In this document: positions 1-44,491 of the stretch, piece by piece
Layout: every line of letters begins with the position of its first letter
Numbering within the stretch: position 1 is the stretch's first letter
Origin: a virus
Strand: one strand, 5' to 3'
IMG/VR virus record: IMGVR_UViG_3300044960_000077
Location: 1-44,491 of that record
Length of the DNA: 44,491 nucleotides
Program-made: the position numbers and the translations under genes
Notes under the pieces: generated by a model
Database searches by the model: none
Told to the model about the DNA's origin: nothing
What the model saw: only the letters and a program-made list of their open reading frames with translations

Positions 1-828
1 TGGGTCAATATTTCCAAGGTTAATATTTTGTGAGCTACCGGTACCAGAAAAAGTACCTACTTTGCATAGATACCCAGCACCGCATTTGAAGGCGAAATAT
101 AAATAACTCTTATCAGCTTGCTGAACCGCAGTGTTTGTACCGAATGTCACTCCATTAGAAATGAAGGATTTTAAAGTATCTGTTTCATTAGCAACAGCAC
201 TGGTAGACGCAGCGAATGTATTATTTGTTGCAAATCTAGCTGGATTAACGGAAGACACACGTTTCTTGACCAGCATCATACCAGGCTGAAAACTAGATGA
301 GCCGCTAGACGTCTGTGTACAAGAAGTACCGCTAGGGCAGTTACATGTACCAGTATTCCCTATACATAAACTCAGGTTATCAGTAGCAGTCCAAGACGCA
401 TTGAACCCATAATCACCAGCAACGAAAAGCCCATCAGATTCATCTCGTAATGCCAAATAATGTATCAATCCGGAACCTGGATTTATTGAGCCGCAGGTTC
501 CGGACGCAGCTATAGTAAATCCAGTAGTATCCATAGAAGAAATACAAGAAGTATTTGTTGTGGCACCACCCAACTCAAAAGTACTACCACTTCCACTCCC
601 CCGCATCTGAGCCAAAGAGCCACTATTATGCTTTACTATCACAACATGAGGTTGGAAGTCAGTGCAGCTTGCGTTACCAGCCAAATCGTAGCTTCCAGTA
701 TCAGATAGGTCAACGGAAAGTGATGAGCCGGTAGATGTAACAACACCTACACAACCCTTGACCGCATAGCTGTCAGCGGCAATGAATACGATTAGAAAAA
801 AGAAGAATGCAAGACAAAACTTTCTCAA
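1..828 (-). CDS. Secreted phage protein of unknown function, C-terminal part continues at the other window end
   Basis: The frame starts at a TTG (826-828) preceded by GAGAGG and runs open to base 1. On the circular map it continues in phase at 44349 and stops at 44101-44103, giving about 358 residues. The N-terminus (MRKFCLAFFFFLIVFIAADSY) is a Sec signal peptide with likely cleavage near SYA/V. The mature part is rich in Ser, Thr, Gly and Cys, typical of an exported beta-rich protein. It lies 2 bases after the stop of the preceding secreted gene and just before the large beta-helix lipoprotein, so it is probably part of one exported set. I do not recognise the family. Confidence 0.75.
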   Translation of the reverse strand, partial: MRKFCLAFFFFLIVFIAADSYAVKGCVGVVTSTGSSLSVDLSDTGSYDLAGNASCTDFQPHVVIVKHNSGSLAQMRGSGSGSTFELGGATTNTSCISSMDTTGFTIAASGTCGSINPGSGLIHYLALRDESDGLFVAGDYGFNASWTATDNLSLCIGNTGTCNCPSGTSCTQTSSGSSSFQPGMMLVKKRVSSVNPARFATNNTFAASTSAVANETDTLKSFISNGVTFGTNTAVQQADKSYLYFAFKCGAGYLCKVGTFSGTGSSQNINLGNIDP

Positions 829-830
829 GA

Positions 831-2418
831 TTACCTCTCTGTAGTAAATTGAATCCAGCATTCATCAACAGCTGCTCCAGCGGTGGTAATTTGTAGGGTG
901 ATAGGATCATTTCCAGTTCGGTTTGTTGCTGCTGAATTCAACGTCGAATCAGTTGTAAAAGTGGTGCCACAAGTGATAGTATCCGTTTCTGTAGAGCTTA
1001 ATAGATTGGTAGTACAAGTATCGTCTCCTCTATCCTCTCCGTTACAAAACTTGAACTGAGGTGCAGTGGAAACGGTTCCAAAACATTCACAAGAAATAGC
1101 AGTAATAGTATGAGCTATGCCGTGCAGTCTAAAAGTGGTTTGATATGATGCATCAGTGGCTTTAGTACCAGGAAGAATGAATCCCTTTGTATCTCTCAGC
1201 TTAGCAGAAATTATTTTGTTAGGAGGACTGCCTGATGTTGTGGGATTGGCAAAAGCAGTTAACTGAAGAGCAGTATCTCTACTGGCAGTTTGTGAAGCCG
1301 TTCCATTAGTGAATTCTGTAATACTGTCGTTAAAGATATTTTGAGCAACTGGAGGAGCGCCAACTGTGTAGCATTGATATTGCAATCCCTCGAAGCCGGT
1401 ATCTGTTCGCACTAAGCACTGTTCTGCAAAGTCACAATCAGTACCGGTGGGAGCACTGGATATAGGAGTACACGCAGAAAAATCAGATGGCATATCAGCA
1501 ACCTGAAGTCCACCAGTAACTGCATCTTTTTTCAAAAAGTACGTAGCTACTTTAAGCGGAGACATAATTGTGTTATTGCTGGTTCCATCATCTGCCTCAG
1601 CATCAGTAGCAATCTTAGCTACACCCGCAGTAGACTCAGAGGCGGCTGAAACACTACCAGGAACCCAGTTAGTTCCATTCCATGAGATTATGTTATCTGT
1701 ATTTGGAGTACCTGAGATTAGGTCGTGAAGCGTGAGAGTATTGGCATCTCCTGCTCCCGTTCCTATAGTCATTTTAGGCTGTGTAACAGCGTTATTTGTT
1801 AGTTTTGAAGTTCCAATTGAGCCATCTGCTACTACCGCATTAAAAATCTGAGATAAAGTAGACTTCTTTCCTATATTAGACTCCTGAGAGTCAGATATTG
1901 CCACTAGGTCGTTACTAACAGGAGTAGTTTTAGCTGTAAGTGCGTTTATAGTGGCGCCAAGTTCTTTGTTAATAGATTTCCATGCTTTATCTCCAAGTGA
2001 GTCCTCAGTGCAAACGTACTTGTCAACGAGATTACCTGAGCCATCTACTCTGTCATAACAAGCTGTTTGATAGGGACACGGATTGGTTGGCGCTGACGCA
2101 CCAGACAGACAAGGCTTACAGGTTATCACTCCATTAGTATCAGCCGCACAAATCCCGTTTGGATAGTCCTCAGTGAGGAAGAATAAAGTAGTAGCGGCGA
2201 GCTTAGATGGGGAAGGAATGCAGTTGGTAACAGTGCCAGCATCTAGCTCTGCTTGAGTGCATATCTCTGCCACGCCTGCGGTAATCTCGGAGGCGGGAGA
2301 GCTGCTTGTTCCAGTTCCCGATTCGGGCTGATATACCGTAGCGGGATATTCTGCGGAATAGAGTATTAAGGGAAGGCTAAGAGTTAAACAGAAAAAAAAA
2401 AGATAAGATTTTCTTCAT
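831..2418 (-). CDS. Secreted tail-fibre-like protein, frame broken by a run of ten T in the signal peptide
   Basis: The uninterrupted frame (GTG at 2273) encodes 480 residues. Upstream, an ATG at 2418-2416 with GAGAGG ahead of it begins MKKILSFFF. Ten T on the coding strand (2392-2401) then send it to an early stop. With nine T the frame joins the main ORF and gives a signal peptide (FFFCLTLSLPLILYSAEYP) and about 528 residues. The segment GVAEICTQAELDAG resembles the GVAEIATQAE repeats of phage tail fibres, and a second AGVAKIATDAEADDG copy follows. The mature region is Cys-rich, fitting an oxidised compartment. The single-base offset may be an assembly error, phase variation or slippage. 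Confidence 0.7.
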
Positions 2419-2422
2419 AGGC

Positions 2423-2863
2423 TTAATCCTCTCGTTTAGAAGCTGATGGTTGTGTTGTAAAAGTGCTATGGTTGCCCGCACTGGTACTCTTTATACAAAC
2501 ATCTATTTTCTCTACCGATTCGGGGATATTGGCTATCAAACCATTTCCGGCTGTTATGGAATTTTCTGTATTTCCGTTAACAGGGAGTATCCAGGAATCA
2601 CCATCGGCATCGGGATAGACTAATATCTTGACGGTGATGGCATTAGAGCCGCCGGTATTGGCTACCCAGATAACTTTCTTATTGAACTGGTAAGCCTTGG
2701 TCCATTCACCTTGACAGGGGCTAGGGTAAGCATCGGTTGAGGTTCCGGTTTTCGGAGTCCAAATGCCAAGTACCCCGCCTGCCTCGTCGGAGAATACAAA
2801 CTCCGCTGCCTGTAGGGGCAGGGTTAGCAAGAATAGAAGAATCAGGCTAGTTAAGATTCTCAT
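2423..2863 (-). CDS. Small secreted protein, unknown function
   Basis: This 146-residue protein begins with a signal peptide (MRILTSLILLFLLTLPLQA, cleavage before AEF). The mature part is about 127 residues with two cysteines and a beta-rich look. The start ATG overlaps the stop of the preceding gene (ATGA), showing translational coupling in the capsid-to-tail-fibre operon. No known family is recognised; a surface or virion decoration role is inference from position. Confidence 0.7.
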   Translation of the reverse strand: MRILTSLILLFLLTLPLQAAEFVFSDEAGGVLGIWTPKTGTSTDAYPSPCQGEWTKAYQFNKKVIWVANTGGSNAITVKILVYPDADGDSWILPVNGNTENSITAGNGLIANIPESVEKIDVCIKSTSAGNHSTFTTQPSASKRED

Positions 2864-3138
2864 TTCTTTTTCTTCTCCGGTTTAACTGGCTCGGCTTTAA
2901 TTTCCGGTTCTTCTTTTGCTGGCTCGGCTATCTGGGTCATGGTATACGAACCGTCTGGGTTTAGGGTTATGGTGAAGCCCCCGATATTTCGGGTTGCCAT
3001 GCCGTAATCGGCCTCGTTAAGCGATACGGCAAATTCCGATGGTCCCGGCTCTACTTTCATAAGGAATCCTGCATCAGAGCCTACCAGCATGTACTTAATC
3101 TTCCCGGTTGATTTTTCGCAAACAGTCTTGTTATACAT
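2860..3138 (-). CDS. Hypothetical protein with Lys/Glu/Pro-rich tail
   Basis: The 92-residue product has a predicted beta-rich N-terminal two thirds and a charged Pro/Glu/Lys C-terminal tail ending in four lysines. It overlaps both neighbours by a few bases, so it belongs to the minus-strand capsid operon. The family is not recognised. Confidence 0.65.
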   Translation of the reverse strand: MYNKTVCEKSTGKIKYMLVGSDAGFLMKVEPGPSEFAVSLNEADYGMATRNIGGFTITLNPDGSYTMTQIAEPAKEEPEIKAEPVKPEKKKK

Positions 3139-3586
3139 GCGACATCTCCTCCACTATCGGGCCTGATTGATGTAGCTTCTTATGCTCGATTAAAAGCTGT
3201 TTGGTTTTCTTTACTTCGTTGCAATGCTCGCAGACAAATACTCCGATTTCTTCTATCTTTTCCTGGTCGGTTTTCTTCTTCCAAATAATCCCATGAACAT
3301 AGTCAGGATGTGATTCTATCTTCTTGCAGATTTCGTTTATTATCTGTTTTCTGCGCTTATCCCGTTCAGCTTCAGTTGTCTTACCAGTCTGAAGCTCCCA
3401 GAGAAGTATCTTGTCTGCCTCCGGCTCTACATCGAATTCCGGTATCAAGCCCTTAAAGTCGGCGTACATACCGCAGTAATGAATCTTAATGCCATACCCC
3501 TGAATCATCTCGGTACGAAGATTCTTGAGCACATATTTCTGTGCCGGGGGGCGTTTCTGGTAAACATATTGCCTTTCTTCTGCCAT
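3131..3586 (-). CDS. C2H2 zinc-finger protein in the capsid operon
   Basis: The 151-residue product has a charged helical body. Near the C-terminus it carries C-x2-C-x12-H-x3-H (CEHC ... H-KKL-H), the spacing of a classical C2H2 finger, with Phe two residues before the first Cys and the conserved Leu three before the first His. An AAGGAG precedes the ATG. The neighbours are capsid decoration-type proteins. Nucleic-acid or structural zinc binding is inferred from the motif; function is unknown. Confidence 0.65.
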   Translation of the reverse strand: MAEERQYVYQKRPPAQKYVLKNLRTEMIQGYGIKIHYCGMYADFKGLIPEFDVEPEADKILLWELQTGKTTEAERDKRRKQIINEICKKIESHPDYVHGIIWKKKTDQEKIEEIGVFVCEHCNEVKKTKQLLIEHKKLHQSGPIVEEMSHV

Positions 3587-3626
3587 GATTACACACTCCT
3601 TTATCCCTTTCGGGAGGATTTATTTA

Positions 3627-4001
3627 CTAACCTGATCGTCTTATTCTTTTTACTCTTACATTCAAGTTGACGGTAGTGCCCACAGAACAATAAATTTTGT
3701 TATACCGGGAAAGCTGGTGTGCGTCGTAGCTTTTTATACCATCGGCTGTAATAGACTCTAATACTTCGTGGTGTGAGGTATTAGCTGGTATGAAAGTCCC
3801 GTTATGCCCGACTACGACTACTGTGCCTGTCGTAATACCGCTTACCTCTACGTTCATTCCTATACAGCCGGAGTTATCAAACCAAATACCGTCATCGGTT
3901 GTTACAACCCCGGGTAATACATCGGCTATTTCTTCTACTACCGCCCCTATCCCGCCTATAGAATAAGAGCCGATTGCTGTCCAAGTTCCGTCCCAAGCCA
4001 T
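3627..4001 (-). CDS. Putative capsid decoration or head protein
   Basis: The 124-residue protein is rich in Gly, Val and Thr with alternating hydrophobic residues, consistent with a small beta-sandwich. It is preceded by GGAGG and lies two genes downstream of the major capsid protein, where decoration and head-completion proteins are common. It has no signal peptide, unlike its neighbour. Function is inferred from position and composition only. Confidence 0.6.
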   Translation of the reverse strand: MAWDGTWTAIGSYSIGGIGAVVEEIADVLPGVVTTDDGIWFDNSGCIGMNVEVSGITTGTVVVVGHNGTFIPANTSHHEVLESITADGIKSYDAHQLSRYNKIYCSVGTTVNLNVRVKRIRRSG

Positions 4002-4022
4002 CGTTTTTACCTCCGTTATATT

Positions 4023-4670
4023 CTAATCTGCAAAACTAGGTACTGTTGCCGAAAATACCTGACCATTGACAAACCAATTTGTACCATCGCAATATAAACG
4101 AACTATTGTTCCCGCCCCGGGAGTAACAATTGTCATATTGTCGTTACTCGAACCGTTAGGGAATACGCCCGCATGGATTTCGTCTGCACCTGCACCAGCG
4201 TCAGTATCGGCAAACGCTAAACCGCCTTTATAAGGCACTCCTGCGGCAAAAATCCAGTTTTGGGCATCCGCAGCTACACCCTTGCCCACAAAGGTATATT
4301 CCAAACCTGCTGTCGCAGTTGGCAGTGTTAGGGTCATATTAGCAGTCAGGTCGGGAATCATGTGTACTTTGCCGCTATTAGCCGCAAGGACCGTATAAGA
4401 AGTAGCATCACTAAGAGAGACTAAACGGGATGATACATCTGCGGCCGCATTAATTTCCGCTGCCGTAGCGGTTATATTCGTACCACCCAATACAAGCTGG
4501 TTATTGGTTTCATCCCATTTAAGATTAGCCAAATCGCATTTCGGTCTTAAATCCCCGCCGATAAACTCAATACAACCCTGCTGGACAAATTGGGCATAAG
4601 TCAGTCCTATTCCTATGAATAAGACAAGGAATACGCCCAATAAGATTTTTGTAGTTGTTGTTAGTTTCAT
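4023..4670 (-). CDS. Capsid decoration/head-fibre-like protein with N-terminal membrane or signal segment
   Basis: The 215-residue protein is directly downstream of the major capsid gene. It begins with a hydrophobic segment (residues about 8-26, ending LTYAQ) that looks like a signal peptide or anchor. The body contains TATAAEINAAADVS and SLSDATSYTVLAANSGKVH, familiar from phage head decoration and structural proteins that start with 'ITATAAEIN'-type sequences. Those relatives are normally cytoplasmic virion proteins, so the export signal is unexpected. Confidence 0.7.
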   Translation of the reverse strand: MKLTTTTKILLGVFLVLFIGIGLTYAQFVQQGCIEFIGGDLRPKCDLANLKWDETNNQLVLGGTNITATAAEINAAADVSSRLVSLSDATSYTVLAANSGKVHMIPDLTANMTLTLPTATAGLEYTFVGKGVAADAQNWIFAAGVPYKGGLAFADTDAGAGADEIHAGVFPNGSSNDNMTIVTPGAGTIVRLYCDGTNWFVNGQVFSATVPSFAD

Positions 4671-4685
4671 TGTGTTAAGCCTCCG

Positions 4686-5897
4686 TTACCCAGGTAGATT
4701 GACATTCTTTATGTAACCCATTGTAGACGGTAGGGTCAGCCAGAGTCCGCATACAGTGTAGAGTTCGTGCTTGACCAGGTGTTCGTCATTAGCCTGTATG
4801 TTTTGCTTTAGTGTGATGTCCATTTTGTTTAAGTATCTGAACTCGACAAAATCCGGGTTGACCGCAAAAAGATAATCCTGATATTCGGTTGATTCGGACA
4901 TCATGTAATGATTGTGGAGCAGGAACCGTCCGAACGGGGTATAATATTCGTCAAGCCGCATGCCGAATTTCTTGGTTTCCGGTGCAGTCTGAACCGGCCT
5001 TAAAGCCCACTGGTTTATAACCGATATAGCTTTCTGTCCTCCAAAGAGCATAAGCCTCTTAGTACCGTCCGATTCATCAGTCGGGGAATTTCTGTACATA
5101 GGCTCTGCCCAATCCCAAAACTCCTGCTGTGAAAGCACTCCACCGGCATCAAGGACGTTGGCACTAGCCCCGGTATCAATCCAATACTTGAGGCCGCCAG
5201 TTTTATATCTGGTATATACGAGTGACCCGTCAATCGGGGATGAGCCCTGTATATCGGCTAACGGCTCGCCAAAGAGATGTGCCCCTTCTATATCCCGCAT
5301 AATCTCATAACGAGCCTCTTTTATCTGCCTATCCTCTTCGTTTTCTCCCCACTCCTCAGTGTTAGACCGGATTTCGGTTAACCCGGTTGTACGGCTGAAG
5401 AATTGAAGGTAATTGGTACGGCTGGATGTTTTGACCGTCCTTGAAGCTACGGCTGCCGAACCCTCGGAAAGGGCATTGCCGATTATCATTAACTCGTCGC
5501 CAGAGACTAATGCGGTAGCTGCCGTAGTACCATAGCCCCTAACAACAGTGAGCGTATCGGTAGCTATGCTCGATACTAACATTTCTTCACCCGTTCTAGG
5601 GACTTTGACAACATCCTGGGGCCTGAAATAAGAGCCATGTCCGCTAGTCACGACTACCGAAGTGCCTGTACCTGTAGTTGTGGTATTAGTGAATCGGGGT
5701 AATGGCTCGGACTCAAGGATATTAAATTCCTGCCTGCCTATGGCTTTCTTACGATTCATCCGGGAAATCCAGGTCAGGGGGGCCAGAGCCGGTCCCTTCT
5801 TATAAATCTTGTCGGATATTTGTAGTTTTAGTCTTAAAGCCAGGTCGGCGTTAGTTGATGTGCCGCCTGTGGTAACTGTCTGTAGGACTGTAGGCAT
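4686..5897 (-). CDS. Major capsid protein, SU10-like (DUF5309 type)
   Basis: The 403-residue protein has the layout of the SU10 major head protein family: a ladder of NYLQFFSRTTGLTEIRSNTEEWGENEE, then an EARYEIMRDIEGAHLFGE helix, then a C-terminal YTPFGRFLLHNHYM ... AVNPDFVEFRYL ... GLWL region. It should form the HK97-fold icosahedral shell. The gene follows the scaffold gene with GGAGGGAAG before the ATG and precedes decoration-like genes. Its orientation opposite to portal and terminase is unusual. Confidence 0.85.
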   Translation of the reverse strand: MPTVLQTVTTGGTSTNADLALRLKLQISDKIYKKGPALAPLTWISRMNRKKAIGRQEFNILESEPLPRFTNTTTTGTGTSVVVTSGHGSYFRPQDVVKVPRTGEEMLVSSIATDTLTVVRGYGTTAATALVSGDELMIIGNALSEGSAAVASRTVKTSSRTNYLQFFSRTTGLTEIRSNTEEWGENEEDRQIKEARYEIMRDIEGAHLFGEPLADIQGSSPIDGSLVYTRYKTGGLKYWIDTGASANVLDAGGVLSQQEFWDWAEPMYRNSPTDESDGTKRLMLFGGQKAISVINQWALRPVQTAPETKKFGMRLDEYYTPFGRFLLHNHYMMSESTEYQDYLFAVNPDFVEFRYLNKMDITLKQNIQANDEHLVKHELYTVCGLWLTLPSTMGYIKNVNLPG

Positions 5898-5937
5898 TTT
5901 AACTTCCCTCCGTGATTAGAATTGAACGGAAGGAGCT

Positions 5938-6834
5938 TTACGGCTTGATGCCAAGAAGCTTGTATTTTACGGCTAAATCTTTGTCTATGGCTTCCAGGTC
6001 GATCGGAGTGCTATTGCCACCGCTTCCCCCTTCCCCTAAACTACCGCCTGCCATTATCTTCTGGTTGACTTTGATCTGCTTTAACACTTCCGGGTCTATC
6101 CCCCTTGAGCGAAGCCGGGTATCGAAATCGGTATCTTCGATTTTCTTGGCTTCTTCATTCAATTTTCTCAGAGTCCGTCCTATAGTCGTAGGGTCGAAAG
6201 TGTTAAGTGCATCCTGATATTCTTTATTCCATGTAGGGTTTTCCCGCACTATACGGGACATTGTGGCAAGCCGAGATTGGGAAAAACTAGGGTCTTCCAT
6301 AGCAATAGCCTGATATTCCGCCCATTCCATACCATCCTGGATTGTTTTATATTGCTTTACCAGGGCTTCTTGCTGCTGCCGTACCGCTTCTTCCCTCTGG
6401 TTAAGCACCCTTTCTGCCACCTTTTGAATGACATAAGTAGGCTTATCCAGGAAAATCGAGTCCAAATCTTCTTCTTGCCCTTTGTCCTGTCGGGAGGGGG
6501 TAGTCTGCTGGACTGGCTGGCTACCTTGCTGTAATTGAAGCTGTTGAAGATAAGTCTCATAGAGACTACTCTTCCGAGTCGCTTCGCCTAACCGTCTGCC
6601 CAAATCACCGGCCAGTTTCTCGGCGTTCCGGTGCATCTCTATAATTTCTGATATGGATTTGCCCCGGTACTTTTCGGGAATCTCCGGCTCTACGGGTGTG
6701 ACGGGTTGTACTGTCTGGTCTTGAGTAACGGTTTCTCCAGGGGCCTCAGTTGAGGGTTCGGCCTTAGCCTCCTCTGTCTGGCTAGCCTCCGAGAACTCGT
6801 CTATTTCTCTTAATTCGTTATCAAGGTCTGACAT
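5938..6834 (-). CDS. Putative scaffolding protein
   Basis: The 298-residue protein is acidic and Gln/Glu-rich. It has a disordered N-terminus, a central coiled-coil region (QQLQLQQGSQPVQQ, EEAVRQQQEALVKQY) and a basic, Gly-containing C-terminus. This composition and the position immediately before the major capsid gene are typical of phage scaffolds. It is the first gene of the minus-strand structural operon. No good ribosome site precedes the ATG (TCTAAATAG-ATG), and I see no convincing promoter in the 80 bases before it. Confidence 0.75.
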   Translation of the reverse strand: MSDLDNELREIDEFSEASQTEEAKAEPSTEAPGETVTQDQTVQPVTPVEPEIPEKYRGKSISEIIEMHRNAEKLAGDLGRRLGEATRKSSLYETYLQQLQLQQGSQPVQQTTPSRQDKGQEEDLDSIFLDKPTYVIQKVAERVLNQREEAVRQQQEALVKQYKTIQDGMEWAEYQAIAMEDPSFSQSRLATMSRIVRENPTWNKEYQDALNTFDPTTIGRTLRKLNEEAKKIEDTDFDTRLRSRGIDPEVLKQIKVNQKIMAGGSLGEGGSGGNSTPIDLEAIDKDLAVKYKLLGIKP

Positions 6835-6881
6835 CTATTTAGACTCAATATTGTCATAAGCTAACAATTATTGCAAGATAA

Positions 6882-6910
6882 TTGCTTTTTATGGGTTTAG
6901 TTTGTATAAT
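6882..6910 (+). promoter_or_regulatory. Sigma-70-like promoter for the HNH/portal operon
   Basis: TTGCTT (6882-6887), a 17-base spacer and a consensus TATAAT (6905-6910) are visible. The ATG of the HNH gene lies 6 bases after the -10 box, where transcription would start, and no ribosome site is present, so the mRNA is predicted to be leaderless. Confidence 0.65.
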
Positions 6911-6916
6911 CTTCTT

Positions 6917-7405
6917 ATGAAAAAATTAGAGCTACAACTAAAAGGGAAAATCTACGAAGTTTTACTTGATGATGAGGATTGGGAACGCATACAACCTTTT
7001 CGATGGTATATCGCAAAAAGCCCTTTGGAATATACACCTTATGTTGTCGCAACAATTAATGGCAAAAGGACTTTAATGCACCGTTTTATACTCAATGCAC
7101 CACCAGAATTAGTTACAGACCATATTGATATGAATGGATTAAACAATCAGAAAAGCAACTTACGATTAATAACACGGCAACAAAATAATATGGGCAAACG
7201 CAAACAGCGAAGTGGCAAATCCTCGAAATTTAAATGCGTTAGTTGGAATCCAAAACGCCAACGGTGGCTTGTTCAAACAAAAGTCAATGGGAAAACGCGA
7301 TATATCGGACTATTTGTTGACGAGATAGACGCGGCAAAAGCCTATGATAAATTTGCCATAAAAACATATGGAGAATTTGCAAGATTGAATTTTCCAATTA
7401 CCTAA
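6917..7405 (+). CDS. AP2/HNH homing endonuclease
   Basis: The product has an N-terminal hydrophobic-strand region (LDDEDWERIQPFRWY). An HNH core follows: His in LMHRFIL, DH in TDHIDMNGLNN and the NLR signature. A C-terminal AP2-like DNA-binding domain (FKCVSWNPKRQRWLVQ ... YIGLFVDEIDAAKAYD) completes it. This is the standard free-standing HNH layout in phages. The ATG at 6917 is preferred over an upstream TTG because it sits at the predicted transcription start. The gene lies exactly at the divergence between the capsid and portal operons. It is a paralogue of the gene at 27971. Confidence 0.85.
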   Translation: MKKLELQLKGKIYEVLLDDEDWERIQPFRWYIAKSPLEYTPYVVATINGKRTLMHRFILNAPPELVTDHIDMNGLNNQKSNLRLITRQQNNMGKRKQRSGKSSKFKCVSWNPKRQRWLVQTKVNGKTRYIGLFVDEIDAAKAYDKFAIKTYGEFARLNFPIT

Positions 7406-7663
7406 ATTGGAAGAAGGTAAAACTTTGTCTTGCTTTGCCAAAATTTTGTTGGTAGAATGACGATAAATTGTCAACTAAACCCTGGAAGAGACCAATTTCA
7501 TCAAACCCCGAATGGCTTATACAGACATTTCAAGAATCATTGGAAGAGACAATTAGCGAATTATGGAAACAATATGTATGGACACTAATATTGCCAACAA
7601 TATGTTACAGTTCATTTTTCGGTGATTTCTATTTTATCGACCACAAACTTCTGGGAGGTATCC
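7406..7663 (+). other. Stretch with a promoter and no clearly supported gene
   Basis: Between the HNH gene and the first portal-operon microgene I see the promoter at 7430-7458 and only weak reading frames. One runs from a TTG at 7468 to 7695 (75 codons), and another from an ATG at 7457 gives 43 codons. Neither has a ribosome site or recognisable product, and they overlap in different frames. The 7468 frame starts 10 bases after the -10 box and could be a leaderless gene. Confidence 0.4.
7430..7458 (+). promoter_or_regulatory. Second promoter ahead of the portal operon
   Basis: TTGCTT (7430-7435), 17 bases, then TAGAAT (7453-7458). The -35 box and spacing are identical to those of the HNH promoter at 6882. 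It would drive the DUF6496-like protein, portal and the downstream structural genes. Confidence 0.5.
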
Positions 7664-7711
7664 ATGAAAGGCAAAAAGAAGAAAAGAGGCGGTAGAAAGG
7701 GAGGTTATTGA
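7664..7711 (+). CDS. Very short basic peptide (15 residues)
   Basis: ATG at 7664 is preceded by a near-perfect GGGAGGT. The peptide is almost entirely Lys, Arg and Gly (MKGKKKKRGGRKGGY). Its stop is one base before the ATG of the next gene, and its last codons contain that gene's GGGAGG site. It may be a coupling leader or a true basic DNA-binding microprotein. Confidence 0.5.
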   Translation: MKGKKKKRGGRKGGY

Positions 7712-7712
7712 T

Positions 7713-7871
7713 ATGAAAAAAGGACATGGACAAGCTAAAGTTCATAAGGTTATGTCCGAATTTAAGAAAGGAACCTTAAAATCCTCAAGTGGACATAAGG
7801 TAACTTCGAGAGACCAGGCTATAGCAATAGCTATGAGCGAAGCCGGGATGTCTAAGAAGAAAAAGAAATAA
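7713..7871 (+). CDS. DUF6496-like small basic protein
   Basis: The 52-residue product contains VMSEFKKGTLKSSSGHKVTS and QAIAIAMSEAG followed by a lysine tail. This pattern (MseFk-GkLkSs-G--V--r-QAiAIAlSEA) is typical of a small family found in phages and plasmids, commonly next to structural genes. GGGAGG lies 6 bases upstream and the stop abuts the portal ATG (TAAATG). The biochemical role of the family is unknown. Confidence 0.7.
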   Translation: MKKGHGQAKVHKVMSEFKKGTLKSSSGHKVTSRDQAIAIAMSEAGMSKKKKK

Positions 7872-9665
7872 ATGGCTGAGGAAATAAAGGAATCCGAGAG
7901 AGATACCTACGAGTTAGGCCAGATACTTAGACGCTGGACTCAGGCATGGTCATGGGCTAGCCCCCAACACAATAAAGCTAAAGGTTGGTATAAAGCCTAT
8001 CGGAATTACCGCGATGCCAATAGCCACGCCTATAAGTACAATTATTCCGATCCACTGATATTTATTCATATAGAGAATATCGCATCTACCCTAATCAACT
8101 CATTTTTTGATAATCCCAACCCGGCGACCATAACCCCCCGTGAAGCTATGAACATGGTCAGACCGGATATACCAGATGAAATAGTAGCTAGGCAGGTAGA
8201 AAAAGCCATTAATGCTTTAATGACCGACCCGGATAGAGACCTATTGCCCGAAATAGCCGATTTCTTTAAGTCCCTTTGCATATTCGGCAATTCCGAGACT
8301 TTATGCTTACCGGAATTTGATTTCGAGGATATAGACCCGGATACCGGGCCTGTCTATTTAGGCCCTAAGATAGTTTATCAGGATTACTTCGATACATTCC
8401 CAGACCCCAGGGCGTATCGATGGAATAAGGGTCGGTGGGGATTTCTAAGGGAAGTATTGTCATTTGACGAATTGAAACAGAGACAGAAACACGAAGGCTA
8501 CAAGAACGTAGATGTCTTGAAGAATTCAGACACTATTGATGCCTACTCTGCCGAGAATATCCACGAAGAATTATTATCTACTTTAGGATTAGCTGCGCAA
8601 CGCGAGTTTGCCTACGACGAAGTAAACAACATGATTGGTATATTGCACTTCTTAGTAGACAAGGGGCATATAGTTACTATCGGAGCCAACAGGGTATTGC
8701 TCAGGGATACCCGAAAACCAGTCTCATTCGATGCTGGGGGACAAACGTACAACATGGTTATAAAGCCCTATCCCTACGAGATTGTAGACGACCTCCGATT
8801 ATGGCCTGTGCCTAAAGAGTATTGGGGTATAGGGGTAGCCGAAATGCTCAAAGGACATCAGGACATTATCAATCTCTTTACCTCCATGCGATTGGAAAAC
8901 CTAGAGCTGGCTATACATAAAATCTTCTTAGCTAATCCGAATTACGACCTTGACGTTGATAATCTAATCTTCGCCCCGGGCAATATTATCCTAGCCCCGG
9001 ATTTAGATAGGGCATTAAAGGAAATGGAGTCTAAGGATGTAACCACAGGAGCCTGGAATGAAGTAAGTTATCAGGAAGGACGAGCTAACGATGCTTCGGG
9101 CATGTTGGAGCTTCTTCGAGGTTCTACCCCTTCCAGGCGTGAAACAGCCACAACCATAGTTCAGTTGCAAAGGGCAGGTTTAAAGCGCATAGAAACCTTA
9201 CTTAAGTTTATCGGTATACAATGGTTCCGTAGCATCCTTAAGAAAGTACTTTTACAGATTAGAACTTACATGACTCCGATGGAGTATATGAGACTAATCG
9301 GCGAACCGGATGCCGGATTCTATAGACTCACAGTTAAAGAGATTTCTAGGTTTTTTGATATAATGCCAAGTGCTACTTCACTTTCTCAACTTAAAGAATT
9401 GGAACAACAGCAATTTTTACAGCTTTACCAGGTATTCGCACAGCAGGTAGATATTGCAGATAGGCAAGAATTGATGCGCTATGCTACCCAATTATTCCTG
9501 CCACACTTGAGACCGGATAAATTCTTACTCAAAGAGCCTACAATACCGCAGGGACATACTAACGGCATTACCCCACCGGCAAAGAGTGAAACTGTACCGG
9601 CAGGGCAACCGGGACCACAAGACATAATGCAGTTTATTCAGCCAAGGGAGGGACTGATTCAATAA
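7872..9665 (+). CDS. Portal protein
   Basis: The 597-residue protein starts the head-assembly series on the plus strand. It has the make-up of podovirus-type portals: an acidic, aromatic N-terminal region, a central stretch with many Asp-Pro and Tyr residues, a long hydrophobic helix region (WFRSILKKVLLQIRTYM) and a Gln-rich C-terminal segment (QFLQLYQVFAQQ) ending in a Pro-rich tail. It should form the dodecameric vertex through which DNA is packaged by the terminase at 22324. Identification rests on length, composition and gene order. Confidence 0.75.
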   Translation: MAEEIKESERDTYELGQILRRWTQAWSWASPQHNKAKGWYKAYRNYRDANSHAYKYNYSDPLIFIHIENIASTLINSFFDNPNPATITPREAMNMVRPDIPDEIVARQVEKAINALMTDPDRDLLPEIADFFKSLCIFGNSETLCLPEFDFEDIDPDTGPVYLGPKIVYQDYFDTFPDPRAYRWNKGRWGFLREVLSFDELKQRQKHEGYKNVDVLKNSDTIDAYSAENIHEELLSTLGLAAQREFAYDEVNNMIGILHFLVDKGHIVTIGANRVLLRDTRKPVSFDAGGQTYNMVIKPYPYEIVDDLRLWPVPKEYWGIGVAEMLKGHQDIINLFTSMRLENLELAIHKIFLANPNYDLDVDNLIFAPGNIILAPDLDRALKEMESKDVTTGAWNEVSYQEGRANDASGMLELLRGSTPSRRETATTIVQLQRAGLKRIETLLKFIGIQWFRSILKKVLLQIRTYMTPMEYMRLIGEPDAGFYRLTVKEISRFFDIMPSATSLSQLKELEQQQFLQLYQVFAQQVDIADRQELMRYATQLFLPHLRPDKFLLKEPTIPQGHTNGITPPAKSETVPAGQPGPQDIMQFIQPREGLIQ

Positions 9666-9742
9666 TGACAGAGGTAATCACAAGGCCAGTAGGCACGTCA
9701 GACGAAAATCCAATTAGGTTAGTAACGGTGATAGGGAAATGA
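9665..9742 (+). CDS. 25-residue microprotein between portal and the next gene
   Basis: The ATG overlaps the portal stop (TAATG) and its own stop overlaps the next start (ATGA), so a translating ribosome would pass through all three. The peptide is MTEVITRPVGTSDENPIRLV plus five residues. It fills a gap that would otherwise be untranslated. No function is known. Confidence 0.5.
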   Translation: MTEVITRPVGTSDENPIRLVTVIGK

Positions 9743-10086
9743 GCGAGAATATGCTTAATACAAGTGGGGCTCAGATCAGGGCAGAGATTAACAAGGGAAT
9801 CGCGCCTGAAGTAAAACAGATAAACAGTAAGGCACATTATCAACAAGCTACGGCTGTAATAACTGCCGATTCTTTATGGCAGGGGTTCAGGGCTTGGATT
9901 AATTCGGAAATCCTCAAAATAGCCGACCAGTTGATAGATATACCAGATAATGACCCGAAATCAGCATTACTCAAAGGCGAAGGCAAAGCGTTCAAGAAGT
10001 TAAAGAATCGCATAGATTACATCATAGCCACGGGCACTTTATATAACGAGGCGGAGAAAGAAGATGGACAGGGCGGAGATACTTGA
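9739..10086 (+). CDS. Hypothetical head/neck-region protein
   Basis: The 115-residue, mostly helical protein lies between portal and the adaptor. It is coupled to the microprotein before it (ATGA) and overlaps the adaptor start by 23 bases. No motif is recognised; a small virion or assembly protein is inferred from position. Confidence 0.6.
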   Translation: MSENMLNTSGAQIRAEINKGIAPEVKQINSKAHYQQATAVITADSLWQGFRAWINSEILKIADQLIDIPDNDPKSALLKGEGKAFKKLKNRIDYIIATGTLYNEAEKEDGQGGDT

Positions 10087-10798
10087 TAGAGTCCAGAAGC
10101 GTATAGGACGTTCAGATACGACTACTAATGCTCTTATCCATAAGTGGATAAACGAAGTAGTAATGACCATAGAGCAACTCTACCCATTCGCCTATCTCAA
10201 ACGTTCCAATAACGCCATACTTACTGCCAATGAGAATTCCTATACTTTACCCTCTGATTTAATTCTTCATCACCCATTTGATTTTATGTTAAAGGGCACT
10301 GGTTCTACCACCGAATATCAAATTATAGTCAAGGTTAGGGATAGGGTATTTAACCAGTATTTCACCATGCCCGAAGAATCTGGGGATGGTATAGATTACT
10401 TTGTGTTACGGGGAGGGAATAATAGCCTTAACTTTGATATATTCCCCGTTCCTACCACAGCAAGAACGGTGCGTTACGGCGGCTGGTACGCCTATACCGA
10501 TTGGGCAATAACTGACTCTACCGATACCACAGACGAGAATTGGCTCACTGTTTATTATCCCGATGCGGTCTTAGAAGGTGTGTTATCCAAAGCATTCAGG
10601 GAATATGGTATGAGTTCCGAAGCATTAGAAGCTACTCAATATTATCAGGCATACATAAACGGTAATGTGGAGATGGGCGTATTGGGTTTAATTCAAGCAG
10701 AGAAAAAGAAGGAACGACAAGGGCGTATGCTTAGGATTAAAACGCTTGACGATATGCCGTTAGATATAGCAAAGAAAATGAGGACTTATGGACATTAA
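10064..10798 (+). CDS. Head-tail adaptor/connector protein (gp4/gp6-like)
   Basis: The 244-residue protein starts ILDRVQKRIGRSDTT and has a helical N-terminus (residues 1-45). A beta-rich centre follows (YTLPSDLILHHPFDF; RYGGWYAYTDWAI), then a helical C-terminus with DAVLEGVLSKAFREYG. The order 'IDRVQ--I, --YP-----, -YtLPsDf, -Y---P--L, -A---a-eY' is that of phage adaptor proteins that dock under the portal. Its position two genes after portal fits. Confidence 0.7.
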   Translation: MDRAEILDRVQKRIGRSDTTTNALIHKWINEVVMTIEQLYPFAYLKRSNNAILTANENSYTLPSDLILHHPFDFMLKGTGSTTEYQIIVKVRDRVFNQYFTMPEESGDGIDYFVLRGGNNSLNFDIFPVPTTARTVRYGGWYAYTDWAITDSTDTTDENWLTVYYPDAVLEGVLSKAFREYGMSSEALEATQYYQAYINGNVEMGVLGLIQAEKKKERQGRMLRIKTLDDMPLDIAKKMRTYGH

Positions 10799-11060
10799 TC
10801 AATTAGACCAGGATACGGAAGATAGAATTATCAAAGAGATTAAAGAGAATCTACATAAACTCTGGAATAACGAGATTGTCAAACGGCAAGTATATTTAGA
10901 TAAATGCACGCTTACGCTATACAAAATGGGGCCATTCAGACAGGTAATTCAGGTGTATATCCAATTAGATAGAGGCTACAGGGATAAGATGGCTTTACAT
11001 AGAAAGAATATGAAAAGAAAAGCTTATAGAGAAGAATATTTGCGGAACGGAGGTAAATAA
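10788..11060 (+). CDS. Hypothetical small basic helical protein
   Basis: The 90-residue, Lys/Arg- and Glu-rich product overlaps the adaptor end by 11 bases. No domain is recognised. It is part of the plus-strand structural operon. Confidence 0.55.
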   Translation: MDINQLDQDTEDRIIKEIKENLHKLWNNEIVKRQVYLDKCTLTLYKMGPFRQVIQVYIQLDRGYRDKMALHRKNMKRKAYREEYLRNGGK

Positions 11061-11061
11061 A

Positions 11062-11484
11062 ATGGCGTTACTGGACATGGTTAATAGAGGCAACAATCTC
11101 TTTAAGACTCCCCAGAATTTCCCCAGTCCGGGCGGGGGGTTGCCGGGACAAGGATTTATGCCTAATGTTTCAGAACTTATGCGCAACCGTGATGTAATGC
11201 GGGGCGGGCGGACAACCCCACCTATAATGAGCATACCGACACCAGTCGGAGGGGGCGGACTGCTTAACCGTATCGGCATGGGCGGTGGACTGCCATTTGG
11301 CGGGGCTAACATACCAAACCCCATACCAGTGGGCGGGACTACGCCAACAACCGGGAACCTGTTTAATACACAGGATTTATTCAGCCGCTTATCCTTTCTA
11401 GGACAAAATCCGGTAATGGCTAATCTATTGCAAAGTCTATTCGGCCAATTGGGAGCTAGAAATTGGAGACCGTTTGGAGGATAA
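11062..11484 (+). CDS. Gly/Pro-rich low-complexity structural protein
   Basis: The 140-residue product is dominated by Gly, Pro and Asn (for example SPGGGLPGQGFMPN and TPVGGGGLLNRIGMGGGLP). A hydrophobic helical C-terminus follows (LSFLGQNPVMANLLQSLFG). Its composition resembles linker or minor virion proteins of podophages. The last codons include the GGAGG of the next gene. Confidence 0.6.
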   Translation: MALLDMVNRGNNLFKTPQNFPSPGGGLPGQGFMPNVSELMRNRDVMRGGRTTPPIMSIPTPVGGGGLLNRIGMGGGLPFGGANIPNPIPVGGTTPTTGNLFNTQDLFSRLSFLGQNPVMANLLQSLFGQLGARNWRPFGG

Positions 11485-11486
11485 AG

Positions 11487-12038
11487 ATGAAGAAACTTTT
11501 AATAACTTTTTTATTTTTGTTAATCCCATTCCAAGCATTCGCCGCTAATGCGCTCTATGATGCCGGGAGGGAATGTTTCTTAGCCGGAAATTGTGATTGG
11601 GATGCAGATACTATCAAGATCGTCCTGATAGATACTGCCGATTACACGGTCAATCTATCCACACACGATAACTTAGATGATGTGCCGGTAGCCGCTAGGG
11701 TAGCCACTTCTTCGGCTTTATCTTCAAAGACCACAACAGCCGGAGTAGCCGATGCTGCCGACGCTACACTGACATCCGTTTCCGGGGATTCGGTGGAGGC
11801 TATTATTATTTACAAGGATACAGGGACGGAAAGTACGTCAAGATTGATAGCCTATATTGACACAGCCACAGGACTCCCTTTCTCGCCGAGCGGGGGTAAC
11901 GTAGTGGTTACTTGGGACAACGGCAGTTCAAGGATCTTTAAGTTAGATTGTGAACCCTACACTCATTACATTATCGTATCGGCAAATAATACTAAAATAC
12001 CAGATACTTACAATTGTTCATTAAAGATTTTGCACTAG
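11487..12038 (+). CDS. Phage structural protein family with an added Sec signal peptide
   Basis: ATG at 11487 follows GGAGG. Residues 1-20 (MKKLLITFLFLLIPFQAFA) are a clean signal peptide. The mature start ANALYDAGRECFLAGNCDWD, with IKIVLIDTADYTVNLSTHD and ARVATSSALSSKT, matches a widespread phage virion protein type ('ANALYDKGREAFLDG-IDWDTDTIKVALVD') that normally begins at that MANALYD. Extra Cys residues (C-x4-C-type pair in ECFLAGNC) suggest an oxidising compartment. It is a virion family rerouted to the envelope, or one whose assembly involves export. Confidence 0.75.
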   Translation: MKKLLITFLFLLIPFQAFAANALYDAGRECFLAGNCDWDADTIKIVLIDTADYTVNLSTHDNLDDVPVAARVATSSALSSKTTTAGVADAADATLTSVSGDSVEAIIIYKDTGTESTSRLIAYIDTATGLPFSPSGGNVVVTWDNGSSRIFKLDCEPYTHYIIVSANNTKIPDTYNCSLKILH

Positions 12039-12063
12039 AATATTAACAAGGATACATAATCAA

Positions 12064-13017
12064 TTGACCAAATATCTCTTATTCTTTTTTTTTATCTATC
12101 TCCTCATACCTACCCTATCCTATGGGGCTATCACCCATGACAATACCAGTTCAATCAATCTAGGTACGGTATCATCAGGCAACCTATCCCACACCATCGG
12201 CGGAGGTTCTAACCGGCTTTTAGTCGTCGGTATCCGTACCAGTTGCAGTTCTTCGGCTAACTGTGACGTAAGCGCAGTTACCTATAACTCCGTAGCCATG
12301 ACTAAGGCTAGGGAAGAACTGGTCGGCAGCCTGTTTAATTATCTTAATGTGGAAATCTGGTATATGCTGGAAGCCAACTTGCCGTCTGCCGGGACTTATA
12401 ATGTTTCGGTTACTCTCGGAGGCTCTTCTACCAACGTCATAATTGCCGCTACATCAGTAGCCGGAGCTAAACAGCAAGCCCCGGAATCTACCCGGTCTAA
12501 GGATTGCAGCGGTGCTTCTTCGTGTCAAAGATTCATAGCAACATTGAGCGATAATGCCTGGATATTCGATATAATGGGCGTCTCATCCTCCACATCATTA
12601 ACCCCGGATATTTCCCAAACGGAAAGGTGGGATAGAAGTTTAGCAGCCGGAAGCACCAAACTTCAGGAGGTAGCAGGTTCTACGCCAATGGTCTGGTCAT
12701 TTGGCGGGACTATGGCCCAGGCAGCTATAGCCGTAGTCGCTTTTGCCCCGCATATATCCGATACGACTTTAACCGGCGTTGGGGCTATCAGTAGTGGAGA
12801 AGCGTTTGGAAGCCATACTATTGCCGCATTTTCCGGTGAGCTTTTATTCCCAAACACTATAGCTAGCGAAGAGGCATTTGGTACGGCTACATTAGCATCA
12901 GTAATCGAATTAAGCGTTGGCCCGATAGATTCGGATGAACGAGTACCGTTACCGTTTGTGTTTAGTCATTTGCTACCGGAGCCGACACCTGTTTCACCAT
13001 CATTAATCCCGGAGTGA
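12064..13017 (+). CDS. Secreted beta-rich protein, unknown
   Basis: The start codon is TTG with AAGGA 11 bases upstream; no ATG alternative is close. A signal peptide (TKYLLFFFFIYLLIPTLSYG) is partly encoded by nine consecutive T (12085-12093). The 317-residue product continues as a Ser/Thr/Gly-rich beta sequence with HDNTSSINLGTVSSGNLSH and later AAIAVVAFAP. This resembles phage and bacterial surface proteins described as 'hypothetical' jelly-roll domains. Like the preceding gene it lies in the tail module but is predicted to be exported. Confidence 0.65.
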   Translation: MTKYLLFFFFIYLLIPTLSYGAITHDNTSSINLGTVSSGNLSHTIGGGSNRLLVVGIRTSCSSSANCDVSAVTYNSVAMTKAREELVGSLFNYLNVEIWYMLEANLPSAGTYNVSVTLGGSSTNVIIAATSVAGAKQQAPESTRSKDCSGASSCQRFIATLSDNAWIFDIMGVSSSTSLTPDISQTERWDRSLAAGSTKLQEVAGSTPMVWSFGGTMAQAAIAVVAFAPHISDTTLTGVGAISSGEAFGSHTIAAFSGELLFPNTIASEEAFGTATLASVIELSVGPIDSDERVPLPFVFSHLLPEPTPVSPSLIPE

Positions 13018-13021
13018 GAGA

Positions 13022-13297
13022 ATGAAGAAAAAAATACAAACTAAAATTCTTTCTTTGGCCGAACAGACAGAAGATGCACTTTTTTATACTCCCCTTATGG
13101 TCTTGGAGGATGCGATTAAGGACATTAAAGAAGGCCGTAGAGACCCTAATAAAATCCTTATCATTATGCTAGACGATAGAGATAATAGATACAAAACTAC
13201 CTGGTATAACGGCGGGATGAGTTTTTCAAGGATGTTGGCTTTAGTCGAAGTGTTTAAAGCAAGGTTGATTAAAGATTGGCATGATGGCGAATTATAA
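13022..13297 (+). CDS. Hypothetical protein
   Basis: The 91-residue product has a helical N-terminus (TEDALFYTPLMVLEDAIKDI) and a DDRDNRYKTTWYNGGMSFSRMLALVEV region. Short proteins of this layout appear in many phage tail modules without an assigned role. The ATG has GGAGTGAGAGA upstream. The family is not firmly recognised. Confidence 0.6.
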   Translation: MKKKIQTKILSLAEQTEDALFYTPLMVLEDAIKDIKEGRRDPNKILIIMLDDRDNRYKTTWYNGGMSFSRMLALVEVFKARLIKDWHDGEL

Positions 13298-13491
13298 TGA
13301 GAATTAAATTTAAATTATCTGATAATAATTTCTCAGCAATAAGTTTATATCAATTACTTTGTAACTTATTTGAACCGAAACCAATCATATGCGTATTCAA
13401 TATAGACCGTATACAAAAACCCATATTGGATGAACGAATAATTTTGCAGAAACCAGCAATCGCACCTTTTAAGGGCAGATATGGCGACTAG
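13297..13491 (+). CDS. Small hypothetical protein
   Basis: The 64-residue frame begins at an ATG overlapping the previous stop (TAATG) and ends 11 bases inside the next gene. It is more AT-rich than its neighbours and its product has no recognisable motif. Acceptance rests on the tight overlaps at both ends. Confidence 0.4.
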   Translation: MRIKFKLSDNNFSAISLYQLLCNLFEPKPIICVFNIDRIQKPILDERIILQKPAIAPFKGRYGD

Positions 13492-15001
13492 AGACGATTA
13501 TTTAAAATACTTCGGTCATGCACCCATACAAGGGTTTCACTCCGGTATCCCGGAGCATCTCTTATCCCCGATGTATAGCCCGGATATGTCTAATGTACTT
13601 GTTGAGGACGGGCTGTTAAAAGATAGACCGGGTTATAATGAATTACTTGCTGGATTTCCCGATGCCGTTCCGATTATGGAAGGATTAGAATGGGGGGATT
13701 CATCCGGCAATCTACACTTTATAGTCGTTAGCACAATGGGTTTGACCGAATATTTTATGGGGACATGGACTACTCGGTATGGTGCTCTGCCTTGGACTGT
13801 AGGACCGGAAGCTCCGGTATTTATTACTCCGGTAGGGGCATTGTCTACCGACCTTCTTTTCTTCACTAACGGCAAAAATCAAATGAGGCAGTGGTCCGGC
13901 TCTGGTAATTGGACCGTAATGACTTTTAATGACGGGTTCACCGCATCTACCTTGCTAGCCGGGTGCATGATTGGCTACCGGGGATGGTTGATATTAGGCG
14001 ATACTACGGAAAACGGTGTTAATTACCCATATAGAATCAGGTGGTGCAAGCAAGGCGATCCTACCAGATGGGATACTTCAGCTCATACCACTGCCGGTTT
14101 CCTGAATCTTATAGAAGATAAAAATAACAGTCGGGTTATGACATTCTTGCCAATGAAGCAAGCCCTAGTGGTTTATAAATTCGGAGCTATTTATACCCTA
14201 TCTTATCTGATTAATCGGAATACGTTTCAACCGTATATGGTTAAAGCATCGAGAGGAACCATATCCCGTAAAGGGGTAGCTCCGGTAGATAACGGCGATA
14301 TTCATTTGGTAGTCTCTAATGACAATATTTATCTTTTTGACGGATTTGACTTCGATAAACCGCCGGTAGGCGACAGAATTTATAAAACATTCTTTAACGA
14401 ACTCAATTGGGAAAAAAGGGGCATGATATTCGCACAGTCATTCCCGCATAGGCAAGAGGTATGGATTATGTACCCAACCGGAAATTCTACGGTATGTAAT
14501 AAGGCTTGGTGCTGGAACTGGAAGGATAACACCTGGACGCCCCATGAATTCGCCGATGACAGTTACTGCTTTATCAATGTACAGGAATTCTTCTCAGACC
14601 GTAAAGCCCTGATGGGCATAGAAGGTAATATCATGGAGCTATTTCAGGGCAATACAGATAACGGTACGGGGATTGATTCTCATTGGAGAACACCGCTTAG
14701 AGACTTCAGCGATATGGAGGGAGTACCGAAAGATAAGCGTAAAATGATATACAGAGTGGATATGGATGCCTCGGAATCTCCATCGATACAAATAGGCTCC
14801 GTAGAAACTTCCCTGAGAGATACTATCTCTTACGATAGCGCACAGACTTTAGCTACGGATGAACACGGAACAGGGATAAGAAAAACTACTCATAAGAAAT
14901 TGGGCAAGCGGCTGACCATGAAAGTATCAAACTCTAGCCAGTCTAACAGAGGAACTTACGGAGAGTACCTAATTTATTTTAAGCCGGAGGGATCGGAATG
15001 A
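13481..15001 (+). CDS. Tail hub/DNA stabilisation protein, P22 gp10-like
   Basis: The 506-residue protein shows the repeating WD-like beta pattern of the gp10 packaged-DNA-stabilisation type. Its N-terminus has 'SPDMSNVLVEDGLLKDRPGY'. Next come GLEW, a segment of YRIRWCKQGDPTRWD, and the late LPMKQALVVYKFGAIYTL and PHRQEVWIMYPTGNS stretches. Proteins of this type form the tail tube or plug below the adaptor in podophages. Coupling to the next gene (ATGA) supports a tail-assembly operon. Confidence 0.7.
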   Translation: MATRDDYLKYFGHAPIQGFHSGIPEHLLSPMYSPDMSNVLVEDGLLKDRPGYNELLAGFPDAVPIMEGLEWGDSSGNLHFIVVSTMGLTEYFMGTWTTRYGALPWTVGPEAPVFITPVGALSTDLLFFTNGKNQMRQWSGSGNWTVMTFNDGFTASTLLAGCMIGYRGWLILGDTTENGVNYPYRIRWCKQGDPTRWDTSAHTTAGFLNLIEDKNNSRVMTFLPMKQALVVYKFGAIYTLSYLINRNTFQPYMVKASRGTISRKGVAPVDNGDIHLVVSNDNIYLFDGFDFDKPPVGDRIYKTFFNELNWEKRGMIFAQSFPHRQEVWIMYPTGNSTVCNKAWCWNWKDNTWTPHEFADDSYCFINVQEFFSDRKALMGIEGNIMELFQGNTDNGTGIDSHWRTPLRDFSDMEGVPKDKRKMIYRVDMDASESPSIQIGSVETSLRDTISYDSAQTLATDEHGTGIRKTTHKKLGKRLTMKVSNSSQSNRGTYGEYLIYFKPEGSE

Positions 15002-15792
15002 GCCAGGATGCAATATCTAGTCTTATACTGCCAAAGCCCCCGGGGTTAAGGGAATTCTCCACAATCCAGGATGCCAATATAGTCGTGAATGAAATAATCT
15101 CGCACATGAATCAACTGGCATTTTATAATCAGCAATTACACGCCGAGCTGGACGATCTTCTCGAAGGGGCTACAATAAGCTCCTTATCTGTAGATAAGCT
15201 AACCGGCGGCACAATTCTTGTAGACGAAATATTTATAGGTTCTGAGCAATTTGAACTAGACGGTGTATTAAAACAATTAAGGATTTATGACGACCAAGCT
15301 ACTCCACGTTTAAGAGTAGAAATAGGCAGGTTCGGAGCAGGAGCAGCAGCCGGAATAAAGTGCTACGATGCCAGTGGCAATGTGATATTCCAGGTAGGAA
15401 GCACTAACGAACTTGATGGTGTATTCATCAAGGATTTGACTGTTAGCACAGCCAAGATAGGGAACCTCCAAGTTACCACAGCCAAGATAGGAAATGATGC
15501 GGTTAATGAAAATAAACGGATTGACGTTTATACGGCTAGCGATACGCATAATTTTCCGAGTATTGCGTCTCCGGGAATCGGTGCACACTCGTTTCCCGTT
15601 ACGCATAACTTTGGCAGAAAAGTAACAGCCATAGGGCATACTCAAAACTTTTCCTTCGCAGCCGGTGTATTCGGTTTTGTGCATATTTCTGCAAGCACAA
15701 CAAGCTCTTTCATTGCTACTCTCATAGTAGTTAATTTATCGGGAGGGGCATACGACCCCGGCCCCATAACATCGGAGGTGAATTACTGGTGA
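14998..15792 (+). CDS. Tail fibre/appendage protein
   Basis: The 264-residue protein has a helical N-terminus (residues 1-55), presumably attaching to the tail. A repetitive beta region follows with two near-identical TAKIGNLQVT/TAKIGNDAVN segments, as in trimeric fibre shafts. The Gly/Ser-rich C-terminus has SPGIGAHSFPVTHNFGRKVTA. A receptor-contact role is an inference. Confidence 0.6.
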   Translation: MSQDAISSLILPKPPGLREFSTIQDANIVVNEIISHMNQLAFYNQQLHAELDDLLEGATISSLSVDKLTGGTILVDEIFIGSEQFELDGVLKQLRIYDDQATPRLRVEIGRFGAGAAAGIKCYDASGNVIFQVGSTNELDGVFIKDLTVSTAKIGNLQVTTAKIGNDAVNENKRIDVYTASDTHNFPSIASPGIGAHSFPVTHNFGRKVTAIGHTQNFSFAAGVFGFVHISASTTSSFIATLIVVNLSGGAYDPGPITSEVNYW

Positions 15793-16058
15793 GCGAACAA
15801 GAACGTGATTACTTTATTATTACAGACGAAAACGGCGTGATTATCGGTACGAGGGAAATCCGCAAGGGCGTTGTAACCGCCGATGATATAGCCAAAGATT
15901 TTCTCGAATATCGGGAGAAGGTTATTATCATAGACGCAACCAAAGAAGAATGCCAAGACGCCAGAACTAAAGGGGCGCTAGTAGCCTCAGAACCAGTAAT
16001 AGCGAAAGTGGAAGAACAAAAGAAAAAAGGAAAAGTATATGAGCGACAAAAGTCTTGA
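15789..16058 (+). CDS. Hypothetical protein
   Basis: It starts at a GTG overlapping the previous stop. The 89-residue product has an N-terminal beta strand pair (FIITDENGVIIGTREI) and a Lys/Glu-rich end. No family assignment; it is operon-coupled to the tail fibre gene. Confidence 0.5.
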   Translation: MSEQERDYFIITDENGVIIGTREIRKGVVTADDIAKDFLEYREKVIIIDATKEECQDARTKGALVASEPVIAKVEEQKKKGKVYERQKS

Positions 16059-16257
16059 AGAGAAGATGATCGAAACTTTCGTCAGAGAAGAGGAACGGCA
16101 AAAAGCCATAGACATAGTAGACGCGCAGATAGCCTTATTCACTGAACAGTTACATAGAACTGTAGGAGCAATAGCCGCCTTACGGCAAGTGAGGGCTAAA
16201 TTAGAAAATGAGGAAACACCGGAGAAAGAAGAAGAAAAAGATGGAAAAGCCCACTGA
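16039..16257 (+). CDS. Small coiled-coil protein
   Basis: The 72-residue product is almost entirely helical with heptad-like spacing (DIVDAQIALFTEQLHRTVGAI) and a Glu/Lys tail. It overlaps both neighbours. Possibly a structural or chaperone-like microprotein of the tail module. Confidence 0.5.
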   Translation: MSDKSLEEKMIETFVREEERQKAIDIVDAQIALFTEQLHRTVGAIAALRQVRAKLENEETPEKEEEKDGKAH

Positions 16258-16852
16258 ATATAAGGCAGATAATCAAGAAGCCTATGAAAATCATACAATA
16301 CCAATTACAAATATTGGGGTTATGGGTATTCATGTTGAGGATGAACCTAAGCCTGCATTATCGCACTATCCAATTATAATTAAGGAACTCCTGCCATTTG
16401 AAATCTTCGACTATCAAGAGCTTATCCACGCCTATTATAAAGAAATCGAGTACAAGGATGCCGTAGAGGACGTAAAGCCCTTTATGGCTATAATAGCTCA
16501 GAACCTTAAATCGGATACTTATTACCGATTCTGCATAGCCTATCAGGACAATTTGGCAGTCGGCTATATCTATTACCGGGTTTTTATGACTGCCAGAAAC
16601 AAACCAGCACTAGAGATAATTCAACACTATACACGTCCTGAAGTTAGGGGTAATATCAGAATATATAAAGACTTGGTAGCTCACGCTATGGATTTCGGTA
16701 GAAGATGCAGGGTACAGAAAGCGATTATCAACGTAGTCAATCTAAAACTGCGAAATTTCTATGTCAAGGCAGGATTCAAGACTATACAATGTACGTTGGA
16801 GTTTGACGGTACTTACGAAGATTTTATGAATCGCAACAATCTATGGAGGTAG
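16241..16852 (+). CDS. GNAT-fold acetyltransferase-like protein
   Basis: The ATG at 16241 is preferred over 16208 because it gives a shorter overlap and has a purine-rich AAGAAG upstream. The 203-residue product has GNAT-like features: a strand with AVGYIYYRV, a helix after the EIIQHYTRPEVRGNIRIY segment (motif A-like basic region), and the late KAIINVVNLKLRNFYVKAGF ('N-ra---Y-k-GF') signature. GNAT genes occur in several podophage tail/ejection modules; the substrate is unknown. Confidence 0.65.
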   Translation: MEKPTEYKADNQEAYENHTIPITNIGVMGIHVEDEPKPALSHYPIIIKELLPFEIFDYQELIHAYYKEIEYKDAVEDVKPFMAIIAQNLKSDTYYRFCIAYQDNLAVGYIYYRVFMTARNKPALEIIQHYTRPEVRGNIRIYKDLVAHAMDFGRRCRVQKAIINVVNLKLRNFYVKAGFKTIQCTLEFDGTYEDFMNRNNLWR

Positions 16853-16855
16853 ACG

Positions 16856-17995
16856 ATGGGTGGAAAGAGTGAACAGAAGACCAAACCTTCACCAGAATCA
16901 CAGGCAGCAGCCGGATTACTCTTGGGCTATGTAGCCCCGCAGATAGCCCAAACAGCATTACCCACGAATCCTGTCTTTGCTAATTACGGGCAGCCCTCGC
17001 CAGGCGGGGGAGGCGGCTCATATACTTCCAGCCCTACTTTTCAGCCGACTAGCGGTATGGGATATGCCCCCTGGCTACAGATTGGCCCTAGCTCTCAATC
17101 TCCAACCATAACCGGAGCATTGCCGGGAACGGGCAGTCCTACCAATCCATTCGGCACACCCGGTTCAGTTCCGGGAACTATATTGCCCGATTGGGAAGAT
17201 TTAATGGCAATGTCCGGGCAATCCTTTTTCGGCTCTTTCGGTGAGGATAGCCCCTGGGCTACGGCCATGAATCAAATACTTAATCCCAAAGCCATACAAG
17301 TACCGCAGATAGGCGGAGGAGGCATGGGAGGTACCGGAGCTTCATTAGGCCGGGTTATTCCTAATGCCGATGTCCAGCAAGCATTAGACAAACTATTAAA
17401 TCCAGCTTCGGTATTCGACCAGATGTCGGGAGGGCCTATAGTTGACGAGATTAACGCACGAACCAATGCCCTGCAGGATGCCAACTCAGCCAGAGCCATG
17501 AGAGACATGGAGAGAATGATAGACATAGCTAATGCCGATTTAGCCGCCGGGGGAATAATCTCCGGTGACGTTATTCTCCGCGAACGTCGCCGAATCATTG
17601 ATGATGTTATGGACGACCTGAATGTTATTAATGCCGGGGTGGGGCTAGAGTCAACCAGATTTTTAGGCGAATTAGCCATGCAGGATTTACTTATGCAGTC
17701 AAACAACGCACAGGCAGTTTTGCAACAGGCTATGGTAGAGAAGGGCATAGATGCCAACTATGCGGCGCAGATGGCTAAAATAGCGGCAGACAAAGCGATT
17801 GCCCAGGCACAGTTACAGTTACAAGCACAGTTGGGACAACAGTCTAATGCGCTTAACCTTTTAGGGTTAGGACTACAGGATTATCAGAATATGCTCAATA
17901 GACAACTTGGTACAGCCACACTGCCATTTAACCTGTTAGGTCAGGTTATGGGCTTGCCGAGTATAGGTAGTGGAAGTTCTAAAGGATCGTTATAG
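16856..17995 (+). CDS. Ejection/internal virion protein
   Basis: The 379-residue protein has a Gly/Pro/Ser-rich N-terminal half and a long Ala/Gln-rich helical C-terminal half (AQLQLQAQLGQQSNALNLLG), with MGGKSEQKTKPSPES at the start. The layout and the position before other helical proteins and a 1010-residue protein resemble podophage ejection-protein clusters. It probably travels with DNA into the periplasm during infection. Confidence 0.55.
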   Translation: MGGKSEQKTKPSPESQAAAGLLLGYVAPQIAQTALPTNPVFANYGQPSPGGGGGSYTSSPTFQPTSGMGYAPWLQIGPSSQSPTITGALPGTGSPTNPFGTPGSVPGTILPDWEDLMAMSGQSFFGSFGEDSPWATAMNQILNPKAIQVPQIGGGGMGGTGASLGRVIPNADVQQALDKLLNPASVFDQMSGGPIVDEINARTNALQDANSARAMRDMERMIDIANADLAAGGIISGDVILRERRRIIDDVMDDLNVINAGVGLESTRFLGELAMQDLLMQSNNAQAVLQQAMVEKGIDANYAAQMAKIAADKAIAQAQLQLQAQLGQQSNALNLLGLGLQDYQNMLNRQLGTATLPFNLLGQVMGLPSIGSGSSKGSL

Positions 17996-18005
17996 GAGGT
18001 TTAAC

Positions 18006-18320
18006 ATGGGTTTACTATCAACAATGCTACCAATCGCAGCTTCATTCATTCCGGGGGTAGGCCCTTATCTTGGCCCGGCATTAGGTGCTGGGATGAACAT
18101 AGCACAGGGCGGAGGGATACTAAACTCCCTTGCCGGGGCTGGTTTGCAGATAGGGCTTAATAAATTGCCGGGAATGTTTAACCAAGGAGGGCAAGCATCT
18201 ACAGGACAGTTTGCTACTAAAGTATCCACACTCTCAGATGACATAATTGGACAAATGGCCGAGCAGAATCTCAGACGGTTAAGCGGTTCGTTTAGTCAGG
18301 GAATGATGGGAGGTCTCTAA
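18006..18320 (+). CDS. Small hydrophobic ejection-module protein
   Basis: The ATG at 18006 follows a perfect AGGAGGT. The 104-residue product is Gly/Ala/Pro-rich and hydrophobic (LLSTMLPIAASFIPGVGPYL; GAGMNIAQGGGILNSL), like small podophage proteins that insert in or cross membranes. Its stop overlaps the next start (TAATG). Confidence 0.55.
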   Translation: MGLLSTMLPIAASFIPGVGPYLGPALGAGMNIAQGGGILNSLAGAGLQIGLNKLPGMFNQGGQASTGQFATKVSTLSDDIIGQMAEQNLRRLSGSFSQGMMGGL

Positions 18321-19294
18321 TGGGCATACTCACACAACTTGCCGGACAACTTGGGGCTTTCGGACTAAACCAGCTAAATGACTGGTTACAACGCCGGAGG
18401 ATAGAGGGGCAATTTCAGGAGGATTTGCCCCGATATAATCAGTTTTTAGAAGAACTACAGTCATACGCCAAGCAGATAGACCCGAACACCGGGATACTCA
18501 CGGCAGGGGGAGCAATGGCCGGGGGATTGATACCAGATATACCGGAGATACGAAGCCCCGGATTATTAACCGCAGCTATCAATGCCTTGGGACAATATCA
18601 GCAGATGCCGTTTGATATTCAGGAAGAACAAAGGAAAAATCAGCAAGCCCTAGAACGGTATCAAGAACAATTGAGACTTCAAGAGGAAATGAGAAAGAGA
18701 CTTATGCGAGAAGAAATACCCATATTCCAGCAGAAACAGGATATAATTGAAGGCCGACAAAAACGGGTTAAGCAAACCGGAGGGGGTTCAACCGACCAAC
18801 TCGGAGGCTCCAGAACCAAGCCTAAAGAAGCTACTACAACCACGATTAAGGCCATTAAATCGAGCATTCAAGAAGCTATGCCCGAGATGTTTGAAATTGA
18901 ACTTACATCTCAGGGAACTCAAAAAATCACGGATAGAGTTAAACCGCAATATCAAAAAGCATTTAACCAGATACGCACCGAAGCCCTTAAAATCTATCAG
19001 AATAACAAAGTGAATTATCTGGATGCTACTAATCAGGCTATAGCCAATTATCAAAACAGGCATCAGGGATTATCTGATGTGGAAAGAAGGAAAGCATTGC
19101 TTAAAGAGCGGGGAGCTAAATTGCCCAATGCAGAACAGACACAAGCCCCATCAATGACCAAGACCACACTCAATGATCCCATCGCTCAACGAATTATCGA
19201 ACTTAGAAAAGGCGGTATGAAACCGGAAGAAATCAGGAAAGCACTTAAAGAGAAGAAAATAGATACTTCGTTATATGAGGAATTGCTAAAGTAA
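18320..19294 (+). CDS. Helical internal virion protein
   Basis: The 324-residue protein has a long Gln/Glu/Arg-rich coiled-coil region (about residues 90-145, with QRKNQQALERYQEQLRLQ). The C-terminus, ELRKGGMKPEEIRKALKEK, resembles short peptidoglycan- or protein-docking helices. It is coupled to both neighbours and is probably an ejection-complex component. Confidence 0.55.
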   Translation: MGILTQLAGQLGAFGLNQLNDWLQRRRIEGQFQEDLPRYNQFLEELQSYAKQIDPNTGILTAGGAMAGGLIPDIPEIRSPGLLTAAINALGQYQQMPFDIQEEQRKNQQALERYQEQLRLQEEMRKRLMREEIPIFQQKQDIIEGRQKRVKQTGGGSTDQLGGSRTKPKEATTTTIKAIKSSIQEAMPEMFEIELTSQGTQKITDRVKPQYQKAFNQIRTEALKIYQNNKVNYLDATNQAIANYQNRHQGLSDVERRKALLKERGAKLPNAEQTQAPSMTKTTLNDPIAQRIIELRKGGMKPEEIRKALKEKKIDTSLYEELLK

Positions 19295-22200
19295 ATGGGT
19301 AATCCGTTTGATGATATTATTCCCGATGAACCAAAGAAGAAATCCAACCCCTTTGATGATTTAATTCCAGAGGAAGCCAAGAGTCTAACCATCCCATCCC
19401 AGGAAGAAGTGCCAGCACCTACAGTTACACAGGAGAAACCTTTTTTAGAAAAGGCGAAGGAATTATTGCCATCTGGGGAACAGATGAAAACCATATTACG
19501 GAGAAGCGCATTCCCGTTTGTCAATGTACCAACTTTGCCAGGGGAACAAAGGGATGTTTTAAAAGAACCAGACCCGATTACAATGACTCTAGCTACGCAA
19601 ATACCTGCATCTTTGGGGGTAAGCATTCCTGCAAAATTAGCAACAGGCGGAGCAATCAATACAGGACTAGGAGCATTGGATAGATTAATAAGTCAACATA
19701 GGTTACCTACTTCAACCGAAGCCGGAATAGATTTTGGACTTGGATTAATCCCAGGAGCTATTGGGGCATATTCAAAATATATAGGCAAGGCTACAGGTAA
19801 AAGTGTTACTGATGTTCTAAAGCAAGCCAAGACTATAGCGGGAGAAACACACGAACCACTAGAAACAGTTGTGCAGAAGATGGTATCTGAAATACCCCCC
19901 GAATTCACAGCACCTACTAAGCCCTTAGAAACAGCATTAGGCAGGGAAGCGGGGAAGATTGCAGAAATATCAACTACTGATGTTACCCCCGAATCCCTGT
20001 TAAGTCCGGTGAGAGAAGGGGCAGTGAGATTCAGAAAAACAGCCACAGGGGAAACACCGTTAGTCGGTAGAACATTTAACTTGAATCGAATAGACAGCAC
20101 AGAGCAATACAAAAATTTCCTGACTAATTTCGTAGATCAGATACCGGAAGCTCAATTACCTAAAGAAACCTTTACATTTGCCCAACTAGAGAAACGGGCA
20201 GCACAGGAATTCGGATTATCCCCAAAACAATTTATGAAGAATCTCGGTGGAACCGGCAATTTGATTCGTGGAGATATTCGGCGGAATACAATAAGAGCCG
20301 CTGCCGCTATGGATGCGGCGGATATGAAAGGGCAAGCATTTCATCAAATGACCAAACAGTTGGATGAAGCGATTAAATCGGGGCAATTCACCGAAGAAAT
20401 GGAGGCTAAATGGCTAGAGGATATGGTAGAAACGGCCTTTGTGGTTAAAGAGGCCGGAGGCATCAGGTCTGAATTCGGGCGAGGTCTTAATGCTTTAAAA
20501 AGATTATCCAAAGGGGAGAAAGCCAGACAGCGCATTATCAATACAGTTGGAGAAACATTGAAGTCTAAGGGAATAACCAGCCAGGAGGCTATCAGCAAAC
20601 TAGCCGAGCTCGACCCTAACGACCCTAAGCAGGTCTTTATGTTCCTTCGTGGCCTAACCGAACATTCCACCAGAGACAAGATATACGAGGCATGGATTAA
20701 TGGGCTATTGTCCGGTCCCAAGACCCATATAGTAAACTCAACCTCCAATGCTTTAGTTACCGTATGGCGGGAAGCGGAAAGGCCAGTAGCCGCTACAGTG
20801 GATTTATTCAGGGCCAGAATGACCGGAACTCCTAGAGAGAGATTCTTTGGGGAAGCCGTACACGGCGGATTCGGGGCATGGCAGGGGTTAAAAGAGGGAT
20901 TCAGGATAGCAGGCAGGGCTTTTAAAGATGAATTACCGGAAGATGCTATAACTAAACTCGATATACCGGAAAGATTTTATGGAGGGGCGATCAAGGGCAG
21001 AGCGGGCAAGATAGTCAGACTACCCTCCCGATTTCTCATAGCCGCAGACGAATTTTTTAAATCTATAGGGCGCACATCAGAAAGATACGCTTTAGCTTTC
21101 AGGCAAGCATCGATCGAAGGTTTAGAGGGACAGGCCAAAGCGGAGCGCATAGCTGATTTAATAGCCAATCCGACAGAGGAGATACAAGAAAAAGCCTTAC
21201 AGGAATCGTTATATAGAACCTTCCAAAAACCTCTAGGCCCCTTCGGGCAAAAGTTCTTGAACCTCCGCCAGCATGGAGGTTTATCAGTGATCTTTCCATT
21301 TGTTAGAACTCCCATCAATATAGCCAAATTCGGATTAGAAAGAACTCCTTTAAATTTAGCAAAAGCAATGGGGGAGGGATTATCGGGAAGTTTAAGGGGC
21401 GGGCAGTTTGCAGATGAGGTAGCCAAAGGATTATTGGGTACGGCTATCGGAGCTGGCATAGTCATGGCAGCTAGAGAAGGCATGATAACGGGCGGAGGCC
21501 CGACCAACGACGAAGAAAAGCGCGTCTTATATGCTACTGGTTGGAAGCCATATAGTTTTAAGGTAGGTAACCAATACATAGGCTATGGCAGATTAGAGCC
21601 TTTAGGAGTGATATTAGGGCTGGCAGCAGATACGGCAGATTTATGGGATATAGCCGAACCGTCCGATGCGGTAAGGATTATCGGGGAATCCATAGGCAAG
21701 AACCTAACTTCAAAAACCTGGCTATTGGCACTCGAACAAGTTACCGATGCGTTAAGCGACCCAGAAAGAAACTTTTGGAAACTGGCTAGGGGATTGACCG
21801 GTTCTATAGTGCCTACAGGCATAGCACAGTTGTCCCAGGCATTCGACCCTAGAATGAAAGACCCGCAAAACATTCAAGAGGTCCTCATGTCCCGCATACC
21901 CGGATTCAGTCTAGAAGTAGAGCCATTAAGGGATATATGGGGAAAGCCTATACTTAGCCAGGAAACCGGCCCGGAGAGGTTCTTATCCCCATTCAGAAGA
22001 GGAGAAGTTGTCCAAGACGATGCCACCAACGAAGTACGCAGGCTAGGCATTACTGCCTATATGGGTACTCCGAGGGATGTTATCGGGGATATAAAGCTAA
22101 CCAGAGAACAGTACCAAAACTATGTGGCTACTTCGGGGGCATTGGCACATGAGAGAGTAACAGCATTAATCAGTTCACCATTTTACGAAAATCTGCCAGA

Positions 22201-22327
22201 CGAAAAGAAGGCTAGTTTGATAGAAAACATATTTAGAAAAGCCAGGGAGCAAGTTAGAAATGAAATCAAGAGAGGCATAATCACCGGCACTACAAACCCA
22301 AAGACGATTTATATTAGCCAAGAATGA
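19295..22327 (+). CDS. Large internal virion/ejection protein
   Basis: The 1010-residue protein begins with two NPFDD(I/L)IP repeats, a signature seen at the N-terminus of very large podophage internal proteins. Hydrophobic Gly/Ala segments follow (for example LLGTAIGAGIVMAARE). The middle holds 'GLLSGPKTHIVNSTSNALVT', another hallmark of these proteins. No lytic transglycosylase motif (E-S-x-F/Y) was found. It probably forms part of the trans-envelope channel for DNA entry. It abuts the preceding stop and overlaps the terminase by four bases. Confidence 0.65.
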   Translation: MGNPFDDIIPDEPKKKSNPFDDLIPEEAKSLTIPSQEEVPAPTVTQEKPFLEKAKELLPSGEQMKTILRRSAFPFVNVPTLPGEQRDVLKEPDPITMTLATQIPASLGVSIPAKLATGGAINTGLGALDRLISQHRLPTSTEAGIDFGLGLIPGAIGAYSKYIGKATGKSVTDVLKQAKTIAGETHEPLETVVQKMVSEIPPEFTAPTKPLETALGREAGKIAEISTTDVTPESLLSPVREGAVRFRKTATGETPLVGRTFNLNRIDSTEQYKNFLTNFVDQIPEAQLPKETFTFAQLEKRAAQEFGLSPKQFMKNLGGTGNLIRGDIRRNTIRAAAAMDAADMKGQAFHQMTKQLDEAIKSGQFTEEMEAKWLEDMVETAFVVKEAGGIRSEFGRGLNALKRLSKGEKARQRIINTVGETLKSKGITSQEAISKLAELDPNDPKQVFMFLRGLTEHSTRDKIYEAWINGLLSGPKTHIVNSTSNALVTVWREAERPVAATVDLFRARMTGTPRERFFGEAVHGGFGAWQGLKEGFRIAGRAFKDELPEDAITKLDIPERFYGGAIKGRAGKIVRLPSRFLIAADEFFKSIGRTSERYALAFRQASIEGLEGQAKAERIADLIANPTEEIQEKALQESLYRTFQKPLGPFGQKFLNLRQHGGLSVIFPFVRTPINIAKFGLERTPLNLAKAMGEGLSGSLRGGQFADEVAKGLLGTAIGAGIVMAAREGMITGGGPTNDEEKRVLYATGWKPYSFKVGNQYIGYGRLEPLGVILGLAADTADLWDIAEPSDAVRIIGESIGKNLTSKTWLLALEQVTDALSDPERNFWKLARGLTGSIVPTGIAQLSQAFDPRMKDPQNIQEVLMSRIPGFSLEVEPLRDIWGKPILSQETGPERFLSPFRRGEVVQDDATNEVRRLGITAYMGTPRDVIGDIKLTREQYQNYVATSGALAHERVTALISSPFYENLPDEKKASLIENIFRKAREQVRNEIKRGIITGTTNPKTIYISQE

Positions 22328-24066
22328 ACGCCTATGAACGCTTCGAGAAGCGCCTTAACACTTATAGCCTTTGGATTAAGCAAGAGAAGGGTCTATCCTA
22401 TCCCGACAGCACTAAGCTTTTAGGCTCTCTATTTCAACATTTCCGGGCATTTATAGAGTTAGAGTACAATAAGCCCATAGACGAGCTTAATTCCGAAGAC
22501 CTAAGCCTAGAGGACCTGAAGCTAGCCGCTTACGGGGGTTGGGCTTGGGGCTGGTCTAACGATGCCGACTTCCAGAAATCAAGTCGGTATAAAGCCTATC
22601 TGTTCCGCCCTAAGCAGCGTGAGTTCTGGTATGCTCCGGTCATTTTCCCGGCTTATGTAGGTGCCTGGCGTTCCGGCAAGACAGTTATATGCTGTCTAAA
22701 GGGGTTATGGCTGTCTAAAACTTATCCAGGGACTAAAGGCATTGTGGTTAGAAACACCTACCCCGAGCTGATGGATACGACCGTATCTAGCTTTATAAAG
22801 ATATTCGACTATTTCGAGTGGGAGGAGGGGAAGGAGTACCGGCATAAGATAGGCGATAAAAAGATACTGATTAAGGCAGCCGAGAAGGTGGACTCGATTA
22901 TAGATTACCGCCCGGCCAGGGAGCAGAACGAGACATTAGACTCTGCTGTATCGAGGTTTAAGGGTTATGAGCCTGACTGGGGCTTAATCTCCGAGGCTTC
23001 GGACGTAGACGAGAAGTTAGTCCTTACCCTATTCGGAAGAAGGGGGCAATGGGGCAAAATCACCCCGGAAAATAACATCTACGGCAAGGACTATTACCGC
23101 CCTTACCACAAGTGCATTATGGTAGAGAGCAACCCGCCCGACGACGAGCATTACTTGTTTAAACGGTACGTTAAAAAAGAGTTAAAAGATGGCGAAAAGA
23201 TTAAAGAAAATATGGCTAACCAGCATTACTTAATTATGGCCTCGACCTACGAAAATAAGCGTAACTTAGACCCGGACTACATTAAATCTTTAGAGGCTAT
23301 GGACGAAATTTGGAAGCGCCAGTATCTATACGGCCAGTGGGGTTATGTGCCACTGGAAGGCGAGCCGATATACAATTTCCGTTACGAGACGTACGTCCGC
23401 AAAGACTTCTTAAAATATCACCCGGAGCTACCCATGATACGGGGCTGGGACCTAGGCGCTACGGATAAATGGAAAGCCTGTATAGTCTGTCAGCTAGACC
23501 CTAAAGGCATCCTTTTAGTCTTAGCCGAGATTATCCGCGCCGAGCCGGGTATAGAGCAATTTGGCCGTCTGGTACAAAGACAATGCAACCTCCTATTCCC
23601 GGAGATAAAAAACTGGAAGGATATAGCCGACCCGGTAGCCTGCACGGTCAAGTCTCAAACCGATATGAAATCAGCCGCCGACATTCTAAGACCTTTAGGC
23701 ATACACTTAATCGCAGGAGAGGCCGGATTCGATATTAGAAGAGACGCCGTAGTCCAAGTAATGTCCCGGCTGGTAGACGGCTTCCCGGGTATGCTCATCT
23801 CAGAGCCTAACTGCCGTACTTTAGTCAAAGGCTTCATGGGTAATTACCGCTATAAAATAGTCCGGTCAGATACCGGCCAATTCTCAAGAACACCGGTAAA
23901 TGATATGTACGCCCACGTCCAGACCGCTCTCCAATACTTGTGCACCCGCCTAGGCTACGCCAACGTCAAACGTATGAAAGATATGCTAAATAAAATCAAG
24001 AAAAAAAATCCCGATATTTACTCCAAACAGAAAGAAAAAGCCTATAGGAATATGATGAATCGGTAG
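22324..24066 (+). CDS. terL: Terminase large subunit
   Basis: The 580-residue ATPase-nuclease cleaves and packages concatemeric DNA into the prohead. Residues 113-120 (GAWRSGKT) are the Walker A loop. DWGLISEAS (about 219-227) is the Walker B region with the catalytic Glu. MIRGWDLGATDKW (about 371-383) starts the RNase H-like nuclease domain with its first Asp. Placing terL at the end of the portal-ejection operon rather than before portal is unusual; no small subunit gene is adjacent. Confidence 0.9.
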   Translation: MNAYERFEKRLNTYSLWIKQEKGLSYPDSTKLLGSLFQHFRAFIELEYNKPIDELNSEDLSLEDLKLAAYGGWAWGWSNDADFQKSSRYKAYLFRPKQREFWYAPVIFPAYVGAWRSGKTVICCLKGLWLSKTYPGTKGIVVRNTYPELMDTTVSSFIKIFDYFEWEEGKEYRHKIGDKKILIKAAEKVDSIIDYRPAREQNETLDSAVSRFKGYEPDWGLISEASDVDEKLVLTLFGRRGQWGKITPENNIYGKDYYRPYHKCIMVESNPPDDEHYLFKRYVKKELKDGEKIKENMANQHYLIMASTYENKRNLDPDYIKSLEAMDEIWKRQYLYGQWGYVPLEGEPIYNFRYETYVRKDFLKYHPELPMIRGWDLGATDKWKACIVCQLDPKGILLVLAEIIRAEPGIEQFGRLVQRQCNLLFPEIKNWKDIADPVACTVKSQTDMKSAADILRPLGIHLIAGEAGFDIRRDAVVQVMSRLVDGFPGMLISEPNCRTLVKGFMGNYRYKIVRSDTGQFSRTPVNDMYAHVQTALQYLCTRLGYANVKRMKDMLNKIKKKNPDIYSKQKEKAYRNMMNR

Positions 24067-24080
24067 GTATAATCCCGGAT

Positions 24081-24260
24081 ATGGATATCCTCAAGCAGTT
24101 AGAACAAGCCGGGTTCGTTATCCAATGCGTTAAATGCTATAGCTACCTTATCGACATGGATTTCTCTCAAGGCGATGGTCAATTCCCCTCCCCGGCTTTG
24201 GGCTATCTTATCATCACCTGCAAAAACTGCGGCAATAAACTGGAAGTGGAGGAGCCATGA
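24081..24260 (+). CDS. 59-residue zinc-ribbon microprotein
   Basis: ATG at 24081 lies 14 bases after the terL stop. The product has C16-x2-C19 and C47-x2-C50, a zinc-ribbon arrangement. Its stop overlaps the next ATG (ATGA), supporting co-translation. Function unknown. Confidence 0.6.
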   Translation: MDILKQLEQAGFVIQCVKCYSYLIDMDFSQGDGQFPSPALGYLIITCKNCGNKLEVEEP

Positions 24261-24685
24261 GCATATTTAAACAACCAAAAGGATATAAAAGAACAGGAGT
24301 TATCCACAACTTATCCACACCCGAATCCTCTCAAAAAATAGATTGGAAATCAATAGCGACCGAACCTCAAAAAATCCGATGGAGCCATGTTATGAATCCT
24401 AATAGTTGGATTGACGATGAACTAAAACCTATCCCCACTACCACCTTCACCATGCCAGCCCGGACTACAGATAGAAAACTATATATTGAATCCATCGAAG
24501 GACTACAACCCTTTGATGTCTGGATAATCAACGAAACCAGAGAACAATTACTCATTCTTACCATCAACCCCAATAATTCATCTATTCACGTAGACCGGGA
24601 ATACCTCCAAAATGAACACGCTAAACCCATCAAAAAAGGCTACCACCTCACCGTGATCGCTAGTCATACTATCAGGGAAAAATAA
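24257..24685 (+). CDS. Hypothetical protein at the end of the structural operon
   Basis: The 142-residue product is mostly beta with few small residues and has no domain I recognise. It is coupled to the zinc-ribbon gene by ATGA and is the last plus-strand gene before the convergent region. A virion decoration protein is possible but unsupported. Confidence 0.55.
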   Translation: MSIFKQPKGYKRTGVIHNLSTPESSQKIDWKSIATEPQKIRWSHVMNPNSWIDDELKPIPTTTFTMPARTTDRKLYIESIEGLQPFDVWIINETREQLLILTINPNNSSIHVDREYLQNEHAKPIKKGYHLTVIASHTIREK

Positions 24686-24686
24686 A

Positions 24687-24704
24687 TTTACGAAATCTCG
24701 TAAA
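24687..24704. repeat. Perfect inverted repeat TTTACGA-AATC-TCGTAAA
   Basis: Seven-base arms separated by four bases begin one base after the stop at 24685. The pentamer TACGA/TCGTA recurs four more times in the next 180 bases. Confidence 0.6.
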
Positions 24705-24731
24705 AATCGAAATTGCTACGAGCCTCGTTTA

Positions 24732-24759
24732 CGAAAATGCCTAAAATAGGTGTTTTTCG
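24732..24759. terminator. Possible bidirectional terminator
   Basis: The sequence is a near-symmetric hairpin with CCTA-AAA-TAGG at its heart, an A-run on the left and five T on the right (24753-24757). Genes converge here from both sides (24685 on plus, 24901 on minus), as expected for a shared terminator. The stem is short and AT-rich. Confidence 0.45.
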
Positions 24760-24900
24760 GCCTATCTAATAATGTGAATTTCAAAATATCCAACGACTTT
24801 AATGGATTGCGAAATTTGATACGATGCCATATACGTCTTTGACCTTTTTATTGCTCAAAACAAACGACGTTCGTAGGGAAAATGGATAAAATGGGGTATT

Positions 24901-25176
24901 CTAGCCTGACTTCGAAACCCGTTTTCTAGCCTGCAATTTCTTAAACCGCTCCCTAGCTATCTTTCTCTGAGTCTCAGATACCCTCCTGGGCGGACTTACT
25001 TTCACCCACCTCTTAGGTACTAAATAACACTCGTAATCCCCCTGCGTTCTGAATGGCTTTATCCCCCGCTTCCGCATCATGCTCTTAACTCGCTTCTGCC
25101 GAGTTGCTATCCAAGCGTCATCTTCCGCATCATTGAAATTAATTACTGTCTCCGTTTCCTGTCTGGTAAGTCCCAT
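24901..25176 (-). CDS. Conserved phage protein, TRQETETVINFN family
   Basis: The 91-residue product begins MGLTRQETETVINFNDAEDD. This pattern ('LTR-ETE--IN-N-AE--A-v-T') is seen in small proteins of many phages, followed here by a basic C-terminal half. GGAGG is found upstream. Function unknown. Confidence 0.65.
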   Translation of the reverse strand: MGLTRQETETVINFNDAEDDAWIATRQKRVKSMMRKRGIKPFRTQGDYECYLVPKRWVKVSPPRRVSETQRKIARERFKKLQARKRVSKSG

Positions 25177-25204
25177 ATAAATACCTCCGAAGTTTTTTCC
25201 TGAA

Positions 25205-25513
25205 TTATACCACCCCCCTGAGATTTTTGATACCCATATCCGGGAGTAGGATACTTGCGTGCGCAGGTCGCCCCCGGCCTGTCTTGCCTACCCGTACCGG
25301 TCGGGGGGCTGTCTGATCCGGCCACGCAAACCAACCCCCCGGCCCTTCGATCAAGCCTTCGGAAAATGGACAATTCCCCGGCATATCTACCAATTCCGGC
25401 CCTGCTATATATGCGCAATCGTCGGGAATAACGGTAATTGAAATAAGGGCGTGTGCGGAACTGCCTGAAATCATTGGGAAATTGGAAAAAGACGTAGGTC
25501 TGATAATCTTCAT
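25205..25513 (-). CDS. Hypothetical protein downstream of the HTH gene
   Basis: The 102-residue frame starts 8 bases after the stop of the HTH gene and has a plausible beta-rich N-terminal half (STKVIPDD-type turns, ending WFAWPDQ). The C-terminal third is Arg/Gly-rich. An alternative overlapping minus frame (25143-25418) looks random. Moderate support only. Confidence 0.45.
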   Translation of the reverse strand: MKIIRPTSFSNFPMISGSSAHALISITVIPDDCAYIAGPELVDMPGNCPFSEGLIEGPGGWFAWPDQTAPRPVRVGKTGRGRPAHASILLPDMGIKNLRGVV

Positions 25514-25521
25514 TATGTAAA

Positions 25522-26040
25522 CTAATCGGATTCGTCGGAGGCTTCTATCGCCTCGGGCTGGACGGGCAGCGGGCTGGAATGATGCAGATGAATATGACGG
25601 TGAGAGTGCTCGTGCTGGACCGTGTCTTTGAGCAGGCCAAGGCGCCGGTAATAGAGCTCCCGGTCCTTCGCCGTGCCCTCAAGTGCTTGTTCTAAGGTCT
25701 TCAGATCGACGGCAAACCGTGAACCTCGAATAATCTCATCAACCTCTTGGTTGATAAACCTGTAAAAATCCCGTCCGTTTTTTTTTGCACGATAAATTTC
25801 TTGATAAACCGTTTTTCTGTCGACACCAATTTTGTCAGCTAATTTATGAAGAGGTAGGTCCTGCTGGTCAAGATAGGAGGCAATCGCTATACGTCGGAGA
25901 GTAGGCGGGAAATCATCCAAAGTAAGCTTTTTGGGTTCATCTATATATTCTGCCTTTGCTGGGACATCCGGGATAGCCGGGGTATCCGGGACATCCGGGA
26001 TGGCCTTCGGAGGGTTATCGGGGTTATCGTTATCATTCAT
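25522..26040 (-). CDS. HTH protein, probable small terminase subunit
   Basis: The 172-residue product has a Pro/Asp repeat region (PDVPDTPAIPDVPAK). A helix-turn-helix follows (about 55-80: LHKLADKIGVDRKTVYQEIY), then a helical segment with ALEGTAKDRELYYRRLGLLKD and a His-rich tail (HEHSHRHIHLHH). HTH plus helical oligomerisation region with 'G--kd--yyrrlgl-kd' is common among phage small terminases, but a transcription factor cannot be excluded. The gene is separated from terL and transcribed towards it. Its start lies 7 bases from a -10 box with no ribosome site. Confidence 0.5.
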   Translation of the reverse strand: MNDNDNPDNPPKAIPDVPDTPAIPDVPAKAEYIDEPKKLTLDDFPPTLRRIAIASYLDQQDLPLHKLADKIGVDRKTVYQEIYRAKKNGRDFYRFINQEVDEIIRGSRFAVDLKTLEQALEGTAKDRELYYRRLGLLKDTVQHEHSHRHIHLHHSSPLPVQPEAIEASDESD

Positions 26041-26165
26041 AGGGATAATTGTAATTAAAGAAATACATATAAATCAAGTATTAATAATAATAATAAATAT
26101 TATCTATAATAAATATTATCTCTCTTCTATTTGACATTATACCTTTATTCCTTTATACTATTATC
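26041..26165. promoter_or_regulatory. Divergent control region between the HTH and RHH genes
   Basis: Minus promoter: TTGATT (26077-26072), 18 bases, TACAAT (26053-26048), then the HTH ATG 7 bases on. Plus promoter: TTGACA (26131-26136), 17 bases, TATACT (26154-26159), then the RHH ATG 6 bases on. Between them lie two tandem 15/16-base repeats, TAATAAATATTATCT (26091 and 26107), each with an AT palindrome, placed like operators just upstream of the plus -35 box. Confidence 0.6.
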
Positions 26166-26339
26166 ATGAGAAAACCATATAAATTTGAGAATAAGGATAA
26201 TATAAGCAAGGTAAGTATTAGATTGCCGAGAGAGATAAAAGCCAAACTGGATAGGATTGCATTCGAGAAAAAGCTATCACTTAATAACGTGATTATTCAA
26301 GCAATTAAGCATGCTTTAAAGAATTTTTCCGAAAAATAA
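26166..26339 (+). CDS. Ribbon-helix-helix regulator
   Basis: The 57-residue protein has the Arc/CopG layout: a basic N-terminal arm, the KVSIRLPREIKAKLDRIA strand-helix and SLNNVIIQAIKHALKNF second helix. It should dimerise and bind palindromic operators by its beta ribbon. It is preceded by a strong promoter whose predicted start site is the ATG itself. Targets may be the repeats at 26091-26122 and the palindrome at 26356. Confidence 0.8.
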   Translation: MRKPYKFENKDNISKVSIRLPREIKAKLDRIAFEKKLSLNNVIIQAIKHALKNFSEK

Positions 26340-26377
26340 AATTACCTCTTGACATTATAATATTATAGTGCTATATT
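26337..26377 (+). promoter_or_regulatory. Promoter with internal perfect palindrome, upstream of the small-gene operon
   Basis: TTGACA (26349-26354), 17 bases, TATATT (26372-26377). The spacer holds the perfect 12-base palindrome TATAATATTATA (26356-26367), an apparent operator. The 18 bases ending in the -35 box (26337-26354) are identical to those of the RHH promoter at 36759-36776 on the other strand. The predicted start near 26384 puts the structured element at 26402 inside the leader. Confidence 0.65.
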
Positions 26378-26401
26378 TATATCAAGATGTAAATTCAAAA
26401 A

Positions 26402-26448
26402 CTCCGCCGTAGCTTCGGCTAAATCCACCGGCGGGGGTTAAAGGGAGG
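26402..26448 (+). ncRNA. Structured 5' element, copy A
   Basis: An 8-bp stem (26402-26409 with 26429-26436) stacks directly on a 4-bp stem TAGC/GCTA closed by a TTCG tetraloop. Seven unpaired bases AATCCAC lie on the 3' side. The stem is followed by the ribosome site GGGAGG (26443-26448) of the gene at 26457. Two further copies precede the next two genes. Confidence 0.7.
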
Positions 26449-26456
26449 TAGTAAAA

Positions 26457-26903
26457 ATGAAAGTTCAACTGAAATACGACCGAAACCACGTGGAGGTGTC
26501 CGACTCGATTTACCTAGTCTCTTCCGGGTCAGACTTTTTTGACCCGAAGGAGAAATTTGAGGGTATTGAGTTCTTTCGAGTAATCTCAGCTCCCACCCTC
26601 GACGAAATTAGGGAGCGTACCGACGGTGCACATTTTGAAATCGAGGCGGAGGATGCACCTACCCCAATAGCTGGGGAGGTGCGGTCTCGTACCTCGCACA
26701 GCGGCCCCCACCACTGGGCTGATACCTATTTCCATTTCCATACCCCCATCACAGAGCCAATGCTGGTTCGTGTTCACCGTTCTGGTACGGCCCCGTATGG
26801 CCGGACCGGCGGCCAGCCGGGCTATGAGCACCGAGACGTTTCTCGGTGCGTACAATTTCTGATTTATCCCGCCTCTCCTTCTCAATCTTCTGATTCTGCA
26901 TAA
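26457..26903 (+). CDS. Hypothetical early protein
   Basis: The 148-residue product is beta-rich and GC-richer than the flanking AT-rich control region, with a His-rich segment (HSGPHHWADTYFHFHTP). It is the first gene of a plus-strand operon of four small genes. No family is recognised. Confidence 0.65.
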   Translation: MKVQLKYDRNHVEVSDSIYLVSSGSDFFDPKEKFEGIEFFRVISAPTLDEIRERTDGAHFEIEAEDAPTPIAGEVRSRTSHSGPHHWADTYFHFHTPITEPMLVRVHRSGTAPYGRTGGQPGYEHRDVSRCVQFLIYPASPSQSSDSA

Positions 26904-26915
26904 TTGCTACTATAT

Positions 26916-26962
26916 CCCCCGTCGGAGCCGTCAGGCTAATCCAACCGGCGGGGGCTGGGAGG
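26916..26962 (+). ncRNA. Structured 5' element, copy B
   Basis: A 10-bp stem (26916-26925 with 26945-26954, one G-T pair) stacks on AGCC/GGCT with loop GTCA, followed by AATCCAA. GGGAGG (26957-26962) precedes the gene at 26968. Both stems differ in sequence from copies A and C but keep pairing, which is covariation. Confidence 0.7.
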
Positions 26963-26967
26963 TAATT

Positions 26968-27165
26968 ATGAATAACTATATCGAGAGGCTAAATGGGTCA
27001 TTAGATATCTTTCGGGCAGAGGACATTGAGGCGATTGGGCAAGGGAGGTGCCCGAACTGTGGGATTGCAATGGAGGAGAATCCACACCCATATGGATTTG
27101 AATTGGAATGCTTGACGTGTGGGTTTGTGATCTCCTCTAATCTGGTGAGCGAACTTCTTGGATAG
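26968..27165 (+). CDS. Zinc-ribbon microprotein
   Basis: The 65-residue product has a helical N-terminus, then CPNC (C28/C31) and CLTC (C49/C52), a zinc ribbon resembling those of small phage and transcription-related proteins. Translation starts just after structured element B. Role unknown. Confidence 0.7.
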   Translation: MNNYIERLNGSLDIFRAEDIEAIGQGRCPNCGIAMEENPHPYGFELECLTCGFVISSNLVSELLG

Positions 27166-27207
27166 AATCCTAGTCCGTCGAAATGGCTCTCTAACAGCTA
27201 AACAAAT

Positions 27208-27256
27208 CCCCCGCCGTAGCTTCGGCTAAATCCACCCGGCGGGGGTTAAAGGGAGG
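27208..27256 (+). ncRNA. Structured 5' element, copy C
   Basis: A 9-bp GC stem (27208-27216 with 27237-27245) stacks on TAGC/GCTA with a TTCG loop and an 8-base AATCCACC strand, then GGGAGG (27251-27256). It is nearly identical to copy A and lies 5 bases before the ATG at 27261. Confidence 0.7.
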
Positions 27257-27260
27257 AACG

Positions 27261-27518
27261 ATGGATAAATATTTTCTTACAATTGCAAATCTATGTTGCT
27301 TTTCTCGTAAGGTGACACCTAAAAAGAAAGCATTGGCACGTCTGGCCGTTCGATTGAATACGCCAATCGACAATCAAGGCGGCGAAGGATTTATTCTTCC
27401 ATTCATACCAATTGCCATTTATCCAAATCAAATTGAATATTTGCCACATACTATTAAAGAAATCAACGCAATGGCCAGTCTTAACACTTACAAGCCCCTC
27501 CCCGGAAACGCAAGCTAA
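27261..27518 (+). CDS. Hypothetical early protein
   Basis: The 85-residue product has a basic central helix (KVTPKKKALARLAVRLN) and a hydrophobic IPIAIYPNQIEYLP segment. It follows structured element C. A short CCCCGG/CCGGGG hairpin (27500-27525) with GCTAAACC inside covers its stop codon and may be a degenerate fourth copy of the element. Confidence 0.6.
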   Translation: MDKYFLTIANLCCFSRKVTPKKKALARLAVRLNTPIDNQGGEGFILPFIPIAIYPNQIEYLPHTIKEINAMASLNTYKPLPGNAS

Positions 27519-27584
27519 ACCGGGGCGCATAGATAATAAGCAATTAAGTTTGTTTGACAAATAAAAACATAGGAGGGAAAAACA

Positions 27585-27845
27585 ATGAATAAGCACCAAG
27601 GGAGTAAAATGAGTTATATAAGACATCTTGAATTTATGAGTAACGCACTCGATACAAACCCAAACACAGGAGAAACCAAACCCCAAACGATTGTAGACGT
27701 TTATATGTATGATACAGAACTAAAGATATGGGGCTGGGGCTGGTTAGATTCACTGAAGTATGGAGAAGTATCATTTAACCAGGCCGAACAAATAATCACT
27801 AATGTTCTTGAATCCGATGGATTCAAATTAATTTGGACAGACTAG
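27585..27845 (+). CDS. Hypothetical early protein
   Basis: The 86-residue acidic product has a Trp-rich centre (KIWGWGWLDSL). AGGAGGG precedes the ATG. It is the last gene of the small operon; family not recognised. Confidence 0.6.
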   Translation: MNKHQGSKMSYIRHLEFMSNALDTNPNTGETKPQTIVDVYMYDTELKIWGWGWLDSLKYGEVSFNQAEQIITNVLESDGFKLIWTD

Positions 27846-27874
27846 CGAACCGTAGAACATCGCGGGGATAACTG

Positions 27875-27910
27875 GCCGGGGTTCTCTACTCAGGGCGCCC
27901 CGGCTGTTTG
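27875..27910 (+). terminator. Probable terminator of the small-gene operon
   Basis: GCCGGGG (27875-27881) pairs perfectly with CCCCGGC (27898-27904) over a 16-base loop and is followed by TGTTTG. The T-run is short, so termination may be weak. An upstream segment (GTAGAAC) can pair with GTTCTCTAC in the loop, which would allow an attenuator-like alternative. Confidence 0.45.
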
Positions 27911-27933
27911 CCGTCAATTTATAAAAAAATATG

Positions 27934-27962
27934 TTCCGTTTTATTAATAAAAATGTTATAAT
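27934..27962 (+). promoter_or_regulatory. Promoter of the second HNH gene
   Basis: A perfect TATAAT (27957-27962) lies 8 bases before the ATG. The -35 box at 17-base spacing (TTCCGT) is weak. No ribosome site is present, so the transcript would have a leader of about two bases. Confidence 0.5.
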
Positions 27963-27970
27963 CTATTACC

Positions 27971-28498
27971 ATGACTAAAGAAATTGAACTGGATAAAGGA
28001 TCAATAGCCCTCGTGGATGATTCAGACTATGAGTGGCTTAATCAATGGAAATGGCATGCTCAAAAAGATCGCAATACTCATTATGCCGCTAGAGGGCAGA
28101 GACATTATTTAGGAAAAGCCAAGAAAACAATTTTTATGCACGAATTACTGTTAGATTGCCCTAAAGGAATGCTTCGAGACCATAAAGATAATAATGGCTT
28201 AAATAATCAACGAAAGAATTTACGAGTAGTTACACCCTCTCAGAATGCTTGTAATTCAACGATAAGGCGATGGGGCAAAACATCTCGTTTTAAGGGTGTA
28301 TATTTTCACAAAAATTCTAGCCGTTGGATGGCTCGGTTAGGCTATCAAGGTAAAATTTATTTCATAGGCAATTTTTACGATGAAATTCAAGCAGCTTTGG
28401 CTTATGATAAAAAAGCCCAAGAGATATTTGGAGACTATGCCAGACTTAATCAAGAAATCTATCCAGAATTATTCAGGATGCCTAGGACAGACAAATAA
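27971..28498 (+). CDS. AP2/HNH homing endonuclease
   Basis: The 175-residue protein has the same order as the gene at 6917: VDDSDYEWLNQWKWHA, an HNH core (FMHELLL; RDHKDNNGLNNQ; NLRVVT) and an AP2-like domain (FKGVYFHKNSSRWMA ... FIGNFYDEIQAALAYD). It is expected to nick or cut a DNA site and promote its own spread. It sits alone between the plus-strand early operon and the convergent replication gene. Confidence 0.85.
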   Translation: MTKEIELDKGSIALVDDSDYEWLNQWKWHAQKDRNTHYAARGQRHYLGKAKKTIFMHELLLDCPKGMLRDHKDNNGLNNQRKNLRVVTPSQNACNSTIRRWGKTSRFKGVYFHKNSSRWMARLGYQGKIYFIGNFYDEIQAALAYDKKAQEIFGDYARLNQEIYPELFRMPRTDK

Positions 28499-28667
28499 AA
28501 ACACGGATGGATGTAAGTCTAGGAAATTGTTTAAAATTTAATGTTTAGGCTATGGGATGGTATTTGTAGAAGGGAGTTTTTTGATTCTAGGTACCTTTCC
28601 GTCAATATTTCCTACCAAATTCGGGATACCGCAAATGGCAATTTTGGATATTCTGGCGAATAAACTC
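28499..28667. other. Convergent intergenic stretch
   Basis: These 169 bases separate the HNH stop from the replication-gene stop. I see AT-rich sequence with two T-runs but no convincing hairpin terminator or gene. Confidence 0.5.
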
Positions 28668-29501
28668 TCAAATCGCCTTGTCCTCCAAATATTTCACCAA
28701 AGTCCAGACGGCAACCTGTCCTACCTTCGGCACGCATAATTCTTCGCTCGGATGAACTTCCTCATATGGGTAGGCAATCTTAATCCGCTTGACCAGCTCC
28801 TCCCGGGGCAATTTGCTTGCCTGGATGCCCACCTTCTCCAAGTTGAGGGAGTTATTCTCGATGGCCTGGGCTAAAGCTTTGTAGGCCAGATTCTCAACTA
28901 CCCGCATAGGTTCATCACGTTCGATGCTGTTTGCTTTTAGAGCGTGAAGGTCTTTCCAAAAAATTCCTTTTTCTAACTGTGCCGCCAAGTCTTCTTCGGC
29001 CTTGGTTGGCTCTCGTCCTAGAATATACCTAGCTACGCTTCCATTTAGGCTTTTGGGGGGGTTTGGGGGGGCGTTACATTTTCTGTTTCTGTTATCTGTC
29101 TCTGTCTCTGTGCGTTTCAATTTCGTTTCTATGCCCGTTACATCAGCGTTACACTTAGCGTTACTGTAACGTTTTGCTCTGTATTTTTGCACTCTTTTAT
29201 AACTCTCCGAATATTGCCGTTTATCCCAGTTGCGAAATTGTAAGTTATTGTTATTATAGATTAATATACGCAATTTCAACATTTGATCTATGGCTTCTTG
29301 CACCTCTTCGACGGGCATGCGTAACCGCCAAGCGATTGTCGTTACATTTTTGTTAATCACACCGTTACCAATGTTCAATTCCTTTGCGTAACACAACATT
29401 AAGATAAACACTTTGAACGCGTTACATTTAGCGTTACACTGTAACGTTACAGTAACGGTCTCATCGTCTAAAAGGTCTGTATGAAGTTTTAACCAAGCCA
29501 T
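28668..29501 (-). CDS. Replication initiator / replisome organiser-like protein
   Basis: The 277-residue product starts MAWLKLHTDLLDDETV, the W-(I/L)KL-td-f-dde start of phage replisome organiser N-terminal winged-helix domains, with a second helix pair at about 60-85. A low-complexity basic linker follows (about 115-165), then a helical C-terminal domain. Such proteins bind the origin and recruit a helicase. The coding sequence itself contains nine CGTTACA/TGTAACG repeats, seen in the protein as recurring KCNA. The gene is the last of the minus-strand early operon. Confidence 0.65.
   Translation of the reverse strand: MAWLKLHTDLLDDETVTVTLQCNAKCNAFKVFILMLCYAKELNIGNGVINKNVTTIAWRLRMPVEEVQEAIDQMLKLRILIYNNNNLQFRNWDKRQYSESYKRVQKYRAKRYSNAKCNADVTGIETKLKRTETETDNRNRKCNAPPNPPKSLNGSVARYILGREPTKAEEDLAAQLEKGIFWKDLHALKANSIERDEPMRVVENLAYKALAQAIENNSLNLEKVGIQASKLPREELVKRIKIAYPYEEVHPSEELCVPKVGQVAVWTLVKYLEDKAI
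29071..29171. repeat. Iteron-like cluster 1 inside the replication gene
   Basis: CGTTACA occurs at 29072, 29136 and 29147 and the inverse TGTAACG at 29165, with a near-copy CGTTACT at 29159. Repeats of this kind inside an initiator gene recall the lambda origin within gene O. Confidence 0.6.
29340..29458. repeat. Iteron-like cluster 2 inside the replication gene
   Basis: CGTTACA occurs at 29340, 29420, 29432 and 29445 and TGTAACG at 29440; the last two form the perfect palindrome TGTAACGTTACA (29440-29451). This lies in the N-terminal coding part of the gene. Confidence 0.6.
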
Positions 29502-29513
29502 CCCACCACCCTC

Positions 29514-29870
29514 CTACGGATTATCTAATTCGGATTTTAGCTTGCGGATTTCGGCTTTCAGTGCATCATGTTTGGTGTTTAGAGTTTGTATAAATATTAA
29601 CCAACTGTTGCACAGCTTATGCCATTCATTATTGCTTTGTTTAAGCGCATCATTCTCCGCTTGGAGTTCGCAAAATGCTTTATAATTGTCTGACGCTTCT
29701 AATTTGTCCTCTAACTCCCCCACCCTCTCCCAGAGTTGGGTGATGAGGTGATACAATTTAGTAAAGGCGAAGTGTTGTGTTTTATCATCTGTGATAAGCG
29801 TAGTTTCCCCAAATTGTCTTTGTACCCACTCCACCCGTTCTTCTAGTGTCATTACATCCCAAGATTTCAT
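29514..29870 (-). CDS. Coiled-coil early protein
   Basis: The 118-residue product is nearly all helix, with heptad-like stretches (LWERVGELEDKLEASDNY; HDALKAEIRKLKSELDN). A GGAGG lies upstream. It precedes the replication gene in the same operon. Unknown function. Confidence 0.6.
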   Translation of the reverse strand: MKSWDVMTLEERVEWVQRQFGETTLITDDKTQHFAFTKLYHLITQLWERVGELEDKLEASDNYKAFCELQAENDALKQSNNEWHKLCNSWLIFIQTLNTKHDALKAEIRKLKSELDNP

Positions 29871-29887
29871 TTGTCCTCCTTTCTAAC

Positions 29888-30073
29888 TTAACTATCATTC
29901 GGTAAAGGTTCATGCTCAGGTTCTTCGTGGTAAAAAACTTCTCCTAAATGTCGCATATCTACACTCTGCCCGCATATATTACAAGTATAAAAATGCTCAG
30001 ATTCCTCTTGAACCTCTTTGTCTATTCTAACCCCTACAATTCCATCAAATATGTTGCCTGTCTTGCGATTCAT
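29888..30073 (-). CDS. Zinc-finger microprotein
   Basis: The 61-residue product has CNIC at about residues 31-34 followed by His residues (MRHLGEVFYHEEPEH), a CCHH-type zinc-binding set. GGGAGGG precedes the ATG. The structured intergenic segment at 30102-30197 lies just upstream. Confidence 0.55.
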   Translation of the reverse strand: MNRKTGNIFDGIVGVRIDKEVQEESEHFYTCNICGQSVDMRHLGEVFYHEEPEHEPLPNDS

Positions 30074-30101
30074 TTGCCCTCCCGATTAGACATTTTTATT
30101 G

Positions 30102-30197
30102 GGGGCCGGATACACTGTGGGAATATCCGGCCCCTACCCTGCTACTACTGAGCTAAATATCAGCCCCACCGTATTCTTATTAACCCCGGTGGCGGGC
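30102..30197 (-). ncRNA. Two-hairpin structured intergenic segment
   Basis: On the minus strand a 9-bp stem with a two-base bulge (30163-30171 with 30187-30197) comes first, then a perfect 11-bp stem GGGGCCGGATA/TATCCGGCCCC (30102-30112 with 30124-30134, loop 11). No T-run follows either stem in the transcribed direction, so they are not ordinary terminators. A tRNA D-arm-like TAGCTCAGTAG lies between them, but no T-arm is present. Confidence 0.5.
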
Positions 30198-30202
30198 AAG
30201 GA

Positions 30203-30697
30203 TTAATCTTTGTCAATTTCTTTATGTTTTCCCTTCTCCCTCCATTCCCCCGCTTCATCATCCCAAATACGGGAGTATAATTTCTCAAATGTAAATGCAA
30301 AAACAAATTCTGATGTTGAGCGAAATAGTTTGGTGTAGAGCTTAATTCTCCCATCATCGTTATGCAACCATCTATAAAATTCTCCAATCACGTATTTTGC
30401 AATGAATCCCTCCGGGTACTCATCCTTAATGTAGACGGACGTATTTTGGTAATAGACCATATACAGAGAATTAATCTTTTCTAACAACTGCTCCTGCGAT
30501 GGGATGGGGCAGCCAAATTCAAAGGCATGGGCTGTAAGCAAAACCTCCTGAGTTAATGGCAGACGGAGTAATTGATATGTACCATCTCGCCTAAATCTGG
30601 CATAATAGCCCATTTCTTCATCTATCCACCCCTCCCGCCACTCTGGTATTTCCCAGGCGGCCTTAGACATTTTGATTAGTCTATCGCTTGGCTTCAT
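30203..30697 (-). CDS. Hypothetical early protein
   Basis: The 164-residue product is aromatic-rich (YMVYYQNTSVYIKDEYPEGF) with alternating helices and strands. It overlaps the preceding gene's end by 17 bases. No domain recognised. Confidence 0.6.
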   Translation of the reverse strand: MKPSDRLIKMSKAAWEIPEWREGWIDEEMGYYARFRRDGTYQLLRLPLTQEVLLTAHAFEFGCPIPSQEQLLEKINSLYMVYYQNTSVYIKDEYPEGFIAKYVIGEFYRWLHNDDGRIKLYTKLFRSTSEFVFAFTFEKLYSRIWDDEAGEWREKGKHKEIDKD

Positions 30698-30992
30698 CTT
30701 CCCATTCGGCTAATTGGGCTTGGAGATTTTGGATAATTTTATCTCTTCTTGATTGTTCATAACTCAAACTATCCTCTAGAAAGCCGGAATAACTTTTCCA
30801 TTTCTCTACTTTCTTTTCTAGCTCTAATATCTTGTCCCGATGGGACTGCCACTCTTCAAAGATACGGGTGAGAAATTTAAGCTGTTCTTCGGCAGTATGT
30901 GCTTCTAATAGGAAAGGTGAATGATTTATAACAGTTAATAAACTAGCCTTTACCAATCTGAATTGTTCATTCATATCAATCTCTTCGCTCAT
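30681..30992 (-). CDS. Coiled-coil early protein
   Basis: The ATG at 30992 is chosen because it overlaps the previous stop (ATGA) and has GAAGGTGAAGAG upstream. The 103-residue product is helical with a strong central coiled coil (HRDKILELEKKVEKWKSY). Unknown function. Confidence 0.6.
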   Translation of the reverse strand: MSEEIDMNEQFRLVKASLLTVINHSPFLLEAHTAEEQLKFLTRIFEEWQSHRDKILELEKKVEKWKSYSGFLEDSLSYEQSRRDKIIQNLQAQLAEWEDEAKR

Positions 30993-31180
30993 CTCTTCAC
31001 CTTCAACCATTCATCTATTCTTTTTAACCTCCGCTTTAGAGGCTCCAAATCCCCGGAATTAGCCCCGGTCTTGCGCCGGAAGGTGATGTATTGCTTTAAC
31101 TTGAGCAAACAATGGGTATGGCCCCGAGGCTTATAACTCTGGCACTCTGGACAGCTTGTCTTATGCCGGTTCAGGGGCAT
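30989..31180 (-). CDS. Small basic zinc-binding protein
   Basis: The 63-residue product has CPEC (C10/C13) and a following H-x-H-C cluster, then a basic helical tail (LEPLKRRLKRIDEWLKVK). It starts 2 bases after the recT stop. A DNA-binding accessory to recombination is possible. Confidence 0.6.
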   Translation of the reverse strand: MPLNRHKTSCPECQSYKPRGHTHCLLKLKQYITFRRKTGANSGDLEPLKRRLKRIDEWLKVKR

Positions 31181-31182
31181 GG

Positions 31183-32283
31183 CTATTCTCCGAATAACTC
31201 CCCTTTGGCCTTTTCCGCCTTCTCAGTCCTAGCTTGTGCTTTAGCTATTAACTTTTCGCTGATAAGCACTTCCCATCTCTCGAATGCCTCTTCATCCCGA
31301 ACAAACTCGGATAGGGTAAATTCCCTGCCTTTGAACTCAGACCAGGACATTAGTTCCTTTGCTATCGCCTCTTCCCCCAATTTGCTGTTATTAGCCAATT
31401 CCCGATGGAGCCTCAGCATCCGATTTATACGGGCCAAATAGTCTTCGTGGGTGAGGACGGGGGACCACTCTGGCTTTGTTTCTTCTTCGTCCTCTCCGGC
31501 TGGAATAATATCGGTGTCGATGGCCTCTTTATCCTCGGTCCTCTCAAAAGCCCTGATTACTTCTAAATTAGAGTCGTCGGATTGATTGATGAAGAACGTG
31601 CAAGCCTTCCTAATCATTGTCCGTTTAGCCGCCATCTCCGGGAATTTCACATGAAAAGAATTTCCGATTGGCTGGCCTTTGTCGTTCTCTTTGTAGAGCT
31701 TGCCTTGCTTCCAGCGAGCTCTGATATGTTCCATGGGCAAATAATCAAAGTAAGTGGAGCCATCCTGAAAGTAGATATTCACATAAGCCCCGATGATAGG
31801 CTTTGATTCCCGCCCGGCCATCAAGGTATGGCCCTTAAAAACCTTTTGCCCCTTTTCGTTTATCTGATATAAGAGCTCGTCCCCGTCATACACCACCTCG
31901 GCCACAATATCCTTCGCATTTGTTAACCGCTTGGCCGCTACCATGTCTCCATAGTAAGACCTCTGACACTGAAGTTTATTCGCGTAAACAATAAAGTAGC
32001 ATTGATTTTTGGCCGGATTAAGGCCGAGTAAAAGCATATCCAGCAAGGCGTTGGCTATACTTCGCCTGGTGCATACTTCAAGAGCTGGCTTATGATTAAT
32101 ATCCTCTACCTCTTGAATAGCCAGCCAGGCGGCTTTTAAAGCGTTATCCGGGCTGTAATTCTTCGGTAGTTGAAGTTTCCGAGCGATAATCATCTGATTG
32201 ATTTCTCCCTCGATTGCACGGACTAACTGCGGCTCTAACAACGCCACTTCTTTCTTTTCTTGCGTTACTAGCTCTTTACTCAT
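31183..32283 (-). CDS. recT: RecT-family single-strand annealing protein
   Basis: The 366-residue protein matches RecT. Its core has LQLPKNYSPDNALKAAWLAI, then RRSIANALLDMLLLGLNPAKNQCYFIVYANKLQCQRSYYGDMVAAKR, GDELLYQ and MIRKACTFFIN. RecT coats single-strand ends and anneals homologous strands, here serving replication and recombination. An acidic segment follows (about 270-285), then a charged C-terminal tail. GGAGGG precedes the ATG. Its nuclease partner may be the VRR-NUC protein at 38243, though it is not adjacent. Confidence 0.9.
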   Translation of the reverse strand: MSKELVTQEKKEVALLEPQLVRAIEGEINQMIIARKLQLPKNYSPDNALKAAWLAIQEVEDINHKPALEVCTRRSIANALLDMLLLGLNPAKNQCYFIVYANKLQCQRSYYGDMVAAKRLTNAKDIVAEVVYDGDELLYQINEKGQKVFKGHTLMAGRESKPIIGAYVNIYFQDGSTYFDYLPMEHIRARWKQGKLYKENDKGQPIGNSFHVKFPEMAAKRTMIRKACTFFINQSDDSNLEVIRAFERTEDKEAIDTDIIPAGEDEEETKPEWSPVLTHEDYLARINRMLRLHRELANNSKLGEEAIAKELMSWSEFKGREFTLSEFVRDEEAFERWEVLISEKLIAKAQARTEKAEKAKGELFGE

Positions 32284-32671
32284 CTTTTCCCTCCTTACTA
32301 TTTATTCGTTTTATTGTGATGCTAGGCTCTCCCACCTTACGGAAGGCTTTGATCTCCGGGTATGCCTCGGCAAAGCCTTCGAGCTTATTTGTATCCCAAC
32401 TAACCCGGCCTTTATTAAATACCGCCATCAAGTTCTTGCCCCGGATAGACTCGCCTAATAACAGGGTAGATTCTTTAATCTCGGATTCCAGTTTGCGTAT
32501 CTGTTGCTCCAAATAGGTAAGTTGTGGCTCGTACTCCGCCCGAATAGTATTCAGCGTTACTCTAACCTCAGGGGGCAAGGCGTCATTTAAAGCCTTATCC
32601 ATCTCGGCTATAAGGTCGCCTAGCTTCTCCCTACATTCATATAGAGTATCAAGATTATTTATTACGCTCAT
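32276..32671 (-). CDS. RecT-associated coiled-coil protein, possibly Gam-like
   Basis: ATG 32671 has GGAGG at ideal spacing (the upstream ATG at 32680 is too close). The product has long helices (TLNTIRAEYEPQLTYLEQQI) and then GRVSWDTNKLEGFAEAYPEI with FRKVGEPSITIK. This C-terminal signature occurs in small proteins next to recT in many phages and resembles Mu Gam-type host-nuclease inhibitors. It overlaps recT by 8 bases. Confidence 0.6.
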   Translation of the reverse strand: MSVINNLDTLYECREKLGDLIAEMDKALNDALPPEVRVTLNTIRAEYEPQLTYLEQQIRKLESEIKESTLLLGESIRGKNLMAVFNKGRVSWDTNKLEGFAEAYPEIKAFRKVGEPSITIKRINSKEGKDE

Positions 32672-32999
32672 TGGTTTCATCCTCCTTCTTTAGAAGTGCA
32701 TAACACCAAACCCATGAACTGCCATTGATATATAGTCGCGGATAATCCCAAATATTTTGAGGTTGCCCTACATATCTCACTTTATCTAAGGGAAGCCCCG
32801 GCATTTGTATTTCCCAACACTGGTTATCTTTCCATATTAAAAACGCATATCGCCCTTGACCGTAGTCATGTTCAGGTATGCGTACCCAATTTAATGCTTC
32901 TATTTCACAATCCGCAATATAATGTCTGATATTATCTATGGCGTTGGCTTCTGTTGTATCGTCAACTGGGCCACTTCCTGGATTAATTATTACGCTCAT
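32655..32999 (-). CDS. Hypothetical early protein
   Basis: The 114-residue product contains ANAIDNIRHYIADCEIE and Trp-rich beta segments (FLIWKDNQCWEIQMPGLPLD), recognisable as an unnamed type found in phage early regions. GGAGG precedes its ATG. Confidence 0.55.
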   Translation of the reverse strand: MSVIINPGSGPVDDTTEANAIDNIRHYIADCEIEALNWVRIPEHDYGQGRYAFLIWKDNQCWEIQMPGLPLDKVRYVGQPQNIWDYPRLYINGSSWVWCYALLKKEDETNERNK

Positions 33000-33744
33000 T
33001 GCTGTCCTCCTTCATTATTTCTGCTACAGCTTTATCGGCTAATAAATCAAAATTTATTTTCTCTTCGATGCCTGCTACCCATGCTGCTCTTGCTGCCCAT
33101 ACTGCTGCCTCCGCTGCCCTTGCTGCCACTGCGGCTGCCTTTGCTGACCATGCTGCCTCCGCTGCCTCTACTGTTGCCTTTGCTGCCACTGCGGCTGACC
33201 ATGCTGCCTCTGCTGCCCTTGCTGTTCTTGCTAGCTCTGCTGCTGACCATGCTGCCTTTGCTGCCTTTGCTGCCTCTGTTGCTCTTGCTGCCTCTGCTGT
33301 AGGATTTCTAAGGTATGCTTTTGCAGCTTCGATTGCTTCTCTTACTCTTTTATCTGTGGAGTATGTGTCCTCAAAATAATGCAATACGACTTCAGCACAG
33401 AGAATGGCAAAAAGTACTTGCACTTGCCTCCGCTTCTTTTCATTCTTGTACCATTCCGGTATTGGGACTAACTTAGTCGTTGTTAGGGAAAAACAACCTA
33501 CTTTACTCCAATCCTTTACTGCAATATCCCCTTGGGCTTCCCAAATAACAGGGTTTTTTATATCTGCCTGAAGAGGGTTGATTAGAAGAGCTAAATTGAT
33601 ATTGGTGTAGGCGTGCAATACATCCTCAGAGCATAATAGAGGATTCCTTTTCGCCTTCTTGGTGTGGGTTACATTTTCACCCCAAGTCGTACCGTTATAA
33701 GTTCGATTCTTGGCAGTGGTAAGCTTATATAGAATCTGCATCAT
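32983..33744 (-). CDS. Ala-rich repeat protein, immunity-like C-terminus
   Basis: The 253-residue product has an N-terminal domain (about 1-115) with LCSEDVLHAYTNINLALLINP and GDIAVKDWSKVGCFSLT, typical of unnamed phage proteins. A helical region of imperfect Ala/Trp repeats follows (AAWSAAELARTARAAEAAW, about 145-230), ending DLLADKAVAEIM. Such Ala-Trp repeat ends occur in phage proteins annotated as putative immunity-like. The repeats are encoded by GCA/GCN tracts and may vary in number. Confidence 0.6.
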   Translation of the reverse strand: MMQILYKLTTAKNRTYNGTTWGENVTHTKKAKRNPLLCSEDVLHAYTNINLALLINPLQADIKNPVIWEAQGDIAVKDWSKVGCFSLTTTKLVPIPEWYKNEKKRRQVQVLFAILCAEVVLHYFEDTYSTDKRVREAIEAAKAYLRNPTAEAARATEAAKAAKAAWSAAELARTARAAEAAWSAAVAAKATVEAAEAAWSAKAAAVAARAAEAAVWAARAAWVAGIEEKINFDLLADKAVAEIMKEDSNERNN

Positions 33745-33928
33745 TAATCTTCCCTGGTTGTATACATTTCCCGGTACATACCCACTCCGTTACATAGCCT
33801 ATCCCCCCATAATAGGCTTGGAGTGATACCAATGACTGACCACACTCACGGCACTTATGCTCTAACTCGATATTCCTCAGCACCGTATCTATAATGCTCT
33901 CTTCTTCAGGCTTTGGCTTTAGTTTCAT
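33725..33928 (-). CDS. Zinc-ribbon microprotein
   Basis: ATG 33928 with GGGAGG upstream is preferred over the longer frame. The 67-residue product has CREC and a CTGKC pair about 26 residues later, a zinc ribbon. It overlaps the neighbouring genes on both sides. Confidence 0.6.
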   Translation of the reverse strand: MKLKPKPEEESIIDTVLRNIELEHKCRECGQSLVSLQAYYGGIGYVTEWVCTGKCIQPGKINDADSI

Positions 33929-34103
33929 CGGTTGCCTCCCTCTCATAAATTTTCTGACACTCCTCTTTCCGGCAGACTGTATAAATATCGGCATATCCCA
34001 TGCCTATCACCTGCCCTAAATCAGCCTTGCAATACTTACATATCTTTCGGCAGTAGGTCTCTGGTGGAGCATATCGTTCTCTGCCTATCCAGCCTCTAGT
34101 CAT
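33906..34103 (-). CDS. Zinc-ribbon microprotein
   Basis: The 65-residue product has CRKICKYC near residue 20 and CRKEEC near 45, a four-cysteine metal site. Its start overlaps the upstream gene's stop. Unknown role. Confidence 0.6.
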   Translation of the reverse strand: MTRGWIGRERYAPPETYCRKICKYCKADLGQVIGMGYADIYTVCRKEECQKIYEREATDETKAKA

Positions 34104-34414
34104 CTCACCGCCGTCAACTTGCTGTTTATCATCAACTTATCCGCACTGCGTTTCCTTATCCTTTTCCTCCGTGCTTTCTTGGCATGATCCCTGATTTCCT
34201 CTAGGGAATGCGAATTGAATGTCCGCTGGTCTAAAGCCCTCTTGAACGCACAATTTGAGCATCGGATTATCACATCCGTATCCTTGCCGTTCTTTATGGT
34301 AATCATGTGGTAGTAATTACCGGGAGCTATGTATTCACCTTTGGGGCAGTCATAACAGCTTATCTTCCCTCCTTCAACCACAATGCCGACCTGGTATGGC
34401 TCGCATACTTTCAT
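34100..34414 (-). CDS. Zinc-binding basic protein
   Basis: The 104-residue product has CYDC (about 20-23) and CSNC (about 52-55), then a strongly basic C-terminus (KKARRKRIRKR). Nucleic-acid binding is plausible. It overlaps the upstream gene by ATGA. Confidence 0.6.
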   Translation of the reverse strand: MKVCEPYQVGIVVEGGKISCYDCPKGEYIAPGNYYHMITIKNGKDTDVIIRCSNCAFKRALDQRTFNSHSLEEIRDHAKKARRKRIRKRSADKLMINSKLTAVR

Positions 34415-34716
34415 TTCTTATATCTCCTTAATTGCCGTCTGATTACGGCCATCCGCTTCTTAATGGCCGTTTCCGAATAACGATTTAAGTACTCCTTAGC
34501 CAATTTCATTGATTCCTTTATCGTAGGCGCATAAGTATCCTCTATTCTAAAGCCAGTCGAAACTTCAGTTACATGATATTTGAGATATTTTTTATTATTT
34601 CTATGCACTATCAAACGCAATCCTTTATAGGTGAAAGGATATACTTTGCCCTTGATGGGGATTCTCTTTAAGCTCCCCGGCTTACGTCCGCTGATTGTGA
34701 TGAAATATTCGGTCAT
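34411..34716 (-). CDS. Basic hypothetical protein
   Basis: The 101-residue product is Lys/Arg/Tyr-rich with an N-terminal beta region (YFITISGRKPGSLKRIPIKG) and a basic helix at the end, suggesting an AP2/integrase-arm-like DNA-binding fold. That fold assignment is tentative. Confidence 0.5.
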   Translation of the reverse strand: MTEYFITISGRKPGSLKRIPIKGKVYPFTYKGLRLIVHRNNKKYLKYHVTEVSTGFRIEDTYAPTIKESMKLAKEYLNRYSETAIKKRMAVIRRQLRRYKK

Positions 34717-34729
34717 TTATCCATGCCCC

Positions 34730-34894
34730 TCATACACTTTGTTTATCTGCATCCAACTCCCCGCACTCTTCGCATTTTATCCATCCCTGGCCCTCTTTAT
34801 CCAGGGTGAATGACCATGTTTCGCCTGGGCTAATCACCCGGCCACATTGGTTGCACTTGATTTCTGTTTCAAGGATTTTATAGATTTTAGTCAT
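34730..34894 (-). CDS. Zinc-ribbon microprotein (54 residues)
   Basis: Read directly from the minus strand: CNQC (C14/C17) and CEEC (C41/C44) form a zinc ribbon. The ATG overlaps the previous stop. Followed 13 bases later by the next gene. Confidence 0.6.
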   Translation of the reverse strand: MTKIYKILETEIKCNQCGRVISPGETWSFTLDKEGQGWIKCEECGELDADKQSV

Positions 34895-35058
34895 TCATTC
34901 GCCTCACATATAATAATGACTCTATGACACGCTGGACATTCATGTTCGTAAGTGCCGGGAGTCAGATATAGGTGCGTAGGCGGATTGTGCTCCGGGTCTG
35001 TACAATATTTCTCTTTATCCTCAGGAAATTCGGGGCCACCTATCTTTCGTAATGGCAT
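34891..35058 (-). CDS. Cys/His microprotein (55 residues)
   Basis: The product contains KYCTDPEHNPPTHLYLTPG, HECPACH and a last C51: a zinc-binding set typical of small phage proteins ('C-DP-HnPP-hl-l-pG-y-h-CP-CG'). The ATGA overlap with the next gene supports translation. Confidence 0.6.
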   Translation of the reverse strand: MPLRKIGGPEFPEDKEKYCTDPEHNPPTHLYLTPGTYEHECPACHRVIIICEANE

Positions 35059-35238
35059 CTAATCGCACCCTCCAAATGGTTTACCAATCCATTCAAACGG
35101 ATGATTACATGGGTCGTCATTCTTCTTCGGCTCCCATGACCCGGTTACACCTGTGGTTATTTCATCCAGCTTGCCGAGCTTTTCTAAGATAGGCTCGGCA
35201 TAGTCAAAGAGCCTTTTATCTATATCGTCTGCGCACAT
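35059..35238 (-). CDS. Hypothetical microprotein (59 residues)
   Basis: The product has an acidic N-terminal helix and a C-terminal NHPFEWIGKPFGGCD segment. The start is supported by a strong GAGGAGG inside the end of the upstream gene. It ends one base before the next ATG. Confidence 0.55.
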   Translation of the reverse strand: MCADDIDKRLFDYAEPILEKLGKLDEITTGVTGSWEPKKNDDPCNHPFEWIGKPFGGCD

Positions 35239-35249
35239 AATTTCCTCCT

Positions 35250-35426
35250 CTAAAGCAAATTAGCCTTCTGGCACTTTAGCGAACAGTAGGTCATTTCGCT
35301 TTTCCGTTTACATTCGAGACAAAATCCCTCCCGGTACTTAGAGCAATTCACGCAATACCAATAAGAGTTCCGAGGCTTGAGTTCGCGGTAGCAGTCGAGG
35401 CAATGTGGTTTAATCGGCTGACTCAT
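35250..35426 (-). CDS. Multi-CxxC zinc microprotein (58 residues)
   Basis: Cys pairs at 9/12, 25/28, 36/39 and 48/52 allow two zinc sites. The gene overlaps the end of the membrane protein gene upstream by 17 bases. Function unknown. Confidence 0.55.
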   Translation of the reverse strand: MSQPIKPHCLDCYRELKPRNSYWYCVNCSKYREGFCLECKRKSEMTYCSLKCQKANLL

Positions 35427-35694
35427 TCTCTTCTACCTCGTCTTGGTTTATTTCCACTGCCACAGGAAAGAGTGCTTTAGCCCATTCATCACAGGAAAAA
35501 GCCTCGATGCGGTACATCTTGTTAAGCGTGTTGATGGTGGGCATATCTTTAAAGCAATCTATGTACATTGAAAGCGAAAATGCTCCACGAAGATAATTGG
35601 CATAGAGACGGTCCTTGACATAGCGAACACCCAAAAAAACGATAATCAGAATGAGTACGGTTTTAAGCCAGTGGGCTTTTAGTTGTTGTTTCAT
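35410..35694 (-). CDS. Single-pass membrane protein
   Basis: The 94-residue product has one transmembrane helix (about 10-26, LKTVLILIIVFLGV) after a basic N-terminus, then a mixed domain and an acidic tail. It overlaps the upstream gene by ATGA. Possible role at the host membrane early in infection is inference. Confidence 0.55.
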   Translation of the reverse strand: MKQQLKAHWLKTVLILIIVFLGVRYVKDRLYANYLRGAFSLSMYIDCFKDMPTINTLNKMYRIEAFSCDEWAKALFPVAVEINQDEVEENESAD

Positions 35695-35873
35695 TTATCC
35701 TCCCTAATTTCTATCTCCGGCCTTAAATAAGACCTAAATGCTTCCCATTGCTCTATGCTCATAATCAACACCCCGCAAGGGGTATGGTGAGCATCCTTCT
35801 CTTTGCCCACCGAGACATAAATATCTACCCGCTTGGGGGATATGACTTCGTAGGTCAGGCGGAAATGGCTCAT
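35691..35873 (-). CDS. Hypothetical small protein
   Basis: The 60-residue product has a beta-rich N-terminus (RLTYEVISPKRVDIYVSVG) and a short C-terminal helix. It is coupled to the membrane protein gene. Confidence 0.5.
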   Translation of the reverse strand: MSHFRLTYEVISPKRVDIYVSVGKEKDAHHTPCGVLIMSIEQWEAFRSYLRPEIEIREDK

Positions 35874-35889
35874 TTCTCCAATCTCCTTG

Positions 35890-36273
35890 TCATTCGTAAT
35901 TGCCAGTTAATACATCAAGACATAAAGGGAATAGCCCTTTTTTGTGCGATTCCGCTATTTCTAATCTCTTGAGATAATCAACTCGTAAGGTTTCTCTATG
36001 CCGACAACATTTTAGACAAAGCAAAACTTTTTTATTATCTTGCTTTGTTTTTATTCCTCGTAATCTGCGCTGGAAATTGAGAGCAAGTCCCCGTTTGGTA
36101 AGACAGGCCATATTATCCGGTGGAATTAATTTGGGATGGTCATTTGATGGGATTCGCCGAACGATAAAGACTGTTGGTTGTTTGCAAAGATAACAACGGT
36201 GATCCTTTAACCAGACTTTCAACCGATATTCCCAAGCGTGCTCATAATAAATTTTGCCTTTAAGGATTTTCAT
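35890..36273 (-). CDS. Zinc-binding basic protein downstream of the structured segment
   Basis: ATG 36273 with GGGAGAAG upstream is preferred over 36303, which lies inside a hairpin. The 127-residue product has CYLC and later CLKC followed by CRHRE, with basic sequence between: a likely zinc-finger, possibly nuclease-like, protein. No HNH triad is clear. Confidence 0.5.
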   Translation of the reverse strand: MKILKGKIYYEHAWEYRLKVWLKDHRCYLCKQPTVFIVRRIPSNDHPKLIPPDNMACLTKRGLALNFQRRLRGIKTKQDNKKVLLCLKCCRHRETLRVDYLKRLEIAESHKKGLFPLCLDVLTGNYE

Positions 36274-36293
36274 TTCTTCTCCCAAATAGTACT

Positions 36294-36498
36294 GCCGGGC
36301 CATCCGCTGCTCCGGACTCCCGGCTCGGCGCGTCGATTTTCAGGGCTCCGCAGCTCAAGCCATGCACTTGAGGTAACGCCCTGAAAATCTTTCTATATAA
36401 GCCTGGCCGGTGGGTTAGACCGGCCCTTGGGGATGGGGTAAGAAGGCAGCCCCAGGGGAAACCCTTGCCTCCACTAGCAAGGTAAACCAACCTGGGGC
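36294..36498 (-). ncRNA. Large structured non-coding segment with four hairpins
   Basis: In minus-strand order there are four hairpins. H1: 8-bp GCCCCAGG/CCTGGGGC (36491-36498 with 36449-36456) with an inner 6-bp stem (36477-36482/36463-36468). H2: 7-bp GGCCGGT/ACCGGCC with a 7-base loop (36105-offset: 36405-36411/36419-36425). H3: 12-bp GATTTTCAGGGC/GCCCTGAAAATC (36335-36346/36378-36389) with an inner 6-bp stem CTCAAG/CTTGAG. H4: 6-bp GCCGGG/CCCGGC (36294-36299/36319-36324) with an inner TCCG/CGGA. All these helices are perfect. The segment lies between the RHH stop (36528) and the next gene and would be transcribed from the RHH promoter. The overlapping frames look random. Confidence 0.65.
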
Positions 36499-36527
36499 AT
36501 GGGAGGAAGCACCTAAATTTAGTAGTC

Positions 36528-36725
36528 CTAGCTATTTTCTTGCTCATATTCTTTCTGAAGTATCTGCCTAACGATTACCGACTTTGTGCATAATTCTTGT
36601 TCGGCTTTCTTCATTATCCATTTTGATAAGTCAATAGGAATGTTAATCGATAAAGTTACATAAGTGTTGCCTCTTGATCTAGATTTGTAACGGTTTTTTC
36701 TAGGTATTGCATTTTGTGCTTTCAT
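36528..36725 (-). CDS. Ribbon-helix-helix regulator
   Basis: ATG 36725 is chosen because a promoter covers the region ahead of it; a longer frame would start inside the -35 box. The 65-residue product has a basic arm (KNRYKSRSRGNTY), the ribbon VTLSINIPIDLSKWIMKKAEQE and second helix TKSVIVRQILQKEY: an Arc/CopG-type DNA-binding dimer. A near-perfect palindrome in its own promoter suggests autoregulation. It heads the minus-strand early operon. Confidence 0.75.
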   Translation of the reverse strand: MKAQNAIPRKNRYKSRSRGNTYVTLSINIPIDLSKWIMKKAEQELCTKSVIVRQILQKEYEQENS

Positions 36726-36734
36726 AATATATTC

Positions 36735-36776
36735 TATGATATTATCATATTTTATTATTGTCAAGAGGTAATTTTA
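36735..36776 (-). promoter_or_regulatory. Promoter and operator of the RHH gene
   Basis: Minus strand: TTGACA (36764-36759), 17 bases, TATCAT (36741-36736), ATG 10 bases further. TATGATA-T-TATCATA (36735-36749) is palindromic with one central base and covers the -10 box. The 18 bases at 36759-36776 match those at 26337-26354. Confidence 0.65.
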
Positions 36777-36801
36777 AAAATCCATAAATTAAGGAGGCAA
36801 C

Positions 36802-37686
36802 ATGAAATATCTTTTTATCCTGCTATTCCTAAGCACCTCTGCCCTAGCCCAAGATAATCTGGTTATCATGGGTTGGGACGGCGTAGGCCGTGATGCTATC
36901 AATCACTTGGAAGCTGCCAATCTCCCTAACCTTTATAGCCTCGGCAATATGGTCGAAGCGGAGAATATTACGCTTACAGCTACCAATCCCGGCTGGACTC
37001 AGGTATTTACCGGGCTTACCTACGACCAATCGGGGGTATACGGCAATCCCAATAACCGAGGTAGTAAATACGTTCCAATAGATTATATAGAGCCTATACC
37101 AAAGGAGAAAACCCTGGTCTGGATACTCAAGCAGAATGGGTATAAGATAGGATGGTATTCGAGCAAGGGTCATCTATGGACTAATTGCAGTAATTTCCCT
37201 CTATGCCAGCTTGCCCTTAACCGGGATAGCGGATTACTGGTTACGCCGTTCAATTTGGGTGATGATTATTTAGATGCTTTATTTAATCCGATGATAGCAT
37301 TCATAGAAGCCAATCAAGCTAATAAGTTTATGGCATTTCTATTATGCGACCCGGATTATTACGGACATAAATTCGGCTCCTGGTCCGACCAATATTACAC
37401 CGAGATTAAGCGCTGTGATAATAGACTAGGGCAAATGATAGACAAACTGAATCAATTAGGCATAAGGAATAAGACCAAGATTCTGGTTGTCTCGGATCAT
37501 GGCTTTAATCCAAATGCCAAGCATCATAAATCGGCGCCTGCTTCTATTCTGGTTACGGATTTGCCGGTAGCTAGGCGTGGAACACTTCGAGATATATTCC
37601 CCACTGTGTTAGACTATCTGGGGATTAAGATACCACAGGGGATTCGGGGGAATAGTTTACTGGAGAGTGAAAAGTTATGGCGTTAA
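36802..37686 (+). CDS. Secreted nucleotide pyrophosphatase/phosphodiesterase
   Basis: The 294-residue protein has a signal peptide (residues 1-17, STSALAQ) and an alkaline-phosphatase-superfamily NPP core. The metal ligand is D26 in GWDGVGRD, and the nucleophile is probably T61 in TATNPGWTQVFTG. D185 and H189 lie in DPDYYGHKFG (NPP consensus 'PDssGH--G'), D232/H233 in VVSDHGF, and H241 or H242 is the last ligand. DIFPTVLDYLGI closes the fold. It would hydrolyse phosphodiester or pyrophosphate bonds of nucleotides in the periplasm. AAGGAGG precedes the ATG. It is the only plus-strand gene in this region, like a moron. Confidence 0.8.
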   Translation: MKYLFILLFLSTSALAQDNLVIMGWDGVGRDAINHLEAANLPNLYSLGNMVEAENITLTATNPGWTQVFTGLTYDQSGVYGNPNNRGSKYVPIDYIEPIPKEKTLVWILKQNGYKIGWYSSKGHLWTNCSNFPLCQLALNRDSGLLVTPFNLGDDYLDALFNPMIAFIEANQANKFMAFLLCDPDYYGHKFGSWSDQYYTEIKRCDNRLGQMIDKLNQLGIRNKTKILVVSDHGFNPNAKHHKSAPASILVTDLPVARRGTLRDIFPTVLDYLGIKIPQGIRGNSLLESEKLWR

Positions 37687-37925
37687 ACCGCAACCTTCAA
37701 TAACGACTCGGCTACGGGGTTAGGCTTGTCATACTGTATTTGATATTGATTTTGGGGTATGGCAAGTATCCATTCAAAACATACAGGATAGCAGATAAAG
37801 AGGTAATGATCAGACATTTGACGGAACTCTATTAGATTCTCCGATTGACCGCAGAGCATACATCTAAACTTAAAATGGCTATGAGCCAGAAACCTTAGCT
37901 CTGGACTTCCGTATCCTCGGTACAA
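37683..37925 (-). CDS. Hypothetical Cys-containing protein
   Basis: The frame starts at a TTG and encodes 80 residues with CMLC and a later CYPVC, a possible zinc site. It converges on the phosphodiesterase gene with stops overlapping by four bases. The start is uncertain. Confidence 0.45.
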   Translation of the reverse strand: MYRGYGSPELRFLAHSHFKFRCMLCGQSENLIEFRQMSDHYLFICYPVCFEWILAIPQNQYQIQYDKPNPVAESLLKVAV

Positions 37926-38068
37926 TCACACATCACCATCCTATTCTCTAACCCTACATCCTTCCTGGTCGGCAAGGGCTGATAGAGTCCGCTCTGGTTA
38001 TAGGGCAGTTCCTTACGCTTGCTTAGTATGGCTTCTACTGCATCGATTAGGTGTTGATAATTTGCCAT
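37895..38068 (-). CDS. 57-residue hypothetical protein
   Basis: Read from the sequence: an ATG at 38068 with a perfect GGAGGT 8 bases upstream, then a helical N-terminus (MANYQHLIDAVEAILSKRKE) and a CDC motif near the end. It overlaps the end of the upstream gene by 56 bases. Confidence 0.55.
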   Translation of the reverse strand: MANYQHLIDAVEAILSKRKELPYNQSGLYQPLPTRKDVGLENRMVMCDCTEDTEVQS

Positions 38069-38246
38069 TCTTAATAACCTCCTTCTCGATATATTTGATT
38101 AGTTTATGTCCTTCTTTGGTAAATCCCCATCGGATCGTATCCTCGATTAAAGTCCGGGGAATAAGCATATCCCGCATTATCAGTTGTGTATCCCAACCAT
38201 TGAGAAATTTTTTCAGGATTTTATAGCTAATGATCGGGAAACTCAT
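38013..38246 (-). CDS. Small basic hypothetical protein
   Basis: ATG 38246 follows GGAGGT; the longer frame to 38309 lacks such a site. The 77-residue product has FPIISYKILKKFLNGWDTQL and later basic helices, which may form an HTH-like fold. It directly follows the VRR-NUC gene. Confidence 0.5.
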   Translation of the reverse strand: MSFPIISYKILKKFLNGWDTQLIMRDMLIPRTLIEDTIRWGFTKEGHKLIKYIEKEVIKNGKLSTPNRCSRSHTKQA

Positions 38247-38593
38247 TGTATATCTACCTCCATACCTAATCTCTTGAATATATCTGCTACCTCGTAAATA
38301 CTTCGGCACACGAAGTATATACCCCCTGCCCGTTCTATCCTGTCCTTTTCTCTTAATTGTTTGTGGTTTAGTTTACCCTTAGCCGATTTTAGCTCTAAAC
38401 CGATAAAGACCATATCATACCCCGGATTCTCCCAGATTATCTCGAAGTCTGGACGGCCATCGCTACCCTTTAATATCGGGTTATTTCTCCACCAGCAAAT
38501 GCCGTACCGCATTTCTAGTATTTTAAGTAAGTCCCTACACTGCCGGGTTAAACCTTGTTTCCCTGTTTCCAACTGTCTAGGTATTGCGTTCAT
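38243..38593 (-). CDS. VRR-NUC domain nuclease
   Basis: ATG 38593 with GAGGGAGAAG upstream. The 116-residue product has GSDGRPDFEIIW and GLELKSAKGKLNHKQL, the D ... E-x-K and following Gln of the PD-(D/E)xK VRR-NUC family ('G-PD-----iElK---G-ls--Q'). These stand-alone phage nucleases are thought to resolve branched DNA. It may process recombination intermediates made by RecT. Confidence 0.8.
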   Translation of the reverse strand: MNAIPRQLETGKQGLTRQCRDLLKILEMRYGICWWRNNPILKGSDGRPDFEIIWENPGYDMVFIGLELKSAKGKLNHKQLREKDRIERAGGIYFVCRSIYEVADIFKRLGMEVDIQ

Positions 38594-38991
38594 CTCTTCT
38601 CCCTCGGACTCCTGAACGGGTCGTTCCGTCCGTTCCATTTTATATGCCTGAAAGCATACCCTAATCCTAGCACAATCAGCGTACCGATGATAGTGAGAAG
38701 TGCATCTATTAGCCGACCTTGCAAAGTACGGGAAGAAAATTCTTTATCTTTAAGCTCCTCTTCTATCTCTCCAACCCTGATTTCTAACTGCCTCACCTTG
38801 CTGTTTGTATCTTCGAGTAATGTAATCCTCTTTTCCCTGAAATCCTGAAACTCCTTATTCATCTGCTGTATAGTGGCTGTTTGGTCTTTTACCAAATCAA
38901 CCAAAAACTGAAACTCTCTGCCGGATGGAGGCTCGCTGGTACCGGCATACGCATTTAGGGATAGGAATAGTATGATGATTAGGTACCTCAT
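38590..38991 (-). CDS. Secreted coiled-coil protein with C-terminal membrane anchor
   Basis: The 133-residue product has a signal peptide (RYLIIILFLSLNAYA), a long periplasmic coiled coil (about 25-90) and a C-terminal transmembrane helix (ALLTIIGTLIVLGLGYAF). This topology near the lysis genes resembles a spanin-like or membrane-disruption protein, but no lipobox is present. It overlaps both neighbours (ATGA). Confidence 0.55.
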   Translation of the reverse strand: MRYLIIILFLSLNAYAGTSEPPSGREFQFLVDLVKDQTATIQQMNKEFQDFREKRITLLEDTNSKVRQLEIRVGEIEEELKDKEFSSRTLQGRLIDALLTIIGTLIVLGLGYAFRHIKWNGRNDPFRSPREKR

Positions 38992-39326
38992 TTCTCATAG
39001 GGTTTGGGAACGACATCGAGGCTTTTTCTATAAAGCCTCAATTCCTCTTTTCGTGCAGGGATTAGAGTCTCCATAACTATAAGAATTCGTTTCTGATTCT
39101 CTACCAGAACATCCAGCCTATTTTTTAAAACTTCAAATTCGCCTCTTTGCTTTATCATCAATTTTCCTTCCGGCCCCCAGTTCTCTATTAATGTAACGGC
39201 TTTATTAATTGCCTCTGAATGTACCGTAGGAACATTCCTCTGGACGTAATAAGTCCACCAGTAATGACCTATGCCACCAATGACGAATAACAGACCTAAA
39301 AGAATAAACGGTATATACTGTTTCAT
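38988..39326 (-). CDS. Putative inner-membrane spanin-like protein
   Basis: The 112-residue product has one N-terminal transmembrane helix (about 5-24) and a helical periplasmic domain with a coiled-coil segment (EVLKNRLDVLVENQKRIL). That is the layout of i-spanins. The partner might be the lipoprotein at 39589. A hairpin at 39342-39374 lies just upstream. Confidence 0.5.
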   Translation of the reverse strand: MKQYIPFILLGLLFVIGGIGHYWWTYYVQRNVPTVHSEAINKAVTLIENWGPEGKLMIKQRGEFEVLKNRLDVLVENQKRILIVMETLIPARKEELRLYRKSLDVVPKPYEK

Positions 39327-39341
39327 TCATCACCTATAAGT

Positions 39342-39374
39342 GGGGCTTCGGGAAAGGAGGAACCCGAAAGCCCC
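39342..39374 (-). promoter_or_regulatory. Hairpin with anti-ribosome-site loop
   Basis: An 11-bp stem with one bulge (39342-39352 with 39363-39374) closes a 10-base loop that reads TTCCTCCTTT on the transcribed minus strand, the same as the 3' end of 16S rRNA. It lies 16 bases before the ATG at 39326. No T-run follows. Confidence 0.5.
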
Positions 39375-39400
39375 CAGGTCGAAGTGAGGAGGAAGTAAGG

Positions 39401-39589
39401 CTACTTTAATATTTCATCCGCCTCTTCAGGAGTTAAACCTTTTTCTATTAATTTCTCTCTAGGGGTTTTCACCCTAATACTGATTTCAAAATCTGATGGT
39501 TCGAGTTCTGAGCCTATCAGCTTTAGTCCAAGACCTAAGAGATTATTAAAAAGAGGCAATAATAGTGTCATCAGTTCTGCGAATCCCAT
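39401..39589 (-). CDS. Small amphipathic protein of the lysis cassette
   Basis: The 62-residue product has a hydrophobic N-terminal half (FAELMTLLLPLFNNLLGLGL) and a charged C-terminal EKGLTPEEADEILK. It may be a membrane-active lysis accessory. It overlaps the lipoprotein stop by one base. Confidence 0.5.
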   Translation of the reverse strand: MGFAELMTLLLPLFNNLLGLGLKLIGSELEPSDFEISIRVKTPREKLIEKGLTPEEADEILK

Positions 39590-39996
39590 TATACACCTCC
39601 CGCTTGCACTGGAACTTTAAAGCCTAGTTCTGTAGCCATTTTTACCATATCTTTAATCAGAATGGATAAATGTTCTAAAAGACTATCTAGGTTTGCTGGT
39701 TTCTCCCCTGTTGCTTTCCACAGTAACAGAGCTGAATTATACGAGTGTTGAGCTTCGGCTACTAAAGATAGAATATGCCCAAAAGGTTTTAGTCTGTCGT
39801 ATTTCGCCATATCTGCATCTGTCGCAGTACCAGCATCCATTTTCTGTTTAAGGGGGACTATCTGTTTCACCCATTCGTCTGAAACTATGTTGTATGTCTC
39901 GGCAAAAATATAATTAGCTTTTTGAGCATTCTCCAAAGCCTTCCCTGCGCATCCAGCAAGGAAAAGAATTAGAAATAGATATTTAAATTGTTTCAT
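39589..39996 (-). CDS. Lipoprotein of the lysis cassette
   Basis: ATG 39996 follows GGGGGTC and overlaps the holin-like gene end. MKQFKYLFLILFLAGC shows a lipobox (LAGC, C16), giving an outer-membrane or inner-membrane lipoprotein of about 120 mature residues, mostly helical. An o-spanin role is possible from position but it is not Pro-rich. Confidence 0.6.
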   Translation of the reverse strand: MKQFKYLFLILFLAGCAGKALENAQKANYIFAETYNIVSDEWVKQIVPLKQKMDAGTATDADMAKYDRLKPFGHILSLVAEAQHSYNSALLLWKATGEKPANLDSLLEHLSILIKDMVKMATELGFKVPVQAGGV

Positions 39997-40199
39997 GACT
40001 GACCCCCTATTTTTAATTTCATACGCTGATAGGTGTAGCCCATTAAAGCGGCAAGCTGTAGAATATATGTCCCCATAGTACATACGGTTTTCATATACCC
40101 TTCGCTATTATCGCAGGCTCCACTTTCGTAAACAAAGACACCTATAAGCTGAAATGCCACCATCAGCCAAAATTCTGTAGTTTTATAACCAGGCTTCAT
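39993..40199 (-). CDS. Putative holin
   Basis: The 68-residue protein begins MKPGYKTTEFWLMVAFQLIG. It has two hydrophobic segments (about 9-25 and 40-56, the second YILQLAALMGYTYQRM) and a basic C-terminus. The K-pGykTtefw start is common among small phage holin-like proteins. It would form the membrane lesions that release the wall hydrolase encoded two genes upstream. Confidence 0.65.
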   Translation of the reverse strand: MKPGYKTTEFWLMVAFQLIGVFVYESGACDNSEGYMKTVCTMGTYILQLAALMGYTYQRMKLKIGGQS

Positions 40200-40209
40200 A
40201 TTTCACCTC

Positions 40210-40389
40210 CTAACCTCGTAATTCTTTCGCTGATTTAATTTTTACATTATCGGAATCAAGCATCTCATTTACACCCAGAATAATCCGCTTGATTTGCTTC
40301 ATATATTCATCATGCATCTTTTTTGTCAGAGTGCACGGCAATTCCACCCTGACCAGAATGTCCCGGATAATCTTTTTATGTTTCTTCAT
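40210..40389 (-). CDS. Small basic helical protein
   Basis: ATG 40389 has GGAGG four bases upstream (an ATG at 40392 is closer). The 59-residue product is helical and basic. The longer frame reaching 40524 is rejected because the out-of-frame membrane microgene at 40398-40499 occupies that region. Confidence 0.5.
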   Translation of the reverse strand: MKKHKKIIRDILVRVELPCTLTKKMHDEYMKQIKRIILGVNEMLDSDNVKIKSAKELRG

Positions 40390-40397
40390 CATGCCTC

Positions 40398-40499
40398 CTA
40401 CGGTATAAAAATATCGTTGATAGGGCAATCTGCTATCCAGTTCATATACATAGCGAAAGCCCAGAATCCCCATGCTAGCCAGAATTGCCATGACATCAT
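40398..40499 (-). CDS. 33-residue aromatic membrane microprotein
   Basis: ATG 40499 overlaps the hydrolase stop (ATGATG) with GGAGGGG 6 bases upstream. The peptide (MMSWQFWLAWGFWAFAMYMN...) is a single Trp/Phe-rich transmembrane helix with a short tail. Its place after the hydrolase suggests an antiholin or second holin. Confidence 0.6.
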   Translation of the reverse strand: MMSWQFWLAWGFWAFAMYMNWIADCPINDIFIP

Positions 40500-40969
40500 T
40501 CAATCCCCTCCTTGAGAAACACATGTCCCCCCCAGATAGCTGTAATCTTCATCTTAGGAATCCATGAATGATTTAAAGTGCTTGGCTTTTCATACAACCA
40601 TCTGGCTACATAATGAGTAGCCAACTCCGAGAAGTCCCTGGTCTTTCCAGCTAGTAGTTGTGTAGCGTAAATCTTTAGCCGGTTGTAAACATCTGATGGG
40701 GATTTCCATGTAAGGAATTGATATATCCTCTCTACATTCGGGTCATTCTCGTTAAAGCAACTAAACTGATTAGGGGCCAGTATCACAGACCTTGGAGATT
40801 TTCCCCACCTGCCCAGCTTAATCCGGTTCAGCACCACGTTCCCAATAGCCAGATACTCCCTGATTTCCTCCATCATGGAGTCTTCGACTATCCGGGCTTC
40901 CCCGTACCAAAGCCCTATCATCAATTCCAGCTCGCTAAAGTTTTTCCATCTTTCTATATCCGCCATCAT
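40496..40969 (-). CDS. SleB/Hydrolase_2-type cell wall hydrolase (endolysin)
   Basis: The 157-residue protein matches the SleB/CwlJ family. It has the catalytic Glu in LWYGEAR, VVLNRIKLGRWGKSPRSVIL, NQFSCFNEND, a late LLAGKTRDFSELATHYVA and GGHVFLKEG at the C-terminus. These enzymes cut the glycan strand of peptidoglycan. It lacks a signal peptide, so it would need a holin, which fits the downstream membrane genes. Confidence 0.8.
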   Translation of the reverse strand: MMADIERWKNFSELELMIGLWYGEARIVEDSMMEEIREYLAIGNVVLNRIKLGRWGKSPRSVILAPNQFSCFNENDPNVERIYQFLTWKSPSDVYNRLKIYATQLLAGKTRDFSELATHYVARWLYEKPSTLNHSWIPKMKITAIWGGHVFLKEGIE

Positions 40970-40999
40970 TCACCTATGGCAGTTGGGTATGCTCATTTT

Positions 41000-43900
41000 C
41001 TATGGTATCGCACATCCATTTACGCCAACATTGAGCCTCTTGTGAACATTGATACAAGCTTGCGTGGTTTTGGTAGCCCCATCTGGATCGTTTGTAACTA
41101 GCCCCTGAGCTGAAAAATTAACTGCTGCTCCACAGGGAAACTCTCCAGTGGCTTGATTCCACAGCTTAGTGTTTGTCAGATTACCATTCTCATCATAGCG
41201 ATATATTATATTTGCACCTATATCATTATTTCCCCTACCCACTCCCTTTAATTCATTACCAGTTGGAATATACACCACACATCCTTGTCCAGCCGCCCTA
41301 GTGTTGTACATACTCGATGCTATATCCACACCGTCAGGGTTAGTGGTTGTAGCATTAGTTTTTATATCCAAACCTGGAGCCACATAGGCAGTTCCACCAT
41401 TACCGCTAGCGTTGGGATAGTCTACTTCCCTAGAGCTAAATTGGGTATGATGATCTATAAAGTACCCTCTTTGCCCATTTCCAAGTGATAAAGTATTCAC
41501 CCAAATCAATTGAGGATTAATTGTCCAAGACGCTGAAGAGTTTTGGCTGGAATATTTGTTACTGGCCTGGAACCCATCATTGGTATTTGCTATACTAGAT
41601 ATGTTCCTGTTTGAAATAACGCTTTCTACGCTTCGCTCCATCCAACCGTTAGAACGGTTTTTAAAAGCTACATTGTTTTCTCCTATAAAATCAATTGTAG
41701 TTATTGAAGAAACGCAACAGTGATGCTGTATAGCAAAACCATTCTGATTGTTCAGTGCTATGTTCCCCAAAATCTTTGCTCTCTTTGCCCACACACCGAA
41801 TAGTTCTGAGGTCTCAACTATATTATTAACAGCCACACAATCATCACAATCATATACTGCAATTCCCTCATCTCCCCCATTGCGATGTGTGGCAAAACCC
41901 CCAGCCAAGTCATCTTGAGTATCTCTGGAGTTTGCATAATTCCTAATCCACCTAACAAAAGATCCGTGACTACTAAAGCCATGGCGATGATAATGGTAGG
42001 CCTCATTCTCAATATAAGTAAGGTTATTTCCATCTATACTAAACACGTGAGCATTATTTTGTCTGTTAGGATATGCACCAAGATTGCGGTAAAAAACTAT
42101 ATTAGAAGAATTAATCGTGGCAAAAACGTGACCGTTAGCATTATTAGTGTTTGAAGAATTAGTCGCATTAATTGCAGCAATCCCCTCAATTTTATACCAA
42201 CTACAATTTCTAATTGATACAGGAGCGGCTAAGCCATCGGAAATTATTAAAGCTCCTCTTTCAGTTTCCATTTTGACTGTAATAGGATTTTGCTGTGTTC
42301 CACGAGGCCAGCCAGCATTACAGTCTATGCTAATATTTTGTCCATTAGCCTTCGTATAATTCCCTAAACCAGTTGCCATTATGATAGTTTTCCCAGATGC
42401 TGTTAGTGATTTAATCCTACTCCAGGTAGCGCAGGCGTTTGCTCTTGAAGAGCAATCGTTTGAATCACTACCACCTTGTCCAGTAGGTTTTATCCAAAGT
42501 TCAGATGATGCCTGAGTTTGAAAACTAGCCTCAGAAGTTTCTCCTACGTTTAAATTAGGGCTTTTATCCCTGGCTTTAATCTTATAGAAATAGGTGGTGT
42601 TAGGATTTAGGGCTGAAAAAGTTACCTGGACTTTCTCCTGTCCACTGGCATTAAAAGAAGGAGATTCTGTGGTTGTACTGTTTAAAGAGCCGCTTGAGGT
42701 TCCATATATCCCCCAGGCATCAGAAACCTCACTTACATTGCAAGTCACCGTGCAACTGGTTTGAGCACAGCTTGCAGAACAGCTTGATATAGTCGGAGCG
42801 GTAGTATCACCAGGACTTGCTAATATAGTTGTACTGGAGAATTTCACTATAGATGCTTTAGATAAATCATTAATTTCGGTGACTGAGCCTTTATGAATCT
42901 TCCTAAAAAATCCGCTCGTGTCTTTATCATTTACTCGTGCATTAAAAAGCCCTAACTCATTTGCAGTTAGAGATGGAAGCGTTACCCTAGCCTCTATACA
43001 CTTACCTCCGGTAATATCTGTTGAAGCGATAGACTCAATAAAGCTATTTGAATTGGTATACACATTTGATGGATAGTTCCCATCTCTATATTTTCCAGAG
43101 GTAGTCACTATCTCTTTAATAGTGTCTGTATGCTTGGTAACAGATAGCCCTTTAGAGACTATGAATTCGCCTCCATCCTGAGAAAGACAAGAACTATCAT
43201 CATTTGCCGTACACGTATCAATATCTTCACTATCCGTCTGCTTAATTCGTACAAATAAGCAGTCTCCAAAGCCGTTGCAGGCTGCTCTGTTATTAGCCCA
43301 TATAAGCGTTATTGACTCATTGCTATTATTCCAATTAGCATCTACACCACCAGAAAGGGGTATGCTCGTCCCACCATCCCAGGCTGCATCTGTACAATTT
43401 GTACCTATAGTTGGCGCTGTCTCCGTTCCTAGTTCCAGAATCTCTATATCCGCACTTGTACCTCCCCCCTCTCCTATAGCCTCTAAATCGTCAGAGGGGC
43501 TGTTTACAAGCACCACCTTAGCAATTCTTACATTCTCTGGCATAATCCAAAGGCACTGCTGTCCATTCAGCGAAAATTGTTTATCAGCAGTATTTACGGT
43601 TCTACTTTTGTAGTTTGCATAAGTATCAAAGGCGTTGAACCTCTGATAAACCCACGCACCAGAGGTATCCGCTTTCATAGCATACCTACCATCCAAATGG
43701 CGGAATGGCTCGGTATCTACCTTGATATAAATAAGAGGATCACCGGCAATAGACTTGAGTCTGAGTCCACCGTTATAAGTAGCGTTAGTAAAATTCCCAC
43801 AAAAGGCTATTTGCCCATCTAGAGGATTCAACCCAATCGGATTTTCTATGTATGCTATTCCAGCCTCTGTACCAGTTGTGGTATTAGAGAGCCTAACTCC

Positions 43901-44113
43901 ATCCTGCGCATTGGCGCAGTAATCTCCAGAGCCGCATGTAGAGAAGGCATTAGGACAACTTGGAGAATCAACTAAGCTGTCATCAATGTAATTATCATTC
44001 TTTTTGTTGCTGGATAAAGTAGAACACTCCACAAAGGGAGTAAGAATTTGAGCATCACTGGATATACATCCGACCAAAAGAAGTAACAGCATACCCCTGA
44101 TTATTGTACCCAT
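41000..44113 (-). CDS. FN3/right-handed beta-helix lipoprotein, tailspike-like
   Basis: The 1037-residue protein begins with a lipoprotein signal (LLLLLVGC, C16). The N-terminal third is Cys-containing and beta-rich. A fibronectin III domain follows (roughly 435-535, with LNPNTTYFYKIKARDKSP). A parallel beta-helix comes next (roughly 540-900), starting LWIKPTGQGGSDSNDCSSRANACATW and passing through repeated NN-V/N-A-N turns, as in polysaccharide lyases and tailspikes. HHC/HCC clusters and many Cys pairs fit a surface-exposed protein. GGAGG lies 9 bases before the ATG, within the preceding gene. A glycan-degrading or receptor role is inference. Confidence 0.75.
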   Translation of the reverse strand: MGTIIRGMLLLLLVGCISSDAQILTPFVECSTLSSNKKNDNYIDDSLVDSPSCPNAFSTCGSGDYCANAQDGVRLSNTTTGTEAGIAYIENPIGLNPLDGQIAFCGNFTNATYNGGLRLKSIAGDPLIYIKVDTEPFRHLDGRYAMKADTSGAWVYQRFNAFDTYANYKSRTVNTADKQFSLNGQQCLWIMPENVRIAKVVLVNSPSDDLEAIGEGGGTSADIEILELGTETAPTIGTNCTDAAWDGGTSIPLSGGVDANWNNSNESITLIWANNRAACNGFGDCLFVRIKQTDSEDIDTCTANDDSSCLSQDGGEFIVSKGLSVTKHTDTIKEIVTTSGKYRDGNYPSNVYTNSNSFIESIASTDITGGKCIEARVTLPSLTANELGLFNARVNDKDTSGFFRKIHKGSVTEINDLSKASIVKFSSTTILASPGDTTAPTISSCSASCAQTSCTVTCNVSEVSDAWGIYGTSSGSLNSTTTESPSFNASGQEKVQVTFSALNPNTTYFYKIKARDKSPNLNVGETSEASFQTQASSELWIKPTGQGGSDSNDCSSRANACATWSRIKSLTASGKTIIMATGLGNYTKANGQNISIDCNAGWPRGTQQNPITVKMETERGALIISDGLAAPVSIRNCSWYKIEGIAAINATNSSNTNNANGHVFATINSSNIVFYRNLGAYPNRQNNAHVFSIDGNNLTYIENEAYHYHRHGFSSHGSFVRWIRNYANSRDTQDDLAGGFATHRNGGDEGIAVYDCDDCVAVNNIVETSELFGVWAKRAKILGNIALNNQNGFAIQHHCCVSSITTIDFIGENNVAFKNRSNGWMERSVESVISNRNISSIANTNDGFQASNKYSSQNSSASWTINPQLIWVNTLSLGNGQRGYFIDHHTQFSSREVDYPNASGNGGTAYVAPGLDIKTNATTTNPDGVDIASSMYNTRAAGQGCVVYIPTGNELKGVGRGNNDIGANIIYRYDENGNLTNTKLWNQATGEFPCGAAVNFSAQGLVTNDPDGATKTTQACINVHKRLNVGVNGCAIP

Positions 44114-44491
44114 ATAGTAAAATCCTCCGATGCTGGCGTTGTATCTTTACCTATAGCGAACCAGGTCATAGTAACTCCATTCTCATTACAGCCTGTACTA
44201 GTGTTAACGGTCATGCTTCCAGAGCTTAAGGCAGTCACACAGGTAGTGTTTTGACTACCATTATCAACATAGGAGTTACTCCCAGTTTGGCTTCTGAACC
44301 TAAATGCCCATCTACTAGTAGTAGAATTGCCTTTGATGGCTACAAAAATTGGGTCAATATCTCCCAGGTTAATATTTTGTGAGCTACCGGTACCAGAAAA
44401 AGTACCTACTTTGCATAGATACCCAGCACCGCATTTGAAGGCGAAATATAAATAACTCTTATCAGCTTGCTGAACCGCAGTGTTTGTACCG
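44101..44491 (-). CDS. C-terminal part of the secreted protein that begins at 828
   Basis: The frame enters from the window end and stops at 44101-44103, overlapping the start of the beta-helix lipoprotein gene. It is in phase with the frame 1-828 once the 142-base overlap is merged, and it encodes the last 82 unique residues ending DFTIWVQ. Confidence 0.7.
   Translation of the reverse strand, partial: GTNTAVQQADKSYLYFAFKCGAGYLCKVGTFSGTGSSQNINLGDIDPIFVAIKGNSTTSRWAFRFRSQTGSNSYVDNGSQNTTCVTALSSGSMTVNTSTGCNENGVTMTWFAIGKDTTPASEDFTIWVQ
44350..44491. repeat. Terminal overlap identical to the window start
   Basis: These 142 bases match 1-142 except at two positions (12, T versus C; 16, A versus C), with the last 126 identical. 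It marks a circular map or redundant ends. Confidence 0.9.

Follow-up and report, generated by a model that had tools for sequence, protein, structure and literature searches.

A bulged hairpin repeated at the Shine-Dalgarno sequences of three consecutive phage genes: a candidate start-associated RNA leader module

The window, i.e., the whole stretch of DNA that was analyzed, is the 44,491-base virus record IMGVR_UViG_3300044960_000077. A terminal direct repeat of 142 bases (1-142 and 44350-44491, 99% identical) suggests that the genome is complete. A terminase and a portal-like protein are encoded in the window, and the closest terminase relatives found showed 22-30% identity. On the minus strand, an ORF at 32983-33744 contains a long Ala-rich stretch made of 9-12 base repeats. 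The element described here occupies the region 26402-27256 of the plus strand.

The region contains three predicted genes on the plus strand, ORF1 (26457-26903, 148 aa), ORF2 (26968-27165, 65 aa), and ORF3 (27261-27518, 85 aa). The next gene on the same strand, predicted ORF4 (27585-27845, 86 aa), has an ordinary AGGAGG site and lacks the element. No protein homologues were found for any of ORF1-ORF4, and ORF1 and ORF3 also belonged to no recognised family. Structure models of these two, built from single sequences, reached pLDDT values of 46 and 42, respectively, and were not usable. ORF2 carries two CxxC pairs and is a probable zinc ribbon; its best Pfam match was Zn_Ribbon_TF (E = 0.009), under the family cut-off. 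Codon usage was atypical in ORF1-ORF3, each of which outscored only 3 of 37 other small phage genes, whereas ORF4 was typical, with 34 of the 37 small genes scoring lower. For genes this short, the atypical usage of ORF1-ORF3 is suggestive of imported genes that brought their own leader.

A sigma-70-type promoter (TTGACA-N17-TATATT, 11 of 12 consensus bases) is predicted at 26349-26377 on the plus strand from a consensus match only, in a region where 11 such sites were found compared with 9.1 expected in shuffles. The predicted promoter ends 24 nt upstream of the first hairpin copy, which would put the start of the first cistron's leader near that hairpin, with the predicted transcript start approximately 15-20 nt on its 5' side.

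Similar TTGACA promoters were observed at 26131-26159 (plus strand) and 36776-36747 (minus strand). A 30-nt block (83%), which includes TAAAATTACCTCTTGACA, is common to 26337-26366 and 36776-36747. A ribbon-helix-helix gene (26166-26339) starts almost leaderless behind the promoter at 26131-26159, and a ribbon-helix-helix look-alike ORF, at 36723 on the minus strand, lies behind the promoter at 36776-36747. The similar promoters and look-alike genes possibly reflect a shared operator and a duplicated regulator. Two further ORFs resembling each other, at 6902-7405 and 27971-28498, have the sequence appearance of HNH/AP2-type endonucleases, the latter being located directly downstream of the operon with the element.

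The initial annotation had placed copies of a structured element at 26402, 26916, and 27208, and all three were present there on the plus strand. Copy A (26402-26436) consists of a lower stem P1 of 8 bp, including one U-G pair, an upper stem P2 (UAGC/GCUA), a UUCG loop, and the bulge AAUCCAC, whose AATCCA strand occupies 26422-26427. Copy B (26916-26954) has a P1 of 10 bp, again with one U-G pair, P2 AGCC/GGCU, a GUCA loop, and the bulge AAUCCAA. Copy C (27208-27245) has a P1 of 9 bp, P2 UAGC/GCUA, a UUCG loop, and the bulge AAUCCACC. The stem-loops are thus 35-39 nt long. In all copies, P1 and P2 abut without a gap on the 5' side, and on the 3' side they are separated by a bulge of 7-8 nt, which opens with AAUCCA directly 3' of P2 and continues for one or two further nucleotides. 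The 3' strand of P1, CCGGCGGGGG, is also the same in all copies.

Each hairpin is followed by a GGGAGG Shine-Dalgarno sequence on the plus strand, located 6 nt past stem A (26443-26448, ORF1), 2 nt past stem B (26957-26962, ORF2), and 5 nt past stem C (27251-27256, ORF3). The gap between GGGAGG and ATG was 8, 5, and 4 nt for copies A, B, and C, respectively, and the ATG lay 13-20 nt downstream of the hairpin in all three. The reported loops (TTCG, GTCA, and TTCG), the invariant AATCCA, and the GGGAGG after the stem were likewise seen in every copy. Similarity between the copies comprises the hairpin and the Shine-Dalgarno sequence and ends there, the ORFs behind being unrelated; in three of three copies, the repeated motif is tied to the translation start of an unrelated gene. 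An intrinsic terminator was considered and rejected, since no U tract is found at the element, the hairpins being followed by UUAAAGGGAGG or CUGGGAGG.

The specificity of the repeat was evaluated over the whole window. In an architecture scan of both strands, sites with an AATCCA bulge and a GC-rich stem were copies A, B, and C only; the same scan also gave two weak, unrelated sites. A covariance model trained on copies A and C alone, with B withheld, recovered copy B with 36.8 bits (E = 5.2e-8), while the next-best match in the window reached 13.2 bits. No credible further copy was found in the window by this model, the other phage genes lacking the element. A pattern covering all three copies had 0.00 expected occurrences in shuffled sequence. 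When compared with dinucleotide shuffles, the fold energies gave z values of -0.86, -2.2, and -0.99 for A, B, and C, respectively. The fold energies of A and C are thus unremarkable, and the evidence for the element is its repetition and common architecture, not raw stability.

A degenerate fourth copy had also been suggested at 27500-27525. This was not borne out: with filters off and E values up to 10 admitted, the model from A and C did not match these positions, whose fold z value was -0.49. The segment overlaps the end of ORF3 and lies approximately 60 nt from the next start. A very stable hairpin of unrelated sequence, GGGGCCGGATA...TATCCGGCCCC, was noted at 30073-30150 on the minus strand, approximately 20 nt upstream of the GGGAGG ribosome site of a 61-aa ORF.

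Sequence comparison of the copies showed that A and C differ by one substitution and three gap positions over approximately 53 columns, whereas 6 substitutions, 2 inserted bases, and 4 deleted bases separate C from B. Because A and C are near-identical, there are in effect only two sequence types, and the structural argument rests on one comparison. The changes from C to B cluster in the apical loop and in the spacer between the hairpin and the Shine-Dalgarno sequence, while P1, the bulge, and the Shine-Dalgarno sequence are retained.

The initial annotation held that copy B alters both stems with compensation. For the upper stem, three pairs were indeed altered on both sides in a model-fitted alignment anchored on AATCCA and P1, a result reached by 19 of 500 shuffles; variation in the lower stem, however, was limited to a C-G to U-G change and is one-sided. 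The best sequence alignment leaves AGC/GCU in place, common to all copies, and accounts for B by a T-to-G change, through which a P2 pair becomes a P1 pair, together with a C-G pair inserted under the loop, i.e., a shift of 1 nt. This shift in register leaves P2 of copy B at 4 bp with a tetraloop. The "compensatory" changes are accordingly ambiguous on sequence grounds, and copy B may simply be register-shifted.

Maintenance of the fold was also evaluated by simulation, using a test architecture that was itself derived from sequences A, B, and C. Among random mutants of C carrying as many changes as separate it from B, the architecture with AATCCA was kept in 0.055% and the architecture with any bulge in 0.49%, and 0.35% were as stable as B. 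When the positions of the changes were fixed and only the letters randomized, the architecture survived in 4-6% of draws. A fold maintained across the copies is likely, with moderate support from this one comparison, as values of about 0.05-0.5% in the free simulations stand against 4-6% with fixed positions.

The accessibility of the Shine-Dalgarno sequences differed among the cistrons. For the first, the opening cost was 4.3 kcal/mol compared with a median of 4.2 over 61 phage genes, and the site is not occluded. The cost was 9.4 kcal/mol for B (rank 6 of 61) and 11.3 kcal/mol for C (rank 2 of 61), the fold predicted for a longer leader partly covering the Shine-Dalgarno sequence and AUG. 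When compared with shuffled flanks, this occlusion was within chance (p = 0.24 and 0.10, respectively). In these models, the occlusion in B and C would suit a pure enhancer poorly, yet its extent is within chance. Around hairpins B and C, outer stems are predicted at 26899-26972 and 27173-27265, respectively; they would take in the Shine-Dalgarno sequence and AUG of ORF2 and ORF3, and their 5' strands lie at or just past the upstream gene's stop codon. Translational coupling via these outer stems was considered and set aside: the z values of -4.2 and -3.4 are largely due to the hairpin itself, and as the contribution of the flanks was not significant, the outer stems were not relied upon.

Relatives of the element were sought in several collections. 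In IMG/VR, three DNA patterns matched only sites without the P1/P2 architecture, and in 84,980 bacterial and archaeal genomes, one DNA pattern matched only sites without the stems; the best genome match, with a 7-bp stem, was not matched by the covariance model from A and C. In these patterns, AATCCA had to be preceded by GGCT or GSYW, and G-rich 3' strands were required in part; an element with different stems would escape them. Near-identical records were possibly omitted from the searches. The covariance model gave nothing credible on 80 terminase-related viral loci and 38 whole virus records. Comparison of the segment 25500-28700 with phage and plasmid DNA gave chance matches only. Rfam yielded nothing above the gathering threshold and nothing credible even at E values up to 10, apart from two sub-threshold chance matches, neither of which spanned a whole hairpin. 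No further homologue with covariation emerged from the collections searched, an outcome that the initial annotation had named as refuting its proposal and that counts in part against it. As far as these collections reach, the element is unique to the phage of record IMGVR_UViG_3300044960_000077.

The best reading of the sequence is that the hairpin module acts in cis on translation or mRNA stability. We give about an even chance to a start-associated RNA leader module, composed of the bulged stem-loop and the Shine-Dalgarno sequence and present in three paralogous copies, one before each of three successive accessory genes in one phage operon. Once transcribed, the hairpin would fold constitutively immediately 5' of the ribosome footprint, keep upstream sequence from pairing with the leader, protect the leader against nucleases, and act in cis to set how each cistron is initiated. 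Duplication inside the phage or in its donor would have multiplied either the leader by itself or whole leader-ORF units. A factor may in addition recognize the conserved bulge, a step with which the leader-module reading can dispense. This reading is supported by the three copies on the same strand, their equal placement relative to the Shine-Dalgarno sequence and ATG, the two-stem architecture with AAUCCA, and the consensus promoter before the first copy. It appears weakened in that homologues were not found elsewhere and the ORFs are predicted only.

The main rival, which we consider unlikely but worth weighing, is a translational operator, in which a phage or host RNA-binding protein would read the AAUCCA bulge and jointly repress or activate the three cistrons. 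The hairpin adjoins the Shine-Dalgarno sequence, and the sequence of the bulge and its place directly 3' of P2 are invariant despite the register shift in P2. However, the bulge is conserved no better than the P1 3' strand, and specific recognition is therefore not singled out; moreover, no candidate RNA-binding protein was found, and there were no homologues in which co-conservation could be followed. As a second and rather improbable rival, the repeat could act at the DNA level, as a recombination junction or as the edge of a cassette, allowing small genes to be shuffled into the locus, with the Shine-Dalgarno sequence as a passenger. Three unrelated orphan ORFs of atypical codon usage behind one short repeat would fit such a mobility repeat, as would the endonuclease-like neighbor gene at 27971-28498. 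Against it, the copies all have the same orientation, include the Shine-Dalgarno sequence at the start codon, and keep their stems; neither target duplications nor a terminal signature were seen, and no such repeat occurred in the other phages, plasmids, and genomes searched.

Bulged hairpins of approximately 12-14 paired bp between successive cistrons would also suit RNase III sites like those of T7, at which processing or stabilization would leave every cistron with a protected end. This reading is very unlikely, as copy A heads the first gene past the predicted promoter, with no upstream cistron to separate, and the helix is under about two turns. The initial annotation had also offered a shared operator, a riboswitch-like element, or a stabiliser. 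A structured element at three ribosome sites agrees with this proposal in general, whereas its riboswitch component found no backing from Rfam, a metabolic gene, or homologues. Although the small size of the hairpin and its conserved asymmetric bulge ahead of the Shine-Dalgarno sequence would suit one, a ligand-binding riboswitch is hardly credible given the lack of any credible Rfam match up to E = 10, the presence of three copies in one operon of orphan phage genes, and the lack of a second structure common to all three copies.

Among known systems, the closest comparison is with the SAS/ESAS of Cluster K mycobacteriophages (PMC3203893) and Cluster EF Microbacterium phages (PMC7302621), highly conserved motifs of unknown function at the ribosome-binding sites of several gene families per phage. 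The SAS is often accompanied by an inverted repeat or a second motif immediately upstream (PMC3203893, PMC7302621). In Cluster K, the ESAS is a pair of imperfect 17-bp repeats separated by a variable spacer, and the authors found little in favor of an mRNA hairpin (PMC3203893). In Cluster EG Microbacterium phages, 18-bp inverted repeats lie 14-22 bp upstream of starts (PMC7302621).

As with SAS/ESAS, several unrelated genes of one phage carry a conserved repeat at their ribosome sites or close by, but many sites occur there compared with three here, and the phages are unrelated. In contrast to the Cluster K ESAS, one asymmetric bulged hairpin with its pairing kept (P1 8-10 bp, P2 4 bp) is present, and the paired 17-bp inverted repeats of the ESAS, imperfect and variably spaced, are missing from the element. 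The 13-bp SAS consensus GGGATAGGAGCCC, sought with up to 2 deviations at several starts, was absent from the element. With up to 3 mismatches, it matched 11 times in the window compared with 12.1 by chance and was thus not enriched; the single match with 2 mismatches was at 42558 on the minus strand. The Cluster EG repeats are similar in being inverted repeats at a comparable distance from the start codon before several genes, but they form a symmetric palindrome, GATCAACCNNGGTTGATC, without a described bulge or fused Shine-Dalgarno sequence, and this palindrome had no match here with up to 3 mismatches. By analogy, the element would work like the SAS/ESAS kind; it is not a member, as the SAS and EG consensuses are absent and a hairpin is supported here.

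The MS2 coat hairpin and the T4 gp43 operator are phage translational operators, present as single sites with a known protein reader. Like them, the element has a small bulged or looped hairpin adjoining the Shine-Dalgarno sequence; its sequences are different, and it would be a candidate operator of three cistrons with no protein assigned to it. The RNase III sites of T7 are hairpins between consecutive small early genes; here, the helix is shorter, one copy heads the operon, and cleavage is only hypothetical.

Taken together, the element is real, an RNA-level role is modestly supported, and its mechanism is inferred. This assessment is more reserved than that of the initial annotation, because no homologue or independent covariation was found. 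A bolder reading, which must be regarded as improbable, takes the AAUCCA-bulge hairpin for the operator of a new phage RNA regulon, in which one trans-acting factor would control the translation of orphan accessory genes. If true, this would constitute a new class of start-associated phage element at the RNA level; if the repeat is merely a local duplication, it would have little significance.

Start-associated repeats are known from several actinobacteriophage clusters, where their function is unexplained and, in Cluster K, RNA structure has little support. A comparable arrangement is now observed in an unrelated phage, where the repeat has a definite and apparently maintained fold. The three-gene operon may thus provide a compact system for probing the role of start-associated elements.
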